The translations under genes and the position numbers were made by a program. Below the pieces are notes generated by a model. That model was not told the DNA's origin, ran no database searches, and was given only the letters and a program-made list of their open reading frames with translations. Shown here in pieces: positions 1 to 63,632 of a stretch of DNA of 63,632 nucleotides (position 1 is the stretch's first letter; the number at the start of each line of letters is the position of its first letter). Location: positions 1 through 63,632 of the forward strand of contig JADFLR010000024.1 of NCBI GenBank assembly GCA_022564295.1, in the 5' to 3' direction. The stretch is from Bacteroidota bacterium. Its GTDB lineage: Bacteria; Bacteroidota; Ignavibacteria; Ignavibacteriales; Ignavibacteriaceae.

Positions 1-57
1 AGCTAGGAAGAAAAACAGGGGAAGGATTCTTTAAGTACGAATAGTTAGAGAGAAAGA

Positions 58-2169
58 TTGAAATTAGATATCGATAGACCATTAAAAAGGACCTATCTAA
101 AATTTAGAAAATTCCGCGGCTACCTTAAAGAAAAGGTAGCCAATTTATCTATACCCGATTATACAACATTTACAGTTTTTGCTGTTATTACCGGAATAGC
201 TGCAGGACTTGCAGCCGTATTTTTTCACGAATCTATTGTATTCTTTAATAAGCTTTTCTTCGAGCAAACTACCGAAGGGTTATTTTTCCTTGGTACAGCC
301 GCTGTAATTTTGCTGCCTGCTATCGGAATGCTTATACAGGCAATAATGATAATCATATCACCTAAAACTGCTGAGAAAAAAGGTGTTTCAGAAGTTATTA
401 AAGCGGTTGCATTGCGCGGCGGTTACATACCATTAAAGACAACAATATTTCATTTCATTGCACCTGTAATTTCAATTGGTTCAGGTAATACTGTTGGACC
501 CGAAGGTCCAGCTGCACAAATAGGTGGGGGAGTTGCAAGCAGGTTGGGATTTCTTGCGGGGTTTTCAGATCAACGGATACGCATTTTTACAGCAGCAGGT
601 GCCGGTGCTGCAATTGCTGCTATTTTTAATACACCTTTAGGCGGTGTTTTTTTTGCATTAGAAATTGTTCTTTTAAATGATTTTCAGGCACCTACATTTT
701 CAGCATTAATTTTAGCTTCGGTTACAGCAAGTGCAATCTCAAGAATTTTTCTCGGAAATGAATCCATATTTTTATTCAGCATTCCTGAAATTGGCAGCTA
801 CTCATTTTTATATCTTTATGCTGTACTTGGTTTATTTGCTGGAGTGGTTTCAATCTTGTTCATAAGATATTCCAGCGTAGTTGAACATTTATTTAGAACA
901 AAAATTCTTAACAGCAAAATTCCGCAATGGCTTGTAATGGTAGTTGTTGGATTGTTGATGGGAGTTTCTGGATATTTTTACAAAGAAATATTTGGTGTTG
1001 GTTATTTTGCTATAAATGAAATTTTGGATGGTTCCATCACATGGAAAGTTATTTTAATTTTATTGTTATTGAAATTTGTATTGGTTCCATTAATAATTCA
1101 TTCAGGTGGATTCGGAGGACTTTTTGCTCCATCTCTATTTTTAGGAGCCTGCTTTGGTTATCTCTTTGCTATTACAATTAATTCAATTTGGGGATTAGAT
1201 TTAGACACAACTACCTTTGTTTTAGTCGGGATGGGCGCAATGCTTGGCGGAATAAACACAATTCCTATTTCGGCTATTATGATAATATTTGAGATGACCA
1301 AGGAATACAGTTTTATACTTCCTTTAATGCTTGCTGTTATTGTTAGTACAACTATGGTTCAAATAATCTTAAAAGGTTCGGTTCATATAAAACATCTAGA
1401 AGAGCAAGGATATGAAATAAAGGAGGGGAGGGAAACAAATCTTTTAAGATCTATACACGTTTCCGATGTTAAATTAGATGAAATTGAACTTATTCCGGAT
1501 CAAACACCATTACCTGAATTAATTGCCAAAGTGATGGAAAGTCCGCATCACACATTTTACACGGTAAATAATGAAGGAACAATAACCGGGACAATAACAG
1601 AAACCGAATTACGCCCGATAATTACAGAATATGACCATTTGAAAGATGTTATTTGTGCAAGTGATATTATAAATCCACAGGTTATAACAATTAGCAAAGA
1701 TAATGACCTGGATTATGTGCTTAATTTATTCGGTAAATGGAATCTAGATCAATTTCCGGTTGTTGATCCTGAAAACCCAAATAAGATATTAGGAGCTGTT
1801 ACACGTCAGGAAGTGATTTCAATTTACAACAGAGAAAGTTTAAAAGTAAACCTTGCCAGTGGACTTTCAAAAGAATTAAAATCAATTAAGAATACTACAA
1901 CGGCAAAAGTGGCTGCAGGATATTCAATTGCTGAATTTGGTGTCCCTAAAAAGTTTATAGGTAAAACGCTTGTGGAATTGAAAATAAGAAATAAATTTGG
2001 ACTGGAAGTATTAATGATAAAACAGCCAAAGGAATTTTTAACAGATATTAATTCCGAACCGGAAATAATAACGCCTGATCCTGAATATAAATTAAAGAGA
2101 ACAGATACATTAGTAATTTTTGGTGCAGATGAAAAAATTGATAATTTGAGAAAACTAACTGAAAGTTGA
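58..2169 (+). CDS. ClC-family chloride channel/antiporter with CBS pair and RCK-C-like tail
   Basis: Moves chloride (or exchanges Cl-/H+) across the inner membrane. About 440 residues of hydrophobic helices carry the ClC signature elements: GSGNTVGPEGP at residues 141-151 including the gating-type glutamate E149, NTPLGG from 191, and GGFGGLFAPSLFLGA near 350. Two CBS domains follow (about 470-600), then a C-terminal domain resembling TrkA-C/RCK-C (about 620-703, ending in TDTLVIFGADEKIDNL), so ligand control is likely. The start is TTG at 58; an in-frame stop at 46-48 rules out a longer protein. At 703 residues it is longer than a bare ClC because of the regulatory tail. The family call is firm; whether it is a channel or an antiporter cannot be told. 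Confidence 0.93.
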   Translation: MKLDIDRPLKRTYLKFRKFRGYLKEKVANLSIPDYTTFTVFAVITGIAAGLAAVFFHESIVFFNKLFFEQTTEGLFFLGTAAVILLPAIGMLIQAIMIIISPKTAEKKGVSEVIKAVALRGGYIPLKTTIFHFIAPVISIGSGNTVGPEGPAAQIGGGVASRLGFLAGFSDQRIRIFTAAGAGAAIAAIFNTPLGGVFFALEIVLLNDFQAPTFSALILASVTASAISRIFLGNESIFLFSIPEIGSYSFLYLYAVLGLFAGVVSILFIRYSSVVEHLFRTKILNSKIPQWLVMVVVGLLMGVSGYFYKEIFGVGYFAINEILDGSITWKVILILLLLKFVLVPLIIHSGGFGGLFAPSLFLGACFGYLFAITINSIWGLDLDTTTFVLVGMGAMLGGINTIPISAIMIIFEMTKEYSFILPLMLAVIVSTTMVQIILKGSVHIKHLEEQGYEIKEGRETNLLRSIHVSDVKLDEIELIPDQTPLPELIAKVMESPHHTFYTVNNEGTITGTITETELRPIITEYDHLKDVICASDIINPQVITISKDNDLDYVLNLFGKWNLDQFPVVDPENPNKILGAVTRQEVISIYNRESLKVNLASGLSKELKSIKNTTTAKVAAGYSIAEFGVPKKFIGKTLVELKIRNKFGLEVLMIKQPKEFLTDINSEPEIITPDPEYKLKRTDTLVIFGADEKIDNLRKLTES

Positions 2170-2302
2170 TTTATTCACCCTTTGTTTTGTCCGATAATGT
2201 ATATTATGTAAACTTAATAATTCCCCGTGGGAGATGTTACTCCCTGATTCCTGAATGATTGTATGACTGAATGGTAAAACGTATGAATGAATAATTTTAT
2301 CA

Positions 2303-2509
2303 CTAAACAGAACCGGATAATTTTAGAATTAAATAAATAATTATTGCAACAATAACTAATAAAATTATTGGGCTTCTTTGGCGGGATCTATATTTTCTTT
2401 GGCGTGAAAATCCTAATCGTCTTTTTGTTCTTTCAGTTTTGTCATATTCAGGTTTGTAATGTCGCGGTGTATAATCGAAAATGCGGTGTCTTGGTTTTTT
2501 CATAAACAT
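2303..2509 (-). CDS. Small basic single-pass membrane protein
   Basis: Unrecognised 68-residue protein. The first 45 residues are very rich in Arg, Lys and Tyr, followed by one hydrophobic helix (IILLVIVAIIIYLILKL) at the C-terminus, so it is probably anchored with a basic cytoplasmic domain that could touch RNA, DNA or lipid. It begins 11 bases after the ftsY stop on the same strand. An AGGAG just upstream of ATG 2509 overlaps that stop, which supports both the start and co-transcription with ftsY. A second ATG two codons in is also possible. No function is proposed. Confidence 0.65.
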   Translation of the reverse strand: MFMKKPRHRIFDYTPRHYKPEYDKTERTKRRLGFSRQRKYRSRQRSPIILLVIVAIIIYLILKLSGSV

Positions 2510-2520
2510 AATCAGTTCTC

Positions 2521-3471
2521 CTACGCAGTTCCAAAAATTGCATCTACAAATATTTTAGGATTAAATGTTTGCAGATCTTCAATAGTTTCTCCAACACCAA
2601 TAAATTTAACAGGAATGCTTTGTTTATTACATATCTGGAATACAACTCCGCCTTTAGCAGTTCCATCTAATTTTGTAATAATTAAACCGGAAATATCAGT
2701 AACTTTTGAAAACTCATCTGCCTGTATCAAGGCATTTTGTCCAACAGTTCCATCAAGAATTAAAAAAGTATCGTGAGGAGCACCCGGGAGCACTTTATTA
2801 ATTGCTCTTTTAATTTTTGCCAATTCATTCATCAGATTTGCTTTATTATGTAATCTGCCGGCTGTATCAATTAGTACAAAATCATAATTCTCATTAACCG
2901 CTTTCTCAACAGTCTCAAAAGCAACTGAGGAAGGATCGCTTCCGGATTCTTTCTGTACAATATCAGCACCGGCACGTTCAGCCCAAATATCAAGCTGTTC
3001 TCCTGCAGCAGCTCTAAATGTATCGGCAGCCCCTATTAATACTTTTGCTCCCTCCGAATGAAAATTATGGGCAAGTTTTCCAATTGTGGTTGTCTTCCCC
3101 ACTCCGTTCACACCAACAATTAATATCACGTATGGTTTGGATATTTTTATAATGTCTTCTTCTTTATTCTTATCATCAGCGCTGCCGTTGCTTATTACTG
3201 ATACTAATTCATCTTTAACCGTATTAATAATATTAAACTGCGATCTGTCTTTTTCACTTTTTAAAACAACACGTAGATTTTCAATTATTTTTTCCGCAGT
3301 ATCAAACCCAATATCTGAGGTAATTAGTATCTCTTCGATTTCATCAATTATGTTTTCATCAATTACAGCTTTGCCTGTAATCTTTTCATTAATTGAATTA
3401 ACAATTTTATCTCTTGTTTTACTTAAACCTGATTTTAGTTTACTAAGATTTATGTTATCGAATAAAGCCAT
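2521..3471 (-). CDS. ftsY: Signal recognition particle receptor FtsY
   Basis: GTPase that docks SRP-bound ribosomes at the inner membrane. The 316-residue protein has a short N domain and a full SRP-type G domain: P-loop GVNGVGKTTTIGKLA, DTFRAAAGEQL, DTAGR and TKLDGTAKGG are all visible. It lacks the long acidic A domain of E. coli FtsY, as in many bacteria. Its ATG shares one base with the pgsA stop (TAATG), so the two are translationally coupled. Confidence 0.97.
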   Translation of the reverse strand: MALFDNINLSKLKSGLSKTRDKIVNSINEKITGKAVIDENIIDEIEEILITSDIGFDTAEKIIENLRVVLKSEKDRSQFNIINTVKDELVSVISNGSADDKNKEEDIIKISKPYVILIVGVNGVGKTTTIGKLAHNFHSEGAKVLIGAADTFRAAAGEQLDIWAERAGADIVQKESGSDPSSVAFETVEKAVNENYDFVLIDTAGRLHNKANLMNELAKIKRAINKVLPGAPHDTFLILDGTVGQNALIQADEFSKVTDISGLIITKLDGTAKGGVVFQICNKQSIPVKFIGVGETIEDLQTFNPKIFVDAIFGTA

Positions 3472-4031
3472 TATTTCTTTTCTTTTTTTATGTATTCAAC
3501 AGCGCGGTAAATATACGCGAAAAATGAAACGATTAATAATATAATACTACCATAATAAAAGAATTGGAAAAGATAAGAACTGCGGCTCATTTCCAAAACT
3601 ATTAATAATATTACCATTCCAATCATTGAAACTGTTATTTTGCCTAAAACATTTGATGGAAGAACTTTGCCAATCATTTTAGAAACAATAACACCGCCGA
3701 TAAATATTAACAGGTCTCTTCCGATTATTAGAAAAAAATAATACTCAGGTATCTCACCAACCATGTACAACCTGATAATAATTGCACCTATTGTAATTTT
3801 ATCGGCGAGTGGATCGATAATTTTTCCAAGCTCCGTAATTTCGTTGCGCTTTCTTGCAACGTAGCCGTCAAGCCAATCTGTTAATGCACCGATAACTATT
3901 AAAGTTGCTATAACATTTCGCATACCGGGTTCATTAATGTTTCCGATAAGAATCCAGAAAGGAATTGCCATCAGTAGACGCAGGAAGCTCAGCAGATTAG
4001 ATATTGTGTATATTTCTTTCTTTGAATACAT
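3471..4031 (-). CDS. pgsA: CDP-diacylglycerol--glycerol-3-phosphate 3-phosphatidyltransferase
   Basis: Makes phosphatidylglycerophosphate, the first committed step to phosphatidylglycerol and cardiolipin, in the inner membrane. The CDP-alcohol phosphotransferase signature DG-x2-AR-x8-G-x3-D-x3-D is intact (from DGYVAR to IDPLADK), with several hydrophobic helices around it. At 186 residues it has the normal PgsA length. It is the first gene of a pgsA-ftsY-small membrane protein unit. Another CDP-alcohol transferase is possible, but length and N-terminus fit PgsA best. Confidence 0.9.
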   Translation of the reverse strand: MYSKKEIYTISNLLSFLRLLMAIPFWILIGNINEPGMRNVIATLIVIGALTDWLDGYVARKRNEITELGKIIDPLADKITIGAIIIRLYMVGEIPEYYFFLIIGRDLLIFIGGVIVSKMIGKVLPSNVLGKITVSMIGMVILLIVLEMSRSSYLFQFFYYGSIILLIVSFFAYIYRAVEYIKKEKK

Positions 4032-4141
4032 ATATATTTAATATTCTACTAAACCCGTCTATTAATTGTTTTTTATTTCCAACTTGATTTATTTTACGAT
4101 TTGGAATTCGTTATAAAGAGTATGTTTTAAAAGGGACTTTA

Positions 4142-4247
4142 CTTAGTGTATCTTAGCGTCTTGGTGACTTTGTGGCAAATGCATTTTTAAATTATGCGAA
4201 CTTAAAACTTTTGCCTCTAAGACTCGAAGACACAAAGGTTCACAAAG
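4142..4247. repeat. Long imperfect inverted repeat (MITE/REP-like)
   Basis: Two 37-base arms, 4142-4178 and 4211-4247, are imperfect reverse complements (left arm ends CTTTGTGGCAA, right arm begins TTGCCTCTAAGAC) around a 32-base AT-rich centre. It fills the only notable part of the roughly 300-base gene-free gap 4032-4333 between pgsA and the subtilase gene. The gap otherwise shows nothing but the presumed pgsA promoter region. The arm sequence resembles short interspersed repeats common in Bacteroidota genomes, from memory only. Confidence 0.6.
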
Positions 4248-4333
4248 AATATTTAAAACTGATTCCTTAAATACTCAGCCGGAGGAATAAAGGTTATTCG
4301 CTCCAATGGGTATCATCATTCAATAATTTGAGA

Positions 4334-7300
4334 TCATCTCACAACAGCAAATTTACCAATCTTTTCATCACTCTCATTATCGGATTGGTCTAACATTACA
4401 ATACGGTAAATATAAACACCGCTTGATAAAAAATCTCCCGAAAAATCCCGTAAATTAAAATCGACACCGCCGTTACCATCATTTTCTTCCACTTCTCCAA
4501 CCTTGGTTCCGTCTAATGTCCAAATTGTTATTTTAGCGTATTGCGGCAGATTGGCAAATGTAACGTTTGTTATTCCTGTTCCAATTTCTGCAGGATTAGG
4601 ATAAACATAAACGTCCGAAAGATCATTTGCGAAACCTGTTAATACAATATAACTTCCCGCGCCCGAATTAATTTCGATATTACCGGATGATGAAGATGAC
4701 TTTACATTTTTAATGCGTAATACATATTCTTTCCCTATCGAACCAACCGGTTTTTGACCGTTCAGATTTATTAGAATTGTTTTTTTATTATTTTTATCAA
4801 TTGTTATGCTCGTTGCCTTATTATCCGGTTCGAATAAATAATTCCCCACATTTTGTGCTGAAGTTTCATCAACATCAAAATTAAATGTTACCCGTATTAA
4901 ATATGGATTTTCAATTTTAAATGATGAAATGAAAAATTCCTGGTTTGCAATTGTTGAATCCATTGTAAACTGAACTATACCAGACTCAATTGGCGAACCG
5001 TAAAAATCTTTTAAGTCTTTTATCAATAACTGATTATTGCCAATAGGAATCGGCTCTCTGAATGTAAGTAAATATGCAAATTGATTTGCAGGAGCAACGG
5101 AATTAGGAATCCCAACATTCATCAACTCAAATGCCTGCAGGTTTTCAATTGTATTGTTCATCTTTTCTGAAAAAGTTACTGTAACCGTTGTTGCACTCAA
5201 CGCTTCGGCTGAAAGTACTTTTCCCGGTACGTGAACGTAAATTTCAATTGGTGAAGATAGATTGGAAAAAGGAATGAATTTGATTGGATCAAATGCCTGC
5301 ACTGCATAATAATAAGTGGTATTGCTGTTCAACTGCATATCCAAATACTCATCCGTAAGAGTTGAGTCAATTAGTTCAAGATTGTTCCGCCCCGTGCCTC
5401 TGTACACGTAATACTGATCAACATTGCCATTCCACGTTAATTGCACTCTGCTTGAGTCTACGCTGAATCCATTTAAATTGTACGGTGTGTTAGCCATTAT
5501 CGAAACTGCAAATTCGTAAAACTTTATGCCATCAGCTGTTGGAAAAGCAATTTCAGGTACACCATTTAAGTTTAGATCGCCCACAAAAACCGAATTGGAA
5601 TTTATATTTTCCTTATAAGAGATAACCCTATTAATTCCGAAATCATATTTAAAGATAAATGAATAAGGAAACATAAAAACAATAAGTTCGTCACTAAGAT
5701 CATTATTTAAATCAGCAAAGCGTATGCTGTTTTCAGAACGCTGGAACGCTGAATTAAATTCGCTTGCAGCATCAATCAATACCTGATCGTAAAGGATATT
5801 AAAATTATCACCAATCAGGTTAAAAACAATTAAACGATAAAACGGAGCGATATCAACCTGCCTGATGGAATGCAGAAGTACAGCTAATTCATCTATACCG
5901 TCACCGTCATAATCTCCTGCTGCAATAAATGCTGCTGAACCAATAAATCCGGTCGTTAGAATACTTCCCTGCCGGTAATCATCTGTACCGAAAATTTCGT
6001 AACTGAAAACATCACCATCTAAATCAACTGACCAAAATTCATTTCTTCCATCGCCATTAATATCAGCTATAACACCATTTGGTGCATCTATTACATTATT
6101 CCCAAAAGATTTTTCTGTAAAGTTTACTAATCTAATAGGATTAGTTAAGCTTAAATCGTTATTAACTTTCCAAACAGTAAACGAAGTGTCGGAATCAACA
6201 ACAACTATTTCTGTTTTACTATCACCGTCTATATCCTCTGCCATCACAGGCCAAAAGTCTCCTGTCTCTTGTGCAAATTCTTCTGTAAGTGAAGACGAAC
6301 CTTCTGATGTTTGTTCGTAAATAAATCCATCTCGAATGAAGAAAGCAAGTACATCATTCAGCCCGTTATTGTTAAAATCTCCAAAGTCGCGCACTATTCG
6401 TTCATCTAATGAATCTATTTCTTCAAATGTATCGTTGTTAAGTCTAAATAAAGAAGAAACTGTCGAACTTGTAATTTCACGCAAATAAATTTCTCTTAAA
6501 TCAGTTGTGGTTAGATTAACCGGGTCTTCAAAAATACTACCTGAAGGTAATGAGTATGGCAGTTCTGTTTCTCCGGAATATTCAGCTTCATACCTTGTTG
6601 AAAAAAGAAAATTTGAACCCATATCGTTAACGATAGTTGTTAAGCCAACCAGGTTTTCCGCTTCAAAATATATTTCATAAGCCGAGTTTTGTTGTATAAG
6701 CTGCCGGGGAATAAATCCGTAATGCAATTCTTTAATAAATTGATTGTTAGTTGTAAAACCATCGAGAGTAATAAAGTTAAAATCTGCATCGGTTACTCTT
6801 CTGTAATACATTCTTACCAGCGACGGTTCGTCTGTGAACATTGCTGCAAGTATGGTTGTCTTATCACCATAATAAGCCGGTCCTACTGAAATTAGTTCGG
6901 TAACAGGTGGTGTCCTGCTGATATGAAAATTAACACGTTCTTCAAGTGTTCTTGCATTGCTCAATTGAACTACGAGACGGAAAGCATAAACGGTATCAGG
7001 CAGTGATGAAATATCAAGTGTATAAATGTCTTGATTAGAAAACTGGGTAATTTCATTATCAATTAAAGAAATCCAATCATCAGGATTATAACCTGTTCCG
7101 TAGTATAATGAATAACTAACGAATGAGGGTGATAGCACGGATGCATTTACGGTTATCTGGTCTTCAAGAGTTGCAAAATCTTGTGTAGGACTATTAATCT
7201 TGATTACAGACGGAGCAATAACGGTTAATGCTCTGAATAAATTCAACCTCCCTGCCCCGCTTCTTAAATCCCATCCAGGGTCTGCGATATCGTCTGTAGT

Positions 7301-8551
7301 TGATTTAATAATCTGTTTTACTTCTTCATTTGTAAAATGCTGTAATGATAGAATTAATGCAGCAGTTGCAGCAACATGAGGAGTGGCAGCCGATGTACCG
7401 CTTATAGATGCATAGTTGTTATTTCTCGCTGTAGTAATAATTGAAGAACCCGGAGCAACCAAATCTAGTGTTGATCCATAATTGGAATTTGAAGCAACAA
7501 AATCATCGATGGTTGAATTTCCAACTGATATTACTTCTGAATAGCCGGAAGGATAATGAGGTGCTGTGGAACCGGAATTACCGGAACTTCCGACGAGAAC
7601 AACTCCCTGCGCATATGCAAATCTTATAACATCTCTTAGCACTAATGAAAAAGCATTATCACCGAAACTCATATTAATAACTTTAACACCTATCTGTACA
7701 GCGTAAAGAATAGCAGCAGCAACATCATCTTCTTCACCAAAGCCGGCTGGATCGAAAGCACGTAAAATTACAATTTGAATTTTTGGCGCTACACCAGCAA
7801 TACCTGTTATATTGTTAACTTCGGCACCGGCAATACCGCCAATATAGGTGCCATGTCCCTGTTCATCCATCGGATCATTATCCCAGTCGAGATAATCACC
7901 ACCGCTTGAATCGAACGGAAACCCAACACGGTCTGTAAAATCCCAGCCGCGAAAATCATCCACAAAACCGTTACCGTCGTCATCAATTCCATTTGAGCTT
8001 TTGTCATTACCATTTGCATCTATTCCCATCTCTCCGGCATTAAGGTAAATTTTATTTTGAAGATCGGGGTGCAGATAATCAATTCCCGTATCTATTACAG
8101 CAAGAAGAACCGTGTCAACTCCTTCAGTATTATCCCAGGCATCAAATGCCTGAATTTTTTCGAGTGCCCATTGTTCACTTAATAAAGTATCGTTGGGAAT
8201 AATATCCATCTTGTAATTAGTTGATTTTTGAATGTACTCTATTGCCGGATCAATTTCCTTTAAACCATTAATGTTTGTTTCGAGCACGGACTTATCAAAA
8301 GATACTTTAATTATCCTTGAGAGAATTTCAATTTCTCTCCCCAATCCTTTAGCAAGGTAATTAATAGATGTTAATTCCGTATCAAGAGGAGAATTAATTC
8401 CAGAAGGCATAAGTTTTTGTTGTGTAATTTTATAATCGATCTCCTGAATTGCTACACTGTTTTTGTACTTAATAAAGTAAGTGTTTTGTGAATGAAGATT
8501 AGACATGGTAAGAAATACCCCAATCAGGATGAACCAGAATTTATACTTCAT
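4334..8551 (-). CDS. Secreted S8 subtilisin-like protease with FG-GAP-type repeats and T9SS sorting domain
   Basis: Exported serine protease of 1405 residues. A signal peptide (1-21, ending LHSQ) precedes an S8 domain with catalytic Asp154 (AVIDTGIDYLHPDL), His233 (GHGTYIGG), oxyanion Asn325 (SSGNSG) and Ser387 (SGTSAATPHVA). An Asp/Gly/Asn-rich insert at about 178-202 looks like a calcium loop. The middle has repeated D-x-[DN]-x-[DN]-G motifs (DIDGDSKTE, DINGDGRNE, DYDGDGIDE) typical of FG-GAP/VCBS propeller repeats, then a fibronectin-III-like segment. The end (YPNPAEIGTG... to GVYIYRI) matches type A type-IX-secretion sorting domains. The N-terminal 11 bases overlap the purF stop region. 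Confidence 0.93.
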   Translation of the reverse strand: MKYKFWFILIGVFLTMSNLHSQNTYFIKYKNSVAIQEIDYKITQQKLMPSGINSPLDTELTSINYLAKGLGREIEILSRIIKVSFDKSVLETNINGLKEIDPAIEYIQKSTNYKMDIIPNDTLLSEQWALEKIQAFDAWDNTEGVDTVLLAVIDTGIDYLHPDLQNKIYLNAGEMGIDANGNDKSSNGIDDDGNGFVDDFRGWDFTDRVGFPFDSSGGDYLDWDNDPMDEQGHGTYIGGIAGAEVNNITGIAGVAPKIQIVILRAFDPAGFGEEDDVAAAILYAVQIGVKVINMSFGDNAFSLVLRDVIRFAYAQGVVLVGSSGNSGSTAPHYPSGYSEVISVGNSTIDDFVASNSNYGSTLDLVAPGSSIITTARNNNYASISGTSAATPHVAATAALILSLQHFTNEEVKQIIKSTTDDIADPGWDLRSGAGRLNLFRALTVIAPSVIKINSPTQDFATLEDQITVNASVLSPSFVSYSLYYGTGYNPDDWISLIDNEITQFSNQDIYTLDISSLPDTVYAFRLVVQLSNARTLEERVNFHISRTPPVTELISVGPAYYGDKTTILAAMFTDEPSLVRMYYRRVTDADFNFITLDGFTTNNQFIKELHYGFIPRQLIQQNSAYEIYFEAENLVGLTTIVNDMGSNFLFSTRYEAEYSGETELPYSLPSGSIFEDPVNLTTTDLREIYLREITSSTVSSLFRLNNDTFEEIDSLDERIVRDFGDFNNNGLNDVLAFFIRDGFIYEQTSEGSSSLTEEFAQETGDFWPVMAEDIDGDSKTEIVVVDSDTSFTVWKVNNDLSLTNPIRLVNFTEKSFGNNVIDAPNGVIADINGDGRNEFWSVDLDGDVFSYEIFGTDDYRQGSILTTGFIGSAAFIAAGDYDGDGIDELAVLLHSIRQVDIAPFYRLIVFNLIGDNFNILYDQVLIDAASEFNSAFQRSENSIRFADLNNDLSDELIVFMFPYSFIFKYDFGINRVISYKENINSNSVFVGDLNLNGVPEIAFPTADGIKFYEFAVSIMANTPYNLNGFSVDSSRVQLTWNGNVDQYYVYRGTGRNNLELIDSTLTDEYLDMQLNSNTTYYYAVQAFDPIKFIPFSNLSSPIEIYVHVPGKVLSAEALSATTVTVTFSEKMNNTIENLQAFELMNVGIPNSVAPANQFAYLLTFREPIPIGNNQLLIKDLKDFYGSPIESGIVQFTMDSTIANQEFFISSFKIENPYLIRVTFNFDVDETSAQNVGNYLFEPDNKATSITIDKNNKKTILINLNGQKPVGSIGKEYVLRIKNVKSSSSSGNIEINSGAGSYIVLTGFANDLSDVYVYPNPAEIGTGITNVTFANLPQYAKITIWTLDGTKVGEVEENDGNGGVDFNLRDFSGDFLSSGVYIYRIVMLDQSDNESDEKIGKFAVVR

Positions 8552-10028
8552 ATATTTCCTTATTGAAGTTAATATCGACGGCTATTGGGTAATTGCCGGA
8601 AAAGCATGCATGACAAAAGTTATCTTTACCGGCTTCAGAAACCGCTTCGAGCATTTCATCATTTGTAAGGTAGTGTAAAGTATCCACACCTAAATATTTT
8701 CTTATTTCCTCTATGTTATTGTTAAAACGATGAGCAATTAATTCTTCTTTGCTTGGAAAATCCATTCCGTAAAAACACGGATGGGTAATTGGAGGTGATG
8801 AGATACGAAGATGAATTGATTTAGGATTTGCTTCTCTAATTAGTTTTACCAATTGTTTTGATGTTGTTCCTCGTACGATTGAATCATCAACAATAACAAC
8901 TGTTCTTCCTTCCAATACCCCTTTAACTGTATTGAATTTTATTCTTACGCCAATCTCGCGCTTACTTTGTCCGGGCTGAATAAATGTTCTTCCGATGTAA
9001 TGGCTTCGTATTAAACCGATTTCTAATCTACATTCAACACCGAGTTTTTCAAGCTCGGTTTGGTAACCGAGGGCAGTCGTGTTTGAACTGTCAGGCACAC
9101 TTATAACAATAACTTTTTTATCATCTTCATTATAAACAGGATGATTACGTGCAAGTGATTTGCCTAAACGCCTTCGCATTTTATCAACGTTGTGTCCAAA
9201 AATAAAGCTATCAGGTCGCGAAAAATAAATAAACTCAAACACACAATACTTTCTAACTGGAAGATCATCATTAAAATAAAATGATTTTATCTCGCCTTTA
9301 TTCAAAGTATTGTTATCAATAACAACCAATTCACCAGGTTCCACTTCCCTTAAAAAATCAGCTGTTACAATATCGAAGGCACACGTTTCAGAAGCGATTA
9401 TGTAGGAACTGTTTAATTTTCCGATTGATAATGGGCGAAAGCCATGCGGATCCCTTACCGCAATAAGTTTATCATCAGTTAAGATAACCAAACTGTAAGC
9501 ACCTTCAATTCTTCCGATTGCTTCTTTTATCTGATCAACCTGATCATCTAACCTGCTGCGCGCAATTAAGTGAAGTATAACTTCGGTATCGCTTGTTGTT
9601 TGAAATATTGCACCTTCATTAACGAGTTCCTCTCTCAATTTTTTGGCGTTTGTAAGATTTCCGTTATGTGCAATAGCAATGTTTCCAAGTCTATAATTAA
9701 CAACAAACGGCTGAATGTTTTTACGCGATTTTGATGATCCGGTTGTAGAATATCTGTTATGACCGATTGCAGAATTCCCCTTCAGTTCATCAGATAAGAT
9801 ATTTGAATCTTCAAATACCTCTGAAACCAATCCCACACCCTTGTGAATCAGAAATATAGATTTACCTTTTTTAGAAATATCTTTTGTTACGATTCCGCAT
9901 GCTTCCTGTCCCCTGTGCTGTAAAGCATGCAATCCATAATATGTTTCCAAAGCAGATGTTGGTGAACCAAAAATTCCGAATACACCGCAAAAGCATTTTG
10001 GTTTATCAGAAATAAATTTGTATTGCAT
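8541..10028 (-). CDS. purF: Amidophosphoribosyltransferase (glutamine PRPP amidotransferase)
   Basis: First committed step of purine synthesis: glutamine plus PRPP to phosphoribosylamine. From ATG 10028 the N-terminus is a short propeptide, then CGVFGIFG whose Cys14 would be the class II amidotransferase nucleophile after cleavage. The PRPP loop VVIVDDSIVRGTTS is present. Cysteines in YCVFEFIYFS, HPCFYG and FCHACFSGNYP match the positions that bind a [4Fe-4S] cluster in the B. subtilis-type enzyme. An upstream in-frame TTG at 10076 would add 16 residues but has no support. Its stop overlaps the start of the subtilase gene. Confidence 0.96.
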   Translation of the reverse strand: MQYKFISDKPKCFCGVFGIFGSPTSALETYYGLHALQHRGQEACGIVTKDISKKGKSIFLIHKGVGLVSEVFEDSNILSDELKGNSAIGHNRYSTTGSSKSRKNIQPFVVNYRLGNIAIAHNGNLTNAKKLREELVNEGAIFQTTSDTEVILHLIARSRLDDQVDQIKEAIGRIEGAYSLVILTDDKLIAVRDPHGFRPLSIGKLNSSYIIASETCAFDIVTADFLREVEPGELVVIDNNTLNKGEIKSFYFNDDLPVRKYCVFEFIYFSRPDSFIFGHNVDKMRRRLGKSLARNHPVYNEDDKKVIVISVPDSSNTTALGYQTELEKLGVECRLEIGLIRSHYIGRTFIQPGQSKREIGVRIKFNTVKGVLEGRTVVIVDDSIVRGTTSKQLVKLIREANPKSIHLRISSPPITHPCFYGMDFPSKEELIAHRFNNNIEEIRKYLGVDTLHYLTNDEMLEAVSEAGKDNFCHACFSGNYPIAVDINFNKEIYEV

Positions 10029-10131
10029 TAAAAATATTTCAGCAGATTGATAAAAATTAGGCGTAGAAATAAACAATAAAATTATCAGTAAAAATAGAAT
10101 TGTATCAATAAATAAAAAAGGGAGATTTTGC

Positions 10132-10143
10132 TGTACCGGTACA
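10132..10143. promoter_or_regulatory. Perfect 12-bp palindrome upstream of purF
   Basis: TGTACCGGTACA is a perfect palindrome about 105 bases upstream of the purF ATG, in the gap between purF and the acyltransferase gene. Its size and place fit a dimeric operator, but no regulator or second copy is recognised. Confidence 0.25.
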
Positions 10144-10224
10144 AATTAAAATGAATTTGAATGTCTGTTCTCAGTTTTGTGTAAAATGTATTTTCAGAGC
10201 ACAATTCATTTGTGAGAATTTAAT

Positions 10225-11028
10225 CTACTCTCTTTCAACTTTACCTCCCCAATTAATTAAGGATGAAGAAATAAATTCAATTATCTTTTCATGTTCTACT
10301 TTCCCCGAACCAGTTACTTCCACCGGTTTACCGAAATCAATATAAATTGGTTTATTACGATGTATGGGACCAATATTTTTTAAGAACTTTCCATGTCCCC
10401 AAAAATCTGTTTTTAGTGCGATCGGAAAAACCTTAACATTTGCCTTCTTTGCCAGTTTTACACCGAGAGAGTTAAATTCCGATGGAATAAATTCATCTTT
10501 CCTTGTACTTTGCGGAAATACGACTATTGAAATTCTTTTTGCTAACAACTCAGGACCTTCCGTCATCACCTTCTTAAAATCCTCTCTTGAGTTTGTTCTT
10601 CCAACAATAATTGGTTTTCTGGCTCTCATTATCGGAGCGAAATATCCATGTTCTACAAGACTATTTTTAACAATAAAAGTAACATCCATAAATGGAGCAA
10701 TTATCCCCGGGAATACCATAGTTTCAAGCGTACTCATATGGTTACTGACAAAAACAACGGGTTCTTTACAGCTATGTATCCTATCCAATCCTGTAATATG
10801 GAATCTACCTCCACATTCTTCAATTAACCTGAAAATATCATTCGATGTAGCTACCCAGGTTTCTTTATCATAATTTCCTTCTAATGCTACTTTACGGTCT
10901 CTCAGTACAAAAGAAATATATCTTATCATAAAATAGAATCGGGTGTTCAGTGCAATCCTGTCTAACAACTTACGGGGCATATCTTCGTTGGTATGATATG
11001 AATGCGATGGGAAATAAACCTTACTCAA
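10225..11028 (-). CDS. 1-acylglycerol-3-phosphate acyltransferase family protein (PlsC-like)
   Basis: Probable membrane-associated acyltransferase of phospholipid or lipid A metabolism. The active-site block is VSNHMSTLETM, an HX4E variant of the family's HX4D. Further PlsC blocks are FPQSTRKDEF and a conserved PIALKTDFWGHGK segment. At 267 residues it has family length. The His-X4-Glu change is conservative and should not be read as inactivation. It stands alone between purF and a DinB-like gene; the acceptor lipid is unknown. Confidence 0.85.
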   Translation of the reverse strand: MSKVYFPSHSYHTNEDMPRKLLDRIALNTRFYFMIRYISFVLRDRKVALEGNYDKETWVATSNDIFRLIEECGGRFHITGLDRIHSCKEPVVFVSNHMSTLETMVFPGIIAPFMDVTFIVKNSLVEHGYFAPIMRARKPIIVGRTNSREDFKKVMTEGPELLAKRISIVVFPQSTRKDEFIPSEFNSLGVKLAKKANVKVFPIALKTDFWGHGKFLKNIGPIHRNKPIYIDFGKPVEVTGSGKVEHEKIIEFISSSLINWGGKVERE

Positions 11029-11173
11029 CTTACTTTCCTATTAATTTATCCAAATAAAATCAGATAATTGTGTTTCGTAAATTAAATAATTATAAAATAA
11101 AAATTATCTAATAAAAATCATCTCATCGAAGCAAAATATAAGAATGAATGCAAAGATGATTTTCCTTGATTAG

Positions 11174-11641
11174 CTAAATCTGATTCCATGCCCAAATCCT
11201 GTCACGTATTTCCTTAGGAATTGGATGTCCACATTGTTTCAGAGTTAGAAGAATGTTGCCACGGTGATGTGCTTCATGACTGATCAAATATCCTAGCATT
11301 GTTACTACACCTCTTTTAAACCCTCTAATTTTACCGTCGTCATTAACTCCTCTTTCAATCCATTTAGCCATGGCTGCAGCAGAATGAGTTAATTGTTTTT
11401 TTAATAATGCCTTATCAACTTTGCCATTCGGATCTATCCTGCTTTGTCCTTTCAGCAAATCTTTTGCATATTTTTCAAATCTGTATATCCTGTTATTATG
11501 TATATGAGCAAATTGAAGTGCAACATTTCTTCCTCCACGTTTAGATAAAGTACAATTCATCCCTTCAGTACTAATTGCATCGATCAACATCAGGTTTACC
11601 CTGTTGTTGATATACCAGGTTTCAATTATTTGCTGTTTCAT
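11174..11641 (-). CDS. DinB-like four-helix putative metalloenzyme
   Basis: 155-residue protein of the DinB/YfiT-like superfamily. The motif FAHIHNNR near residue 45 and HEAHHRGNILL near 120 supply the histidine triad that binds a divalent metal in this fold, and the ending (IRDRIWAWN) is typical. Many members are thiol-dependent transferases; a BshC gene at 44877 suggests bacillithiol could be available, but a link to this protein is inference. It is transcribed in the same direction as the DoxX gene that lies upstream of it. Confidence 0.75.
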   Translation of the reverse strand: MKQQIIETWYINNRVNLMLIDAISTEGMNCTLSKRGGRNVALQFAHIHNNRIYRFEKYAKDLLKGQSRIDPNGKVDKALLKKQLTHSAAAMAKWIERGVNDDGKIRGFKRGVVTMLGYLISHEAHHRGNILLTLKQCGHPIPKEIRDRIWAWNQI

Positions 11642-11742
11642 ATGTTTATAATTATTTATTTTTGTTCCGACTTGCCGGGAAACTCGTCCTGCTCAAGCAG
11701 CACTCCTTTCATCTTTTTATTTTTAGGTTTCTTCAACCACAA

Positions 11743-12201
11743 TCAGACCGATACTTTTGAGATTGCTACACTTTGTAATGCTGATTTTCTTTTATAAAAG
11801 TAATTATCTAAGGATAAGGAGATTGAAACGAAAAAGGAATAAACGATTAGGATAACAAGCACCAAAACAACCAATACCAGCGATTGCTCTTCAGTCATTA
11901 ATCCTTGCCACATCTGAATGAAAAATACTGCACCTACAAGAATCGGGATTTGAAGAAATACTGCAATACGGATTAAAAGTCCAAGAGTTAATAATAAGCC
12001 GCCAATAAGGTGGATTATATTTATATAATAATACCACCAGTACAAATTATTTTGTCCGGCTAACTCACTAATTGTTGCAGGATTGGAAAGGAGAATTAAA
12101 CTGCGTGCGAACAGAGCAACACCTAAAAATATGCTGATGAGTGAATATGCGAGATTGTGATTAGTATTAAACCATTTTACGATTTCATTAGATAGTTTCA
12201 T
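11743..12201 (-). CDS. DoxX-family integral membrane protein
   Basis: 152 residues with four predicted membrane helices, a charged first segment and the GGLLLTLGLLIRIAVFLQIPIL block typical of the DoxX/DoxD family. Family members have been linked to respiratory-chain or oxidative-stress functions, but this one has no informative neighbours except a DinB-like gene downstream. The start ATG 12201 has a weak AAGGAAG-like sequence a few bases ahead. Confidence 0.75.
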   Translation of the reverse strand: MKLSNEIVKWFNTNHNLAYSLISIFLGVALFARSLILLSNPATISELAGQNNLYWWYYYINIIHLIGGLLLTLGLLIRIAVFLQIPILVGAVFFIQMWQGLMTEEQSLVLVVLVLVILIVYSFFVSISLSLDNYFYKRKSALQSVAISKVSV

Positions 12202-12450
12202 TTAACTTCCTTAAAGAATTAATAGTTAATGTAATTTAATGAATTATTGCAAATCTCATAATCTAATTTTCCACATAATAAAAATATTTTATTAAAACTC
12301 AGTATTAGTATTAAAGTTTTCTTGCAGTGAAATCCATTCTATTTTTTGCATCAACAATAATTGGTCTAACTAAATATTGGAATAGTTATGTAGAAAAGAT
12401 AAATTTAGCACCAATTAATTTTACACTTTTAATTTATACAATACTTACTT

Positions 12451-12811
12451 GTGGAAAATTCAGATACAAATAAACCCAAAATTATTTATGCCGAAGACCA
12501 GGAAAGCATTGCACGTCTTGTAAATTTTAAACTATCCAAAGATGGATTTGATGTTATCCTTTTAAACAGCGGTGAAAATGTTGTAGAAAAAGTTGTAGAA
12601 CAAAAACCGGTATTTATATTGCTGAAAATAATACTCCCTTTTAAGGATGGAATGACAGTATTTGATAGTTAAAAGTAATGAGGAAGTGAAAAATATTCCT
12701 GTAATAATGCTATCAGCTCACGGCGAAGAACAAAAAGTGCTGCAGGCATTTAATCGCGGTGCTGTTGATTACATCCAATAACCCTTTTACACGTCCGAAC
12801 TAGCAACTTGA
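12451..12811 (+). pseudogene. Decayed response-regulator receiver domain
   Basis: A receiver-domain fold is readable only in pieces. The first 73 codons (GTG start) give IIYAEDQESIARLVNFKL and end ILPFKDGMTVFDS-stop. A +1 shift at about 12660 continues with SNEEVKNIPVIMLSAHGEE and GAVDYIQ, then TAA at 12779-12781 replaces the conserved Lys codon before PF (the usual DYI-x-KPF). The phospho-acceptor Asp is also gone: the usual LLDI reads LLKI. Frameshift, nonsense codon and missing Asp together mark a pseudogene. It sits upstream of the HEAT-repeat and glycosyltransferase genes on the same strand. Confidence 0.85.
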
Positions 12812-12887
12812 ATCCGTAAAGCGCTGGCATAATACTTGTCAAATTGCTCTGTTAATTTTAAAATTATTACCATAAACGGAGCATTTT

Positions 12888-13958
12888 TTGCTAGAATTTC
12901 TAAACAATGCGGGACATGTTTTAACCGTTGTCTTAATTCTTTTGGCATCTATCTACTTGCTGATTTTGTTTATTCTTATTATCAGAATACTTGAACAACT
13001 AAGAGAAAAAAAACAGAGGAATTTTGTTAAAAGATGGGAAGAAAAGATATTTGAATACCTGGCAAATAATGGAAATCCAACCGCAATCATTAATTTATTT
13101 CCAAAATCAAATTACAAATACTTGCTGCAAAACTTAAGGGGTTACCTTCAAACTCTTAAAGGAAATGACTGGATTAATCTATCAAAGCTTATAAACGAAA
13201 CAAAATTATATGATTATTTGCTCTCACAGCTTTGCTCTAAAAGTGAGAAAAAATTTATTTTCGGAGCATACTATCTTGGTCTTGCTAAATCTACCAAAGC
13301 AAAATTCATAATTAGGAAAAAACTTAAACATGAAAATGAAATGGTGTTTCTTTCCTGTGCACTTAGTCTAGCAAGAATGAATGAATTCGATTCTCTCGAT
13401 GATATTCTAAACGAATCAGTCAGATTCAATAATATAAGTAGGGATACTCTTCTTTCTGTCTTGTCAGAATATGATAAATCAGTAAGTGAAAATTTATCTA
13501 TGCGAATAGATGTTGAAAAGTCCTTATGGTTAAAATCAATTATTATCTCAGCATTACGGCATTTCAAATATGCCCCTGCCGCTACTCTGATCTTACCAAT
13601 CCTAGTTAAGGAAGAATCAATTGATTTGGTTATTGAATCTATAAAATATTTTGGTGAGATAGAATACCTTGATGCTTCAACAGCGGTAAGATTTTTTCTA
13701 ATACATTCACGTCCTGAAATTAAAGCAGAAGCAATAAGAACTGCTGTTAAAATTGGTGCTGCGGGACTTGAAAACAGAATTTGGTCGTTAATATATGATA
13801 CGGACCGAAATGTAAAAGAAACAGCCGCGGAAGCTATGTATGGTTTTTCTGATAACAGCAAAGATAAATTAAATCAACTCGCCTACTCTATGCCAAACAC
13901 AATCGAATCTTCGGTTGCAAGAATGATAATAAGCGAAAAAACCATACATCTAAATTAA
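12888..13958 (+). CDS. Membrane-anchored HEAT-repeat protein
   Basis: 356 residues: an N-terminal membrane helix (about 10-33, LTVVLILLASIYLLILFILI), then alpha-helical repeats of about 30-35 residues with HEAT/PBS-lyase character, clearest near the end (AEAIRTAVKIGAAGLENRI, VKETAAEAMYGF). Such repeats form a protein-docking solenoid. The start is TTG; no ATG is available. The stop and the next gene's ATG share a base (TAATG), so it is coupled to the glycosyltransferase and probably scaffolds or regulates it. Confidence 0.8.
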   Translation: MLEFLNNAGHVLTVVLILLASIYLLILFILIIRILEQLREKKQRNFVKRWEEKIFEYLANNGNPTAIINLFPKSNYKYLLQNLRGYLQTLKGNDWINLSKLINETKLYDYLLSQLCSKSEKKFIFGAYYLGLAKSTKAKFIIRKKLKHENEMVFLSCALSLARMNEFDSLDDILNESVRFNNISRDTLLSVLSEYDKSVSENLSMRIDVEKSLWLKSIIISALRHFKYAPAATLILPILVKEESIDLVIESIKYFGEIEYLDASTAVRFFLIHSRPEIKAEAIRTAVKIGAAGLENRIWSLIYDTDRNVKETAAEAMYGFSDNSKDKLNQLAYSMPNTIESSVARMIISEKTIHLN

Positions 13959-15427
13959 TGATTACTATCATTGAAATATTGTCTTACTACAACTACCTTG
14001 TTCTATTTTACTTATTGATAATAGTTACCATTTACATCTTTCTTAATCTAGTTTCATTCACAAATATCTCAAAGCATTCTAAGAAAAGAAAATATGTAGA
14101 GTTAAAAGACATATTCCGGATTCACAATTTCAAACCTATAACGATTATTGTACCCGCTTTCAACGAGGAGGACAGAATTGTTGAATGTGTTCAATCACTT
14201 CTTCAATTAGAATATCCCGATTACCAAATAATTGTTGTTAACGATAGTTCTACCGACGGAACTTTAGAACAATTATTTGAGAATTTTCAAATAAGACAAG
14301 CATCATTTTCACCATACTATGAAATTGAGTCGCAGGAAATAAAAGCTGTTTACCTCTCCCCTGCTCATCCCAACCTTGTTGTTATCGATAAAGGAAAAGG
14401 CGGTAAAGCAGATTCAATTAATGCAGCTATCAATATTTCGCGTAACCCTCTCATTACTGTTATCGATGTAAATTCAATACTTGAAAGAGACTGCCTGCTT
14501 AAAATTGTAAGACCATTTATGGAAGATGATAATATTGTTGCAGTCGGTGGAACTGTACGTATTGCCAACGGCTGCAAAGTTAAAAATGGTTACATTGATG
14601 AAGTGGGTCTTTCAAAATCGTGGCTTGCACGTTTCCAGGTTGTTGAGTATTTAAGAGCATTTTTATTCGGAAGGTACTGCTTCGATTTTTTAAACGGAAT
14701 TCTTATCATCTCCGGTGCTTTTGGCTGCTTCAGGCGCGATGCTTTAATTGAAGTCGGAGGATTTAAAGCAGGTTCTCTTGGCGAAGATATGGAGATAATT
14801 GTCCGGCTTCAAAAAGAATTGAGAGAGAAAGATCCCAAAACACGAGTTATTTTTATACCCGACATCGTTTGCTGGACAAAAGTTCCGGAGAAGATAAAAA
14901 CATTATCATCACAAAGGGTCAGGTGGCAAAAAGGTGCAATTGAAAGTATTCGCCTTCATAAAGCTTTATTTTTCAATCCAAAGTACGGATGGCTGGGAAT
15001 GCTTGTATTTCCATACTATACATTTTTCGAAGTACTTGGTCCGTTCATAGAAATATCAGGTTACGTTGTTTTTGTAATTTCTTATGCTTTAGGAATTGTT
15101 CCGTTTAACTTTGCCGTTGCATTTATTGCGGCAGCATTTCTTTACGGTGTAGTTTTATCTACCCTATCCGTTTGTCTGGAAGAATTATCTTTTAAAAAAT
15201 ATAAAAAAGTAAAACACTTAATAATTCTAATGGTTGCATCGCTCTTAGAAAATTTTGGTTACAGGCAGATGACTGCCTTCTGGCGTTTTAAAGGATTTAT
15301 AGAATACTATACAGGTAAAAGGGATTGGGGTAAAATGGAAAAGAAAGGGTTTGAACAGAAAAATGAAGAAGTACCTATAAAAAAATTCGAAACATATCAA
15401 CTTAATATTAAAGACGAAGCTAGTTAA
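13958..15427 (+). CDS. Processive-type membrane glycosyltransferase, family 2
   Basis: 489-residue inner-membrane glycosyltransferase. One N-terminal helix, a GT2 catalytic domain (PITIIVPAFNEEDRI, VVNDSSTDGT, KGKGGKADSINAAI, the DxD position reading DVNS, GEDMEI as the acceptor/base region, QRVRWQKGA as the Q-x-x-R-W motif) and three to four C-terminal helices. The Q-x-x-R-W motif and helices resemble cellulose, PNAG and hyaluronan synthases, so it may build a secreted polysaccharide. It is coupled to the HEAT-repeat gene; the polymer is unknown. Confidence 0.88.
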   Translation: MITIIEILSYYNYLVLFYLLIIVTIYIFLNLVSFTNISKHSKKRKYVELKDIFRIHNFKPITIIVPAFNEEDRIVECVQSLLQLEYPDYQIIVVNDSSTDGTLEQLFENFQIRQASFSPYYEIESQEIKAVYLSPAHPNLVVIDKGKGGKADSINAAINISRNPLITVIDVNSILERDCLLKIVRPFMEDDNIVAVGGTVRIANGCKVKNGYIDEVGLSKSWLARFQVVEYLRAFLFGRYCFDFLNGILIISGAFGCFRRDALIEVGGFKAGSLGEDMEIIVRLQKELREKDPKTRVIFIPDIVCWTKVPEKIKTLSSQRVRWQKGAIESIRLHKALFFNPKYGWLGMLVFPYYTFFEVLGPFIEISGYVVFVISYALGIVPFNFAVAFIAAAFLYGVVLSTLSVCLEELSFKKYKKVKHLIILMVASLLENFGYRQMTAFWRFKGFIEYYTGKRDWGKMEKKGFEQKNEEVPIKKFETYQLNIKDEAS

Positions 15428-15474
15428 TCGAATATATAGCCGCGAATTTAATTTTTTAATTTAAATAGATCACC

Positions 15475-15551
15475 TGGTCGGAACGGCGGGATTTGAACCC
15501 GCGACCCCTTGACCCCCAGTCAAGTACGCTACCGGACTGCGCCACGTTCCG
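15475..15551 (-). tRNA. tRNA-Pro (GGG)
   Basis: Read on the minus strand, the acceptor stem CGGAACG pairs perfectly with CGTTCCG. The anticodon stem CTTGA/TCAAG holds loop CTGGGGG with anticodon GGG, and the T arm contains GGTTCGAATCC. The discriminator A is followed by an encoded CCA (15475-15477). It begins 5 bases after the MerR gene's stop and could share its transcript. Confidence 0.96.
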
Positions 15552-15556
15552 AGTAT

Positions 15557-15958
15557 TTATAATTTTGAAACTAAAAGTTCTAAAATACTCTTAATTTCTT
15601 CAAGGTCTTTTTTAAGTGATGGTTTGTATGTTTCTTCATCTTGTAATTCAATCTCTTCAACTACCGGTTGTTTAGCAGTGCCGCTAATTGGCGCTGCTTT
15701 ACTGTGAGTAAAATCTTCTAATATTTTTTTTGCACCTTCAATTGTATACTTTTTATCACGGAGCAATTCTTTAATATACATAATAAGTTGAATGTCTTTA
15801 TTTGTGTATATCCTGTTACCGGCTCTGTTTTTCTGAGGTTTTAACTGCTCAAATTCAGTCTCCCAATAGCGAAGAACATATTGTTCTATATCGGTTATTT
15901 TGCTAACCTCACTTATAGAGTAATACAATTTTTTTATTGAAAGATCTTTCATATGCAC
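15557..15958 (-). CDS. MerR-family transcriptional regulator
   Basis: 133 residues. An N-terminal winged helix-turn-helix of MerR type is clear: YYSISEVSKITDIEQYVLRYWE, then NRAGNRIYTNKDIQLIMYIKELL. Next come a dimerisation-like helix (GAKKILEDF) and a short variable tail, with no metal- or drug-binding domain. This compact form is common as a single-copy regulator in Bacteroidota/Chlorobi. Two ATGs lie two codons apart; either could be the start. Targets unknown. Confidence 0.88.
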   Translation of the reverse strand: MHMKDLSIKKLYYSISEVSKITDIEQYVLRYWETEFEQLKPQKNRAGNRIYTNKDIQLIMYIKELLRDKKYTIEGAKKILEDFTHSKAAPISGTAKQPVVEEIELQDEETYKPSLKKDLEEIKSILELLVSKL

Positions 15959-16240
15959 GTAACTTACGTTTTAATTTTCAGATGTAACTTCCATAATCAC
16001 TCCAATTCGTCCTTAAAATTGTAATTGGAAGTTACTTAGCACTTTAATGCAATTTCTTTCTAAAAATAACCAATCATTTTATTAATAGCAATATCAAGGG
16101 ATTTTAATAAATAAAAACTTTAAGCATTACAGTTAAAGCATTTAATACTAAAAGAGTATAGATAATAACAGAAGTAAAGTTTTGAATATCGTTTTTAACC
16201 CATAAACATAAGTAAGTTAGTAATTTATTGAAGCACGAAG

Positions 16241-16696
16241 TTAACGCTTAAGGTTTTGGTAAGTATTGCTATTTGTAATAATTTTTTCGATAAGATAAAC
16301 CGCAGCAAGATAACTATACTCTTTAAAGCCAGATATGTAACCATCGCAAACCGTAGCAGTTATAAGGCTCTGTCTGAAGTCCTCTCTTTTAGCAAGATGA
16401 GATAGATGCACTTCTATTTTCACCAAACTCACTTCAGCTAATGCATCTCGTATAGCAACTGATGAGTGAGCATACCCACCGGGATTAATAATCAATGCAT
16501 CGAATTCTTCAGCAGATATTTGTATCCGATCAATTAACTCCCCTTCTATATTACTCTGAAAGAAATTGAATTGATGTTTTGGGAATTCCTTTTTTATTAT
16601 TTCTTCTAACTTATCAAGTGATAAATCGCCATAATGCTGATTATCTCTTTTACCTAAAAGATTTAGATTGGGTCCGTTAAGAATTAATATTCTCAA
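16241..16696 (-). CDS. aroQ: 3-dehydroquinate dehydratase, type II
   Basis: Third step of the shikimate pathway. Blocks are ILILNGPNLNLLGKRDNQHYG (with the catalytic Tyr of type II enzymes), INPGGYAHSSVAIRDAL and KIEVHLSHLAKREDFRQ with the His/Arg substrate contacts. At 151 residues it has standard size. It overlaps the upstream 90-residue gene by four bases, so the two are coupled. aroA is at 46881, unlinked. Confidence 0.95.
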   Translation of the reverse strand: MRILILNGPNLNLLGKRDNQHYGDLSLDKLEEIIKKEFPKHQFNFFQSNIEGELIDRIQISAEEFDALIINPGGYAHSSVAIRDALAEVSLVKIEVHLSHLAKREDFRQSLITATVCDGYISGFKEYSYLAAVYLIEKIITNSNTYQNLKR

Positions 16697-16965
16697 TTTG
16701 TCTCCGCCATCTCATCTATAAATTCTCTTATTTTCGGTGTCAAATAAATTTTATCAACACCTAATTCTTTCAGTGCAGCGGATAAGATCATCACTTTTCT
16801 TTGTAGGTTAGTCATCTTATTGATCACAATAACCTTACTCTCCTTAAGAATACAATAGCCACCTTTGAAATCGCCTTTCTCAAAACGTACTTTTGCTCCA
16901 AGTTGCGCTGCAAGAGCTTTTAGGTCCTGCAGAGTATCTTCAAACTCTTTTTCCTTAATTTTCAT
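16693..16965 (-). CDS. Conserved hypothetical small protein (90 aa)
   Basis: Not recognised. Soluble, charged protein: a helical first third, then RFEKGDFKGGYCILKESKVIVINK, which reads like a beta hairpin with a CILKE... turn, then two helices. The hairpin resembles small proteins of unknown function seen beside aroQ-type genes in Chlorobi-group genomes (memory only). Four-base overlap with aroQ downstream and 11-base overlap with the membrane gene upstream place it inside a tight operon. Confidence 0.7.
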   Translation of the reverse strand: MKIKEKEFEDTLQDLKALAAQLGAKVRFEKGDFKGGYCILKESKVIVINKMTNLQRKVMILSAALKELGVDKIYLTPKIREFIDEMAETN

Positions 16966-17482
16966 TTTGTATTATTTTTGTAAATGGCTTAAATAATAAA
17001 AAGTAAATCAACGAACAATAACTTAGGAAAATAATGATTGGAAAACTGCTTAAAGTTGTAAACCTGTCTTTAATTAATGAGATAACATATTCAGCATCAA
17101 TAACATCACTAAAATTCAAAGCTGATATAATTTTATAATCAATTGTTAATAAATAAGTCTCAAAAGGTAATGTTGAGTAAACAATTACTGCAATTATAAA
17201 GAGCCAACCATTTTCCCTTAAACTTATTTTTGATGATAAAAGAAATATTGTAAACGCAATAATAAAAAATATATATAGTATAAATGTTGTGTTTACAGCA
17301 GGAGTAATTGTGACTAAAATCCCACTAAGATTTTGTTGATTTAGGTAAGGCATCATATTCATATCAATATCAAATAGCTGATAACTTATAAACATCCTTT
17401 CTGCGTAGGAGCCCAACCAAATTGAGCCGGACAACACTGCTAAGAATGCAAATATTCTATTTAAAAGATTTTGTACTTTCAT
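16955..17482 (-). CDS. Four-helix membrane protein of unknown function
   Basis: 175 residues with four hydrophobic segments (about 10-28, 55-80, 90-110 and 145-168) and no recognisable motif. It is the first gene of the run into the 90-residue gene and aroQ, overlapping the former by 11 bases. It diverges from ppx with only 41 bases between the starts, so both promoters must lie in that AT-rich spacer. Confidence 0.65.
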   Translation of the reverse strand: MKVQNLLNRIFAFLAVLSGSIWLGSYAERMFISYQLFDIDMNMMPYLNQQNLSGILVTITPAVNTTFILYIFFIIAFTIFLLSSKISLRENGWLFIIAVIVYSTLPFETYLLTIDYKIISALNFSDVIDAEYVISLIKDRFTTLSSFPIIIFLSYCSLIYFLLFKPFTKIIQNEN

Positions 17483-17523
17483 CTTATATTTTTAATTAAT
17501 TAAATTAAACTTAAAAAAAATTT

Positions 17524-18450
17524 ATGATTATTGCTTCAATTGATATTGGCACAAATACTGTCCTTTTACTTATAGCAGAAGTTGATAAAGCTTCTTCCAA
17601 AATCACTCCCCTTCTTAATGAATATAAAATGCCAAGAATCGGCAGAGATTTAAAAATAAATGAGAATATTTCTTTGGACCGTATTGAGAAATTATTCACT
17701 ATCCTCTCGGAATACAAATCAATTATAAGCAAATACCACGTCGATGATGTGCTTGTAACAGCAACAAACGCTCTTCGCATAGCCGCTAATTCCACTGAAA
17801 TTGCTGAAAGAATTAAAAAACAATTATCATGGCATGTTAATATAATTTCAGGCAAGAGTGAAGCAGAGTTCGCATTCCTTGGGGCTGTGCCGGTTTCGAG
17901 TAATAATAATAATCTTGTCATAGATATTGGTGGTGGAAGTACGGAGTTAATTCTCGGTAAAGAAAATGATATAGAATATAGGAAAAGCTTTCAGATAGGA
18001 TCTGTTAGTGCGACCGAAAATTACCTGAAAAATTCTCCACCACTCGATAAAGAGTTAAGTGAATTAAAAATTGAATTGGGAACTATATTTGAAGAGATTA
18101 AAAACAAGTTTGCTCCCGATTTAACATATTCAATTGCTGGAACTCCCACGACACTTTTTTGTATGGTAAATGAAATAAAAAGCTTTGATGATTCAGTTGT
18201 AGAAGGAGGTATTTTGAAGTATGAAGATATTGTTAGAATTATACAAAAATTAAAAAAATTAACCCCAAAAGAAATTATAAACAAGTATGGCAGCATAATG
18301 CAAGGAAGAGAAGATATTATTTTAAGTGGATCAATTATCTTATTAAATATTATGAAGTTATTAAATTTATCTAAAGTTATTGTTAGTTTAAGGGGTATTA
18401 GATATGGTGCGATTGTTTCTTTTCTTAAAGGAATGAAAAATAAAGGATAA
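17524..18450 (+). CDS. Ppx/GppA-family exopolyphosphatase or guanosine pentaphosphatase
   Basis: 308-residue ASKHA-fold phosphatase. Phosphate-1 loop IASIDIGTNTVLLLIAEV at the start, phosphate-2 loop LVIDIGGGSTELILG near 140, and the adenosine-like loop SIAGTPTTL near 205. It has only the two-lobed core, as in short Ppx enzymes, so polyphosphate or (p)ppGpp hydrolysis cannot be told apart. It diverges from the aroQ-side operon. Confidence 0.9.
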   Translation: MIIASIDIGTNTVLLLIAEVDKASSKITPLLNEYKMPRIGRDLKINENISLDRIEKLFTILSEYKSIISKYHVDDVLVTATNALRIAANSTEIAERIKKQLSWHVNIISGKSEAEFAFLGAVPVSSNNNNLVIDIGGGSTELILGKENDIEYRKSFQIGSVSATENYLKNSPPLDKELSELKIELGTIFEEIKNKFAPDLTYSIAGTPTTLFCMVNEIKSFDDSVVEGGILKYEDIVRIIQKLKKLTPKEIINKYGSIMQGREDIILSGSIILLNIMKLLNLSKVIVSLRGIRYGAIVSFLKGMKNKG

Positions 18451-18490
18451 TTATTTTAGAGTTCGCTCTAATAACCAAATTAGCCAACAT

Positions 18491-18560
18491 GTCATTCCTG
18501 CGAAAGTGGGAATCCTTTAATAAACTAAAGTTTATAAATTCCTGTTTTCAAGGGAATGAC
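18491..18560. repeat. Small inverted-repeat element
   Basis: 70-base element with ends GTCATTCC and GGAATGAC as perfect 8-base inverted repeats, lying in the gap between ppx and the aminotransferase. Its ends resemble those of the element at 49198-49292. Confidence 0.45.
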
Positions 18561-18661
18561 TTTTTTGTAGAAGACTCATTTTATAGTTTTTAATTTTTTG
18601 GTTGGAATGAAACCCGCTCCCATAGTTTAATAGTACTGCATAAAAGCAATTTCCAATACTT

Positions 18662-19837
18662 CTATATTTGTTTTAGGACCTCGTGAAAATTATAGAGGAA
18701 AAAATCTATATCATTTTTGGTTGTTATAAGAGGAGGTAACAAACGTAAAACATTTTTATTTGTGCAAGTTGCCAGTACATTTTTTTTCATTAGCTTTTCA
18801 ATTAACAAAGTACAATTATCATTCATCTCTACACCAATCATAAATCCGAGTCCGCGGATCTCTTTCATTTTATCCGGAAATAATTTTTTCAATTCCACAA
18901 GCTCGTTTTTAAAATAATTGCCCAATTCTTCAGCATTTTTCATTAATCCATTTTCAAAGACTTCTTCAAGTACAATTAATCCCGCTGCACAACTAACGGG
19001 ATTGCCACCGAATGTAGTACCGTGTGATCCATACGAAAATGATTCATTAAATTCACTCTTTGTAAGCATTGCTCCTAATGGTAATCCCCCGCCTATTGAT
19101 TTTGCAATTAAGATTATGTCAGGCATAAATTCAAAATGATTAAATGCGAATGGCTTCCCCGTTCTTCCCACACCGCTTTGGATGCAATCAGCAACGATTG
19201 CAAAATTATATTTTTGTTTTAATTCTGTTAACAACTTAACAAACAGAGTTGAGATTAATTTTACTCCACTTTCTCCCTGAAGAAATTCTACAAAAACTGC
19301 AGCGGTTTTTTCATTTATTTTCTTTTGTAAATCTTCTTCATCGTTAAATTTAATTGTACTAATTTTTGGCAGTAATGGTTCAAATCCTTTTTTATATTCT
19401 TTACGATCAGTCAAGCTTAAAGCCCCGTATGTTCTACCATGGAAAGAATTAGTTAATGAAAATATTTCACCTTCACTCCCCTTTAATCTGCGAATACCTT
19501 TAATTGCAGCTTCAACAGTTTCTGCACCGCTGTTTGTAAGAAAAACTTTTGACATATTAGAATATTTTAAAAGTTTAGTAGTAAATTCTAATTGAATGTC
19601 GGTAATAAAATAGTTTGAAAGATGAGAGAATTTAGCTGTCTGTTTGTTTATTGCTTCAGTAATTCCGGGGTGGGCGTGACCTAAAGCATTAACTCCCAAT
19701 CCTCCGATAAAATCGAGATATCTTGTTCCATCTTTAGCAATTAAATGAACACCGTCTCCATGAGAAATATTGATCGGGATTCTCTTATAGGTTCGAAGAA
19801 AAAGTTTTTCCTCTTCTTTTAATAAATCTTTCATCAC
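18662..19837 (-). CDS. argD: Class III PLP aminotransferase, acetylornithine type
   Basis: 391 residues, the usual ArgD length. The block YLDFIGGLGVNALGHAHPGI, the cofactor segment (TNSGAETVEAAIKG), an Asp-centred VADCIQSGVGRTG, the Schiff-base lysine in DIILIAKSIGGGLPLGAM, and GSHGTTFGGNPVSCAAG are all present. These fit N-acetylornithine or succinyl-DAP/ornithine-type aminotransferases. No other arg genes are nearby, so the symbol is probable rather than proven. It is followed closely upstream by the zinc-ribbon membrane gene. Confidence 0.85.
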   Translation of the reverse strand: MMKDLLKEEEKLFLRTYKRIPINISHGDGVHLIAKDGTRYLDFIGGLGVNALGHAHPGITEAINKQTAKFSHLSNYFITDIQLEFTTKLLKYSNMSKVFLTNSGAETVEAAIKGIRRLKGSEGEIFSLTNSFHGRTYGALSLTDRKEYKKGFEPLLPKISTIKFNDEEDLQKKINEKTAAVFVEFLQGESGVKLISTLFVKLLTELKQKYNFAIVADCIQSGVGRTGKPFAFNHFEFMPDIILIAKSIGGGLPLGAMLTKSEFNESFSYGSHGTTFGGNPVSCAAGLIVLEEVFENGLMKNAEELGNYFKNELVELKKLFPDKMKEIRGLGFMIGVEMNDNCTLLIEKLMKKNVLATCTNKNVLRLLPPLITTKNDIDFFLYNFHEVLKQI

Positions 19838-19843
19838 AATTAT

Positions 19844-20554
19844 TTATACTGTGAAAATAAATTTTGAAGAGTAAAACAAAATGACAGACAAACAAAAGTA
19901 GAAAACAAAAGAGTAAATGATACTATAAAGCAGTGAATCGGTTTGAACTTTAAATGCTTTTAAAGTTAGAATAGCAGACCAAAAAATAAGCAGGATTTCA
20001 GCCGCAGCAAATATGTAAGCTGTAATTCCTTTGATAGCAAAAGGAGTTGGATTGATTGAAAAAAGATATTCACCAAAGACAACTAATTCTATAATAAAAA
20101 GAAAAATTATCCCAAATACATTTGGCAGCAAAGAGTACGTTAATAAAGCAAAATTATCCCGAAACCTTGTAGTGATCTGCAATAATTTATTTATAAAAGT
20201 AAAACAGAAAGAAAATAAAATTAAGTAGACAACTAATATTCCAAATATAATTAGATAACTTAAATACAGACTTGTAGTAGGATTGTAAGAGCCGAGGCTA
20301 ATAAGTGAAATAAACCTGGTATTTACCAACAATTTTACGGCAATAAAAATCAGCAGGAAACTTATAAAATTTTTATGCTCCGAAAATACAATTAGCTCCA
20401 GCGCTTTTTTAGGACTTTCGATCAGTAAACCTATAATATTCCACAAATCGATGTTAAAAACTCTTTCGCGAACAATCGAATTGCAATTTATACATGTGTA
20501 TACATATGGGGGGTTTTCAGTCGAACAATTTGAACAGTTAATTCTATTTTTCAT
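19844..20554 (-). CDS. Zinc-ribbon plus Yip1-like membrane protein
   Basis: 236 residues. An N-terminal zinc ribbon (C-x2-C ... C-x2-C within residues 7-24: CSNCSTENPPYVYTCINC) is followed by five hydrophobic helices of Yip1 character, including the SPKKALELIV segment that commonly opens this domain in bacteria. Function is unknown. Six bases separate it from the aminotransferase downstream. Confidence 0.72.
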   Translation of the reverse strand: MKNRINCSNCSTENPPYVYTCINCNSIVRERVFNIDLWNIIGLLIESPKKALELIVFSEHKNFISFLLIFIAVKLLVNTRFISLISLGSYNPTTSLYLSYLIIFGILVVYLILFSFCFTFINKLLQITTRFRDNFALLTYSLLPNVFGIIFLFIIELVVFGEYLFSINPTPFAIKGITAYIFAAAEILLIFWSAILTLKAFKVQTDSLLYSIIYSFVFYFCLSVILFYSSKFIFTV

Positions 20555-20592
20555 TTAATATAATCTTCTTGTATATATCGTCAAATAAAAAA

Positions 20593-21078
20593 TTAAAAAT
20601 GATAAGTTATTTTTAATCTCGGTGTGTGAATAAGATAATCTTCTTCAACAGAAAAATCAAAAAGTTGTGCGCCAACAAATGCATCAACTAAATTAAGCAA
20701 GTAAGTTATAGCAATGTAAATAGTAAACTGATCTCTTTGATCACGATAAAAATCTCTTTTCAGCTTATCATTAATGTTTCCTGTTAGAATAAAATTATCT
20801 CTGTAAGTTTTATAATTATCGTTATTAAGGATCCATTGCGAACCAAACCAAACCAATAACCCCCAGATCGCAGGAATGTGCCAATAGTTTTCGGTATAGA
20901 ACTGTCCCCACCCGGGAAGTATAGCACTTCTGCCGACTGCACCCCATGATGATTTTTGCATTTGAAAAGTTTGTTCGCCGGATGAAATGGACGTATCACT
21001 AACAACTTCCTGCTGTGCTGTAAGTGAGGTTTTAAGTAAAAAAATAATAACTACAGATTTAATTATAATTTTTATCAA
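20593..21078 (-). CDS. DUF5683-like secreted/envelope protein
   Basis: The core SSWGAVGRSAILPGWGQFYTENYW and the YLLNLVDAFVGAQLFDF block identify the DUF5683 family, common in Bacteroidota next to parB. A signal-like helix (IIIKSVVIIFLLKTSLTAQ) precedes it. The frame is open back to a TTG at 21108, which would overlap parB by 50 bases. The TTG at 21078 leaves a more sensible signal peptide and a 20-base overlap, so I prefer it. The protein ends in an aromatic residue (ITYHF), as outer-membrane strands often do. Confidence 0.75.
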   Translation of the reverse strand: MIKIIIKSVVIIFLLKTSLTAQQEVVSDTSISSGEQTFQMQKSSWGAVGRSAILPGWGQFYTENYWHIPAIWGLLVWFGSQWILNNDNYKTYRDNFILTGNINDKLKRDFYRDQRDQFTIYIAITYLLNLVDAFVGAQLFDFSVEEDYLIHTPRLKITYHF

Positions 21079-22006
21079 TGATCTCAAACAATTCAAATAA
21101 CCTCTCAAGTTCGGTTGATGAATAATACTCGATTACAATTTCTCCGCTGCCGTTCTTTCGTTGTTTGCACGAAACCTTTGTACCAAATATCTTTCTTAAT
21201 TTGTCTTCAACATCATTCAAATTTGCCGAAGCAGTTTTAGGAGAGATTGTAAAGGATTTTTTACCGGTTTTGGTTTTAGCAGTTACATAAAATTCCTTAA
21301 CTAGCTGTTCTACTATTCTAACCGATAAATTTTTATCTAATATCTTTTTAAGAATGCTAAGCTGTGCGGTATTATTCGGCAGATTTATTAGTGCTCTCGC
21401 ATGTCCAGCAGTAATAGTACCAGAAACTAAACTTCGCTGAATTTTTTCAGGCAGTTTTAGTAACCTAATTGAATTAGCGATTGTGGTTCTTTTCTTTCCA
21501 ACTTTCTCCGCAATTTGTTCCTGTGTAAGATAACATTCATCCATTAATCTTTTAAATGCGGTTCCAATTTCAATAGGATTAAGATCCTCGCGCTGAATAT
21601 TTTCTATTAGTGCTAATGCTAACATTAATTCGTCAGAATCAATCTGGATTATGTAAGCAGGAATTTCTTTGTATCCAATTTCGCGGAAGGCATTTAATCT
21701 TCTTTCACCGGAGATCAACTGGTATTTATGATCGGGAGTTCGCCTCACGGTAATTGGTTGGATCAATCCGTTGGAAAGAATTGATTTTTTCAATTCTTCC
21801 ATCGCTTCAGCATTAAAATCGGTTCTTGGCTGATAAGGATTGCGTGAAATAAAATCAACGGATATTTTTGCTAGAATATCCACCTGTTTGCCGTCATCAT
21901 CTCTAAGATTTTTAAAATCCTTTTCCACATCACTATTCTTTACATAGTTTTGTGGTTGGATGAGAGCATCAAGTCCTCTTCCTAATCCGTGTTTTATTTT
22001 ACTCAT
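21059..22006 (-). CDS. parB: Chromosome partitioning protein ParB
   Basis: 315 residues. An N-terminal LGRGLDALI motif (the ParA-contact peptide), the ParB/Srx core with RNPYQPR and the CTP-binding GERRLNAF, IENIQREDLNPIE, and the helix-turn-helix LTQEQIAEKVGKKRTTIANSIRLL. A C-terminal dimerisation helix follows. It starts two bases after the parA stop. No full parS site was seen in the window. Confidence 0.96.
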   Translation of the reverse strand: MSKIKHGLGRGLDALIQPQNYVKNSDVEKDFKNLRDDDGKQVDILAKISVDFISRNPYQPRTDFNAEAMEELKKSILSNGLIQPITVRRTPDHKYQLISGERRLNAFREIGYKEIPAYIIQIDSDELMLALALIENIQREDLNPIEIGTAFKRLMDECYLTQEQIAEKVGKKRTTIANSIRLLKLPEKIQRSLVSGTITAGHARALINLPNNTAQLSILKKILDKNLSVRIVEQLVKEFYVTAKTKTGKKSFTISPKTASANLNDVEDKLRKIFGTKVSCKQRKNGSGEIVIEYYSSTELERLFELFEIIDKNYN

Positions 22007-22008
22007 AG

Positions 22009-22785
22009 TTAATTTGTTTTAATCTCTTTAGAATTACGCTCTAATAATTCACTAGTAAGAGCCATATAATTTTTAGCTCCCGTTGAAATTGCATCGTAAT
22101 GAATAATCGGTTTTCCGTAACTCGGCGATTCTGAAATTCGTACGTTTCTGTGAATGACTGTTTTATATACTTTATCACCAAAATATTTTCTTACCTCTTC
22201 AGCTACTTGGTGAGAAAGGTTTAACCGGGTATCGAACATCGTAAGCAACACACCCTCAATGGCTAATCTCGCATTGTAATGCTTCTTAACTATATTAATA
22301 GTATTAAGTAACTGCCCTAATCCTTCGAGCGCAAAATATTCACATTGCACAGGAATTAAAACTGAATCGGATGCTGTAAGTGCGTTTAATGTTAGCAGAC
22401 CCAACGAAGGCGGGCAATCAATAATTATATAATCATATTTACCAGTAACATTTTGCAAAGCATTGTGCAGCAACTTTTCCCGTCCTTCAATATCAACCAT
22501 TTCAATCTCTGCTCCCACTAAATTTATGTTAGACGGAAGAATATCAAGAAATGGCATATATGAATCAATAATTATATCATTAATATCTTCATTTCCAATC
22601 AGTACTTCATAAACAGAAGGATTGTAATTTGTAATGCTCAAACCTGATGATGAGTTTGCCTGCGGATCAATATCTAAGAGTAGAGTTTTCTTTTCGGCAG
22701 CAGCAATTAGTGAGGATACATTTATTGCGGTTGTTGTTTTACCGACTCCCCCTTTCTGATTTGCTATGGAAATTATTTTTGTCAT
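22009..22785 (-). CDS. parA: Chromosome partitioning ATPase ParA/Soj
   Basis: 258-residue deviant Walker ATPase: [13 protein letters not shown] at residue 10, the Walker A' Asp in [14 protein letters not shown], and Walker B-like [15 protein letters not shown]. It has the short Soj form without an N-terminal DNA-binding extension. It leads the parA-parB-DUF5683 unit. Confidence 0.96.
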
Positions 22786-22965
22786 TAAGTTGTATTAATA
22801 TAAACTTTTCTAGAAGAATTCTTAAAAATGGATTTTTAAAATAGCACTTCAAACTTTATTTTCATAGGTATTTGACATCTCTGGCACAATAGTTTAACTA
22901 AAGGTTACTTATATTCAAAAAATTTTTATGTATGAGTAATTTTTTTTTATTTCATCAAACTTAGC

Positions 22966-23014
22966 AACTCAACTCCCTTTTCTCTGAAAGAAAAGGGGGT
23001 TAGGGAGTTGAGTT
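22966..23014. repeat. Nested hairpin upstream of parA
   Basis: Outer 12-base arms AACTCAACTCCC / GGGAGTTGAGTT are perfect, and an inner hairpin CCCTTTTCT-CTGAA-AGAAAAGGG is also perfect. It is the only structure in the 315-base gap 22786-23100 between parA and the UPF0173 gene. It may be a terminator for the upstream run or a small dispersed repeat; it lacks a T-run directly after the stem. Confidence 0.5.
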
Positions 23015-23100
23015 AATCTCATAACTTAGCGATAATTATTAATGGTAATCCATATTTTTTTTTAAATTCATATATTAATAATTTATTTTTGATAGAAGCA

Positions 23101-23778
23101 CTACAATTCTATCTCTTCACCGTATTCCATTACAATGCAATTAATACCATTTGTCTCTGCCTTTGTTTTAAATTCATTTGGGTCAACTTTAATAACAGGA
23201 AAAGTGTTGTAGTGCATTGGAATTGCAATTTTGGGAGCAGTAAATTCAACAGCTTTTACTGCATCGGTTATTCCCATTGTAAAGTTATCTCCAATAGGCA
23301 GCAGCATATAATCTATTGGAGTCATCTCACCTATAAGTTTCATATCATAAAACAAGCCTGTATCTCCCGTGTGATAGATATTTTTACCATCAATACTAAC
23401 TATAACTCCTGCCGGTTCACCTGCATAAGAGTTATCCGGTGTCATCGAACCGTGATGTGCAATTGTAAACTTAACTCTTCCAAATTCAAAATCGTATCCT
23501 CCGCCAATGTGCATATTATGTGCCTCAAATCCTTTTGCTTTACAATACTCGGCAAGTTCATTAACACATATAAATAAAGGGCTACATCTTTTTGCTATTG
23601 AAAAAGAGTCGCCGATATGATCGTCATGTGCATGGGTTAATATAATGTATTCTGCATCGACATCTTCGGCTTTAACAGGTGAAGTTGGATTGCCATCTAA
23701 GAATGGATCAATCAGAATTTTTATGCCGCTGTTTGCCGTTAACTGAAAGGATGAGTGCGAAAAATATTTTAGTTTCAT
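23101..23778 (-). CDS. UPF0173-type metallo-beta-lactamase-fold hydrolase
   Basis: 225 residues. The MBL metal motif is THAHDDHIGD, with further ligands in AHHGSM, HTGDTG and the C-terminal IPMHYNTFP, matching the UPF0173 metal-dependent hydrolase family (UlaG-like). Substrate unknown. It is the last gene of the minus-strand run starting at the PASTA gene. Confidence 0.87.
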   Translation of the reverse strand: MKLKYFSHSSFQLTANSGIKILIDPFLDGNPTSPVKAEDVDAEYIILTHAHDDHIGDSFSIAKRCSPLFICVNELAEYCKAKGFEAHNMHIGGGYDFEFGRVKFTIAHHGSMTPDNSYAGEPAGVIVSIDGKNIYHTGDTGLFYDMKLIGEMTPIDYMLLPIGDNFTMGITDAVKAVEFTAPKIAIPMHYNTFPVIKVDPNEFKTKAETNGINCIVMEYGEEIEL

Positions 23779-23793
23779 GATAGTCTCCCTTAT

Positions 23794-24255
23794 TTAATTT
23801 AACAATTTGCTAAAGTCTTTTAAAGATTTACTGTGAAGAAATTTCATTAATTCAAGTTCTAATTTATTCTCAAGTGTTTTTCTTTTCTCTTCAATCTTAG
23901 TTAATACTAAAAGACTGACTTTGACGTGCTCTTCAGAAATTAAAGACGAAATATTTTCTTTAAATACATCTAGGTCGCGAACTAAACCTGAAGAATCCTG
24001 AAGGTTTTCTATTATACTATAAAATCTTAAAAATATTTTTCTATCGAAGCAAATAATAAATAATTCCATATTATAACGCACTCTTCTCAATGCAATTCTT
24101 ATATCGTGTAGATTCTCAACATTTCTTTCATTAAAGTAATCATCTATTTTATTTATAAGATGATCTAAACGCGTCTTCAAGATAATTTTTGAAGCATTGC
24201 AAAAGCTTTGCCTCTTTTTGATTCCATCAATTTCCCACTTCTTTGTTTTGCTCAT
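23794..24255 (-). CDS. Short CHAD-domain protein
   Basis: 153 residues with the CHAD hallmark helix VENLHDIRIALRRVRYNMELF near residue 43. This His/Arg-rich surface binds polyphosphate in studied members. Only about half of a standard CHAD domain (normally more than 200 residues) is present, so it must dimerise to complete the fold or is a reduced version. Six bases separate it from the glycosyltransferase gene; a Ppx gene lies 5.5 kb away. Confidence 0.75.
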   Translation of the reverse strand: MSKTKKWEIDGIKKRQSFCNASKIILKTRLDHLINKIDDYFNERNVENLHDIRIALRRVRYNMELFIICFDRKIFLRFYSIIENLQDSSGLVRDLDVFKENISSLISEEHVKVSLLVLTKIEEKRKTLENKLELELMKFLHSKSLKDFSKLLN

Positions 24256-24261
24256 ACAACC

Positions 24262-24930
24262 CTAATTAAATAATACTTTTATAAAATTGAAAGTAGTTTT
24301 AAAGGGACTCATTTTACTTTCTTCATTTCCGTAGATGGTAGAGATGTCTGTAAACCCAATTTTGTAACCTTTACGGGATGCTTTAATTATTATCTCGCTT
24401 TCAGCATCGTAACCATTTTTAACTGTTTTAATATTTTTTATTACTTCAGCTCTGTAAGCTCTAAAGCCGCACTGGCTATCAATTATTTTTTTTCCGGTTT
24501 TCAAGCTCAGTAAAAATGAAGTGATTTTATTACTCATCCTTCTGTGCAAAGGCATATTAACTAAATTATTTAATCTATTACCGATAACTATATCATAATT
24601 ATTCAGTTCATAAATGAGTAACGGAATTTCATCTGGCTTGTGCTGCAAATCTGCATCAATTGTAATTAATTGAGTATAACCTTTCTTAACTCCTTCGTTT
24701 AACCCTTCTCGCAATGCAAAACCTTTTCCACTGTTTACTTTAAATTTAAGTAAAGTTATATTCATATTTCCAGGAATTTTTGAAGAGGAATCATCCGTCG
24801 AACCATCATCAACCGCAATAACACAATCAACATACTGCAGAGTATTGTTTATAATTTGATTAATCGTTCTGCTTTCATTAAAAAACGGAATAACAGCAGC
24901 AATATTATTTTTGTTTTCTAAGTTGTTCAA
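24262..24930 (-). CDS. Family 2 glycosyltransferase, polyprenyl-phosphate mannosyl/glucosyl-transferase type
   Basis: 222 residues, catalytic domain only: IAAVIPFFNESRTI, CVIAVDDGSTDDSS, GKGFALREGL and the DxD in TIDADLQHKPDEI. The short soluble form and D-A-D-L-Q-H motif fit dolichyl/undecaprenyl-phosphate sugar synthases. The start overlaps the cdaA end by 26 bases, so it belongs to that operon. The sugar is unknown. Confidence 0.85.
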   Translation of the reverse strand: MNNLENKNNIAAVIPFFNESRTINQIINNTLQYVDCVIAVDDGSTDDSSSKIPGNMNITLLKFKVNSGKGFALREGLNEGVKKGYTQLITIDADLQHKPDEIPLLIYELNNYDIVIGNRLNNLVNMPLHRRMSNKITSFLLSLKTGKKIIDSQCGFRAYRAEVIKNIKTVKNGYDAESEIIIKASRKGYKIGFTDISTIYGNEESKMSPFKTTFNFIKVLFN

Positions 24931-25723
24931 TTATTGCCTTCCATCCTTTTAAAGGTGGAGTTTTAAATGCCGATTCAATTTTGTTTTTCAACGTATCTTT
25001 AGATAAGCCATGAGAAAGCTCACCGTTTTCCGCAATAGAAATACCACCTGTTTCTTCCGATACGATAATACTTATTACATCTGCCTGTTCGCTTATGCCT
25101 AAACCCGCCCGGTGTCTCATTCCCAACGATTCACCATCGACCTTTGTTGTATTAGATAACGGAAGCGTTGCACGAGCAGCTTCAATCACATTGTTTTTAA
25201 CTATTACTGCTCCGTCATGCAAGGGCGAACGAGGATAAAAAATTGAAGTTAAAAGTTCTTTGCTCAATCGTGCATTCAAAATCTCACCTGTTTCTGTGTA
25301 TCCCCGTATTCCCGTTGAACGTACGAGAACTATCAATGCTCCGTGCTGCTGCTGAGAAAGTTCGAAGGCAGTATCGGCAATTATTTGTGCTTCTTCCGGT
25401 TCTTCTGCTTTTGTAAATATCCTGAACATCGGGTTACGTGCAATCATAACCAGAAGTCGTCTTATTTCCGGCTGAAATAAAATTACAAACGCAATTACCC
25501 AAATATCTGTTAACAAACGAAGCAGCCAGCTTAATGCTTTTAAATTAATTGCTTGGGCAACAAATGAGATCATAAGAATTATCATCAAACCAATAAATAC
25601 CTGTGCTGCAATTGTGCCGCGCAGCAAAGTATATAATTTATAGACGATGAAGGCTACAATAACTATATCAACTATATCGCTTAACGTAATTGTTAAAAAA
25701 CCTATTTTGAAAAGTTCAATCAT
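24905..25723 (-). CDS. cdaA: Diadenylate cyclase CdaA
   Basis: Makes the second messenger c-di-AMP from two ATP. Three N-terminal membrane helices (about 10-95) precede a DAC domain containing SPLHDGAVIV (the DGA motif) and MRHRAGLGISE (the RHR motif), then the VSEETGGISIAENG loop. At 272 residues it is a normal CdaA. Four-base overlap with folP upstream is a conserved arrangement in this lineage as far as I recall. It ties a cell-wall/osmotic signal to this operon. Confidence 0.94.
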   Translation of the reverse strand: MIELFKIGFLTITLSDIVDIVIVAFIVYKLYTLLRGTIAAQVFIGLMIILMISFVAQAINLKALSWLLRLLTDIWVIAFVILFQPEIRRLLVMIARNPMFRIFTKAEEPEEAQIIADTAFELSQQQHGALIVLVRSTGIRGYTETGEILNARLSKELLTSIFYPRSPLHDGAVIVKNNVIEAARATLPLSNTTKVDGESLGMRHRAGLGISEQADVISIIVSEETGGISIAENGELSHGLSKDTLKNKIESAFKTPPLKGWKAIIEQLRKQK

Positions 25724-26889
25724 TCAAAGGTAATATTGTTAGTTTTATTAAATAACTCTCTTAACATCACACCATTTTTGATGTTATGAGTTCTTATTAT
25801 TCTTGCGCCTTTGTAAATTGATAGAGCTTCCATGATGGAAGTCGGAGTATCCCGCTCATCTACCTCTAAGTTAAGAGATTTGCCGATAAACGATTTTCTC
25901 GAAACTCCTATAGTAATTGGATGGGCAAGAGATTTAAAATCATCAAGTCGGTTTAGCAAATTAAAATTATCTGCTGTTGTTTTACCAAACCCAATTCCTG
26001 GATCGATAAAAATACTGTTTATTCCTGCTGCTTCGGCTTTTTTAACTTGTTTGTATAAATAATCATAAACTTCTTCAACAACATTTCCATAAATCGGAGC
26101 GTTTTGCATAGTTTGTGGTGTTCCTTTAATATGCATAATAATATAAGCTGCATTGTGTTTTGCAACCGTTTCCATTATTTCCGGTTCAAAAGTTCCACCG
26201 CTAATATCGTTAATAATTTTTGCCCCATACTTCAGCGCTTTATCTGCAACATCACGCTTAGTTGTATCAACCGAAATTATGGTACCGGGTCTGTCATCCA
26301 ATATTTTTTTTAGAACAGGAATTATCCTTTCAATTTCAAATTTTGTATCGATTCTCTCAGCACCGGGTCTGCTTGATTCACCTCCTATATCAATTATATC
26401 AGCACCTTCATCAAGCATTATGAATGCATGTTCTACTGCTTTATTTCTATCGTAATATTTTCCACCATCGGAAAATGAATCGGGTGTAATGTTAAGGATT
26501 CCCATAATATAAACTTTGTTAAATTCAAACAACTTATCGCCTATACTATAATTAGTTAGATCATAGCTTTCAAAGAAATTTATAGTATTAAAAAGTTTAA
26601 GCGATAATCTGCCCGAAGTACTATCAGAAATTCTTCCTGCAATAATTTTAAATTTTCTTATCGAACCAACAAGAAATAAGCTTATCAAATCATCTGAATT
26701 TTGAAATTGATATACTTTCTCTCCCTTTTCTGAAATTTTGTTAAACACATATTCGGCTTCTCTTATTTCTAATCCTCTCAACTCAAGCCCAAAAAGACCG
26801 TAAGAGTATTTGCCCTTAGAAATAGCATATTTATCGCAATAATATCTGAAAATATTTCCGGGCGATAAATTAATTACTTGTGCTATCAT
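25720..26889 (-). CDS. folP: Dihydropteroate synthase with N-terminal extension
   Basis: Joins pABA to dihydropterin pyrophosphate in folate synthesis. The catalytic barrel starts at about residue 120 with YIMGILNITPDSFSDGGKY, then DIIDIGGESSRPGA, SVDTTKRDVADKAL, INDISGG, and IDPGIGFGKT. The extra N-terminal 120 residues are of unknown role. Its ATG overlaps the stop of the 33-codon ORF upstream (ATGA), so translation is coupled. Confidence 0.94.
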   Translation of the reverse strand: MIAQVINLSPGNIFRYYCDKYAISKGKYSYGLFGLELRGLEIREAEYVFNKISEKGEKVYQFQNSDDLISLFLVGSIRKFKIIAGRISDSTSGRLSLKLFNTINFFESYDLTNYSIGDKLFEFNKVYIMGILNITPDSFSDGGKYYDRNKAVEHAFIMLDEGADIIDIGGESSRPGAERIDTKFEIERIIPVLKKILDDRPGTIISVDTTKRDVADKALKYGAKIINDISGGTFEPEIMETVAKHNAAYIIMHIKGTPQTMQNAPIYGNVVEEVYDYLYKQVKKAEAAGINSIFIDPGIGFGKTTADNFNLLNRLDDFKSLAHPITIGVSRKSFIGKSLNLEVDERDTPTSIMEALSIYKGARIIRTHNIKNGVMLRELFNKTNNITFE

Positions 26890-26987
26890 CGTTTTCCACC
26901 TAAGATAGAATGCAAAAATGACGACAGAGAGCCGCCATCGTACGTTGATTTCGAAGAAAATAAATTGAATTTTAAAACTTCACTCAT
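26886..26987 (-). CDS. Tiny 33-codon ORF coupled between rpe and folP
   Basis: Encodes a 33-residue peptide beginning MSEVLKFNLFSSKSTYD and ending SILGGKR. Its ATG overlaps the rpe stop as ATGA, and its own stop overlaps the folP ATG as ATGA, exactly filling the space between two core genes with translational coupling on both sides. That geometry is the main evidence. The sequence is amphipathic, Ser/Gly-rich and unlike anything I recognise. It could be a functional micropeptide or a translation bridge. Confidence 0.6.
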   Translation of the reverse strand: MSEVLKFNLFSSKSTYDGGSLSSFLHSILGGKR

Positions 26988-27640
26988 TGAGTTATAACTT
27001 TTTTTATTTCCATAGTTGCGGCGGAAATATTATCTGCTTTGAATATTGATGAACCGGCTACAAACACTTCTGCTCCAGCTTCGAAAGCGGTTTTTGCAGT
27101 TTCAACATTCACTCCTCCGTCAATTTCAATCAGAAAGTTTGCGTTCACGTTGTTACGAAGAGTTACTGCTTCCTTAATTCGTCTTAGTGAATTTGGAATG
27201 AACTTCTGTCCCCCAAAACCCGGATTGACTGTCATTATCAATAACAGGTCAATATACTCTGCAACATCAAAAATTGAGCTTACAGGAGTAGCAGGATTAA
27301 TTACCACTCCGGCTTTAGCACCGAATTCTTTAATTCTGTTAATTGTTCTGTTCAGATGAACAACTTCTTCAACGTGAACAGAAATACAACTTGCACCGGC
27401 TTCTATAAAATCTTCCAAATATTTATCGGGGTTTTCAATCATCAAGTGTACATCAATAGGAAGTTTAGTCACTATGTGGGCTGCTTTAACTATTGAAGGA
27501 CCAAAAGTTATATTAGGAACAAAATGTCCATCCATAATATCGCAATGTATCCAATCAGCTCCGCCTATTTCAACCATTCTTATTTGTTGAGCAAGATTAG
27601 TAAAATCTGCTGATAATATTGAAGGTGCAAGTATTGCCAT
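26984..27640 (-). CDS. rpe: Ribulose-phosphate 3-epimerase
   Basis: Interconverts ribulose-5-P and xylulose-5-P. APSILSADFTNL at the start, WIHCDIMDGHFVPNITFGP, DVHLMIENP, MTVNPGFGGQKF and EIDGGVNVETA are all family blocks with the metal-binding His and Asp residues. 218 residues is standard. Two bases separate it from the PASTA gene; its stop overlaps the 33-codon ORF. Confidence 0.97.
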   Translation of the reverse strand: MAILAPSILSADFTNLAQQIRMVEIGGADWIHCDIMDGHFVPNITFGPSIVKAAHIVTKLPIDVHLMIENPDKYLEDFIEAGASCISVHVEEVVHLNRTINRIKEFGAKAGVVINPATPVSSIFDVAEYIDLLLIMTVNPGFGGQKFIPNSLRRIKEAVTLRNNVNANFLIEIDGGVNVETAKTAFEAGAEVFVAGSSIFKADNISAATMEIKKVITQ

Positions 27641-27642
27641 AT

Positions 27643-28395
27643 TTATTCTTCTCTAATTTCTGATTCTGCAGATTTTGTAACAAACAGATCCACTTTCCCA
27701 CCGGGATTTAATTTATTTCCGCTGCTCGGGTATTGATCGAGAACAGTGTTTGGTAAAAGTGTTTGCGACGTTTGAAAATTAATTTTTCCAATAGATAAAG
27801 AATTATCAGCTAAAATACTCTCAGCTTGTGATAATGATTTTCCTATCAAATCCGGAACAATAATACTACCGCCGCTTCTGCCGGCGCTTACGGAAATATT
27901 AACAGTTTGACCTTTCTTTAAAGTAGTTCCTTCAGCATACTGCTGATCGAAAATCATATCTTTAGGTTTATCGGAAGGAAGCTGGGTGACTCTGCCTAAT
28001 TTTAATCCTATTCGTTCCAACGCAAATTTTGCATCCAGCATTGTCTTTCCAATCAACCGGGGAACACTAACCACGTGTGCTCCACCACTAACAAACAAAT
28101 AAATTTTTCTTCCTACTTTAACCATTTTTCCATCTGTAGGTTTTTGAAGAAATATTATTCCCGCAGGATAACTTTCGCCGTATGTTGTATCAATCACCAA
28201 GGGTTCAAAACCAGAATTCTGTAAAAGTTCAATTGCATCTGTATCTTTCATCCCAACTACATCAGGCACAACTGTTTCCGGGGAATCAACATACCAGGGA
28301 AGGAAAAACTTATCTATTAAAAGATAAAGCACAAAAATAATAGCGAAGAAGTATAATAATCTTCTTACAATACGGCTTTTTAATAATTTTTTCAT
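27643..28395 (-). CDS. Membrane-anchored PASTA-domain protein
   Basis: From ATG 28395 the protein has 250 residues: a basic start, one membrane helix (about 10-30, LLYFFAIIFVLYLLIDKFF), then three PASTA domains (VVPDVVGMKDTDAIELL, VPRLIGKTMLDAKFAL, VPDLIGKSLSQAESIL). PASTA domains bind muropeptides in Ser/Thr kinases and PBPs, but there is no kinase or transpeptidase domain here. The frame runs on to a TTG at 28434 with no support. It heads the run PASTA-rpe-ORF-folP-cdaA-GT2-CHAD-UPF0173. Confidence 0.85.
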   Translation of the reverse strand: MKKLLKSRIVRRLLYFFAIIFVLYLLIDKFFLPWYVDSPETVVPDVVGMKDTDAIELLQNSGFEPLVIDTTYGESYPAGIIFLQKPTDGKMVKVGRKIYLFVSGGAHVVSVPRLIGKTMLDAKFALERIGLKLGRVTQLPSDKPKDMIFDQQYAEGTTLKKGQTVNISVSAGRSGGSIIVPDLIGKSLSQAESILADNSLSIGKINFQTSQTLLPNTVLDQYPSSGNKLNPGGKVDLFVTKSAESEIREE

Positions 28396-28632
28396 CGGTT
28401 CAAATATATCAATAGCACATCTGTTATTCAACAAAGTTAAAATCTAAGATTCCTTAAACACTAAATGTTTTACTGATTTATTTGTGATTTTGAATAAACA
28501 CCCTAATGATATATATTAGTAAAATATTTACAAAAGAAAATAATGTTGCCACTTGTTCAGAGGTTCAAATAATTACTTCCCTTCAATTTAGATAAATTTA
28601 AGTTAACCAATAATAATAATCGAGGATTGTTG

Positions 28633-29985
28633 ATGCTAAAGATGTTTTCCGAACACCCAAAGGGATTATATATTCTATTCTTCACTGAAATGTGGGAAAG
28701 ATTCAGTTATTATGGGATGCGAGCAATTTTAACTCTTTATATGATCACGTCTGTTGCGAATGATAATTCAGGTCTCGGATGGGACGATGCTTTCGCACTA
28801 TCAATATACGGTTGGTATACAATGGCTGTGTACGTTATGTCCATTCCGGGAGGTATTATTGCGGATAGATGGTTAGGACAAAAAAAGACGGTTTTATTGG
28901 GAGGAATTTTGCTTGTATTTGGACACTCGATACTTGCTATAGATGCTATTTGGGCATTTGCTGCCGGTTTAACTTTAATTGTTCTCGGAGTTGGCAGTTT
29001 AAAACCTAATATTTCTACAATGGTAGGCGGACTTTACAGAAAAGGCGACCCAAGGAGAGACCATGGATTTACAATATTTTATATTGGAATAAATATTGGT
29101 GCATTCTTAGCTTCCTTAGTGGTTGGTGGTGTGGGTGAAATATATGGCTGGCATTACGGTTTCGGACTCGCTGGAGTGGGAATGGTTCTTGGAGTTTCAG
29201 TCTTCCTATACGGACATAAATATTTGAAGGATGTCGGTAATCCACCAAAACTAAGGTTGGATACAACGACGCAAATTAAAAAGCCCTTAACAAAAATTGA
29301 AAAAGATAGAATGATAGTATTGTTTTTATCGTTTATAATTATTATTGTTTTTTGGGGTTCCTTCGAACAGGCAGGCGGTCTGATGAACATTTATACAAAT
29401 TCCAAAGTTGATAGGATGTTATTTGGTTGGCAAATACCTACGTCATGGTTCCAATCATTAAATCCATTTTTTATTATGATATTTGGTACTCTTGTAGCTA
29501 CATTTTGGTTGAAAAGACAACGCTCTAACAAAGAAGCATCAACCTTATTTAAAATGGCTGTAGGAACAATGATAATGGGAACAGGATTTTTAATGATGTC
29601 GGGTGCTTCACTCCAATCATCCAGTGCCGGACAGGCAGGAATGTACTGGCTAGTTGCAGCTTATCTATTGCATACTATAGGAGAGTTGTGCGCCTCACCT
29701 ACGGCTTTATCCTTTATAACCAAATTAGCACCTGTTAAATACGGATCATTAATGATGGGTTCTTATTTTGCGGCAACCGGTCTGGGTAATAAGATTGCAG
29801 GCTTGCTTGGCGAATCAGCTTCAGAAGCGGGAGAACTACAAATATTTACAGGCATATTTATTTTTACCGCTGTATTTGGCATTCTTTTACTTGTCTTTTT
29901 GAAGAAATTAAAAGCTCTTACGCACGGTGCCGAAGATCTTATAGAAGATAATATTGATAAGTTGAAGGAACCTGAGACTATCTAA
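28633..29985 (+). CDS. POT/PTR2-family proton-coupled oligopeptide transporter
   Basis: 12-plus-helix MFS protein of the proton-dependent peptide transporter family. The ExxER motif is FFTEMWERFSYYGMR near the start, with GGIIADRWLGQ and the FYIGINIGAFLASL block of the family. The ATG at 28633 is preceded by CGAGGA at a good distance; two TTG codons (28627, 28630) precede it in frame and are less likely. A second POT gene follows at 30245 and a third is fossil at 31805. Confidence 0.9.
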   Translation: MLKMFSEHPKGLYILFFTEMWERFSYYGMRAILTLYMITSVANDNSGLGWDDAFALSIYGWYTMAVYVMSIPGGIIADRWLGQKKTVLLGGILLVFGHSILAIDAIWAFAAGLTLIVLGVGSLKPNISTMVGGLYRKGDPRRDHGFTIFYIGINIGAFLASLVVGGVGEIYGWHYGFGLAGVGMVLGVSVFLYGHKYLKDVGNPPKLRLDTTTQIKKPLTKIEKDRMIVLFLSFIIIIVFWGSFEQAGGLMNIYTNSKVDRMLFGWQIPTSWFQSLNPFFIMIFGTLVATFWLKRQRSNKEASTLFKMAVGTMIMGTGFLMMSGASLQSSSAGQAGMYWLVAAYLLHTIGELCASPTALSFITKLAPVKYGSLMMGSYFAATGLGNKIAGLLGESASEAGELQIFTGIFIFTAVFGILLLVFLKKLKALTHGAEDLIEDNIDKLKEPETI

Positions 29986-29991
29986 CACTTG

Positions 29992-30138
29992 CTTTAAGAG
30001 TTTGTTGTAGAACTAATATTTATCATGCTGAACCCGCCTGCGGCAAGCAGGTTTATTTCAGCATCTAAAATCAATTAGTTTTGAGACCTTGAAACAAGTT
30101 CAGGGTGACATTTTCAGGTTGTGCAACAGACTCTTAAG
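29992..30138. mobile_element. MITE-like element between the two POT genes
   Basis: Outer arms 29992-30013 and 30118-30138 are imperfect terminal inverted repeats (about 21 bases: CTTTAAGAGTTTGTTG against the complement of CAACAGACTCTTAAG). Inside is a second imperfect inverted repeat built on CATGCTGAAC / GTTCAGGGTGAC, whose left arm is interrupted by a small palindrome CCTGCGGCAAGCAGG. There is no ORF. The element fills most of the 260-base gap and may also act as a terminator. Confidence 0.5.
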
Positions 30139-30244
30139 TTTTAATAAAATAGAGATAATTTCTTAATTATCCCTTAGTTTATATTTTTTATATAATTACT
30201 AATTAATCAATCTCTCTAAACTTACAAGGTTTTAAATAATTAAA

Positions 30245-31720
30245 ATGACTACAGAAAATAAACCTTTCTTTCAAATAATGGGCTCCTTTAAAAAAACATT
30301 CTGGATAGCTAGTATAATGGAGCTTTTTGAACGTTGGGCTTGGTATGGAATATTTGCTGTTTTAGCACTTTACCTAACCGGTTCAACTGATGATGGAGCT
30401 TTAGGATTTACCCACACAGAAAAAGGGCAGATAATGGGTATTGTTACTGCTATTTTATACCTGTTACCCCTTTTTACAGGAGTAATCTCCGATAAAATCG
30501 GCTACAAGTTATCATTGGTTATTGCTTATATAATGCTAATATCTGGCTATTATTTTATGGGTGAAGTTAGTTCATATCAAAATGTATTCTTGGTGTTTTT
30601 GTACGTGGCACTTGGGGCAGCGATATTTAAACCAGTAGTTTCAGCTATTATTACAAAATCTACAGATAAAACAAATTCTACTTTAGGGTTTGGTATTTTC
30701 TATATGATGGTAAATATTGGCGGATTTATCGGGCCTGCTTTTTCATCAACTTTACGTACACAATATGGTTGGAAGATTGTTTTTATTCAAGCATCAGTTG
30801 TAATTTTTATTAATTTATTAATTGTACTTATTTTCTTTAAAGAACCGGAAAGAGTTAAGAAAGAAGAAACAATAGGAGAAGCTATGTCTAGCTCTCTTAA
30901 AAATATCTGGGAGGCATTAAAAGATTCTAATCTAACAGTACTATTGATTATAATGGTTGGTTTTTGGACTATGTTCAACCAGCTATTTTATACTTTACCA
31001 ACTTTTATAGAAGATTGGATTAATACTGCCGCCTTGCATGATTCAATTGCTCAAATATCACCCTGGTTAGCTAGCTTTATGAGTGGCGGTGGTACTTCAG
31101 TAAATCCAGAGATGCTAATCAATATTGACGCCGGTGCAATAGTTTTGTTGCAGTTAATAGTTTCCTATTATGTGTTAAAAATGCGGCATGTAAGTGCAAT
31201 GATATCGGGTTTCATTATCGCTGCAATTGGTATTGGAATAACTTTTTACACTGGTAACGGTCTGTATACAATAATTGGTATTGTGATTTTTGCTATCGGT
31301 GAGATGATGACAAATCCTACTTTTTCTTCTTTTATTGCTCTAATTTCTCCAAAGGGTAAAGAAGCTTTGTATATGGGGACTTATTTTGTGCCGGTTTTTG
31401 TTGGAAATTTCTTAACAACTTTTGTGTCTGGAAATCTCTATCAAGCTTGGTCTGATAAGCTAAGTTTACTGCAAATGGAGATGAGTAAAAGAGCAATCGA
31501 TATGCCTGAAATTTCTAAAGGATTTACTAAAAACAATTATTTTACTGTAGCCTCTGAAAAATTAGGAATGACAAAAAACGAAATGACACAAATGATTTGG
31601 GATTCATACCAACCTAACAAAATATGGTATGTTATTGTAGGGATTGGTGTTGTTACTGTTTTGGCATTATTTATTTACGATAGATTAATTGTAAGACCTA
31701 GAGAAAAACAATTATCCTAA
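30245..31720 (+). CDS. Second POT-family MFS transporter
   Basis: 491 residues and about 12-14 helices. The family ExxER site reads IMELFERWAWYGIF, followed by SDKIGYK and FYMMVNIGGFIGPAF. It is more divergent than its neighbour (Trp-rich first helix, longer middle loop), so the substrate may differ. A Rho-independent terminator follows directly. Confidence 0.87.
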   Translation: MTTENKPFFQIMGSFKKTFWIASIMELFERWAWYGIFAVLALYLTGSTDDGALGFTHTEKGQIMGIVTAILYLLPLFTGVISDKIGYKLSLVIAYIMLISGYYFMGEVSSYQNVFLVFLYVALGAAIFKPVVSAIITKSTDKTNSTLGFGIFYMMVNIGGFIGPAFSSTLRTQYGWKIVFIQASVVIFINLLIVLIFFKEPERVKKEETIGEAMSSSLKNIWEALKDSNLTVLLIIMVGFWTMFNQLFYTLPTFIEDWINTAALHDSIAQISPWLASFMSGGGTSVNPEMLINIDAGAIVLLQLIVSYYVLKMRHVSAMISGFIIAAIGIGITFYTGNGLYTIIGIVIFAIGEMMTNPTFSSFIALISPKGKEALYMGTYFVPVFVGNFLTTFVSGNLYQAWSDKLSLLQMEMSKRAIDMPEISKGFTKNNYFTVASEKLGMTKNEMTQMIWDSYQPNKIWYVIVGIGVVTVLALFIYDRLIVRPREKQLS

Positions 31721-31733
31721 ATTAATTTTATCT

Positions 31734-31766
31734 TAAAAAACGCTTCTATTACAAGAGGCGTTTTTA
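31734..31766 (+). terminator. Rho-independent terminator after second POT gene
   Basis: AAAAACGCTTCT and AGAGGCGTTTTT form a near-perfect stem (one T-G wobble) with loop ATTACA, ending in a T-run, 14 bases after the stop. Confidence 0.85.
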
Positions 31767-31804
31767 TAAAATGGTAAGTCTTTTGAATTCCAATAAAATA
31801 ATTT

Positions 31805-31924
31805 ATGAATATTACATCAAACGATTTTTTTTAAACTCAAGATTTAAAGCATCCTGCGGGATTATTTGTTTTATTATTTATAAGTGCTCTTGGGATTGGC
31901 TTAGAGAAAACATACTTGCTTTAG
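31805..31924 (+). pseudogene. N-terminal fossil of a third POT-family transporter
   Basis: One frame reads MNITSNDFF, stop, TQDLKHPAGLFVLLFISALGIGL..., stop at 31922-31924. The block KHPAGLFVLLF matches the start of POT proteins (compare EHPKGLYILFF in the gene at 28633). The first stop (TAA) is one change from a Lys codon. Homology is lost after about 20 residues and no later transporter blocks are found, so only the N-terminus remains. The rest of the gene-free stretch 31767-32157 shows nothing else I can read. Confidence 0.5.
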
Positions 31925-32157
31925 CCTGATCCGAACAGAACAGAATTCACGTCGGTCTTCGGATTTGTGATAAATGATTTTCCTCTTTCTTCAAAATTTT
32001 TATTGTGATGTCTCTTTCAGCATCATTAATTTTATTCTTGCTCCATAAACTGCTGATTAATATGATGCACGGTGTAAAGTAACAAAACACTAATTAATAT
32101 TTCAATCCTCCATCTTTGGTAAAACAGAGTTGGGGGATTTTTTTTATTTTAACTGTT

Positions 32158-33783
32158 ATGATAAAGAATTATTTCTACTTGAATAAGTTTGTAATTGAAG
32201 CCGGCAAGATTCTCCGCGGGAAGAAGGTTTATAATATATTCACACAGGAAAAGGACAAATTAATTTTAGAGTTTGGAGAAGAAGATGAAAAAATGTTTTT
32301 GGAAATGTATGTCAATCCCGGTCAACCGCATATAAACATCAGAACAAGTTATTCCCGTGCAAAGAAAAATACGATAGATGTTTTCCCTGAAGCGTGCGGG
32401 CAAATAATATCTTCGATAAAAATAGCGATTGATGATAGAATAATTAAAATTGATTTAAATAGTGCAGCACTCTTTTTTACAATTAGAGGCAAGTACACAA
32501 ATGTTCTTTTTATTGATGATGATAATACTATCTCATCTTTTAAAAAGTTAGATGAAGATTCATTGAATGATTTATCACAGGAAATCCTTAGTAAAAATTA
32601 TATTTCTTCATTCAATAATCTTAATGTGAAGTTAGAATCAGACGATTATTATTTTGATATTAAAAAGAAGTATCCAATAATTGGTAATGAAATAATAAAG
32701 GAAGCAAAAAGAAGGGATAAATCAGATGATGAAAATAAAAGTTTGATTCTTGAAAAAGTATTAAATGAAATAATTGAGATACAACCGACTGTATTTATAG
32801 ATGATAACTCAGGAGAAATACATCTGGCTCCAGAAACTTTTGATGTGTTTGAACATACAGAGAAAAAATCATTTGATACTTTAATTGAAGCACAAACATT
32901 TTTTCTTTCGAAGAAAAGGTTTATCTCCGAGAAACTGCGGCTCTTAAAACTTATTACAAAGCAACTTGAAAGAGAACTGAAAAAGACGGTAAATAAATTA
33001 AATAAGCTGAATACTGTTGTACAAAGGGAAAGCAAAGAAGAAGAGTATAACAGGCTGGGAAATCTTCTTCTTGTAAATATTAGTAAAATAAAGAGGGGTA
33101 TGGATTCGATTGAAGTTGAAAACATTTATGGTTCAAACGAGATTATAAAAATTAAATTAAATCCAAAACTACCCCCGAAAAAGAACATTGATAATTATTT
33201 TAATAAATCAAAATCCGAAAAGATTAGTATTGAAAAATCAAAAGAATTATTAGTGCAAACAAAAATAAAATTTAATGAACTGAAGAAAACTGAAAAAATA
33301 TTAAAATCAATAGATGATCTTAAAGAACTAAAAGAGATAATGAAAAAAATGAAAATTAAAGATAAGGATTACGTCGAAAGCAAGGATGATATAAAATTAA
33401 AATTTAAGCACTACATAATTGATGATAAATATAACGTGTATGTTGGAAAAGACAGTAAAAACAACGATCTACTTACAACACGATTTGCCAAGCAAAATGA
33501 TTTTTGGTTTCACGCAAGAAGTGTTTCCGGCTCACATGTTGTAATAAGAGTAGAAAATACTAAAGAGGCAATCCCAAAAAGTGTTTTGAAAAAAGTTGCT
33601 GCATTAGCCGCGTACCACAGCAAAGCAAAAACTGCGGGAATTGTTCCTGTCACATATACTTACAAAAAGTATGTCATAAAGAAAAAAGGATATCCTGTTG
33701 GGACTGTTCATTTGCTGAGAGAAGACGTTTTGCTCGTTAAACCGGAGATACCAAAGGGTTGTGAGTTTGTTGTTGATGAGTGA
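32158..33783 (+). CDS. NFACT-family ribosome-quality-control protein (RqcH-like)
   Basis: Homologue of Rqc2/RqcH (formerly fibronectin-binding protein A), which binds stalled 50S subunits and recruits tRNA-Ala to add C-terminal tails. NFACT-N begins NYFYLNKFVIEAGKIL; long coiled-coil segments (about 280-410) follow; the C-terminal NFACT-R domain has DFWFHARSVSGSHVV and KKGYPVGTVHLLREDVLL. From ATG 32158 it has 541 residues; a TTG at 32116 would add 14 unlikely residues. The N-terminal domain is divergent from Firmicute RqcH. Confidence 0.88.
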   Translation: MIKNYFYLNKFVIEAGKILRGKKVYNIFTQEKDKLILEFGEEDEKMFLEMYVNPGQPHINIRTSYSRAKKNTIDVFPEACGQIISSIKIAIDDRIIKIDLNSAALFFTIRGKYTNVLFIDDDNTISSFKKLDEDSLNDLSQEILSKNYISSFNNLNVKLESDDYYFDIKKKYPIIGNEIIKEAKRRDKSDDENKSLILEKVLNEIIEIQPTVFIDDNSGEIHLAPETFDVFEHTEKKSFDTLIEAQTFFLSKKRFISEKLRLLKLITKQLERELKKTVNKLNKLNTVVQRESKEEEYNRLGNLLLVNISKIKRGMDSIEVENIYGSNEIIKIKLNPKLPPKKNIDNYFNKSKSEKISIEKSKELLVQTKIKFNELKKTEKILKSIDDLKELKEIMKKMKIKDKDYVESKDDIKLKFKHYIIDDKYNVYVGKDSKNNDLLTTRFAKQNDFWFHARSVSGSHVVIRVENTKEAIPKSVLKKVAALAAYHSKAKTAGIVPVTYTYKKYVIKKKGYPVGTVHLLREDVLLVKPEIPKGCEFVVDE

Positions 33784-33794
33784 TTAATAATTAG

Positions 33795-33842
33795 TCCCCC
33801 TTTAATAAAGGGGGTGGCGGAGCGGAGCGAAGACGGGGATTT
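33795..33842. repeat. Left inverted repeat of DUF559 cassette
   Basis: Begins with hairpin TCCCCCTTTAATAAAGGGGG and continues GC-rich to CGGGGATTT. The reverse complement of 34273-34320 aligns with it over its whole length with conserved landmarks (TAATAAAGGG, GTG, CG, GGGGATT). It also overlaps the DUF559 stop codon. The hairpin could terminate the RqcH-like gene. Confidence 0.6.
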
Positions 33843-34248
33843 ATATAACTTCCAATTCCAACTCTCTACTTTTAATTTGCTTTTTAAAATCTTGCTCAAC
33901 CAAATGAAAATTATTCAGAACCGGAAGGTCGTTATACCTAATCACTTTTAATTCCAAGGATTCCAAAACACTCTCACGTCTCTTATCATATTCCTCTTTT
34001 CCTTCATGGCTTGTGCCATCAATCTCAATTACTATTTTCAGTTTTGCACAATAAAAATCAACTATGAAATGATCAATTATTTTCTGTCTATAAAATTTAT
34101 AACCTGTCTGCTTCTTTCTTAACAATTCACACCAAAACTTAATTTCTCCTTTAGTTGAATTGTTACGCATTTCCCGTGCACGTTGTTTAAGTGCTGGATT
34201 GTATGGCAACTCTCTATAGTTTGTGATTAGTCCTTTACCTTTTGGCAT
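33841..34248 (-). CDS. DUF559 endonuclease-like protein
   Basis: 135 residues of the DUF559/Vsr-like PD-(D/E)xK group: ARELRNNSTKGE-type opening (REMRNNSTKGEIKFWCELLR), then GYKFYRQKIIDHFIVDFYC and KLKIVIEIDGTSH carrying the Asp and E-x-D catalytic-type residues. Role unknown; the fold suggests a nuclease. It sits alone on the minus strand between the RqcH-like gene and the esterase gene, enclosed by inverted repeats at 33795-33842 and 34273-34320, which points to mobility as a unit. Confidence 0.85.
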   Translation of the reverse strand: MPKGKGLITNYRELPYNPALKQRAREMRNNSTKGEIKFWCELLRKKQTGYKFYRQKIIDHFIVDFYCAKLKIVIEIDGTSHEGKEEYDKRRESVLESLELKVIRYNDLPVLNNFHLVEQDFKKQIKSRELELEVI

Positions 34249-34272
34249 TTCGTTCGTTCTTATTTTGCTTCG

Positions 34273-34320
34273 AATCCCCCCCCCTCTTTTCGTTCGGGCA
34301 CTCCCTTTATTATAGGGAAA
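34273..34320. repeat. Right inverted repeat of DUF559 cassette
   Basis: AATC plus a run of nine C, then CTCTTTTCGTTCGGGCACTCCC and TTTATTATAGGGAAA. It is the imperfect inverse of 33795-33842 and lies 24 bases upstream of the DUF559 start. Confidence 0.6.
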
Positions 34321-34377
34321 CTTAATAATATTATAAACTTTTTAATATCTAACTAAAAACATATTCTATCAAATCTC

Positions 34378-34435
34378 AATCACTTCATCGGGTGGAAGGA
34401 ATTTTGGGTTATGCAAACCATACTTCGCCCACATT
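34378..34435 (-). pseudogene. C-terminal remnant of an M20 peptidase
   Basis: The minus strand reads WAKYGLHNPKFLPPDEVIEI-stop, nearly the same as the end of the intact M20 gene at 36214 (GERYGLHNSKFLPPDETIK). Nothing else of that gene is visible; it directly abuts the esterase gene's 3' end. It is the tail of a lost paralogue or of a partial duplication spanning the esterase gene. Confidence 0.65.
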
Positions 34436-34450
34436 ATAAATAATTATAAT

Positions 34451-36196
34451 TTAATATCTCCAACTTTCCAGATCAGCACCTTCAGGTGCAGTTTCTAAAA
34501 TTCTTTTTAGTATTCTTGGCATATACATTTGATTATATCTTAAACGCGAAAGAGCGTTTGGTCTTGTATGATCACCATTCCAGCAATGTTCAGCACGCGG
34601 TTCATAATCAATTTCTCCATCATAATAAGGATCGGTCGTACTTTCGAGAAAATCCTCCATTAAATAAACCGAATTGTTCAGATAATAGTTATCCATTTCA
34701 CCAACGAATAAGTTTATCTTCCCTATGAGTTTCGGTCCAAGAGTTTTCCAGTCTCTTTCAAGAATATATCTCAGATCATAATTCTCTTTCCAGTACTCTG
34801 CAATCGAGATGTCGATCTCACCTGTCATTTTATTCCATATCCTTGCGGGATAACCGTCATCACCAACGGGCGAATAAACTGCTTCCCAGATATCCCATTG
34901 CTGTCCCGATCTTCCATTTGTTCCGAGTACCAATTCAAGATGATTGATCTCCTCCATAGTTGTTTTAACTTTTCCGAGATAATTTCTTGTTCCGGGTACA
35001 GGTGTTTTTTTCCATTTGCTATTAATATAATAAGCGTTTTCGTTTTCATAAATATTTACAGAAGTGTATGCTCTAAAATCAATTGGGTCAGGGCACGAAG
35101 CGTAACATCCGTTATACATATCGGGGTAAAATATTTGAGTGGCTATCGCTTCCCATCCTCCAGTTGATCCACCATAAAGAAATCGTGCCCAGCCTTCACC
35201 AATTCCTCTAAATTTTTCTTCTATGTACGGAATAAGTTCATAGTTAATCGCATCCCCATAAGGTCCAAGGTTAGCGGAGTTAACTGCGTATGAATCATCA
35301 TAGTATGGGTTTGCATGCTGAATTTCAATAATTATCATTCTTGGGAAATCATCGCTTATCCAATCCTGATAAAATTTATATGAATACTCTTCTATTGTTT
35401 TATTATAAGCAGGTAGATCAAATCTTTCGCTGTATTCCGGATTAAGTTTTAGATTTGGTGGGGTTTCACGCCATCCAAAAAATTTGGCTGAAAAATGACC
35501 ATGAAAAATCACAATTGGATATTTGGCTTCAAGATGATCCTCAAACCCCCAGGGCAGTAATACTTTAGCACCAAAGAACATTGGTCTTCCCCACCACTCA
35601 CTTAACATCTTGCTTTTAATCTTAACGTATTTTAAGTATTTAGTGTCAACCGGTTTATTAATAGGTGGAATTTCTTTATCCAATAAGACATTTATTATTT
35701 GATCTGCTGAAGGATCGATATAAACTTTTTTTGTTGCACTATATAGATTCCCCGGCTTTTTATTCCAATGCTGTCCCTCTCCTTTATCTGGAGGAAGGTT
35801 CAATACTCTGCCATCTGAAAGATTGAAGGTTTCGTATTTATTTAACAATCCCTGCATCCAATAATATCCCGCTGGTATCTCCGCAATACTCTTCAATGGA
35901 TAGCCAAATACAGAGGCATCTATAAACACTTTCTCACCAGGCTTAATTTTTTCTACATTTATACCATAAATTAATTGAGTATTCTCATTATCATTAATTT
36001 GAAATCTCGGTTCATTAGTACTGTCTGCCGAAATCATCAGTAACATTCTGCCATCCAGGGTATCACTATTTTCACTTTCTTCAAACGAAAGTGCGAATCT
36101 AAGTTTCGCATTCCTTTGATGAATATCTGTTTGCGCATTTAAATTATAATTTATTGTTAGTGATAATATCACATATAAAACAAAATATTTGATCAT
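34451..36196 (-). CDS. Secreted putative esterase, alpha/beta-hydrolase fold
   Basis: 581 residues with a signal peptide (MIKYFVLYVILSLTINYNLNAQ). An N-terminal beta-rich region to about 190, then a hydrolase domain of esterase-D type: YPIVIFHGHFS, MIIIEIQHANPYYDDSYAVNS, the nucleophile elbow LYGGSTGGWEA, and a late Asp/His (VGEMDNYYLNN, EHCWNGDHTRP). Family PF00756-like enzymes cleave ester bonds; the substrate is unknown. Only 17 bases from the M20 gene, so it may be the last gene of the lysine operon transcript. Confidence 0.78.
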   Translation of the reverse strand: MIKYFVLYVILSLTINYNLNAQTDIHQRNAKLRFALSFEESENSDTLDGRMLLMISADSTNEPRFQINDNENTQLIYGINVEKIKPGEKVFIDASVFGYPLKSIAEIPAGYYWMQGLLNKYETFNLSDGRVLNLPPDKGEGQHWNKKPGNLYSATKKVYIDPSADQIINVLLDKEIPPINKPVDTKYLKYVKIKSKMLSEWWGRPMFFGAKVLLPWGFEDHLEAKYPIVIFHGHFSAKFFGWRETPPNLKLNPEYSERFDLPAYNKTIEEYSYKFYQDWISDDFPRMIIIEIQHANPYYDDSYAVNSANLGPYGDAINYELIPYIEEKFRGIGEGWARFLYGGSTGGWEAIATQIFYPDMYNGCYASCPDPIDFRAYTSVNIYENENAYYINSKWKKTPVPGTRNYLGKVKTTMEEINHLELVLGTNGRSGQQWDIWEAVYSPVGDDGYPARIWNKMTGEIDISIAEYWKENYDLRYILERDWKTLGPKLIGKINLFVGEMDNYYLNNSVYLMEDFLESTTDPYYDGEIDYEPRAEHCWNGDHTRPNALSRLRYNQMYMPRILKRILETAPEGADLESWRY

Positions 36197-36213
36197 TGAT
36201 CTCTCCTAAAATT

Positions 36214-37323
36214 TTAAATTGAATTTAAGATCATCATAAAAACATTTTTGCCTGTTTTGATCGTTTCATCAGGCGGAAGGAATTTGGAGTTATGTAAACC
36301 GTATCTCTCGCCTTTAGAAGTTCCCAGCCAAAACATAAATGATTTCCATTTCTGTGAGAAGAATCCAAAATCTTCTCCTGTCATTTTATGTCCACAATCC
36401 ATAAAATTAAACTCTTTTGAAAGAACCGGTTGGAGTTTCTTATATAAGTTTTCATCAACAATTACTTCCGGGTAATGTGAACCCATCGTAATCTGATAAT
36501 CAACTCCCGTTGTGGTTTTTATTTTTTCAAGGATTGATTTAATCTTTTCTAAAAATCCAATTACCTCTCCCATACTCTTTCCTCTTATTGATCCTTCAAG
36601 TTTTGAATAACCAGGTGTTATATTTCTTACATTACCGGCAGTGTATTTTCCTATCCCGAATAGAATTGAATCCCCGGTTTTTTTAAGCAATTCATCAGAC
36701 TTATCTAGAAACATTCTCATAGCCTTAAATGCATTTTTTCCTTGATCCGGAAAAGCAACGTGTGCACTTTCACCTATAAAATCAATATCAACTTCCAAAG
36801 CTGATGCAAATAAAACTCCCGGTGTTGACGCAATAGTCCCTAACGGATATTCATCAGTAACGTGCAATGCAAAAGCATTTTTTATTTGAAACTGATTAAA
36901 CACACCTGTATTGTAAAACTCCATTGCTCCGCCGCCCGCTTCTTCTGCGGGTTGAAACAAAAAGAGAATATTCCGATTTGGTTTCTTTTTCAAAACTTCT
37001 TCTAAAAAAGAATAAAGAATTGAAGTATGTACATCGTGTCCACAGGCGTGCATATAATCATTTGTTGATTTGAATTCAACTTCATTTTGTTCCTTAATTG
37101 GAAGTGCATCAATATCTGCACGGAATAATAAAAACTCACCATCATTTACCTTATATTCGAAGAGCACTCCGGTTGGAAACGGGGTGTGAATTTCTAATTC
37201 TTCACTTCCAGGTAAATCATTCACATTACTAATAATAAGCTCAGTTGTTTTGAACTCCTGAAAAGAAAGTTCGGGGTATTGGTGTATCTTATGGCGTAGT
37301 TGTATTGGGGAAATATTCATCAT
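36214..37323 (-). CDS. M20 amidohydrolase, probable N-acetyl-diaminopimelate deacetylase
   Basis: M20D-type metallo-amidohydrolase: RHKIHQYPELSFQE, LLFRADIDALPI, MHACGHDVHTSI, LFQPAEEAGGGA and the C-terminal MTGEDFGFFSQ supply the metal and catalytic residues. The sequence class includes hippurate hydrolases and B. subtilis YkuR, the N-acetyl-LL-DAP deacetylase. Position directly after dapA-dapB-dapH-lysC makes the DAP deacetylase role likely (inference). ATG 37323 or 37320 starts just after the lysC stop; an upstream in-frame codon at 37356 would overlap lysC. Confidence 0.85.
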   Translation of the reverse strand: MMNISPIQLRHKIHQYPELSFQEFKTTELIISNVNDLPGSEELEIHTPFPTGVLFEYKVNDGEFLLFRADIDALPIKEQNEVEFKSTNDYMHACGHDVHTSILYSFLEEVLKKKPNRNILFLFQPAEEAGGGAMEFYNTGVFNQFQIKNAFALHVTDEYPLGTIASTPGVLFASALEVDIDFIGESAHVAFPDQGKNAFKAMRMFLDKSDELLKKTGDSILFGIGKYTAGNVRNITPGYSKLEGSIRGKSMGEVIGFLEKIKSILEKIKTTTGVDYQITMGSHYPEVIVDENLYKKLQPVLSKEFNFMDCGHKMTGEDFGFFSQKWKSFMFWLGTSKGERYGLHNSKFLPPDETIKTGKNVFMMILNSI

Positions 37324-37331
37324 TGGAATTT

Positions 37332-38525
37332 TTAATTTATCCAATAATCGTGGCAAACTTTTACAGCTTCTTCAAGCAAATCTCTTTCAACAAGAATGGA
37401 AATTCGGAAAGAAGTTGTACCTACGCCGTAATATTCAATATTATTATCGCGCAGAAGTTTTAATGTTTCAAGTAATACAGTGTTGCTGCGGCTAAATCCT
37501 TCACCGATAATTGAAAGAGTGGAAAAACTTTCATTTAAATAAATATCATCTTTTAATTTGTTTATCAGAGTATCACGTACCTCTTCCCAATCGTAAATAT
37601 TTTTTTTGGAAATAATAAATGAGCTTTTGTAACCTGAATCTTTGCCCAATGCAGAGAACTGAAATTCCTTCATTGCAATCTGTTTCTCTTCAAGAAGATG
37701 AGCAGCCAATTCTATTTTTGAAGGATTATTTACCAAAACTCTTACAATTTCAGTTTCGTAAACAACGGCGCGCACACCCGACAATTCCTTTTTAGTAACT
37801 TCCTTTATAATTGTTTCTTTACCAGGATTAAAAGTGCTCCTTGCATACAAAGATATCTTCGCTTCCTTTGCAAATTGTACTGCTTGTGCGTTTAGAACCT
37901 TTGCTCCCGCTTCTGCCATTTCCTGAATTTGTTGGTAGGAAATTTCAGGAAGATGTTTTGCATCTCTAACAACATTCGGATCAGTAGTATAAACTCCATC
38001 CACATCCGAGTAAATTTCGCATCTTTCAGCATTGAGTGCTGCAGCAAGTGCGACTGCTGAGGTATCAGATCCCCCCCTACCCAAAGTAGTTATATCTCTT
38101 TTGTAACTAACTCCCTGAAACCCTCCAATTACAACCACTTTACCCTTCTCCAGTTCATCCTGTACTCGAACGGGTCTAACTTCAATTACATGTGCATCGT
38201 TATGCCGATCATTTGTGATAATTCCTGCCTGCGAGCCGGTAAGTGAAATAGCATCAACTCCCAATTCATTTAAAGCAATACAAAGCAGAGCCATAGTTGT
38301 TCTTTCACCAGTACTTAGGAGCATATCCATTTCTCTGCGGGAAGGATTTGGTGAAATCTCCTTAGCCATTTCAATAAGTGAATTTGTTGTTTTACCCATG
38401 GCTGAAACAACTGCGATAACATCATATCCGGTTTTTTTAACGGCGGCAATCATTTCAGAAATCTTTTTAAGTTTCTCAACATTTGCTAAACTGCTTCCGC
38501 CATATTTTTGAATGATTAAACTCAT
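37332..38525 (-). CDS. lysC: Aspartate kinase
   Basis: First step from aspartate towards lysine, threonine and methionine. [17 protein letters not shown] at the N-terminus, [18 protein letters not shown] and [13 protein letters not shown] are the kinase blocks; two ACT domains fill the last 140 residues (about 260-397), so feedback inhibition is expected. Monofunctional, 397 residues. Its ATG shares one base with the dapH stop (TAATG). Confidence 0.96.
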
Positions 38526-39223
38526 TATAATTTACGAAGTTCTTCCATTAACTGTGTTTTACTTTTAGTTTTATCATCAACTTTCTTTAGAAGTTTTGCC
38601 GGAATGCCTGCCACTACTGTGTTTGGTTCAACATCACTTATCACAACGGAACCTGCGGCAATAACAGCTCCCTTCCCCACTTTCACTCCTTCAAGTATTA
38701 CAACATTTGCTCCGGTCATTACATCATCTTCAATAACGACAGGTTGTGCGCTCGGTGGTTCAATAACACCAGCTAAAACTGTCCCCGCACCAATATGGCA
38801 ATTATTACCAACAATAGCTCTCCCGCCAACAACAACATTCATATCAATCATTGTTTTTTCGCCAATCACTGCTCCTATATTCAACACTGCTCCCATCATA
38901 ATCACGCAATTATCACCTATCTCAACCATATCACGAATAATTGCCCCAGGTTCAATTCTGCAATTATATTTTGTCAGATCTGCCATTAAAATTGCTGAAT
39001 TACGTCTATCAATTTCAATCTTATGCTTTTGAATATGTTGTTTATTGATATTATAAAATTTCTCGAACTCTGAATATTCGCAGAAAAGAATTCCGGAAAC
39101 AGATGAACCGTAAAAATCATAATTGCTAAAATCAATATTATCTAAATTTCCTTGAAGATAAACTTTAGCTGGAGTTTTCTTTTTCGCTTCCGATATTTTT
39201 TTTATTACTTCGTATGAATCCAT
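38525..39223 (-). CDS. dapH: Tetrahydrodipicolinate N-acetyltransferase
   Basis: Acetyl branch of the DAP pathway: acetyl-CoA-dependent acetylation of tetrahydrodipicolinate. A small N-terminal domain, then a left-handed beta-helix of hexapeptide repeats ([20 protein letters not shown] through [12 protein letters not shown]) and the C-terminal [16 protein letters not shown]. 232 residues is DapH length. The acetyl rather than succinyl type matches the M20 deacetylase two genes on. Confidence 0.95.
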
Positions 39224-39331
39224 TTTAAATCTGACCGTTATTAAAATTATAAAAAAATAGAACGCAGGTGACGCAGACTAATTACGATTAACGCAGATCA
39301 TAAGTAATCATACTGATCAAAGTCTCATTAT

Positions 39332-39982
39332 TTACTTTCCAAACACAACATCCGTAAAAGAATAAAACCCATTTTTCTTATTAACGACAAATTGAGCCGA
39401 GAGTAAAATTCCTTCTGCAAATGTTCTGCGAGATAATGCACGATGAGAAATAGTTATTACTTCACCTAATCCGCCAAAACTCACTGAATGATCACCGGGG
39501 ACATTTCCTAACCTGAGTGATGAAGTATTTATTTCTTTTCCGTCAAATATATTTTGTATCATCTTTGCAGTTCCGGATGGTTTATCTTTTTTAAATCGAT
39601 GGTGTGTTTCAGTTATTTCAACATCCCAATCTGATAGCTTTTTATTTGCCATCTCTATTAATTTTAATAATATCTGTATTCCTATTGAGAAATTAAAACA
39701 TTGCACAATCGGGAATTGCTTTGAATGCTTTTTCATCAATTCAATATTATCTTCAGTGAGACCTGTAGTCGCAACAATTAATGGTTTATTCAGATCACAA
39801 GCATATTCAATAGTTGTCTTAAATACTTCTGGTAAAGAACAATCAATTATTAAATCAGGATTATCATTTTTCCACTCATCTTCAAGATCGTAAGCAAAAA
39901 CTAATTTGTGATTTTTCTCATCAAATAATTTCACTACCTCTGAACCAAGTCTGCCAGAGGCACCGAATACGCCATATTTCAT
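39332..39982 (-). CDS. dapB: 4-hydroxy-tetrahydrodipicolinate reductase (short form)
   Basis: NAD(P)H-dependent reductase of lysine/DAP synthesis. Rossmann motif FGASGRLGSEVV, ATTGLTEDN, and the catalytic ETHHRFKKDKPSGTA with the His pair and Lys are present. At 216 residues it is shorter than E. coli DapB (273) because the N-terminal domain is compressed, a form common in Bacteroidota and relatives. It lies 22 bases after dapA. The 108-base gap to dapH holds short CGCAG-type repeats only. Confidence 0.93.
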   Translation of the reverse strand: MKYGVFGASGRLGSEVVKLFDEKNHKLVFAYDLEDEWKNDNPDLIIDCSLPEVFKTTIEYACDLNKPLIVATTGLTEDNIELMKKHSKQFPIVQCFNFSIGIQILLKLIEMANKKLSDWDVEITETHHRFKKDKPSGTAKMIQNIFDGKEINTSSLRLGNVPGDHSVSFGGLGEVITISHRALSRRTFAEGILLSAQFVVNKKNGFYSFTDVVFGK

Positions 39983-40004
39983 TTATACTTCCTAACAGTT
40001 TTAA

Positions 40005-40880
40005 TTAATTTTTCATTAACTGGATTTCTTTTATCAATATTTCTTCAGCTTTTAAAGTTGCATTTGCAAGAGGCAACCGCAGTACATTTTCACTCAAACC
40101 CAGATGATGCATTACAAATTTTACAGGAGCAGGACTCGTCTCAATAAACAGTGCGTTCATCATACCAAGATATTTATTGCTAAATTTTTTTGCTGATGAA
40201 AGATCATCATTAAGCATTGCATGGGTTAACCGTTTCATCTCTGAAGGATATGGATTTGAAAAAACCGATATCACCCCATCACCGCCCAATGCCATTATCG
40301 GTAATGTTTGATCATCATTACCTGAAAGGACAGAAAACGAATCGGGTTTAATTGCAATAAGATTTGCAATTTGGGAAATATCTCCACTCGCTTCTTTAAT
40401 AGCTACAACATTGTTGCAGTTTTTATGAATACGAATTGCAGTATCCGGTAAAATATTCATACCGGTTCTTGATGGTACGTTATACAGAATTATTGGCAAG
40501 TTTGTTCTATCGGAGATATACTTGTAATGTTCCAAGAGACTTGCCTGCGTGCCTTTGTTATAATATGGATTAACTATAAGTAAACCGTCTGCTTTTAAGT
40601 CTTCGGCAAGTTTGTTGTTTTCAATCACCTTTTTTGTATTGTTTGAGCCAGTCCCAACTATAACAGGAACTTTTCCCTTTGCCTCTTCAACAACTGCTGA
40701 AATCAGTTTTCTACGTTCTTCATATTCAATAACCGGAGATTCGCCTGTCGTTCCTAAAACAATGAGAGCATCAATGTTATTATTTAACTGGTGTTCTAAA
40801 ATCTTTTTAAGCGAACCAATATCCACCGATAGATCTTCTTTGAACGGTGTAATTAAAGCAGTTCCAACTCCTTTAAACAT
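40005..40880 (-). CDS. dapA: 4-hydroxy-tetrahydrodipicolinate synthase
   Basis: Condenses pyruvate and aspartate semialdehyde. Opening GVGTALITPFKED, GTTGESPVIE, the catalytic Tyr in LPIILYNVPSRTGMN and the Schiff-base Lys in VAIKEASGDISQ are seen. 291 residues is normal. First gene of the minus-strand run dapA-dapB-dapH-lysC-M20. I saw no lysine riboswitch in its leader. Confidence 0.97.
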   Translation of the reverse strand: MFKGVGTALITPFKEDLSVDIGSLKKILEHQLNNNIDALIVLGTTGESPVIEYEERRKLISAVVEEAKGKVPVIVGTGSNNTKKVIENNKLAEDLKADGLLIVNPYYNKGTQASLLEHYKYISDRTNLPIILYNVPSRTGMNILPDTAIRIHKNCNNVVAIKEASGDISQIANLIAIKPDSFSVLSGNDDQTLPIMALGGDGVISVFSNPYPSEMKRLTHAMLNDDLSSAKKFSNKYLGMMNALFIETSPAPVKFVMHHLGLSENVLRLPLANATLKAEEILIKEIQLMKN

Positions 40881-41059
40881 TTTCTGTCCTGAAATGATTT
40901 ATAAATTGAAGTAGTGCAAAATATAAAAAAAATATTCGGAACTCTAATAAATAGAATACGACACCATATTTACTAATTTGATTTTTTTCAAAAGTCGGCG
41001 TATTAAAAAATGGTTCATTTTTAAGGAAAGATTGTAAGCATATAGTACTGATAAGCAGG

Positions 41060-41091
41060 ATTGTAAAAAGAGCAGTTAAATATTATATTTG
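41060..41091 (+). promoter_or_regulatory. Bacteroidota-type promoter near tRNA-Arg
   Basis: ATTG at 41060-41063 and TATATTTG at 41084-41091 with 20 bases between them fit the TTTG / TAnnTTTG promoter of this lineage. It lies 17 bases before a decayed tRNA-like stretch and about 145 before the intact tRNA-Arg, which it probably now serves. Confidence 0.45.
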
Positions 41092-41107
41092 CAACTCAAA
41101 AATATAT

Positions 41108-41221
41108 GCGTCCTTAGCCTGCCTATGCTAAAGCTTAAGCAGGTAAACTCAATCAGTCTTCATCCGGTAAAACCGGATTACGCCGGACAGGTTGGATAGA
41201 GCACTAAATGCTCTTAACTAA
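41108..41221 (+). pseudogene. Broken tRNA-like 5' half
   Basis: Segments GCGTCCTTAGC, CTCAATCAG and GTTGGATAGAGCA read in order like the 5' half of a tRNA related to the tRNA-Arg at 41236, interrupted by two small palindromic inserts (CCTGCC...GCAGG and ATCCGGTAAAACCGGAT). Weak evidence, based on the order of the pieces and the promoter just upstream. It is the only structure besides the promoter in the gene-free stretch 40881-41235. Confidence 0.35.
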
Positions 41222-41235
41222 TATCATAGTTTAAT

Positions 41236-41309
<74 letters not shown>

Positions 41310-41504
41310 CTTATTTAAAATTACAATTTTCAAATCTCAAATAATTTTCAATATCCAAATAACAATTGTTAAACTGTTTTTCTATTACGTTTTGATATTT
41401 GAGTATTATTTGTTATTTGCTTTTTATGTATTGGAATATTAGTCAGTGTGAATTATTCCACTGATTAGATTATTGTCTAGAGCCTGTAACGATATTAATC
41501 GGGA

Positions 41505-41524
41505 GATCAGAAGGTTAGGGGTTC
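41505..41524 (+). repeat. 20-base direct repeat of tRNA-Arg 3' half
   Basis: Identical to tRNA-Arg positions 41273-41292 (GATCAGAAGG...GGGTTC), 232 bases downstream in the same orientation. Such partial tRNA copies are what integrative elements leave as att sites. The sequence between is AT-rich with an imperfect inverted repeat around CAAATAACAA / TTGTTATTTG and no ORF. Confidence 0.7.
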
Positions 41525-41541
41525 TGCTTTAGGCATTCTGA

Positions 41542-42681
41542 TTATCTTTTAATTTTTCTCTCTTTCCATTCCAGATTGCCGAACATACCCGAAAATCCTG
41601 CAATAATTATATAAGGAACCTGGAGGAATTCGGCAAAGATAAAGGGTTTTAAAGATAGTTTTGGGAATAAAATATTCTTCCCTTTAAATAGTATCAGATA
41701 TTCGAGGACGAGTTTTATAACTAAGCTCAATCCAAAAGTATAAGCAAAAGAAGATGTAATAAATAATATTAAAAATGGTTGAATTACTAATCCGAGATAG
41801 AATAAGTATATCAATATCAAGGTAATAATTAAACGGATGTTCTTATAAAATAATCCTTTACTTGCCCACCGTTTTCTCTGATGATAAAATTCATTTATAT
41901 TTTTACTCGCTGTAGTTTTTACAATAGATTCGGTGAGGAGTGAAAATTTAACCTTATACTTTGTATCCTTTGCAATCTTTTGCATCAGCAGTTCATCATC
42001 GCCGGAAGAAAGATCCATTTGATCGTAAAAACCGTTTACCTCTTCGTAAGTTTTTTTTCTGTATGCAATGTTTGCTGCATTGCAGATTGTCGGTTTCCCA
42101 ATACCAATTAAGCCTGCTCCAACAATAACTAATCCTGCAAACTCTAACTTTTGAAGTTTTGAAAACATTCCATCATCATCTAAGAATTCAACAGGTCCGG
42201 AAATAAATCCGGTTTCATCGTCAATATTACTCAGCATTGAACTCAACCAATTTTCAGCGTAAACACAATCAGCATCTGTTGTGATGATTATTTCACCTGC
42301 TGAATTTTCAATTCCATAACGTATAGCTCTTTTCTTATGAGCGTTGGGTGAATAATCTTTTGGTAAAGAAAGTACTTTAATATTTTTTGGTTTTGGAAAT
42401 TCATTTAATATCTTGAAAGAATTATCCGTTGAACTATCATCCACATATATAACTTCATATTTTTCCTTCGGAAAGTTTTGCCCGATGATGCTTTTAAAAT
42501 TTGATATTATGTTTTCAGATTCATTTCTGAAGGGGATAATAATGGAGACAAGCTCTTTCGGGTTTTGATTAGGTTGTGTTGGTTTTAAATTTCTTAATCC
42601 CATTAAAATAGAAAACAGGAAAAATAAATAATGTCCCACAAGGATAACAAATGTCCCCAAAAGAATATACTCAATCATCAT
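41542..42681 (-). CDS. Membrane glycosyltransferase, family 2
   Basis: 379 residues: N-terminal helix, GT2 domain (LVSIIIPFRNESENI, VDDSSTDNSF, TTDADC as DxD, SSGDDELLM, HQRKRWASKG as Q-x-x-R-W) and two to three C-terminal helices. It overlaps the flippase-like gene by 11 bases and belongs with it and the radical SAM gene. Acceptor and sugar unknown. Confidence 0.87.
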   Translation of the reverse strand: MMIEYILLGTFVILVGHYLFFLFSILMGLRNLKPTQPNQNPKELVSIIIPFRNESENIISNFKSIIGQNFPKEKYEVIYVDDSSTDNSFKILNEFPKPKNIKVLSLPKDYSPNAHKKRAIRYGIENSAGEIIITTDADCVYAENWLSSMLSNIDDETGFISGPVEFLDDDGMFSKLQKLEFAGLVIVGAGLIGIGKPTICNAANIAYRKKTYEEVNGFYDQMDLSSGDDELLMQKIAKDTKYKVKFSLLTESIVKTTASKNINEFYHQRKRWASKGLFYKNIRLIITLILIYLFYLGLVIQPFLILFITSSFAYTFGLSLVIKLVLEYLILFKGKNILFPKLSLKPFIFAEFLQVPYIIIAGFSGMFGNLEWKERKIKR

Positions 42682-43648
42682 TCTTTTTGAGAAGAAGAAT
42701 TAAGCCAACCAAAGCCGGCAAAAGTATATTAATTATAAAAAGGAAAATAGACGCATTAAAAGCAACGGAAGGTAGTTCACCGAACTTTGTTAGGAAAAAC
42801 AGCGAAGCACCTTCACGAATACCTAACTCACCAAACGAAATCGGAGGGATTACAGTTTTAACAAACATTATTAAATTGCCTGCCCATAGATAATTCATGA
42901 TCTCGGTGTTATGTGAAAAGGCAGAAACCAACAACGCATACTGCAGTAAGAAACAAGAATAAAACAAAATTGAAATAACTGACATTCTAGTAAAATATTT
43001 CTTATCAAGTTTGCTAAGTGATTGAAGCTGAAGGAACAGCTTGTTGAAATGCTTTGAGTTGTTAAGTCTAAAAAATAAAATACTGTTCCAGAAATTTTCA
43101 CTTCTTATAAGAATTGTAAGTAAATAAAATAAAGTAAAAACAACTATAAAAAGTGAGAATACTATATAAACCGAAACTTCATAATAAAAATAGAGGAAGA
43201 AAATTATTGCCATCGAACCAAAAAATACTACTATCATCAGCGGGAAAAACTTATCGACCAAAGTAGCAGCGGTTACTTGAAGTAATGGTTTATTCTTAAA
43301 TGCAATTGCACGACCAAAGTACTCACCAACTCGTGCAGGAGTTATTGATCCGGCGGATAAGCCGTAAAAAAGTGAGGTGAATATTTTGGAATTTCTAGAT
43401 TCATTAAGAACTGTTTTGCATGTGATTTTCCACTTAAAAAACTGCAAATAAATATTAACAAAGCTGAGAGCAAAGGCAGCCATTAGTAAATTAATATTGG
43501 CTCCTTCAATAGCTGTAATAATTTCTTTGTAGTTTATGTACGAGACTAAGTAGTAAAGAATTCCCGCAGCTATTATCAGTTTTACAATAATTATTAGCCA
43601 CGATTTATTTTTTGTGAGAATATTTTCGCTTACAGTATTTACATTCAT
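42671..43648 (-). CDS. UPF0104/LPG-synthase-TM-domain membrane protein
   Basis: 325 residues with about eight helices in the pattern of the MprF-flippase/AglD-like domain: AFALSFVNIYLQFFKWK, GLSAGSITPARVGEYFGRA and IPPISFGELGIREGASLFF are the diagnostic blocks. Free-standing forms often sit with glycosyltransferases and are thought to move or tether lipid-linked products. It is sandwiched by overlap and a 9-base gap between the GT2 and radical SAM genes. Confidence 0.85.
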   Translation of the reverse strand: MNVNTVSENILTKNKSWLIIIVKLIIAAGILYYLVSYINYKEIITAIEGANINLLMAAFALSFVNIYLQFFKWKITCKTVLNESRNSKIFTSLFYGLSAGSITPARVGEYFGRAIAFKNKPLLQVTAATLVDKFFPLMIVVFFGSMAIIFFLYFYYEVSVYIVFSLFIVVFTLFYLLTILIRSENFWNSILFFRLNNSKHFNKLFLQLQSLSKLDKKYFTRMSVISILFYSCFLLQYALLVSAFSHNTEIMNYLWAGNLIMFVKTVIPPISFGELGIREGASLFFLTKFGELPSVAFNASIFLFIINILLPALVGLILLLKKNDD

Positions 43649-43657
43649 ACAAAATAA

Positions 43658-44674
43658 TTATTGTTCGATTTCAAATATGTTAACTTTTAATCCCTCCGTG
43701 CAATTTGTACACATCGATACAGATTGCCTGTCTCCTAAAATTCTTGCACGAAAATTATTATATTCATCTGAATGCCAAACATCTTTAAAAGATTTTCCGT
43801 TTGTTAAACCCAACTCATATTCAGCATCTTTATCGAAACAGCAAGGCACAACTTTTCCATCCCATGTGATCACGGAAGTTCTCCACAATGCAAAGCAATG
43901 GTTTTTGATTTTACCTTTAATCCTGAAAGAACCGTTATCAATAATATACCTTCTGTACTTTTTATTTGATGGAAGAAATTTCAAAGCGTTTTCATACGAG
44001 GAGATTTGCATTGTTTTAAAAACAACTTTATCCACACCAACATCTTTTCCGTATTTCAAAACCTCATCAAGCTGATGCTCGTTTTGTTTCATCACAATAA
44101 ATTGCAGCTCCACATAAGGATGTTTTTGATTTAGTTCTTTCTTCTTGTTTATTAATGCTCTAAGTCCTGTGTCTGCCTGCTCAAAAGTTCCACCAATTCT
44201 ATAATTCTGATAGCTCTCCTCATCTAAACCATCAATAGAGTAAATTAGTTTATCAGGCGCATTCTTTACTACGGTATCTACATTCTTTTCATTAATAAAA
44301 TGTCCATTAGTGCTTATTGATACATACATGTTCTTTTTCCGTGCATAATTTATCATCCCTGCTAAATTTTTGTTTATGAATGGCTCACCTTGAAAAAATA
44401 ATTGAACATAAAATCCTGTGCTGCATATGTCATCAATTAATTTCTTAAAATCGTCAGGATTCAATAAGCCCAAAGGTCTTGTTAATGAACCTAATCCAGA
44501 AGGACATTCGGGGCATTTTAAATTGCAATGATTAGTTGGTTCGATAGAATAAGAAATGGGCATTCCCCACACAACAGGTTTTCTTATAAGTCTTGCAAGC
44601 GTGAAAGACGACATTACTTTTACCGCATTAATCGTCCTTTTAACTGTAAAATATTTTAAGAGATTTATTTCCAA
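43658..44674 (-). CDS. Radical SAM protein with SPASM domain
   Basis: 338 residues. The cluster motif CNLKCPEC (C-x3-C-x2-C) lies in ISYSIEPTNHCNLKCPECPSG; SAM-binding blocks and GEPFINKNL follow. The C-terminal SPASM region has Cys-rich VVPCCFDKDAEYELG and SMCTNCTEGL, enough for an auxiliary Fe-S cluster. No peptide substrate gene is nearby, so it is more like the glycolipid/cofactor SPASM enzymes. It is first in a three-gene run with a flippase-like protein and a GT2. Confidence 0.9.
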   Translation of the reverse strand: MEINLLKYFTVKRTINAVKVMSSFTLARLIRKPVVWGMPISYSIEPTNHCNLKCPECPSGLGSLTRPLGLLNPDDFKKLIDDICSTGFYVQLFFQGEPFINKNLAGMINYARKKNMYVSISTNGHFINEKNVDTVVKNAPDKLIYSIDGLDEESYQNYRIGGTFEQADTGLRALINKKKELNQKHPYVELQFIVMKQNEHQLDEVLKYGKDVGVDKVVFKTMQISSYENALKFLPSNKKYRRYIIDNGSFRIKGKIKNHCFALWRTSVITWDGKVVPCCFDKDAEYELGLTNGKSFKDVWHSDEYNNFRARILGDRQSVSMCTNCTEGLKVNIFEIEQ

Positions 44675-44876
44675 TTCAATTTTTTATTATATTATTGTAA
44701 AAATAAAGATAATAAGCATAAGATTACCAAACTAAATTTCTTAAGCTGAATTTCTTCATAAACCTGCTGCAATTACAAAAAGATTTGCTGATACCAAAGA
44801 GTTTGTTATTAATCATTGTCAGGTAAGTATCTTTTTTTTACTTTTAATGTCAACTTTTCTATTAATTGGAGAATCT

Positions 44877-46502
44877 ATGTTTATAAACTATTGTGATATT
44901 CCAGGATATCAAAATTTATTTCTCGATTATTTGTATGAGTTTGATAATATAAAAGATTTTTATAAGTATGATTTCAGGGATCGGGAGCAATATAAAAAAA
45001 TATTTAAAGGTATAACCGAATCAGATAATACTGTACGCGTAAGATTAAAAAATATTCTATCGTTGCAATATGCTGATCTTAATCTATCTAATAAAACTCA
45101 AAAAAATATAGACTTATTAGCGAAGGATAATACACTCACAATAGTTACAGGGCAGCAACTCGGAATACTCGGCGGACCACTGTACACATTTTATAAAATA
45201 ATTACCATTATAAAACTTAGTAATCATTTAAACAGCAGGTATGATGAATTTAATTTTGTTCCCGTTTTTTGGTTAGAGGGTGATGACCACGATTTTAATG
45301 AGGTGAGAGCGATAAGTGTTATTAATAATGATAACCTGCTAAAAAAAATTGGTTATAAAGAAGAAGTTGAGCCAGATGATGCGAAGAAAAGTATTGGTTT
45401 AACTGAATTCGATGAATCTATAAATGAATTCTTTAGCCAGTTGGATGAAAATCTTCGTGATACTGAATTTAAACAATCGCTGCTTGATAAATTAAAAACA
45501 TTTTATGAACCTGGTAAAACTTTTAAAACTTCATTCAGACAACTAATTCACTCTCTCTTTGATGATCTTGGTTTAGTATTACTGGATCCACAGGATAAAG
45601 AAATAAAAGATTTGCTGAAACCTGTTTTCCGTAAGGAGATAAATGATTTCAGAGATCATACACAACAGCTTGTTCACATAAGTGCAAAGTTAGAAGAAAC
45701 CTATCATGCCCAGGTTAAAGTTCATCCGGTAAATTTGTTCTTTAGCACTGATGACGGAAGATATTCGATTGAACCAGTAGATAATGAATTCAGATTAAAA
45801 CGTAAAAGAAAAAGCTTTACCAAGGAAGAATTATTAGAACTAGTAGAAAATGAGCCAGAAAGATTTAGTCCCAACGTACTTTTAAGACCAATTTGCCAGG
45901 ACTACATTTTGCCGACTGCTTTTTATGTCGGTGGTCCCAGCGAAGTATCATATTTTGCACAGGTATTGCCATTGTACGATTTTTTTAAAATTCCAGCGCC
46001 AATTATATATCCACGTTCTTCGGCAACACTTTTAGAAGCCAATATAAAAAAGACTTTAGACAAGTATGATAAATCTATGATTGAAATTTTCCTTGGGGTT
46101 GATGAACTAAAGAGAAAGGTTATAGATTCATTAACAGAAAATAACGTTGATGATATTTTTAACGAAACACAAAATGAAATTGACATTGCTTTTGACCGGC
46201 TGAGAGAAAAGCTGTTCGCACTTGATAAAACTATTGCCGATACAAGTAAAAAATACCGGGGGAAAATCTTTAATGCTTTAAATGAACTAAAAGGAAAAGC
46301 TGAGCAAGCACAAAACCGAAAATTTGAAGTTACGTTAAGGCAGTTGGATAGAGCGAGTACAATTATCTTTCCGGCAACAAATCTTCAGGAACGGGAAATT
46401 AATTTCATTTACTTTGCTAATAAGTATGGAGAGGGATTTTTAAAGAAGATTTTTGATGAACTTGAAATAGATAAATTTGAACATCAGGTAATTGAAATAT
46501 AG
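44877..46502 (+). CDS. bshC: Bacillithiol biosynthesis cysteine-adding enzyme BshC
   Basis: Adds cysteine to glucosaminyl-malate, the last step of bacillithiol synthesis. ITGQQ-type block (VTGQQLGILGGPLYTFYKIITII), FWLEGDDHDFNEV, and PRSSATLLE are family signatures; a long coiled coil (about 420-470) precedes the C-terminus. ATG 44877 has GGAG six bases upstream and gives 541 residues; an upstream ATG at 44847 would add ten. bshA and bshB are not in the window. It diverges from the radical SAM gene. Confidence 0.93.
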   Translation: MFINYCDIPGYQNLFLDYLYEFDNIKDFYKYDFRDREQYKKIFKGITESDNTVRVRLKNILSLQYADLNLSNKTQKNIDLLAKDNTLTIVTGQQLGILGGPLYTFYKIITIIKLSNHLNSRYDEFNFVPVFWLEGDDHDFNEVRAISVINNDNLLKKIGYKEEVEPDDAKKSIGLTEFDESINEFFSQLDENLRDTEFKQSLLDKLKTFYEPGKTFKTSFRQLIHSLFDDLGLVLLDPQDKEIKDLLKPVFRKEINDFRDHTQQLVHISAKLEETYHAQVKVHPVNLFFSTDDGRYSIEPVDNEFRLKRKRKSFTKEELLELVENEPERFSPNVLLRPICQDYILPTAFYVGGPSEVSYFAQVLPLYDFFKIPAPIIYPRSSATLLEANIKKTLDKYDKSMIEIFLGVDELKRKVIDSLTENNVDDIFNETQNEIDIAFDRLREKLFALDKTIADTSKKYRGKIFNALNELKGKAEQAQNRKFEVTLRQLDRASTIIFPATNLQEREINFIYFANKYGEGFLKKIFDELEIDKFEHQVIEI

Positions 46503-46511
46503 AAAAGTATT

Positions 46512-46832
46512 GTACTCAAGTTGACCACATTTTTAGGAAACCGTTACACATAGGCACAAAGATAAAAAGATTGGATTGTTAAGTATTTCTTTCATTAACA
46601 CTTTGATCACGCGCACGTTGCATAAGTCTTAAATGCCATTCTGATTGGAGCGACTTGCCGGTAGTCAGGAGCGGAATGAAGAATCTCCTCCCGAAATAAT
46701 TGAGACACTTCTCCCGATAAATCGGGATCAACGTGAAAAACCGTATTGCCAACAAACTCTCAATCCATGTGTTAAAGGAATGACAACCTGAATTACTAAC
46801 TGTTTTATAATTTATGAAGTCAACTTGAGTAC
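46512..46832. mobile_element. 321-bp non-coding element with 14-bp perfect terminal inverted repeats
   Basis: Ends GTACTCAAGTTGAC (46512-46525) and GTCAACTTGAGTAC (46819-46832) are perfect inverse copies. The inside has no ORF; it contains GAATGAAGAATCTCC and GGAATGAC motifs and a CCCGATAAATCGGG palindrome, so smaller repeats may be nested. It fills most of the 378-base gap between bshC and aroA. Size and ends fit a MITE. Confidence 0.65.
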
Positions 46833-46880
46833 TATTTTATAATAATTATTGTTTTTCTATTGTTCCCGCAAGACAATTAT

Positions 46881-48176
46881 TCAACTAAACTCTGCGATAC
46901 TGTTCAACTGATTTAAAAAGTTCGGATTGGAAACACTCACACATTCAAAACCATTTACTTCGCTTCCCTTCTCTGTTAAAGAAGCTAATACACTAAAACC
47001 CATTGCGATTCTATGATCACCATAACTTTCAAATGATTGATAACTATTCTCTAATTTCCCGCCGATTGAAAAACCATCATCAAATTCTGTAATATCAAAT
47101 CCGGCTTTATTTAAATTTAAACAGATAGAATTGATCCTGTCACTTTCTTTCACTCTTAACTCTTTTGCACCTCTAACTATAAAATCATCTTCGGCAAGTG
47201 CACCGGCAATTGAGAGAATTGGAATTTCATCTATTATACCGGGAATAATGTTTGGATCAATTTCAATGTTTTTTAATTCGCTGCTCTTTACAATTACATC
47301 TCCAAACGGTTCATTGTTTGAATTGCCCTTTGGAGTGATGATAATTTCCGCTCCCATACTTATCAGTATATTCAGAAAATTAGTTCTTGTTTCATTTAAA
47401 GAAATGTTGCGCAAAATTAAGTTTGAATTTTTAGAAATCAATGTTAACACAATAAAAAATGCTGCTGTAGAAATATCTCCGGGAATAAAATAATCCGCAG
47501 GTTTTGGATAGAACGCACTTGAAATTTTTGTGATCTTTTTCCCTCCGATTATTTCAACGGGAAGATTAAGCATTCTTTCGGTATGATCGCGGGTAAACAA
47601 ATTATTTTCTTCAACAGTAGTAAAATCTTCACTGTGCAATCCCGCCAACAATACAGCTCCTTTTACCTGGGCACTTGAAACCGGAAGGATATAATCGATT
47701 GCTTTTATTCTATCACAAGGTAGAATATGAAGCGGGAGTTTTCCATCTTTGCTTATAATTTTGCAGCCCATTTTTTCAAGTGGTTCAATTATCCGTCCCA
47801 TCGGTCTGTTAGATAAAGATTCATCACCGGTGATAACAGTTGGAAAATCCTGTACAGCAAGCACTCCGCTAATCAATCGTGAAGTAGTTCCTGAATTTCC
47901 GCAATATAGAGGTGAATCCGACTCATTAAATCCTTTAAAACCAGCACCTTCAATTCTATAAACTTCACCTACATTGTTTATATTTACACCTACTTTTGCA
48001 AAGCACTCGATTGTAGTATTTACATCCTGTGAGTCTGCAAGATTTTTTATTGTTGATTTCCCATCAGCTAAAGCGGAAAAAATAAGTGCACGATGAGATA
48101 TTGATTTGTCACCAGGTAAAGATAATTCACCACGAACTTTAGAGATATTTGAAAAGTTCTGTTTCATTTCTTTCAT
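46881..48176 (-). CDS. aroA: 3-phosphoshikimate 1-carboxyvinyltransferase (EPSP synthase)
   Basis: Sixth step of the shikimate pathway. LSLPGDKSISHRALIFSALADG, YCGNSGTTSRL, TGDESLSNRPMGR, VKGAVLLAGL, KESDRI and YGDHRIAMGF are all canonical. 431 residues. Class (glyphosate sensitivity) not assigned, although GNSGTTSR differs from the usual GNAGT by Ala to Ser. It follows trmH by six bases. Confidence 0.97.
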   Translation of the reverse strand: MKEMKQNFSNISKVRGELSLPGDKSISHRALIFSALADGKSTIKNLADSQDVNTTIECFAKVGVNINNVGEVYRIEGAGFKGFNESDSPLYCGNSGTTSRLISGVLAVQDFPTVITGDESLSNRPMGRIIEPLEKMGCKIISKDGKLPLHILPCDRIKAIDYILPVSSAQVKGAVLLAGLHSEDFTTVEENNLFTRDHTERMLNLPVEIIGGKKITKISSAFYPKPADYFIPGDISTAAFFIVLTLISKNSNLILRNISLNETRTNFLNILISMGAEIIITPKGNSNNEPFGDVIVKSSELKNIEIDPNIIPGIIDEIPILSIAGALAEDDFIVRGAKELRVKESDRINSICLNLNKAGFDITEFDDGFSIGGKLENSYQSFESYGDHRIAMGFSVLASLTEKGSEVNGFECVSVSNPNFLNQLNSIAEFS

Positions 48177-48182
48177 TAATGA

Positions 48183-48773
48183 TTATTTTTTACTCCACTT
48201 AGTAACCAGCTCTTCGATTTCTATTGAGGAATAATTTGGATTATCATACATGCCTTTTAGTTTTCTTTGTCGTAGTGCTTCATAAATTGTTATAGCAGCA
48301 GAGACAGAAACATTTAAACTCTGCACCATTCCATACATCGGAATTAAAAATCTTTCATCCGCCAGCTTTGCAGCATCTTCCGAAATTCCTCTGTGCTCAT
48401 TACCTAAAACGATTGCAACTTTATCCGTAAAATCAAGATCAAAAATTTCTTTAGCATCATCCGATATTTGCGATGCATAAATTTTAAAACCTTCCTTCCT
48501 TAATGAATTGTAGCATTCATCAACACTTTTAAATTTTTCTCTTTCAATCCATTTAAATGCAGAAGCAGATGACTTTTGACCAATTTTGGGAAACTTCTCT
48601 ATATAATAAAGAAGTGAAACTTTTGGAATACCCGCTGCATCGCATGTTCGGAATATGGCGCTAACATTGTGAGGGTCGTGTATGTTTTCAATAACTAACT
48701 TTAGTGTTGGTTGTCTTGCTTCTACAACCGATCTTATTTTATTTGTTCTTCGTTCTGTCCTGATATTTATCAT
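48183..48773 (-). CDS. TrmH-type tRNA/rRNA 2'-O-methyltransferase (SPOUT)
   Basis: 196 residues with the knotted SPOUT motifs: LVIENIHDPHNVSAIFRTCDAAGI (with the catalytic Asn/Arg), AIVLGNEHRGISED and IPMYGMVQSLNVSVSAAITIYEALRQR. Best fits TrmH (Gm18 of tRNA). It lies two bases after the HicB-like gene and six before aroA, in one unit. Confidence 0.92.
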   Translation of the reverse strand: MINIRTERRTNKIRSVVEARQPTLKLVIENIHDPHNVSAIFRTCDAAGIPKVSLLYYIEKFPKIGQKSSASAFKWIEREKFKSVDECYNSLRKEGFKIYASQISDDAKEIFDLDFTDKVAIVLGNEHRGISEDAAKLADERFLIPMYGMVQSLNVSVSAAITIYEALRQRKLKGMYDNPNYSSIEIEELVTKWSKK

Positions 48774-48775
48774 CC

Positions 48776-49000
48776 TTAAGATTTATTGAACACTAATTTG
48801 TAAACAGAGATATTTGATTTAACCCTCGCTTTATCCAATTTAAAATTATCGGATTTTGTATTAAGATAAAATGAAGCAAGTTCAATTATCTTATCAAGAA
48901 CTGTCTCTTCATCGTGTGCCCAGCTTTCACACCCTTTGAGCGAAGGAATTTCTGCGGTGTAACCATCATCCGATTTTGTTACTATCACATCAAGAATCAT
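48776..49000 (-). CDS. Orphan HicB-like protein
   Basis: 74 residues: VIVTKSDDGYTAEIPSLKGCESWAHDEETVLDKIIELASFYL is the HicB-type fold (strand, PxLxGC turn, helix). No HicA toxin or DNA-binding tail is present, so it is not a recognisable toxin-antitoxin pair. It is coupled to trmH with a two-base gap, which suggests a housekeeping role. Confidence 0.8.
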   Translation of the reverse strand: MILDVIVTKSDDGYTAEIPSLKGCESWAHDEETVLDKIIELASFYLNTKSDNFKLDKARVKSNISVYKLVFNKS

Positions 49001-49197
49001 ATTTTACTTTATTCTCATTTGCAATTTATTGTAAATTCAGTCATAATATTATTGGTCTAAAGTCTATTTAGTAATTGTTATTATCTTTCCAATGATTTAA
49101 ATAGGCAGTTTCATAATCAGGGGCTCACACTAGATCCATTTCTTAAAAAGATAGGGACCTTTAAAAATGAGGCAATTTTATCCCGAATTAAGATGGC

Positions 49198-49292
49198 TTT
49201 GTCATAAATATGATAAACCTGCCATTTCCGTGAAAACGGAAATCTATAACCTTTATTACAGTTTAGATTCCCACTTTTATAGCAATGACAAA
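49198..49292. repeat. Small inverted-repeat element
   Basis: Perfect 8-base ends TTTGTCAT / ATGACAAA with an inner hairpin ATTTCCGTGAAAACGGAAAT. It occupies the middle of the 335-base gap 49001-49335; nothing else is seen there. Its ends resemble those of the element at 18491-18560. Confidence 0.45.
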
Positions 49293-49335
49293 CTAAGAAT
49301 ACTGACTTTTTAGAGTGAACTCCTTATACGATATA

Positions 49336-50214
49336 TTAATAATCACCTGTTGACATTTCCCCCGATACAATTTTAACACTTGCACTTGCGCCAATTCTGT
49401 CAGCACCACTGGCAATCAAAGCATCAGCATCTTCTCTCGATCTTATTCCCCCTGCTGCTTTAACTCCAATTTTTCTTCCTACAACATATTTCATCAACGC
49501 AACATCGCCAACAGTTGCACCGCCTGTACTGAAACCTGTAGAAGTTTTCACAAAATTCGCTCCGACTTTTTTGCATATTAAAGATGCTTTAACTTTTTCT
49601 TCATCTGTTAGCAATGCAGTTTCGATAATAACTTTTGTTAATACATTTCTCCGTTTGGCAGTATTCACAATTGCACGAACATCTTTTTCAACATAATCAT
49701 AATTGCCTTCTTTTAACTGCCCGATATTAATAACCATATCAACCTCATCAGCACCGTTGTTTATTGCCTGCTCTGTTTCAAACTGCTTTACTTCTGTGGT
49801 TGTTGTACCCAAAGGAAACCCAATTACAGTACATACTTTAACAGATGTACCTTTTAACAAATCACTGCAAAGGGAAACATAAGAAGGATTGATACATACA
49901 GATGCGAAAGAATATTCCTTTGCTTCTTTACAAAGTACTTTAATTTGTGCCGGCGTAGCATCTTGCTTAAGTAAGGTGTGATCTATCATTCCGGCTACCT
50001 TTTTATCTTTTAATTCATCGCCGATACCCATTCCTGCTGCAATACGCGAAGCACCAACATTTACAATATTATTTACCGCTTTGGGCTGTGTAACTACATT
50101 GGTTTCCCAACCTCTGCAGGATTCTTCCTTACGATAAAAATCTCTTAAAGTTTTTTCAAGAAATTCTATTGAAACATCTTCCTTACCAATATTATGATCC
50201 ATTTTTTTCACCAT
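49336..50214 (-). CDS. deoC: Deoxyribose-phosphate aldolase
   Basis: Cleaves deoxyribose-5-P to glyceraldehyde-3-P and acetaldehyde. The barrel has [59 protein letters not shown] and the Schiff-base Lys in [14 protein letters not shown]. At 292 residues it has an extra 70-residue N-terminus ([18 protein letters not shown]...) compared with the 220-250 of most DeoC. It overlaps folD by 23 bases. Confidence 0.95.
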
Positions 50215-51082
50215 ATTTTAAATAAGCATTATATGTGTTTGTTAATAGCATTGCAATTGTCATCGGTCCCACACCCCCGGGTACAGGCGTAATATACGAA
50301 GCTTTTTCTGCAACTTCATCAAACGCAACATCGCCGGTAAGCCGGTAACCTTTTAGTTTTGATGAATCCTCTACCCTGTTTATTCCAACATCAATAACAA
50401 CAACACCTTCTTTTACCATATCTGCTTTTACAAATTCAGGAACACCGATGGCAGCAATCAGAATATCTGCCTGTTTTGTATAATAAGATACATCGGGAGC
50501 AGCGGAATGGCAAATTGTAATGATAGAATTTGCGTGCTCCTTTTTTTGAAGCATAATATTTGCAATCGGTTTACCAACAATATTGCTTCTCCCAAGAACA
50601 ACAATATGCTTTCCTTTTGTATCAATTTTATACCGAATCAGCAATTCCTGAATTCCTGCGGGTGTGCAGGGGCGGAAAGTATCTTTTCCAGTCACTAATT
50701 TACCAACACTTAACGGATGAAATCCATCCACATCTTTTTCAGGTGAGATTGCCTCAATTATATTATCCTCGTTAATGTGCTCCGGTAAAGGAAGCTGTAC
50801 TAATATTCCGTGATAATCTGGATTATTATTATAGGATTCGACGATATTCAATAATTCTTTTTCTGAAATATCGGAAGGCATTTCTTCGGTTTTCGTTCTC
50901 ATTCCTATTTCATTACAAGCTTTGCCTTTACTCTTTACATATAATTTAGATGCAGGATCATCACCTACAAGAATAGTAACTAGACCGGGAACATTCTTCC
51001 CTTCATCTTTTAATTTTTGAATATCCGTTTTTAATTCTTCACGGATTTCCTGTGCTGTTCTTTTACCGTCTATTAATATCAT
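50192..51082 (-). CDS. folD: Methylene-tetrahydrofolate dehydrogenase/cyclohydrolase
   Basis: Bifunctional one-carbon enzyme. [14 protein letters not shown] with the catalytic Lys, [44 protein letters not shown] and [14 protein letters not shown] are all present. 296 residues is normal. It overlaps deoC and is its upstream partner. Confidence 0.97.
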
Positions 51083-51254
51083 TATAAATTCAAGTTAATA
51101 TAAATCCTAAAAATCAATGCCTAAATATACACTTAACGGTAGAATTATTAATTATTTGAGATATAGAAATTCAAGATCGGTGTGGTAATTAGCCGGCAAG
51201 TCTAAATACAAGGATGTTTTAAATTTGAATTAATAATGAAAATAACTCTAATTG

Positions 51255-51392
51255 TCATTCAACAAGAATATTGTCAATATTTTTCGAATCCAGCTTATTT
51301 ATGTTTTTCATTGCAATAACAAATTTCCCTCTGAATGACACATGTTTGATCCAACTTCCTTTTGCGCTTCGAACCATCAATTCAATCTGCAT
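51255..51392 (-). CDS. Small 45-codon ORF downstream of the methyltransferase
   Basis: Reads MQIELMVRSAKGSWIKHVSF and continues to ...IDNILVE, starting 14 bases after the DNA methyltransferase stop on the same strand. Basic and mixed in composition, no known family. The close spacing and sensible composition are the only support. The remaining 51083-51254 of this 323-base gap shows nothing. Confidence 0.35.
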   Translation of the reverse strand: MQIELMVRSAKGSWIKHVSFRGKFVIAMKNINKLDSKNIDNILVE

Positions 51393-51405
51393 ATAATAAC
51401 TGCAG

Positions 51406-52389
51406 CTAATCATAAATTAAATTGTAGTATTGTTTTAAATAAGATTTAATTTTTCTACTTTTTTTAATTTCATCAGCAAAAGGATTTGAGTTCTGCCAAC
51501 CGGTTTTTCCTTGCTTTCGTAGTCGTTCTAGTCTTCTTATAGTTATTTCGCAGAAGACAGGATCAATATCAATTGTATAGCATTTTCTATTTTTTAACTC
51601 AGCCGAGATTAAAGTTGCACCCGAATGTGAAAAGATATCTGTTATGAGTTCGCCTTGCTTAGAGCTCGCTTCAATAATTCTTATTATAGATTTAATCGGT
51701 TTTTGGGCGTAACATCCGTTAACATTTTCTTCCATTCTATAAAATATTTGTTGAACATCAACCCAAACATTTCCTGCACGAATAAACTTTGATTTACTTC
51801 TTCCTGGATTATCGGTTTTTTCTCCTTTAACAGTTTTATAATACCCCTTCAAAACTTTAGGAATATCAGTGTACTCTGCTTCAACGTAAAATTTGGGATT
51901 ACCTTTTATATAGTACAGTAATTCCTGGCGAACAGACATCCAGTTTTTTTGCGTACCGTAACCGCGCTGATTCCGCATTGTAATAAAACTTCTGGAATTA
52001 AACTCTGTTTCACTCATCATCTGAATGAATTGAGGCAACGGCTGAAAATGAAATTTTTGATCGGCGCCTAACCAAATGTATAATGAAGAATTTGGTTTTA
52101 GAATATTGTAAGAATTTTTAACCCAGGTTTTACACCAATTAATAAATTCCTTTAACTCTCTCTCTTTAAAAGCAACAAAATTATAAGGTGGATCGTGTAT
52201 TGCAAGTACAGCTTTTTTTCTTTCGAATAATTTATTAATATCTTTATTGTTTACAGCATCCAAACAACCAACTTTATGTATGCCAAGCGCGTCCTCCCAA
52301 ATCTCACCCTTTTTTAACCGGCAAAAAGGAAGTAATAATTTTTGTAAAGTTTCATCCTGATCAATTCTTGGAAGGGGTTGCTTGATCAT
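51406..52389 (-). CDS. Site-specific DNA methyltransferase (N4-cytosine/N6-adenine class)
   Basis: 327 residues. Catalytic motif IV DPPY at residues 66-69 comes first and the AdoMet-binding segment DIFSHSGATLISAELKNR (F-x-G-x-G-like) near 250, the order of beta-class enzymes of the PF01555 type. The target sequence is unknown and no restriction endonuclease lies near, so it looks like an orphan methylase. It overlaps ymdB by four bases, an unusual coupling for a modification gene. Confidence 0.88.
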   Translation of the reverse strand: MIKQPLPRIDQDETLQKLLLPFCRLKKGEIWEDALGIHKVGCLDAVNNKDINKLFERKKAVLAIHDPPYNFVAFKERELKEFINWCKTWVKNSYNILKPNSSLYIWLGADQKFHFQPLPQFIQMMSETEFNSRSFITMRNQRGYGTQKNWMSVRQELLYYIKGNPKFYVEAEYTDIPKVLKGYYKTVKGEKTDNPGRSKSKFIRAGNVWVDVQQIFYRMEENVNGCYAQKPIKSIIRIIEASSKQGELITDIFSHSGATLISAELKNRKCYTIDIDPVFCEITIRRLERLRKQGKTGWQNSNPFADEIKKSRKIKSYLKQYYNLIYD

Positions 52390-53198
52390 TTAGTTTCAGA
52401 AATCTTTGTCTCAAATTCAGGAAAAAGTATTCGTTCTATTTCCAATGTCTTTCCTGTATCAACATCAATTTTCAGGAATATGCCACACAGATGAACATTG
52501 TTTTTTGCAGTTTCATATTTTTGTGGAGTTTGATATAAGAAACGGTTAAGAGCCGGCTGAACTTTCATTCCAATTACAGAATCATACGGTCCGGTCATTC
52601 CAACATCTGTGATGTAAGCAGTTCCGCCCGGCAATATTCTTTCATCGGATGTTTGTATATGAGTATGAGTACCAAGTAATGCACTCACTTTACCATCGAG
52701 AAAATTAGACATTGCAACCTTTTCTGCGGTGGCTTCGGCGTGCATATCTACAATAATTACTTTTGTTTCATTCTTAAATTTTGAAAGTGCCCACTCCGCA
52801 CTTCTGAAAGGACAATCAATCGAAGCCATAAAAGTTCTTCCCTGCAAATTGAGCACTGCAACTTTCCCATTTTCAGTTTCAGCAATATAGTAACCGTTAC
52901 CGCGTGTACCTCGTGGATAGTTTAGCGGTCGCAGTGAACGTGATTCTTTCTTCAGGTAATCCTGTGATTGAAACCTATCCCACGTATGGTTGCCCCCCGT
53001 TATAACGTGAACACCGAGGTTGAATAGGAACTCACCTTCCTTAACAGTGCAGCCCTTACCGTCAGCCGCATTTTCTCCGTTAGCAATAACAAAATCGGCT
53101 TTGTATTTTTTTATTAAACCTGGCAGCCATGTTTCAACCATTTTTAAACCCGGTTCACCAACTACATCGCCGATAAAAAGTATTTTTATAGATGACAT
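52386..53198 (-). CDS. ymdB: YmdB-type metallophosphoesterase
   Basis: 270 residues of the TIGR00282 family. Metal ligands in ILFIGDVVGEPGLK, DFVIANGENAADGKG, VITGGNHTWDR, VDMHAEATAEK and LLGTHTHIQTSDE match YmdB, which hydrolyses 2',3'-cyclic nucleotides and affects RNA metabolism and biofilm in Bacillus. It diverges from the exonuclease fusion gene and is coupled to the methyltransferase. Confidence 0.95.
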   Translation of the reverse strand: MSSIKILFIGDVVGEPGLKMVETWLPGLIKKYKADFVIANGENAADGKGCTVKEGEFLFNLGVHVITGGNHTWDRFQSQDYLKKESRSLRPLNYPRGTRGNGYYIAETENGKVAVLNLQGRTFMASIDCPFRSAEWALSKFKNETKVIIVDMHAEATAEKVAMSNFLDGKVSALLGTHTHIQTSDERILPGGTAYITDVGMTGPYDSVIGMKVQPALNRFLYQTPQKYETAKNNVHLCGIFLKIDVDTGKTLEIERILFPEFETKISETK

Positions 53199-53309
53199 AT
53201 TTTCTTATTTTTTCCTTTTAATATATCACAATTGAAGTAATTAGAAAAACAACAAAAATGAAAACGAAATTCACTTTGAATGAAAAATTAATAATTATAG
53301 ATTTAAATT

Positions 53310-55019
53310 ATGATTCAGGAGATATTACAAACTGCACATATTGATAATGCAGAGTTCTCAGTAATTGATGTTGAGACTACTGGGTTATCAGCAAAAACAA
53401 ATCGTATAATAGAAATAGGATTGGTAAAACTAAGAAATTATAAAATTGTAGATAGATATGAAACGCTTATTAATCCAGGCATCTACATTCCCAGTTTTAT
53501 TTCGCAGTTTACAGGAATTACGGATGAAGATGTTGCAGATGCACCTTTTTTCAGTGACATAATTGAAGATCTAAAACATTTCATCGGCGAGACAATTATT
53601 AGCGGACATAATCTTTCGTTTGATTCCTCATTCATTAAATATGAATTTTTACGAAACGGTGAGGAGCCGCTTTACAACGAACAAGTTTGTACTTTAAAAC
53701 TTGCTAGAAGGATGTTCCCTGACTTAAAAAGTAAATCTCTAACCTCCATCATAAAACATCTAAAGTTGAGAAATAAATCCGCTCACCGTGCGTTAGGTGA
53801 TGCAGAAGTGACTGCTCGTGCTTTAATTAAGATGATAAAGCAGTTAAAAAAAGAATCGAAGGTTGAGACCGTAGATGACCTGCTTAAGTTTCAGAAAAGA
53901 TCTACCACAGGTAAAACTGTAAAAATAAAGGAATCACTACGTGAAGATATTTCTTCTCTGCCAAATGCTCCGGGAGTTTATTATTTTATAAACAACCGTG
54001 GCAAAGTAATCTATGTCGGAAAAGCAAAATCTTTAAGAGACAGAATAAGATCATATTTTTCTTCTGCTGCACCGAAGAAAGCTAAAAAAATAATTACCCA
54101 GGCAAAAAGTTTAAAGATTGAAATAACAAACACAGAATTAACCGCACTTCTTTCCGAAGCGGAATCAATTAAGAAAATAAATCCAAGGCATAATTCACAA
54201 TTAAAAAAATACGGGAGTAAATACTTCTTAAAAGTAACAAAGGAGCATTCCTATCCGAAGATAGAAATATCAAATCATTTTGATTTTGACGGTAATGATT
54301 ACTTTGGCTTGTTCATTTCCCGAAAGAAAGCTGAAATTGTTCTTAATATTTTAGATAAGACCTTCAGTTTAAGAGAATGTACCGATAAAGAATTTTCAAA
54401 GCATAAAAAATGTTTTCTTGCAGATATCGAAAGATGTACCGCACCTTGCATTCACAAAGTCAACGAGGATTATAAAGAAGAATTAGAAAAGGTATATGAA
54501 TTTTTATACGGCAGGAATCAGACAGCGCTTAACCGGCTGCTGAATAAAATGAAAGAATATTCAAAGTTGGAAAAATATGAAAAAGCTGCCGAAGTTAAAG
54601 AAGTTATCGATCTTATCCTTAATCAGACTCACAAAACATCTTTGCTCGCAGAACCGGTCAACAGTGCGAATGTTTTGTTCGAGGTATCCGGACAATTTGA
54701 TAAAGATTATATTCTCCTGATAAGCGGAAAAATTTATTTGATGAAGAAAACATTAAATAAAAATTATCAGTTCGATGATGCTATGGAAGATTATTATAAT
54801 AAAACAATCAACTACAATTTAGTACCGGCAGATGAAGACCTTGAAAAAATAAAGATCACATTAAATTGGTTAATTAAAAACAGGAATAATGTAAGAACAT
54901 TTTACCTTAAAAATTATTCAAGTAAGGCTGAATTGTATTCAAATATCTCATCATTTTCATCTTCAAACAATTCATTTCGCGAAACATCGTTTGATATTAA
55001 AGACCTTGCAATAATGTAA
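53310..55019 (+). CDS. DEDDh exonuclease fused to a GIY-YIG UvrC/Cho-like nuclease
   Basis: 569 residues. N-terminal DnaQ/epsilon-type exonuclease: DVETTG (Asp20, Glu22), HNLSFDSSF, and HRALGDAEVT with the catalytic His and Asp. A GIY-YIG domain follows near 215-290 (APGVYYFINNRGKVIYVGKAKSLRDR), then CFLADIERCTAPC and a UVR-like helix pair near 430 as in UvrC/Cho. The RNase H-like second nuclease half of UvrC is absent. Such fusions are known in Actinobacteria. Probably a DNA repair nuclease. It is followed nine bases later by the eIF2B-like gene. Confidence 0.9.
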   Translation: MIQEILQTAHIDNAEFSVIDVETTGLSAKTNRIIEIGLVKLRNYKIVDRYETLINPGIYIPSFISQFTGITDEDVADAPFFSDIIEDLKHFIGETIISGHNLSFDSSFIKYEFLRNGEEPLYNEQVCTLKLARRMFPDLKSKSLTSIIKHLKLRNKSAHRALGDAEVTARALIKMIKQLKKESKVETVDDLLKFQKRSTTGKTVKIKESLREDISSLPNAPGVYYFINNRGKVIYVGKAKSLRDRIRSYFSSAAPKKAKKIITQAKSLKIEITNTELTALLSEAESIKKINPRHNSQLKKYGSKYFLKVTKEHSYPKIEISNHFDFDGNDYFGLFISRKKAEIVLNILDKTFSLRECTDKEFSKHKKCFLADIERCTAPCIHKVNEDYKEELEKVYEFLYGRNQTALNRLLNKMKEYSKLEKYEKAAEVKEVIDLILNQTHKTSLLAEPVNSANVLFEVSGQFDKDYILLISGKIYLMKKTLNKNYQFDDAMEDYYNKTINYNLVPADEDLEKIKITLNWLIKNRNNVRTFYLKNYSSKAELYSNISSFSSSNNSFRETSFDIKDLAIM

Positions 55020-55027
55020 TCTCTTTT

Positions 55028-55822
55028 ATGAAGATGAAACAAAATGAAATACTGAACAAAATTATAACTGATAGAACTTCCGGCTCTTCTGAAATACTTA
55101 CAAAGCTTAACAAATTTCTTTTATCTAATATTAAAGAAAAAGGTTTAATAATTGAATCGCTTTCCGCAGCAAGAACAAAGCTATCACACTTTGCTGTTAT
55201 TAAGAATTATATTGATGAATTAAATATGTTATTGGCTTCAGATAACTATGAGCGCTTTATCGAATATGTGAGAAATAATGAAGAAGAAGATAAATTAATT
55301 ATCAAGGAGATTTTTAAGAATATTTATAAGAAATTACCATCAGCCAAAACTATACTTACAATTTCCAAAAGCGGAACATTGATAAATGTTATTAAATTAT
55401 GGCATAAGAAAAGAACGAACTTAAATATAATAATAACAGAATCACGCCCCGCTAACGAAGGAAAGTTGATGGCGAAAGAACTTTTAAAGTGTGGTTTAAA
55501 AATAGGCATGATAACTGACGCAATGGCAGGAATATTCGTTCCAAAAGCAGATGCTGTAATTGTTGGTGCTGATGTTGTGTTAAATAACGGTAACGTGATA
55601 AATAAAACAGGAAGTTTAACTCTCGCACTTTTGTGCAAACATTATAAAAAACCGTTTTATGTGCTTGCATCAAAATCAAAATTTGTAAATAAAAAACAAC
55701 ACAAAATACACGAAGAAAGTTCTGACAATATTTGGAAATATGTTCATCCGAATTTGACAACAACTAATATTCCTTTTGAAGAAATCAACAAAGGACTTAT
55801 TACGGAAATTATAAGCGAGTGA
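55028..55822 (+). CDS. eIF-2B alpha/beta/delta-like sugar-phosphate isomerase-family protein
   Basis: 264 residues of the IF-2B/MtnA/R15P-isomerase superfamily: ILTISKSGTLINVIK, IITESRPANEGKLMAKEL, ADAVIVGADVVLNNGNVINKTGSLTLAL and KPFYVLASKSKF are characteristic. Bacterial members are isomerases (MTR-1-P, ribose-1,5-bisphosphate) rather than translation factors; which sugar cannot be told here. It is in tandem with the nuclease fusion. Confidence 0.85.
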   Translation: MKMKQNEILNKIITDRTSGSSEILTKLNKFLLSNIKEKGLIIESLSAARTKLSHFAVIKNYIDELNMLLASDNYERFIEYVRNNEEEDKLIIKEIFKNIYKKLPSAKTILTISKSGTLINVIKLWHKKRTNLNIIITESRPANEGKLMAKELLKCGLKIGMITDAMAGIFVPKADAVIVGADVVLNNGNVINKTGSLTLALLCKHYKKPFYVLASKSKFVNKKQHKIHEESSDNIWKYVHPNLTTTNIPFEEINKGLITEIISE

Positions 55823-55890
55823 ATTATTATAAAATATATTTCGCTTCTATGGATTTTGAATAATTATTGTAATACAAGTAGACACTACAA

Positions 55891-55896
55891 GAGGAG
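55891..55896 (+). promoter_or_regulatory. Strong Shine-Dalgarno site for the S9 peptidase
   Basis: GAGGAG six bases before ATG 55903, notable here because many genes in the window lack a clear site. Confidence 0.7.
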
Positions 55897-55902
55897 AATA
55901 AA

Positions 55903-58050
55903 ATGCAGAAATTAATACGCTCTTTATTTATTGCCATTCTATTTACTGGAAGCTTGCTTGCCCAAAAGAATTTTACTTTAGAGCATGTAATACTTGAAAG
56001 TGCATCACTTTCACCCAAGCGTTTATCTCAGTTACAATGGATTCCGGATGCTGATGCTTTTACTCATGTAATAACAGTTGATGAAGAAACAAATCTTATT
56101 AAAGAAAATGCTTCAACTGAAGGAAAAGAACTATTATTAACATTAACAAAGTTAAACGACGCACTCACTGGTAAAAGTTTAAATACACTTGAATCGTTTC
56201 CAATTTTTAAATGGACAAACAACAGCACAATTCGATTTTGGGATTATTTATCACTTGTTGAATATAATTTAAACAACAACTCTCTGACTATCATAAATGA
56301 TATTGCAAATAACGGTACCAATGCTGATTTTAATGACCCGCACAAAATCGCTTATACTATTGATAACAATCTTTACATCGCTATAAATTCCAAACAAATA
56401 CAAATTACCAAGGATGAAAACATAGAAATAGTAAATGGACAATTTGTGCACAGGCATGAATTTGGAATTGAGAAAGGAACTTTTTGGTCGCCCAAAAACA
56501 ATTACCTCGCATTTTACAGAAAAGATGAATCTATGGTAACTGATTATCCGGTTATTGATATTTCTAAAAAACCCGCCGTAATTGAAAACATAAAGTATCC
56601 AATGGCAGGAATGACTAGCGAAGAAGTTACTGTTGGTGTTTATGATCTTAAGACAGGTAAAACTATCTGGCTCAAAACAGGCGAACCAAAGGATCATTAT
56701 TTACCGGGGGTTACTTGGAGCCCGGATGAAAGATACATTTATATTGCTGAATTGAACAGGGATCAGAATCATATGAATCTGACAAAGTACAATGCGCGGA
56801 CCGGTGAAATGATAAAAATATTATTTGAAGAAACGAGCGATAAATATGTTGAACCAATGAACGGATTGATCTTTTTTGAAGACGAGCCGGATATGTTTAT
56901 ATGGACAACGCGCAAAGATGGCTGGAATCATTTTTATTTATATGATGCGCAGGGTGCAAAAATTAAGCAACTAACAAAGGGAGAATGGGAAGTAACCGGG
57001 TTTGATGGATTAAGCACTGTTGGTTACAACATTTTTTTTGCTGCTGCCGAACAAAGTCCAACAGAAAGTCATTATTACAAAGTTGATTTCGACAGATATG
57101 AAATGAAACGGATTACAAATGGAACCGGAACTCACAAAGTTATTAGAAATGAAAAAGGTACGATGTTTCTTGATGTATTTACAAATGTTGATGTCCCTTA
57201 TGAAGTAAGTGTTCTCGATAAAGATGGAGAGAAATTAAGAACTGTATTCTTAGCGCCAAATCCATTTGAAGGTTTTAATACAGGGAAGACAGAAATCTTT
57301 ACATTAAAAAGCAGCGATGGTTCTGATCTTTACTGCAGAACAATATTTCCACCCGGTTTTGATGAAAATAAAAAGTATCCTGTTCTTGTTTATGTCTACG
57401 GAGGACCTCATATACAGCGTATAACTAATAGCTGGTTAGGCGGTACGAAGGAAATTTTATGGCTGAATTACATGGCACAAAACGGATACATTGTTTTCAC
57501 ATTAGATAATCGGGGCTCGTCAAATCGTGGATTGGAATTTGAGCAGAAGATATTCAGGCAATTAGGCACTGTTGAAATCGAAGACCAAATGGTTGGTGTT
57601 AATTACTTAAAATCTCTCTCTTATGTTGATACAACTAGCATGGGTGTATTTGGATGGAGTTATGGCGGTTTTATGACCACAAGCTTAATGACACGAAAAC
57701 CTGATGTATTCAAAGTTGGTGTTGCAGGAGGAACAGTTATCGATTGGCAATATTACGAAGTAATGTACACGGAAAGATATATGGATTCACCGCAGCAAAA
57801 TCCGGAAGGATACAAGGAAGCAAACCTGCTTAATTATGTAAATGATCTGAAAGGTAAATTGCTGCAGGTTCATGGTACTTCCGATCCTACTGTTGTTTGG
57901 CAGCATACATTAATGTTTATACAAAAAGCAACGCAGCTTGGAATTGATATAGATTATTTTCCATACGTAGGACATAAACACGGTGTTAAAGGAAAAGACC
58001 GTTTTCATCTTTACCAGAAAATAACGAATTATTTTAATGATAATCTTTAA
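55903..58050 (+). CDS. Secreted prolyl oligopeptidase-family peptidase (DPP IV-like, S9)
   Basis: 715 residues with signal peptide (MQKLIRSLFIAILFTGSLLAQ). The N-terminal beta-propeller (DPPIV_N type, WSPDERYIYIAELNRDQNH, MFIWTTRKDGWNHFYLYD) is followed by the catalytic domain: VYGGPHIQ, nucleophile Ser586 in GWSYGGFM, Asp661 in GTSDPTVVW and His691 in GHKHG. It removes X-Pro dipeptides in known relatives, probably in the periplasm. It is the last gene before the cassette array. Confidence 0.94.
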   Translation: MQKLIRSLFIAILFTGSLLAQKNFTLEHVILESASLSPKRLSQLQWIPDADAFTHVITVDEETNLIKENASTEGKELLLTLTKLNDALTGKSLNTLESFPIFKWTNNSTIRFWDYLSLVEYNLNNNSLTIINDIANNGTNADFNDPHKIAYTIDNNLYIAINSKQIQITKDENIEIVNGQFVHRHEFGIEKGTFWSPKNNYLAFYRKDESMVTDYPVIDISKKPAVIENIKYPMAGMTSEEVTVGVYDLKTGKTIWLKTGEPKDHYLPGVTWSPDERYIYIAELNRDQNHMNLTKYNARTGEMIKILFEETSDKYVEPMNGLIFFEDEPDMFIWTTRKDGWNHFYLYDAQGAKIKQLTKGEWEVTGFDGLSTVGYNIFFAAAEQSPTESHYYKVDFDRYEMKRITNGTGTHKVIRNEKGTMFLDVFTNVDVPYEVSVLDKDGEKLRTVFLAPNPFEGFNTGKTEIFTLKSSDGSDLYCRTIFPPGFDENKKYPVLVYVYGGPHIQRITNSWLGGTKEILWLNYMAQNGYIVFTLDNRGSSNRGLEFEQKIFRQLGTVEIEDQMVGVNYLKSLSYVDTTSMGVFGWSYGGFMTTSLMTRKPDVFKVGVAGGTVIDWQYYEVMYTERYMDSPQQNPEGYKEANLLNYVNDLKGKLLQVHGTSDPTVVWQHTLMFIQKATQLGIDIDYFPYVGHKHGVKGKDRFHLYQKITNYFNDNL

Positions 58051-58152
58051 AAGGGTCTGGTGTGTCTTGAATTGGTCAATCCTTTAGGACAAAGGTTATT
58101 AGGAACAGTAAAAATTTTTTGGCTTTAGCCATAACTTGAAAGAATGAAGCAG

Positions 58153-58210
58153 TACTAACGCAAAAATTAGTCGCCGCCGGAGGGCAGGTCGCTTGCACGC
58201 GGGGTTAGAC
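58153..58210 (-). other. attC-like site 1 (distal end of cassette array)
   Basis: Between TACTAAC (58153-58159) and GTTAGAC (58204-58210); 58 bases, the size of the shortest classical attC sites. Read on the minus strand it is GTCTAAC, then GCGTGCAAGCGACC, and on to GCGTTAGTA. Arms pair imperfectly (CTAAC and CGAC/GTCG blocks). It lies after a duplicated hydrolase tail. Confidence 0.6.
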
Positions 58211-58281
58211 GCTCGCTGTTTGTCTACTGCGAAATAAATGCTATAACCTCTTTCTACCAATGCAGTTCTGCAGCAACCGGC
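58174..58281 (-). repeat. Duplicated tail of the hydrolase cassette
   Basis: Copies 58966-59072, the last roughly 19 codons of the alpha/beta hydrolase gene plus the proximal part of its attC, with about six differences in 107 bases. Same orientation, about 790 bases away. The copy ends abruptly at GCAGCAACCGGC, where the next site's hairpin begins. Confidence 0.85.
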
Positions 58282-58317
58282 GGGCATGATCCAGTCGCGA
58301 TGATGCCCTGGTTAGGT
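58281..58317 (-). other. attC-like site 2 (truncated)
   Basis: Minus strand: ACCTAAC directly after the stop of the 58327 gene, then a hairpin GGGCATCATC/GATCATGCCC. The distal arm is missing, cut off by the duplicated hydrolase tail, so recombination or deletion has removed half the site. Confidence 0.5.
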
Positions 58318-58326
58318 TTCTTATTT

Positions 58327-58851
58327 TCAAAATTTAAAAATATTCTCTTTGCTATAGACATTTGAGTATTTTTCGAACTCATCACAACCAATTACATTTA
58401 GATCTAAGTATTTAATAAAATCATATAATGTAGCATTTTTAAATAAACATATTATTGTTGCTTTTATAACTTCTTCCATATCTAAGGAACTGTATGGTTC
58501 ATCTAATGTATCAAGCCGTAAAACCGGGATTATAAGATCTACTTTTACAGTATCTCCAAAGTTAATATACATATCATCCCATCTTCTGGAAAAACCAATC
58601 TTTAAACCTAAAATATTGGCAATATTTCTATTACTAGATCCTCTTTCTGTTATTACGCTGTTCTCAGCACAGGTAAGAGACGTTTTTTTAGGAATACTAT
58701 AATTTAGAAAAAACACGTAAGTAGATTTACTTTCAATTATTCCATTTTCAGTAAATATTGGTTGTGATACAATAAAAACTATTTCCTGAGTTACAATAAT
58801 ATTACCACTTGTGAGTGGAATTAATAATAAAACTAAAATTAATTTCTTCAT
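58327..58851 (-). CDS. Cassette gene: secreted hypothetical protein (174 aa)
   Basis: Signal peptide MKKLILVLLLIPLTSGNIIV then a Ser/Asn/Ile-rich body with three cysteines (CAEN, CLFK, CDEF). Not recognised. AAGAGGAC precedes the ATG at 58851. The start is 23 bases from the core GTTAGGT of the preceding attC (58874-58880) and the stop is ten bases from the next ACCTAAC, so gene and site form one cassette. Confidence 0.75.
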   Translation of the reverse strand: MKKLILVLLLIPLTSGNIIVTQEIVFIVSQPIFTENGIIESKSTYVFFLNYSIPKKTSLTCAENSVITERGSSNRNIANILGLKIGFSRRWDDMYINFGDTVKVDLIIPVLRLDTLDEPYSSLDMEEVIKATIICLFKNATLYDFIKYLDLNVIGCDEFEKYSNVYSKENIFKF

Positions 58852-58873
58852 AATAAAGTCCTCTTAAAATGAA

Positions 58874-59001
58874 ACCTAACGGGGGCGTTAAGTGCCCTCC
58901 GATTCTTAAAAGACTCGACTATTTTATTATAGCCAGCATTTCGCAATTTTCGCGCCGCTTACCCTCCGCCGGAGGCAGGTCGCTTGCACGCTGGGTTAGA
59001 C
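58874..59001 (-). other. attC-like site 3
   Basis: 128 bases from ACCTAAC (plus strand 58874-58880) to GTTAGAC (58995-59001). Inner arms CTAACGGGGGCGTTAAG... and the inverse CTAACCCAGCGTGCAAG... pair with bulges through CCTCCG. It starts 14 bases after the hydrolase stop. Confidence 0.75.
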
Positions 59002-59014
59002 ATTCGCTGTTGGT

Positions 59015-59809
59015 CTACTGCGAAATAAATGCTATAACCTCTTTCCACCAATGCAGTTCTGCAGCAACCGGCACTTCGTTATGTCTTACATCTTCAAACA
59101 TCCACAGTCTCTTGTTTGCGGTTATTGACTCATACAACCTTTTACCATGCTGCACTGGAACAACCTCATCGTTTTCGGCAAGAACGACAGCAATATTTCC
59201 ATCAAATCTTTGAAGGTCATCAACACTGTTGTATTTGTCGAGAACTAACCAACGTGCTGGAAGGAACCAATAGTGTGTTTGAGCAAGATTGGGTAGCGAA
59301 TCCCAGGCCAGAAACAGAATCACTCCTTTAATGGGGATATCAGATTTACTGAGAGCACTGCAAACGACCCCACTTCCAAGAGATTCGCCCCATAGGTACA
59401 GAGGCTCCCCAAACTCCTGATAGGCAATCCTTATGGTTTCGAGCGCATCCTTTACCAATACATCCTCACTGGGTTGTCCGGACCGGCCTCCATAGCCAGG
59501 ATATTCAGCTAAAATAACCCGCATATTTTGAATAGATAGCGCTTTGACATAGAAGCTGCGATTATAAGCTGCGCCTGCATTGCCATGAAATACTATGACG
59601 GTTCCCTTTGCGTCAGGCAGTTTTGCTTGACTGATAAATCCTTGAAATACTTCAAAAGAAGGCCAATAGATTAAGCCTTCATTGATTGCACGCTGCTCAG
59701 CCAACTTTATTTGATACGGCATATAGAGTAATTTCCGCTGAAATATAAAAACTATTGCGCACAAGGCTGCATATCCCAGTAAGATAGATATCAATATTTT
59801 CCAAATCAT
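59015..59809 (-). CDS. Cassette gene: membrane-anchored alpha/beta hydrolase
   Basis: From ATG 59809: N-terminal anchor (WKILISILLGYAALCAIVFIF), QRKLLYMP, oxyanion loop VIVFHGNAGAA, YPGYGGRSGQPSE, nucleophile elbow LWGESLGSG, acid in LAENDEVVP, and His in VRHNEVPV: a complete triad of the serine aminopeptidase/BEM46-like group. A GTG at 59836 (adds nine residues) is an alternative, since other cassettes start about 20 bases from the core. It is visibly more G+C-rich than its neighbours, which fits acquisition from elsewhere. Substrate unknown. Confidence 0.88.
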   Translation of the reverse strand: MIWKILISILLGYAALCAIVFIFQRKLLYMPYQIKLAEQRAINEGLIYWPSFEVFQGFISQAKLPDAKGTVIVFHGNAGAAYNRSFYVKALSIQNMRVILAEYPGYGGRSGQPSEDVLVKDALETIRIAYQEFGEPLYLWGESLGSGVVCSALSKSDIPIKGVILFLAWDSLPNLAQTHYWFLPARWLVLDKYNSVDDLQRFDGNIAVVLAENDEVVPVQHGKRLYESITANKRLWMFEDVRHNEVPVAAELHWWKEVIAFISQ

Positions 59810-59857
59810 TTGAATAACAATTCTTTTCGATTGCACATGAGTAAAAATTTAATTAAC

Positions 59858-60045
59858 GTTTAACGGTGTTACCGCTAAGCCGCCACCCAGAACAGCAATG
59901 ACGAATAGTTGCAACCAATTTTTATATATAAAAATACTTCCTTAAACAATCTGCCATTAAAAGTGACTCAGTTTTGCAAACGCAACTTTATAATTACATA
60001 AATGCCGCACTAAAAACGCTGACCGTGTTGAGCGGCTGGTTATAC
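59858..60045 (-). other. attC-like site 4
   Basis: 188 bases between GTTTAAC (59858-59864) and GTTATAC (60039-60045). Arms ...ACCGCTAAGCCGCC and GCGGCTGGTTAT pair imperfectly; the long centre is AT-rich. It starts 14 bases after the stop of the 60059 gene. Confidence 0.7.
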
Positions 60046-60058
60046 GTATTTTTATTAA

Positions 60059-60631
60059 CTAAAAATAAATTTGAATGTTTTTGTTTAATTTAATTATTGT
60101 ATCCGCAAAATGAACAAAAAACTCCGTTAGGTTTCCATTTATTCTCTTTACTTTTTCTACATCTATTATAAATTCGATTCTTCTTCCATTCATCTTATAT
60201 CTAAATTTCCACCAACATTTTTTGGGCTTTACAAAATGTGTAAAACAAAAAACTTTCCCCATCGGATATAGTAAAGATTCTCCCTCATAGTCAGAAATTA
60301 ATTTATCGGGGTAATCTCTAAAATCTTCTAAGTAAGAATAACCATAAAAGACAGAATAATCGTAAAGCAAATCCCAAATATTAATAGAAGCACCAGAATC
60401 TTTAATATCAAAGGAATACCATTTGGATAAAAAACCACTTTTATCTTCTTGATATTTCTTTAATAATAACTCATACATCAACTCATCCTTTTCTTCTGTT
60501 TCTTTATGACCTTGTATCATACTTGAGACGCGCCACGAAGCATCTTTATCTTTTGTTGCTTCTTCACGAAGTTCGTTATACTTATCACTTGTTAGAAAAA
60601 CTGGTAATTTATCAATTATGAAATATGACAT
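60059..60631 (-). CDS. Cassette gene: soluble hypothetical protein (190 aa)
   Basis: Not recognised. No signal or membrane segment; acidic first half with many Tyr/Asp, then a basic aromatic second half (KPKKCWWKFRYKMNGRRIEFIIDVEKV). It begins five bases after the DUF3761-like gene's stop and shares its cassette, so the pair probably acts together. Confidence 0.72.
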   Translation of the reverse strand: MSYFIIDKLPVFLTSDKYNELREEATKDKDASWRVSSMIQGHKETEEKDELMYELLLKKYQEDKSGFLSKWYSFDIKDSGASINIWDLLYDYSVFYGYSYLEDFRDYPDKLISDYEGESLLYPMGKVFCFTHFVKPKKCWWKFRYKMNGRRIEFIIDVEKVKRINGNLTEFFVHFADTIIKLNKNIQIYF

Positions 60632-60635
60632 AAAC

Positions 60636-61226
60636 TTAATTTTTATTGTTATGGGATGTAAAAATTGATGATAAAATTTTCCAAATAAAATAAAGCGCTG
60701 TTATAATTATCGTTAAAACAAAAGCTATAATTGAAAAGATACTATATACTAGAAAAGATATTGTGTTTATAGAATACAAAATTAAAGTAAATCCATAATA
60801 ACGTTGAAATAAAGCAGGCAATAATAGAATTGCGAATGATATTTTAGATAAATCAAAGAAGGATTCTTGATTGCTATAATGCATTCCAACTTTAATATCC
60901 TTGTATAACCATTCTTTTACCCCTCCGTGATGAGAACAGGTACCTCTTCCAGTTGAATAGGAATGCCATCCATCATAACAAATTGCGCCGACCCTAACTT
61001 TTTCATAAATGGGATGATTACCTTCTTTATATTCAAGAAAACCTTTAAATAATGTTACAAAAGAAAAGAGTATTAATATCGCAATTAAAAAATTAATTGC
61101 CTTTTTATAAAATGGTTTTATTTTGGAAGAATTTAGACTCCTTTTATTATCAATTTTAGAAATTACTTTTTTATAAATAGATTCAACTTTCTTTGAATAC
61201 TTTTCTAAAGAATCTAAACTAATCAT
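60636..61226 (-). CDS. Cassette gene: membrane protein with DUF3761-like motif
   Basis: 196 residues. A helix at about 44-66, then an outside loop with GAICYDGWHSYSTGRGTCSH followed by HGGVKEW, very like the DUF3761 signature (C-x-DG-x-S-x-S ... GTCSHHGGV-x-W), then two or more helices (about 125-185). The two Cys and two His could bind metal or form a disulphide. The start is 17 bases from the core of site 5. Confidence 0.78.
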   Translation of the reverse strand: MISLDSLEKYSKKVESIYKKVISKIDNKRSLNSSKIKPFYKKAINFLIAILILFSFVTLFKGFLEYKEGNHPIYEKVRVGAICYDGWHSYSTGRGTCSHHGGVKEWLYKDIKVGMHYSNQESFFDLSKISFAILLLPALFQRYYGFTLILYSINTISFLVYSIFSIIAFVLTIIITALYFIWKILSSIFTSHNNKN

Positions 61227-61243
61227 TTATTATATGACTAAAC

Positions 61244-61430
61244 GTATAATGGCGTTGTGCTTAAGCCGAAGCCCAATACAACAATTTCACTTTGTCAATA
61301 AACTTTTTATTTATAACAAACTTTCTTTTACAAGTAACGCTGAACAACAAAGCCGAAACGGAACTACAAACTTTCAAACTGTACAAATGCCAAATGCGAA
61401 AACGCTTTCGACTTGAGGCACTGGTTATGT
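61244..61430 (-). other. attC-like site 5
   Basis: 187 bases between GTATAAT (61244-61250) and GTTATGT (61424-61430). The outer arms pair well: ATAA-GTGCTTAAGCCGAAGC on one side, and the inverse of the other side reads ATAACC-GTGCCTCAAGTCGAAAGC. It begins nine bases after the protease stop. Confidence 0.75.
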
Positions 61431-61438
61431 GAATGCCA

Positions 61439-62209
61439 CTATTTAAATAAATCGAAAATATAATATGAAGGTGTTATGGCTGCCATCTTACCCCCCGTAT
61501 TATCACCATGAGTACCATGAACAATACCAATCATTATTGTTTTTCCAAAACTCAAGTACATGCCATTTTTCACTGAAATATAAACGCCTGAACCGCTACA
61601 GCCTTGAATACTTGGAACATTTAAATAATAAAAGTCACTAGCTGTATTAGTGTCAGCTCTTTTTTGTGTAATTAGTCCACTTGATCGATATCCTTTAAAT
61701 ATCAGTGGTGAAAAATGATTCATTTTCATATCAAGAACAGGGAATCCAAGAAATGTAATGTCTGCCGCTCTTTCGGGTAAATTTTCACCGTTATTTATTA
61801 AATTCGATGGGAAAGACCAGGTCTCTAATCTTTTTTTAATCTTCTCATTATGTGGTACTAGTTCAATAATTGAAATATCAGCAACTGAATGATCATCCCA
61901 TGTTAATTTATTGTCTTTTACAATCTGTATTAAATCTACAATATCCGGTTTATCATTATCTAACCTAAATACAATCTTTGCATTATTTTTAATCTTTTTT
62001 GCTATATGAGTAGCTGTAAGTAAATAAAAAGTATTCTGATGATTGACAATCGTTCCTGAACCAATGCTAGCCAATGAATCATTAATCTGTTGATGTAATA
62101 ATACTGTTATATTAGATATTTGTTCTTGATCCCAAATATCCCCTTCGACTTGACAAAGAATTGGGGAATTGATAACAATTATAAATAAAAACAATTTAAT
62201 TGATTTCAT
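61439..62209 (-). CDS. Cassette gene: secreted trypsin-like serine protease
   Basis: 256 residues with signal peptide (IKLFLFIIVINSPILCQ). Chymotrypsin-fold blocks: GSGTIVNHQNTFYLLTATHIA (His), DHSVADISIIEL (Asp), and VPSIQGCSGSGVYI (Ser in GCSGSG), so the triad appears complete. Related proteins are stress or defence proteases, but no PDZ domain is present. It overlaps the lipoprotein gene by 14 bases, so both are made from one transcript. Confidence 0.82.
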   Translation of the reverse strand: MKSIKLFLFIIVINSPILCQVEGDIWDQEQISNITVLLHQQINDSLASIGSGTIVNHQNTFYLLTATHIAKKIKNNAKIVFRLDNDKPDIVDLIQIVKDNKLTWDDHSVADISIIELVPHNEKIKKRLETWSFPSNLINNGENLPERAADITFLGFPVLDMKMNHFSPLIFKGYRSSGLITQKRADTNTASDFYYLNVPSIQGCSGSGVYISVKNGMYLSFGKTIMIGIVHGTHGDNTGGKMAAITPSYYIFDLFK

Positions 62210-62546
62210 TTTTATTTTTGTCTAAAAGAATAAAATACCCTGCTTCTTTTACAAACTTTCTAGTTGTTGGCAAATCAGTAACATTTTCAATCACTAAGCA
62301 GGATGAAATATTTTGACCAGTATTTGATAAAAAGTTTCGTTGCTTTTTCATCGATTGAAAATTTAATATTAAATAGCTTCCATCAATATTTTTAAACTTT
62401 GTATCAGCACGAGTAATGACATTTAATTCCCCAACAGTTGCTTTATTCTGACCAGCAATTAACTGAATTGATTCAACAATTTTGTGATCTTGTTTACAAG
62501 CAAAAACAACAACTAGTAAAACAACAAATAATAAAAGATTTTTCAT
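62196..62546 (-). CDS. Cassette gene: lipoprotein (116 aa)
   Basis: From ATG 62546: MKNLLLFVVLLVVVFACKQD is a lipoprotein signal with lipobox FAC. The mature part has no known domain; two lysine/asparagine-rich strands (KFKNIDGSYLILNFQS, KKQRNFLSN) and an acidic end. The 14-base overlap with the protease gene suggests that it escorts, inhibits or anchors the protease (inference). An upstream in-frame start at 62585 would destroy the lipobox position. Confidence 0.75.
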   Translation of the reverse strand: MKNLLLFVVLLVVVFACKQDHKIVESIQLIAGQNKATVGELNVITRADTKFKNIDGSYLILNFQSMKKQRNFLSNTGQNISSCLVIENVTDLPTTRKFVKEAGYFILLDKNKNEIN

Positions 62547-62569
62547 TAGACGCCTTTTAATGATTAGCA

Positions 62570-62798
62570 CATAACGACCTTGCAACTAATGCGCCGCCCA
62601 TAACTACAATGCAGCACATAAATGCAAACGCCAATAATTTAACAGCCGTTGCGTAATTTGGCGTCAGCCACGCAACGAGCTGTAACAATGATTATTTAAC
62701 TTATTTACGCTCAACAAAATGCTGAACTTGTTTATAAACTTTATAATACTCAAAACGAAAACATTGTTTGCGCGGTCGCTTTGAGTTGCTTGTTAGGC
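62570..62798 (-). other. attC-like site 6 (long)
   Basis: 229 bases between ACATAAC (62570-62576) and GTTAGGC (62792-62798). Outer arms TTGCAACTAATGCGCC and GCGCGGTCGCTTTGAGTTGC are imperfect inverses; an inner stem GTTGCGT/ACGCAAC closes part of the loop. The outer arms are nearly the same as in site 7. It starts four bases after the stop of the 62803 gene. Confidence 0.78.
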
Positions 62799-62802
62799 GA
62801 CT

Positions 62803-63324
62803 CTAGCGAGGTCCATCTGAATTCTTTACGAATCGTTCAATACTTCTTGTAAATATCACTCTCGATTTGACAACATTCGGCCCGGAATATGTTATTTCCA
62901 TCCCTCGAATGCCTGAGCTTGTCTGTTGTAAAAGGAATAAAGTTGGATGACCATCTCGATGAGTGATGTACCCCTTCACTGTGCCTAGTTGCACAAACTG
63001 TGCGAAAACCCTAGTTGTCTTTCCATTTGATTCCTCTATTCGTACTTCCCAAGGTTGGCCATCATCCCACATTAATTCACCTGATGAGGAACGTTCAACA
63101 TTTGCTAAGATGACAATTTTTTCTTGAATTCCGTTACCGTCAAGGTCATACATTGTGCTTTCACGATACTGCCAATGATTAGTTGAGTCCACGGCAGCGG
63201 GTAGTGACGGAAAGACAAGCGAAGTATCCGTTCCATCTGGGACAGACAATCCCTGCGATTGAACAGTAGAATGTAGAAGGAGAACAATTATACTAATTAG
63301 AAATTGTCGAATGTTGAGTTTCAT
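62803..63324 (-). CDS. Cassette gene: secreted hypothetical protein (173 aa)
   Basis: Signal peptide MKLNIRQFLISIIVLLLHSTVQSQ, then a soluble domain with YDLDGNGIQEKIVI (a D-x-D-x-D-G-like calcium or VCBS-type loop) and a beta-rich end. No family recognised. More G+C-rich than the flanks. Its start is 21 bases from core GTTAGGC of site 7. Confidence 0.75.
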   Translation of the reverse strand: MKLNIRQFLISIIVLLLHSTVQSQGLSVPDGTDTSLVFPSLPAAVDSTNHWQYRESTMYDLDGNGIQEKIVILANVERSSSGELMWDDGQPWEVRIEESNGKTTRVFAQFVQLGTVKGYITHRDGHPTLFLLQQTSSGIRGMEITYSGPNVVKSRVIFTRSIERFVKNSDGPR

Positions 63325-63344
63325 TTTATAATCTTTAGAGATTC

Positions 63345-63532
63345 GCCTAACGACCTTGCAACTAATGCGCCGCCAAAAACAACGATGATTTATTTACACA
63401 TAAATAATTATTTAATAAAAATATTTAACTGACTAATAAAGATTAATAACAATGCTACACAAACATAACAAAGCGAATAAATTAAGTAAACCCTGCACAA
63501 GTAGTGCGGTCGCTTTGAGTTGCTGGTTATAT
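63345..63532 (-). other. attC-like site 7
   Basis: 188 bases between GCCTAAC (63345-63351) and GTTATAT (63526-63532). Outer arms TTGCAACTAATGCGCCGCC and GCGGTCGCTTTGAGTTGC match those of site 6. The centre is AT-rich. Confidence 0.78.
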
Positions 63533-63543
63533 TTGCTTTTTTA

Positions 63544-63632
63544 TTATTGATAACCACTTTTCGTAGGTGGCAATTTTTTGTATTCAGGTTTTGATATAAT
63601 TATAGATATTATAAAATCCTTTAATTCCATTA
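63544..63632 (-). CDS. Partial cassette gene at the window edge
   Basis: The last 29 codons read MELKDFIISIIISKPEYKKL and end KSGYQQ-stop, 11 bases before site 7's core. The ATG at 63630 may be internal: the frame is open to the edge, so the true start probably lies outside. Confidence 0.5.
   Translation of the reverse strand, partial: MELKDFIISIIISKPEYKKLPPTKSGYQ

Follow-up and report, generated by a model that had tools for sequence, protein, structure and literature searches.

The closest described counterparts of the sites reported here are the attC repeats of the sedentary chromosomal integrons of Vibrio, which have R and L arms, one extrahelical G and one extrahelical T and an A- and C-rich bottom strand, are predicted to fold poorly and resemble one another in length within a lineage (PMC5371416, PMC2727003). 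The sites of the Ignavibacteriales share these properties, but where the Vibrio repeats span 120-129 bases they measure 182 or about 217 and carry a modular inner hairpin; the arm-matched loop segments described below were seen in the Ignavibacteriales sites. In the integrons of Treponema, intI is read toward the cassettes and along their direction, as is likewise the case in 13 of 20 loci analysed here, and the sites there are 63-68 bases long, some 115 or 132 bases (PMC3607928), with those of the Ignavibacteriales being longer. The quoted ranges of attC lengths end at 141-142 bases (PMC7370490, PMC2727003). IntegronFinder has yielded integrons in Chlorobi and Ignavibacteriae, and complete integrons in Ignavibacteriae are already in print (PMC9024848), in a passage that is silent on the length and structure of the sites.

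Four attC-like sites near the contig end

The window, i.e. the whole analysed stretch of 63,632 bases, carries near its end four attC-like sites (59858-63532) within an integron gene-cassette array. The preliminary description had listed four unusually long sites here, three of 187-188 bases and one of 229 bases; they were found with lengths of 188, 187, 230 and 188 bases. Lengths from R box to R box equal the span from TAAC to GTTA plus three bases per side (7-base R boxes).

59858..60045, + strand (bottom strand on +): attC site 1, R-box-to-R-box length 188 bases; TAAC to GTTA 59861-60042, 182 bases; covariance model 115.5 bits, training member
60059..60631, - strand: cassette ORF of 190 aa without a Pfam family at E 0.001; its stop codon precedes site 1 by 16 bases
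60636..61226, - strand: 196-aa ORF, the second in the cassette of 60059..60631; weak Pfam matches DUF3761 and Endotoxin_N, both below cut-offs
61244..61430, + strand: attC site 2, 187 bases, with the G and T bulges in its arms; TAAT (not TAAC) to GTTA 61247-61427, 181 bases; model 148.3 bits, training member
61439..62209, - strand: cassette ORF of 256 aa without a Pfam family at E 0.001; its stop codon precedes site 2 by 11 bases
62196..62585, - strand: ORF of the 61439..62209 cassette, 129 aa; listed TTG start inside site 3
62569..62798, + strand: attC site 3, 230 bases, a long-class site that contains an inner hairpin; TAAC to GTTA 62572-62795, 224 bases; model 79.6 bits, outside the training set
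62643..62682, + strand: inner hairpin of site 3, CAGC-CGTTGCGT/ACGCAACG-A-GCTG
62803..63324, - strand: cassette ORF, 173 aa; one below-cut-off Pfam match, regarded as a chance match; its stop codon precedes site 3 by 7 bases
63345..63532, + strand: attC site 4, 188 bases; TAAC to GTTA 63348-63529, 182 bases; model 126.5 bits, training member

The hairpin rule, which includes the G and T bulges, was passed by three of these four sites and gave three matches in 8.6 kb of forward sequence versus none in the reversed sequence. Site 1 fails the rule because the inner part of its arm stem is degenerate, and its arms pair only in part; it still aligns with the other sites. The end of the 3' arm of site 4 lies within the final 127 bases of the contig, a stretch common to two other contig ends. 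The consensus of attC R boxes is RYYYAAC and GTTRRRY. Three of the eight R boxes in the window fit it fully (GTTTAAC, GCCTAAC, GTTAGGC) and five deviate from it (GTATAAT, ACATAAC, GTTATAC, GTTATGT, GTTATAT). A search of the window with Rfam yielded two tRNAs only, a spacing-limited pattern for whole sites gave no matches, and the exact 3' arm had no match in viral contigs.

The scanner found 74 sites, of which four were set aside (lengths 60, 97, 124 and 261), so that counts refer to 70 sites. For the analysis of the arms, 37 of the 40 scanner sites of up to 200 bases were aligned; site 1 of the window, missed by the scanner, was added as the 38th. In this alignment the imperfect inverted arms pair in the folded strand in 98.4% of 760 cells, a value that is partly built in, as 37 of the 38 sites were chosen by the hairpin rule. 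Slid versions of the helix were paired in 29-45% of cells. Twelve of the 20 pairs changed on both sides, and covariation reached 0.515 versus 0.121 after shuffling. RNAalifold, given no instruction, recovered the arm helix and left the centre unpaired, although at the base of the helix it paired the spacer rather than the R box. The extrahelical G was present in all 38 sites and the T in 36, on the expected bottom strand and 6 bases apart, the published spacing of attC extrahelical bases being 6-8 (PMC2727003).

The arrangement of genes is likewise that of attC arrays, in which a gene on the top strand ends shortly before each site and all sites share one orientation. An ORF of at least 60 aa ended on the expected side in 63 of the 70 sites, solely on the wrong side in none and on neither side in seven; the distance from stop codon to site had a median of 11 bases, and all 47 pairs of neighbouring sites lay on one strand.

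Size classes and distribution of the sites

A lineage-specific covariance model, as proposed in the preliminary description, was built from short-class sites. In 18 genomes outside the training genomes it gave 114 matches, 79 of 179-187 bases and 18 of 214-224 bases; with its 183 positions, the model favours the short-class length. The longer class corresponds to the 182-base site plus a covarying hairpin of 35-37 bases, and the mean length of 18 sites was 182.3 after removal of this hairpin. The extra length relative to classical sites had been placed in the central loop, and this placement is supported; the centre measures roughly 130 bases. The inner stem that had been noticed in one site is real (62643-62682 in site 3), recurs with other sequences at the same place in other genomes and covaries in relatives, with own-genome sites uncounted. 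The underlying alignment comprises 18 of 26 long-class sites. Six own-genome sites and two of locus L110 were omitted on account of a differing hairpin register or, in L023:2024, of a missing 5' half of the inner stem, and this choice favours the covariation counts of the inner stem. Between loci the length of the centre is kept, at a median sequence identity of 48%. As a separate observation, the motif AGTTTGTT was enriched in the centres (13 of 70 versus 1.2 in single-base shuffles).

In the own genome, where 150 of 4973 candidates were scored, at least 35 model matches at E up to 0.01 were obtained with lengths of 145-252 bases, 10 of them of 179-187 bases and 17 exceeding 200 bases. Site lengths of 181-224 bases in the window and 145-252 bases in the genome thus lie outside the quoted attC range of about 55-142 bases, which is descriptive and not a requirement of the mechanism. 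Model matches were present in at least 17 of the 21 listed genomes of the same order (Ignavibacteriales), own genome included, and in two relatives of the same class; among the matches listed there were none in the remainder of the 198 genomes of the phylum. In 10 of 20 intI loci of other Bacteroidota the scanner detected sites, which span 54-153 bases except for two of 188 and 191 bases; since it finds short sites there, it has no bias to long ones.

The sites are therefore a lineage-specific attC family of the Ignavibacteriales with two size classes and inserts up to 252 bases. The preliminary description had suggested such a family with a constant size. The lineage was confirmed, whereas the single fixed length, checked for the rest of the array by the own-genome matches, failed; what applies is a 182-base module with or without a hairpin of 35-37 bases, plus inserts.

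Integrases and the proposed mechanism

Among 146 genomes of the order, 55 encode IntI proteins above the TIGR02249 cut-off. The preliminary description had suggested that a constant site size would imply a correspondingly adapted integrase. This is not supported: all four integrases tested beside such arrays look ordinary, with 402-432 bits against the TIGR02249 cut-off of 265. One Ignavibacteriales IntI was compared with solved structures, and its best relative was IntI4 (2a3v; 311 residues, E 1.8e-84), to which it aligned through the segment that is absent from Xer proteins. IntI4's own sites are shorter than those of the Ignavibacteriales. Replacement of the 65-base loop of the Vibrio site changed recombination by 1.6- to 2.4-fold (PMC2727003), and a long loop alone therefore demands no special enzyme.

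Sites 3' of intI were found by the scanner in 12 of 20 loci and by the model in L105 as well, while in the other seven no convincing site was found by scanner or model (L118, 1.1 kb, and L116, 2.2 kb, by scanner only). On the 5' side, where three of the 20 stretches were shorter than 1.5 kb, convincing scanner sites occurred in one locus (L100), with a few other single matches at the level of the reversed control, and the model added a second locus (L082, matches from 99 bits down). A complete integron with intI adjoining the array is thus seen in relatives. The own assembly contains no intI above the TIGR02249 cut-off and only 17 weaker Xer-like matches, which is no proof of absence because the assembly breaks in arrays. 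In a genome of the same genus, intI adjoins a gene that resembles, by eye, a CBS-domain protein; the two own-genome copies of this CBS-like gene had no integrase within 1.5 kb upstream.

Taken together, the region is read, with a probability of roughly 0.9, as a section of the cassette array in the chromosomal integron of a member of the Ignavibacteriales, with attC sites that have a long terminal structure. The + strand, i.e. the bottom strand, would fold into a hairpin in which its two ends, as R and L boxes, pair with each other and leave the G and T extrahelical; an IntI-family tyrosine recombinase would bind this hairpin and cut at the R box, and the gene to the right of the R box, read on the - strand, would move as a cassette. 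The centre of roughly 130 bases would be the variable terminal structure, outside the part read by the enzyme, its length conserved in the order with an optional single extra hairpin of 35-37 bases. Recombination itself, and the strand used here, are deduced from sequence, and the enzyme acting on these sites was presumably supplied in the past or in trans, as no intI is present in the assembly. Against the attC reading, the sites are predicted to adopt the recombination-ready fold with low probability (bottom strand median 0.00065, below 1e-5 in 20 of 70 sites), and a preference for the bottom strand by folding was not seen, its value being higher than that of the top strand in 40 of 70 sites (p 0.89).

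Possible roles of the long centre

It is conceivable, though less likely than not, that the long loop acts as a built-in brake because it offers each arm an alternative partner. The 5' arm together with the spacer GGCGTT would find its partner about 40-60 bases further along, and the 3' arm would pair with the segment that immediately precedes it; such short hairpins might form first in the single strand and keep the site unusable for the integrase until displaced. Each arm matched its own neighbouring centre segment better than it matched those belonging to other types of arm (14 clusters; 0 of 5000 permutations for the 5' arm and for the 3' arm alike), the own match being better in 10 and 11 of the 14 clusters and the wrong-side controls giving 4710 and 4980 of 5000. 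Real centres lowered the predicted proper fold compared with shuffled ones (real higher in 12 of 70, p 2e-9), and for the 5' arm z fell below -2 in 23 of the 40 sites of the short class and in 12 of the 26 of the long class, versus 0 of 23 other Bacteroidota sites of at least 100 bases. However, a single conserved alternative helix was not seen, as the predicted local fold varies by arm type and RNAalifold reports none; with a coarser grouping of eight, the 3' arm was not significant (705 of 5000), and its match also occurred in 5 of the 23 other Bacteroidota sites. A centre descended from duplicated arms would give the same signal, and low predicted folding has been reported for long Vibrio sites as well (PMC5371416), so that such a brake need not be special. 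The broader proposition of an order-wide attC family encoding two competing folds, a long recombination-ready hairpin and a pair of arm-specific short hairpins, with fixed 182-base spacing and one class with a modular inner hairpin, is somewhat less probable still.

Further candidate roles of the centre were rejected. Selection for an unfolded loop is rejected as a full account: short-class centres alone were slightly less structured than shuffled ones (median z +0.43, n=40), yet once the arms are included the predicted proper fold is less favoured with real centres than with shuffled ones. The inner hairpin was not seen to aid folding, since its removal from 18 long-class sites left the predicted fold unchanged (intact higher in 6 of 18, p 0.39). 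Promoters were not enriched in the centres, with Bacteroidota-type boxes in 16 of 70 versus 12.9 shuffled and the sigma-70 type in 1 versus 2.0.

That each long site is a tandem or nested pair, fused from two short attC sites after loss of the intervening gene, has little to recommend it. The arm-matching segments in the centre could be faint copies of the opposite arm, but the shorter nested sites that the preliminary description had named as the refuting outcome were absent: none of the 70 sites holds a shorter hairpin with R boxes and stems, nor do 70 sites with shuffled centres, so that the rule is a strict one. Lengths also agree across the order, unlike what is expected from repeated independent fusions; one ancient fusion that predates the divergence of the order would be compatible with these findings. 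A messenger element, namely a hairpin downstream of every cassette gene for termination or protection of its transcript, with recombination secondary or extinct, would agree with the position of the sites close behind stop codons and with an own genome without intI above cut-off, but is hardly to be expected, since recombination accounts for the kept G and T bulges and TAAC/GTTA ends and a transcript hairpin does not, and since a terminator scan of 57500-63632 gave 4 versus 3.4 expected, none of them in the four sites.

For the integrons of the Ignavibacteriales, the attC reading means that an order with frequent integrase genes (55 of 146 genomes) bears sites of 182 and about 217 bases, so that too few of its cassettes may be counted. 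Sites of such sizes may escape common search settings, and the arrays of this order without an integrase may be missed. The preliminary description had suggested that tools with a size cap near 200 bases would miss the largest site; such a default, which IntegronFinder may have, was not found in the passages of the literature searched. A published set of taxon models names, in the passages searched, no Bacteroidota (PMC8352920). If the sites do encode two folds, cassette movement would be restrained by the sequence of the site rather than by the integrase. The family is natural material on the role of the variable terminal structure, which here keeps its length while its sequence differs by half.

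Four attC-like sites and the gene arrangement around them

The contig C12 (63,632 bases) is represented entirely by the window and belongs to a genome of 4.07 Mb in 59 contigs. For the four attC-like sites at its right-hand end, the coordinates and sizes reported in the preliminary description were correct within one base. The sites are listed below, read on the + strand, which is the bottom strand.

attC-like sites of the window (length with the outer three bases per R box in brackets)
Site 1: 59861-60042, + strand, TAAC to GTTA, 182 bases (188)
Site 2: 61247-61427, + strand, TAAT to GTTA, 181 bases (187)
Site 3: 62572-62795, + strand, TAAC to GTTA, 224 bases (230)
Site 4: 63348-63529, + strand, TAAC to GTTA, 182 bases (188)

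The 5′ arm reads TAAC......GCAACT-AAAGCG-CCGC and the 3′ arm GCGG-T-CGCTTT-G-AGTTGC..GTTA, which leaves one T and one G unpaired on the + strand, spaced six bases; this matches the arrangement of extrahelical bases published for attC bottom strands (PMC2727003). The surrounding genes are located on the - strand with their ends adjoining the GTTA end, as attC requires. The full R box consensus was fitted by three of the eight R boxes. A scanner, i.e. a hairpin search with G and T bulges written for these sites (allowed length 50-330), recovered three of the four; site 1 was missed due to its degenerate inner stem.

With reversed sequence as control, the scanner yielded 23 versus 8 matches in 31 loci and 44 versus 11 in 20 loci scanned 3′ of intI. 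With the ends fixed to TAA and GTTA, 20 loci from other Bacteroidota gave 27 matches versus 1. An ORF of at least 60 aa terminated on the expected side (between 40 bases inside and 150 outside the site) in 63 of the 70 collected sites, on the wrong side only in none and on neither side in 7, with a median stop-to-site distance of 11 bases. All 47 neighbouring site pairs were on one strand. In 38 sites of the short class (about 182 bases), 98.4% of 760 cells of the 20 named arm pairs were standard, a percentage that is partly built in because 37 of the 38 were picked by the scanner for pairing; the scanner did not pick sites for size or gene arrangement. Moreover, changes affected both partners in 12 of the 20 arm pairs, with a covariation score of 0.515 (shuffled 0.121; slid 0.05-0.11). 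Unguided RNAalifold recovered the arm helix and left the centre open; at the helix base, it paired the spacer (alignment columns 5-7) in place of the R box. Shorter nested sites, which the preliminary description had named as one refuting outcome, were present in none of the 70.

Two size classes and their distribution

The exact 3′ arm was found in 11 loci from named genomes, whose titles read Ignavibacteriales, Melioribacter, Stygiobacter electus, Bacteroidetes or BMS3Abin03, and whole sites were recovered from 7 of these. A covariance model of 183 positions, made from the 38 short-class sites, matched at E ≤1e-9 in at least 19 of 198 phylum genomes, namely 17 of the 21 same-order genomes listed (own genome counted) and two of the same class; no match at this threshold was obtained in the remaining genomes, these counts being lower bounds as 13 candidates were scored per genome. 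The 18 genomes besides the own one gave at least 114 matches, 79 of them at 179-187 bases, 18 at 214-224 and one at ≤150. No training row came from the handles of these genomes, and some are possibly the species behind the named loci L028-L037. Due to its 183 positions the model favours the short-class length; the same two length peaks were obtained with the scanner. The single constant length proposed earlier did not hold, whereas two size peaks did; in the own genome, the 35 model matches spread over 145-252 bases, wider than in the relatives. These were scattered over 12 contigs (C2, C8, C12, C13, C16, C17, C22, C29, C31, C35, C56 and C57), some singly, as might result from broken-up arrays or off-target movement of sites. 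In other Bacteroidota, sites of 54-153 bases were found in 10 of 20 intI loci, and two of 188 and 191 bases in one class relative.

The long class (about 217 bases) carries an extra inner hairpin, without which its mean length is 182.3 bases compared to 182.1 for the short class. In the 18 of 26 long-class sites compared for an inner hairpin at the same place, 91.3% of 207 cells of its 12 pairs were standard, 8 pairs changed on both sides (reached by 16 of 500 shuffles) and the covariation score was 0.597 versus 0.213 shuffled. Centres were more structured than shuffled ones (z < -2) in 10 of 26 long-class and 0 of 40 short-class sites. Short-class centres had a median identity between loci of only 48% and a length standard deviation of 3 bases. 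Some own-genome sites are enlarged by the small, perfect palindrome TCCGCCGCGGCGGA, which occurs at four genome places (C31 2161, 3892, 4875 and 7475), each within an attC site of one array (L023). Additionally, the motif AGTTTGTT on the gene strand occurred in 13 of 70 centres versus 1.2 in single-base shuffles (e.g. alignment columns 95-116).

Complete integrons of Ignavibacteriae are already in print (PMC9024848), and the attC lengths quoted in the relevant parts of PMC7370490 and PMC2727003 stop at 141 or 142. The part of PMC8352920 describing 11 taxon models names neither Bacteroidota nor Ignavibacteria. Such sites were not found among titles and abstract starts on integrons or attC of Melioribacter, Chlorobi, Bacteroidota and Ignavibacteria or on long attC, a set in which subscription literature is thinly covered.

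Integrases and the own-genome array

Matches to TIGR02249 above cut-off were present in 55 of 146 order genomes and 105 of 395 phylum genomes. Of 20 loci, 12 had sites 3′ of intI by the scanner, and L105 was added by the model; sites 5′ of intI were located in L100 (scanner) and L082 (model; 2450-7904, contrary to most loci of the order). Hence the usual orientation of intI is toward the cassettes, which PMC3607928 also reports for Treponema. At the locus L109 (7236-8873), the cassette adjoining intI codes for a 545-aa protein, by eye reverse transcriptase-like. Four integrases of relatives scored 402-432 bits against TIGR02249, and one aligned to IntI4 (2a3v) across 311 residues. Nothing seen in these integrases hinted at the special fit to long sites suggested before, and such a fit is unnecessary provided that the enzyme reads the arms only.

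The own genome had no TIGR02249 match above cut-off, only 17 weaker Xer-like matches. No integrase-like ORF was prominent at the two array ends examined (C26 and C35) or beside the own copies of the gene flanking intI in a same-genus genome; as assembled, the own genome has an array without integrase. Its contig ends meet inside these sites. Reverse-complemented, the 127 bases that close C12 (63506-63632) also form the end of C26 and the start of C8; the assembly graph thus forks at this point, and two different sites precede one same cassette start. To the left of the four sites, 99 bases occur twice with 95% identity (58183-58281 and 58974-59072). This repeat joins the end of an abhydrolase gene (59015-59836) to part of a further attC-like site (58877-58998, about 122 bases), seen by eye and unreported by scanner and model; a cassette end therefore seems to be partly duplicated.

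Predicted folding and arm-matched centres

For the recombination-ready fold, the median predicted chance was low at 0.00065, with 20 of 70 sites <1e-5; in other Bacteroidota, the median was 0.017 and none of 27 sites fell below 1e-5. Vibrio sites of 120-129 bases, with A- and C-rich bottom strands, have low folding values (PMC5371416). In most of the 70 sites, the predicted chance rose once a shuffled version took the place of the real centre, which gave the higher value in 12 (p 2e-9). The predicted competing pairing is that of each arm with the part of the centre next to it. When arms and centre segments were swapped across 14 arm types with 5000 permutations, the counts were 0/5000 for each same-side combination (5′ arm and first part of the centre, 3′ arm and last part), and 4710/5000 and 4980/5000 for the wrong-side combinations. 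When the grouping was coarsened to 8, the count for the 5′ arm remained 0/5000 and the 3′ arm result was not significant (705/5000). Against shuffled segments, sites of other Bacteroidota showed a 5′ arm match in 0 of 23 and a 3′ arm match in 5 of 23. Because of these results, and because the form of the predicted local hairpin varies among arm types, the claim is arm-specific matching and not one conserved second structure. The arm-matched centre may act as a brake on recombination, or it may be the trace of an old arm duplication.
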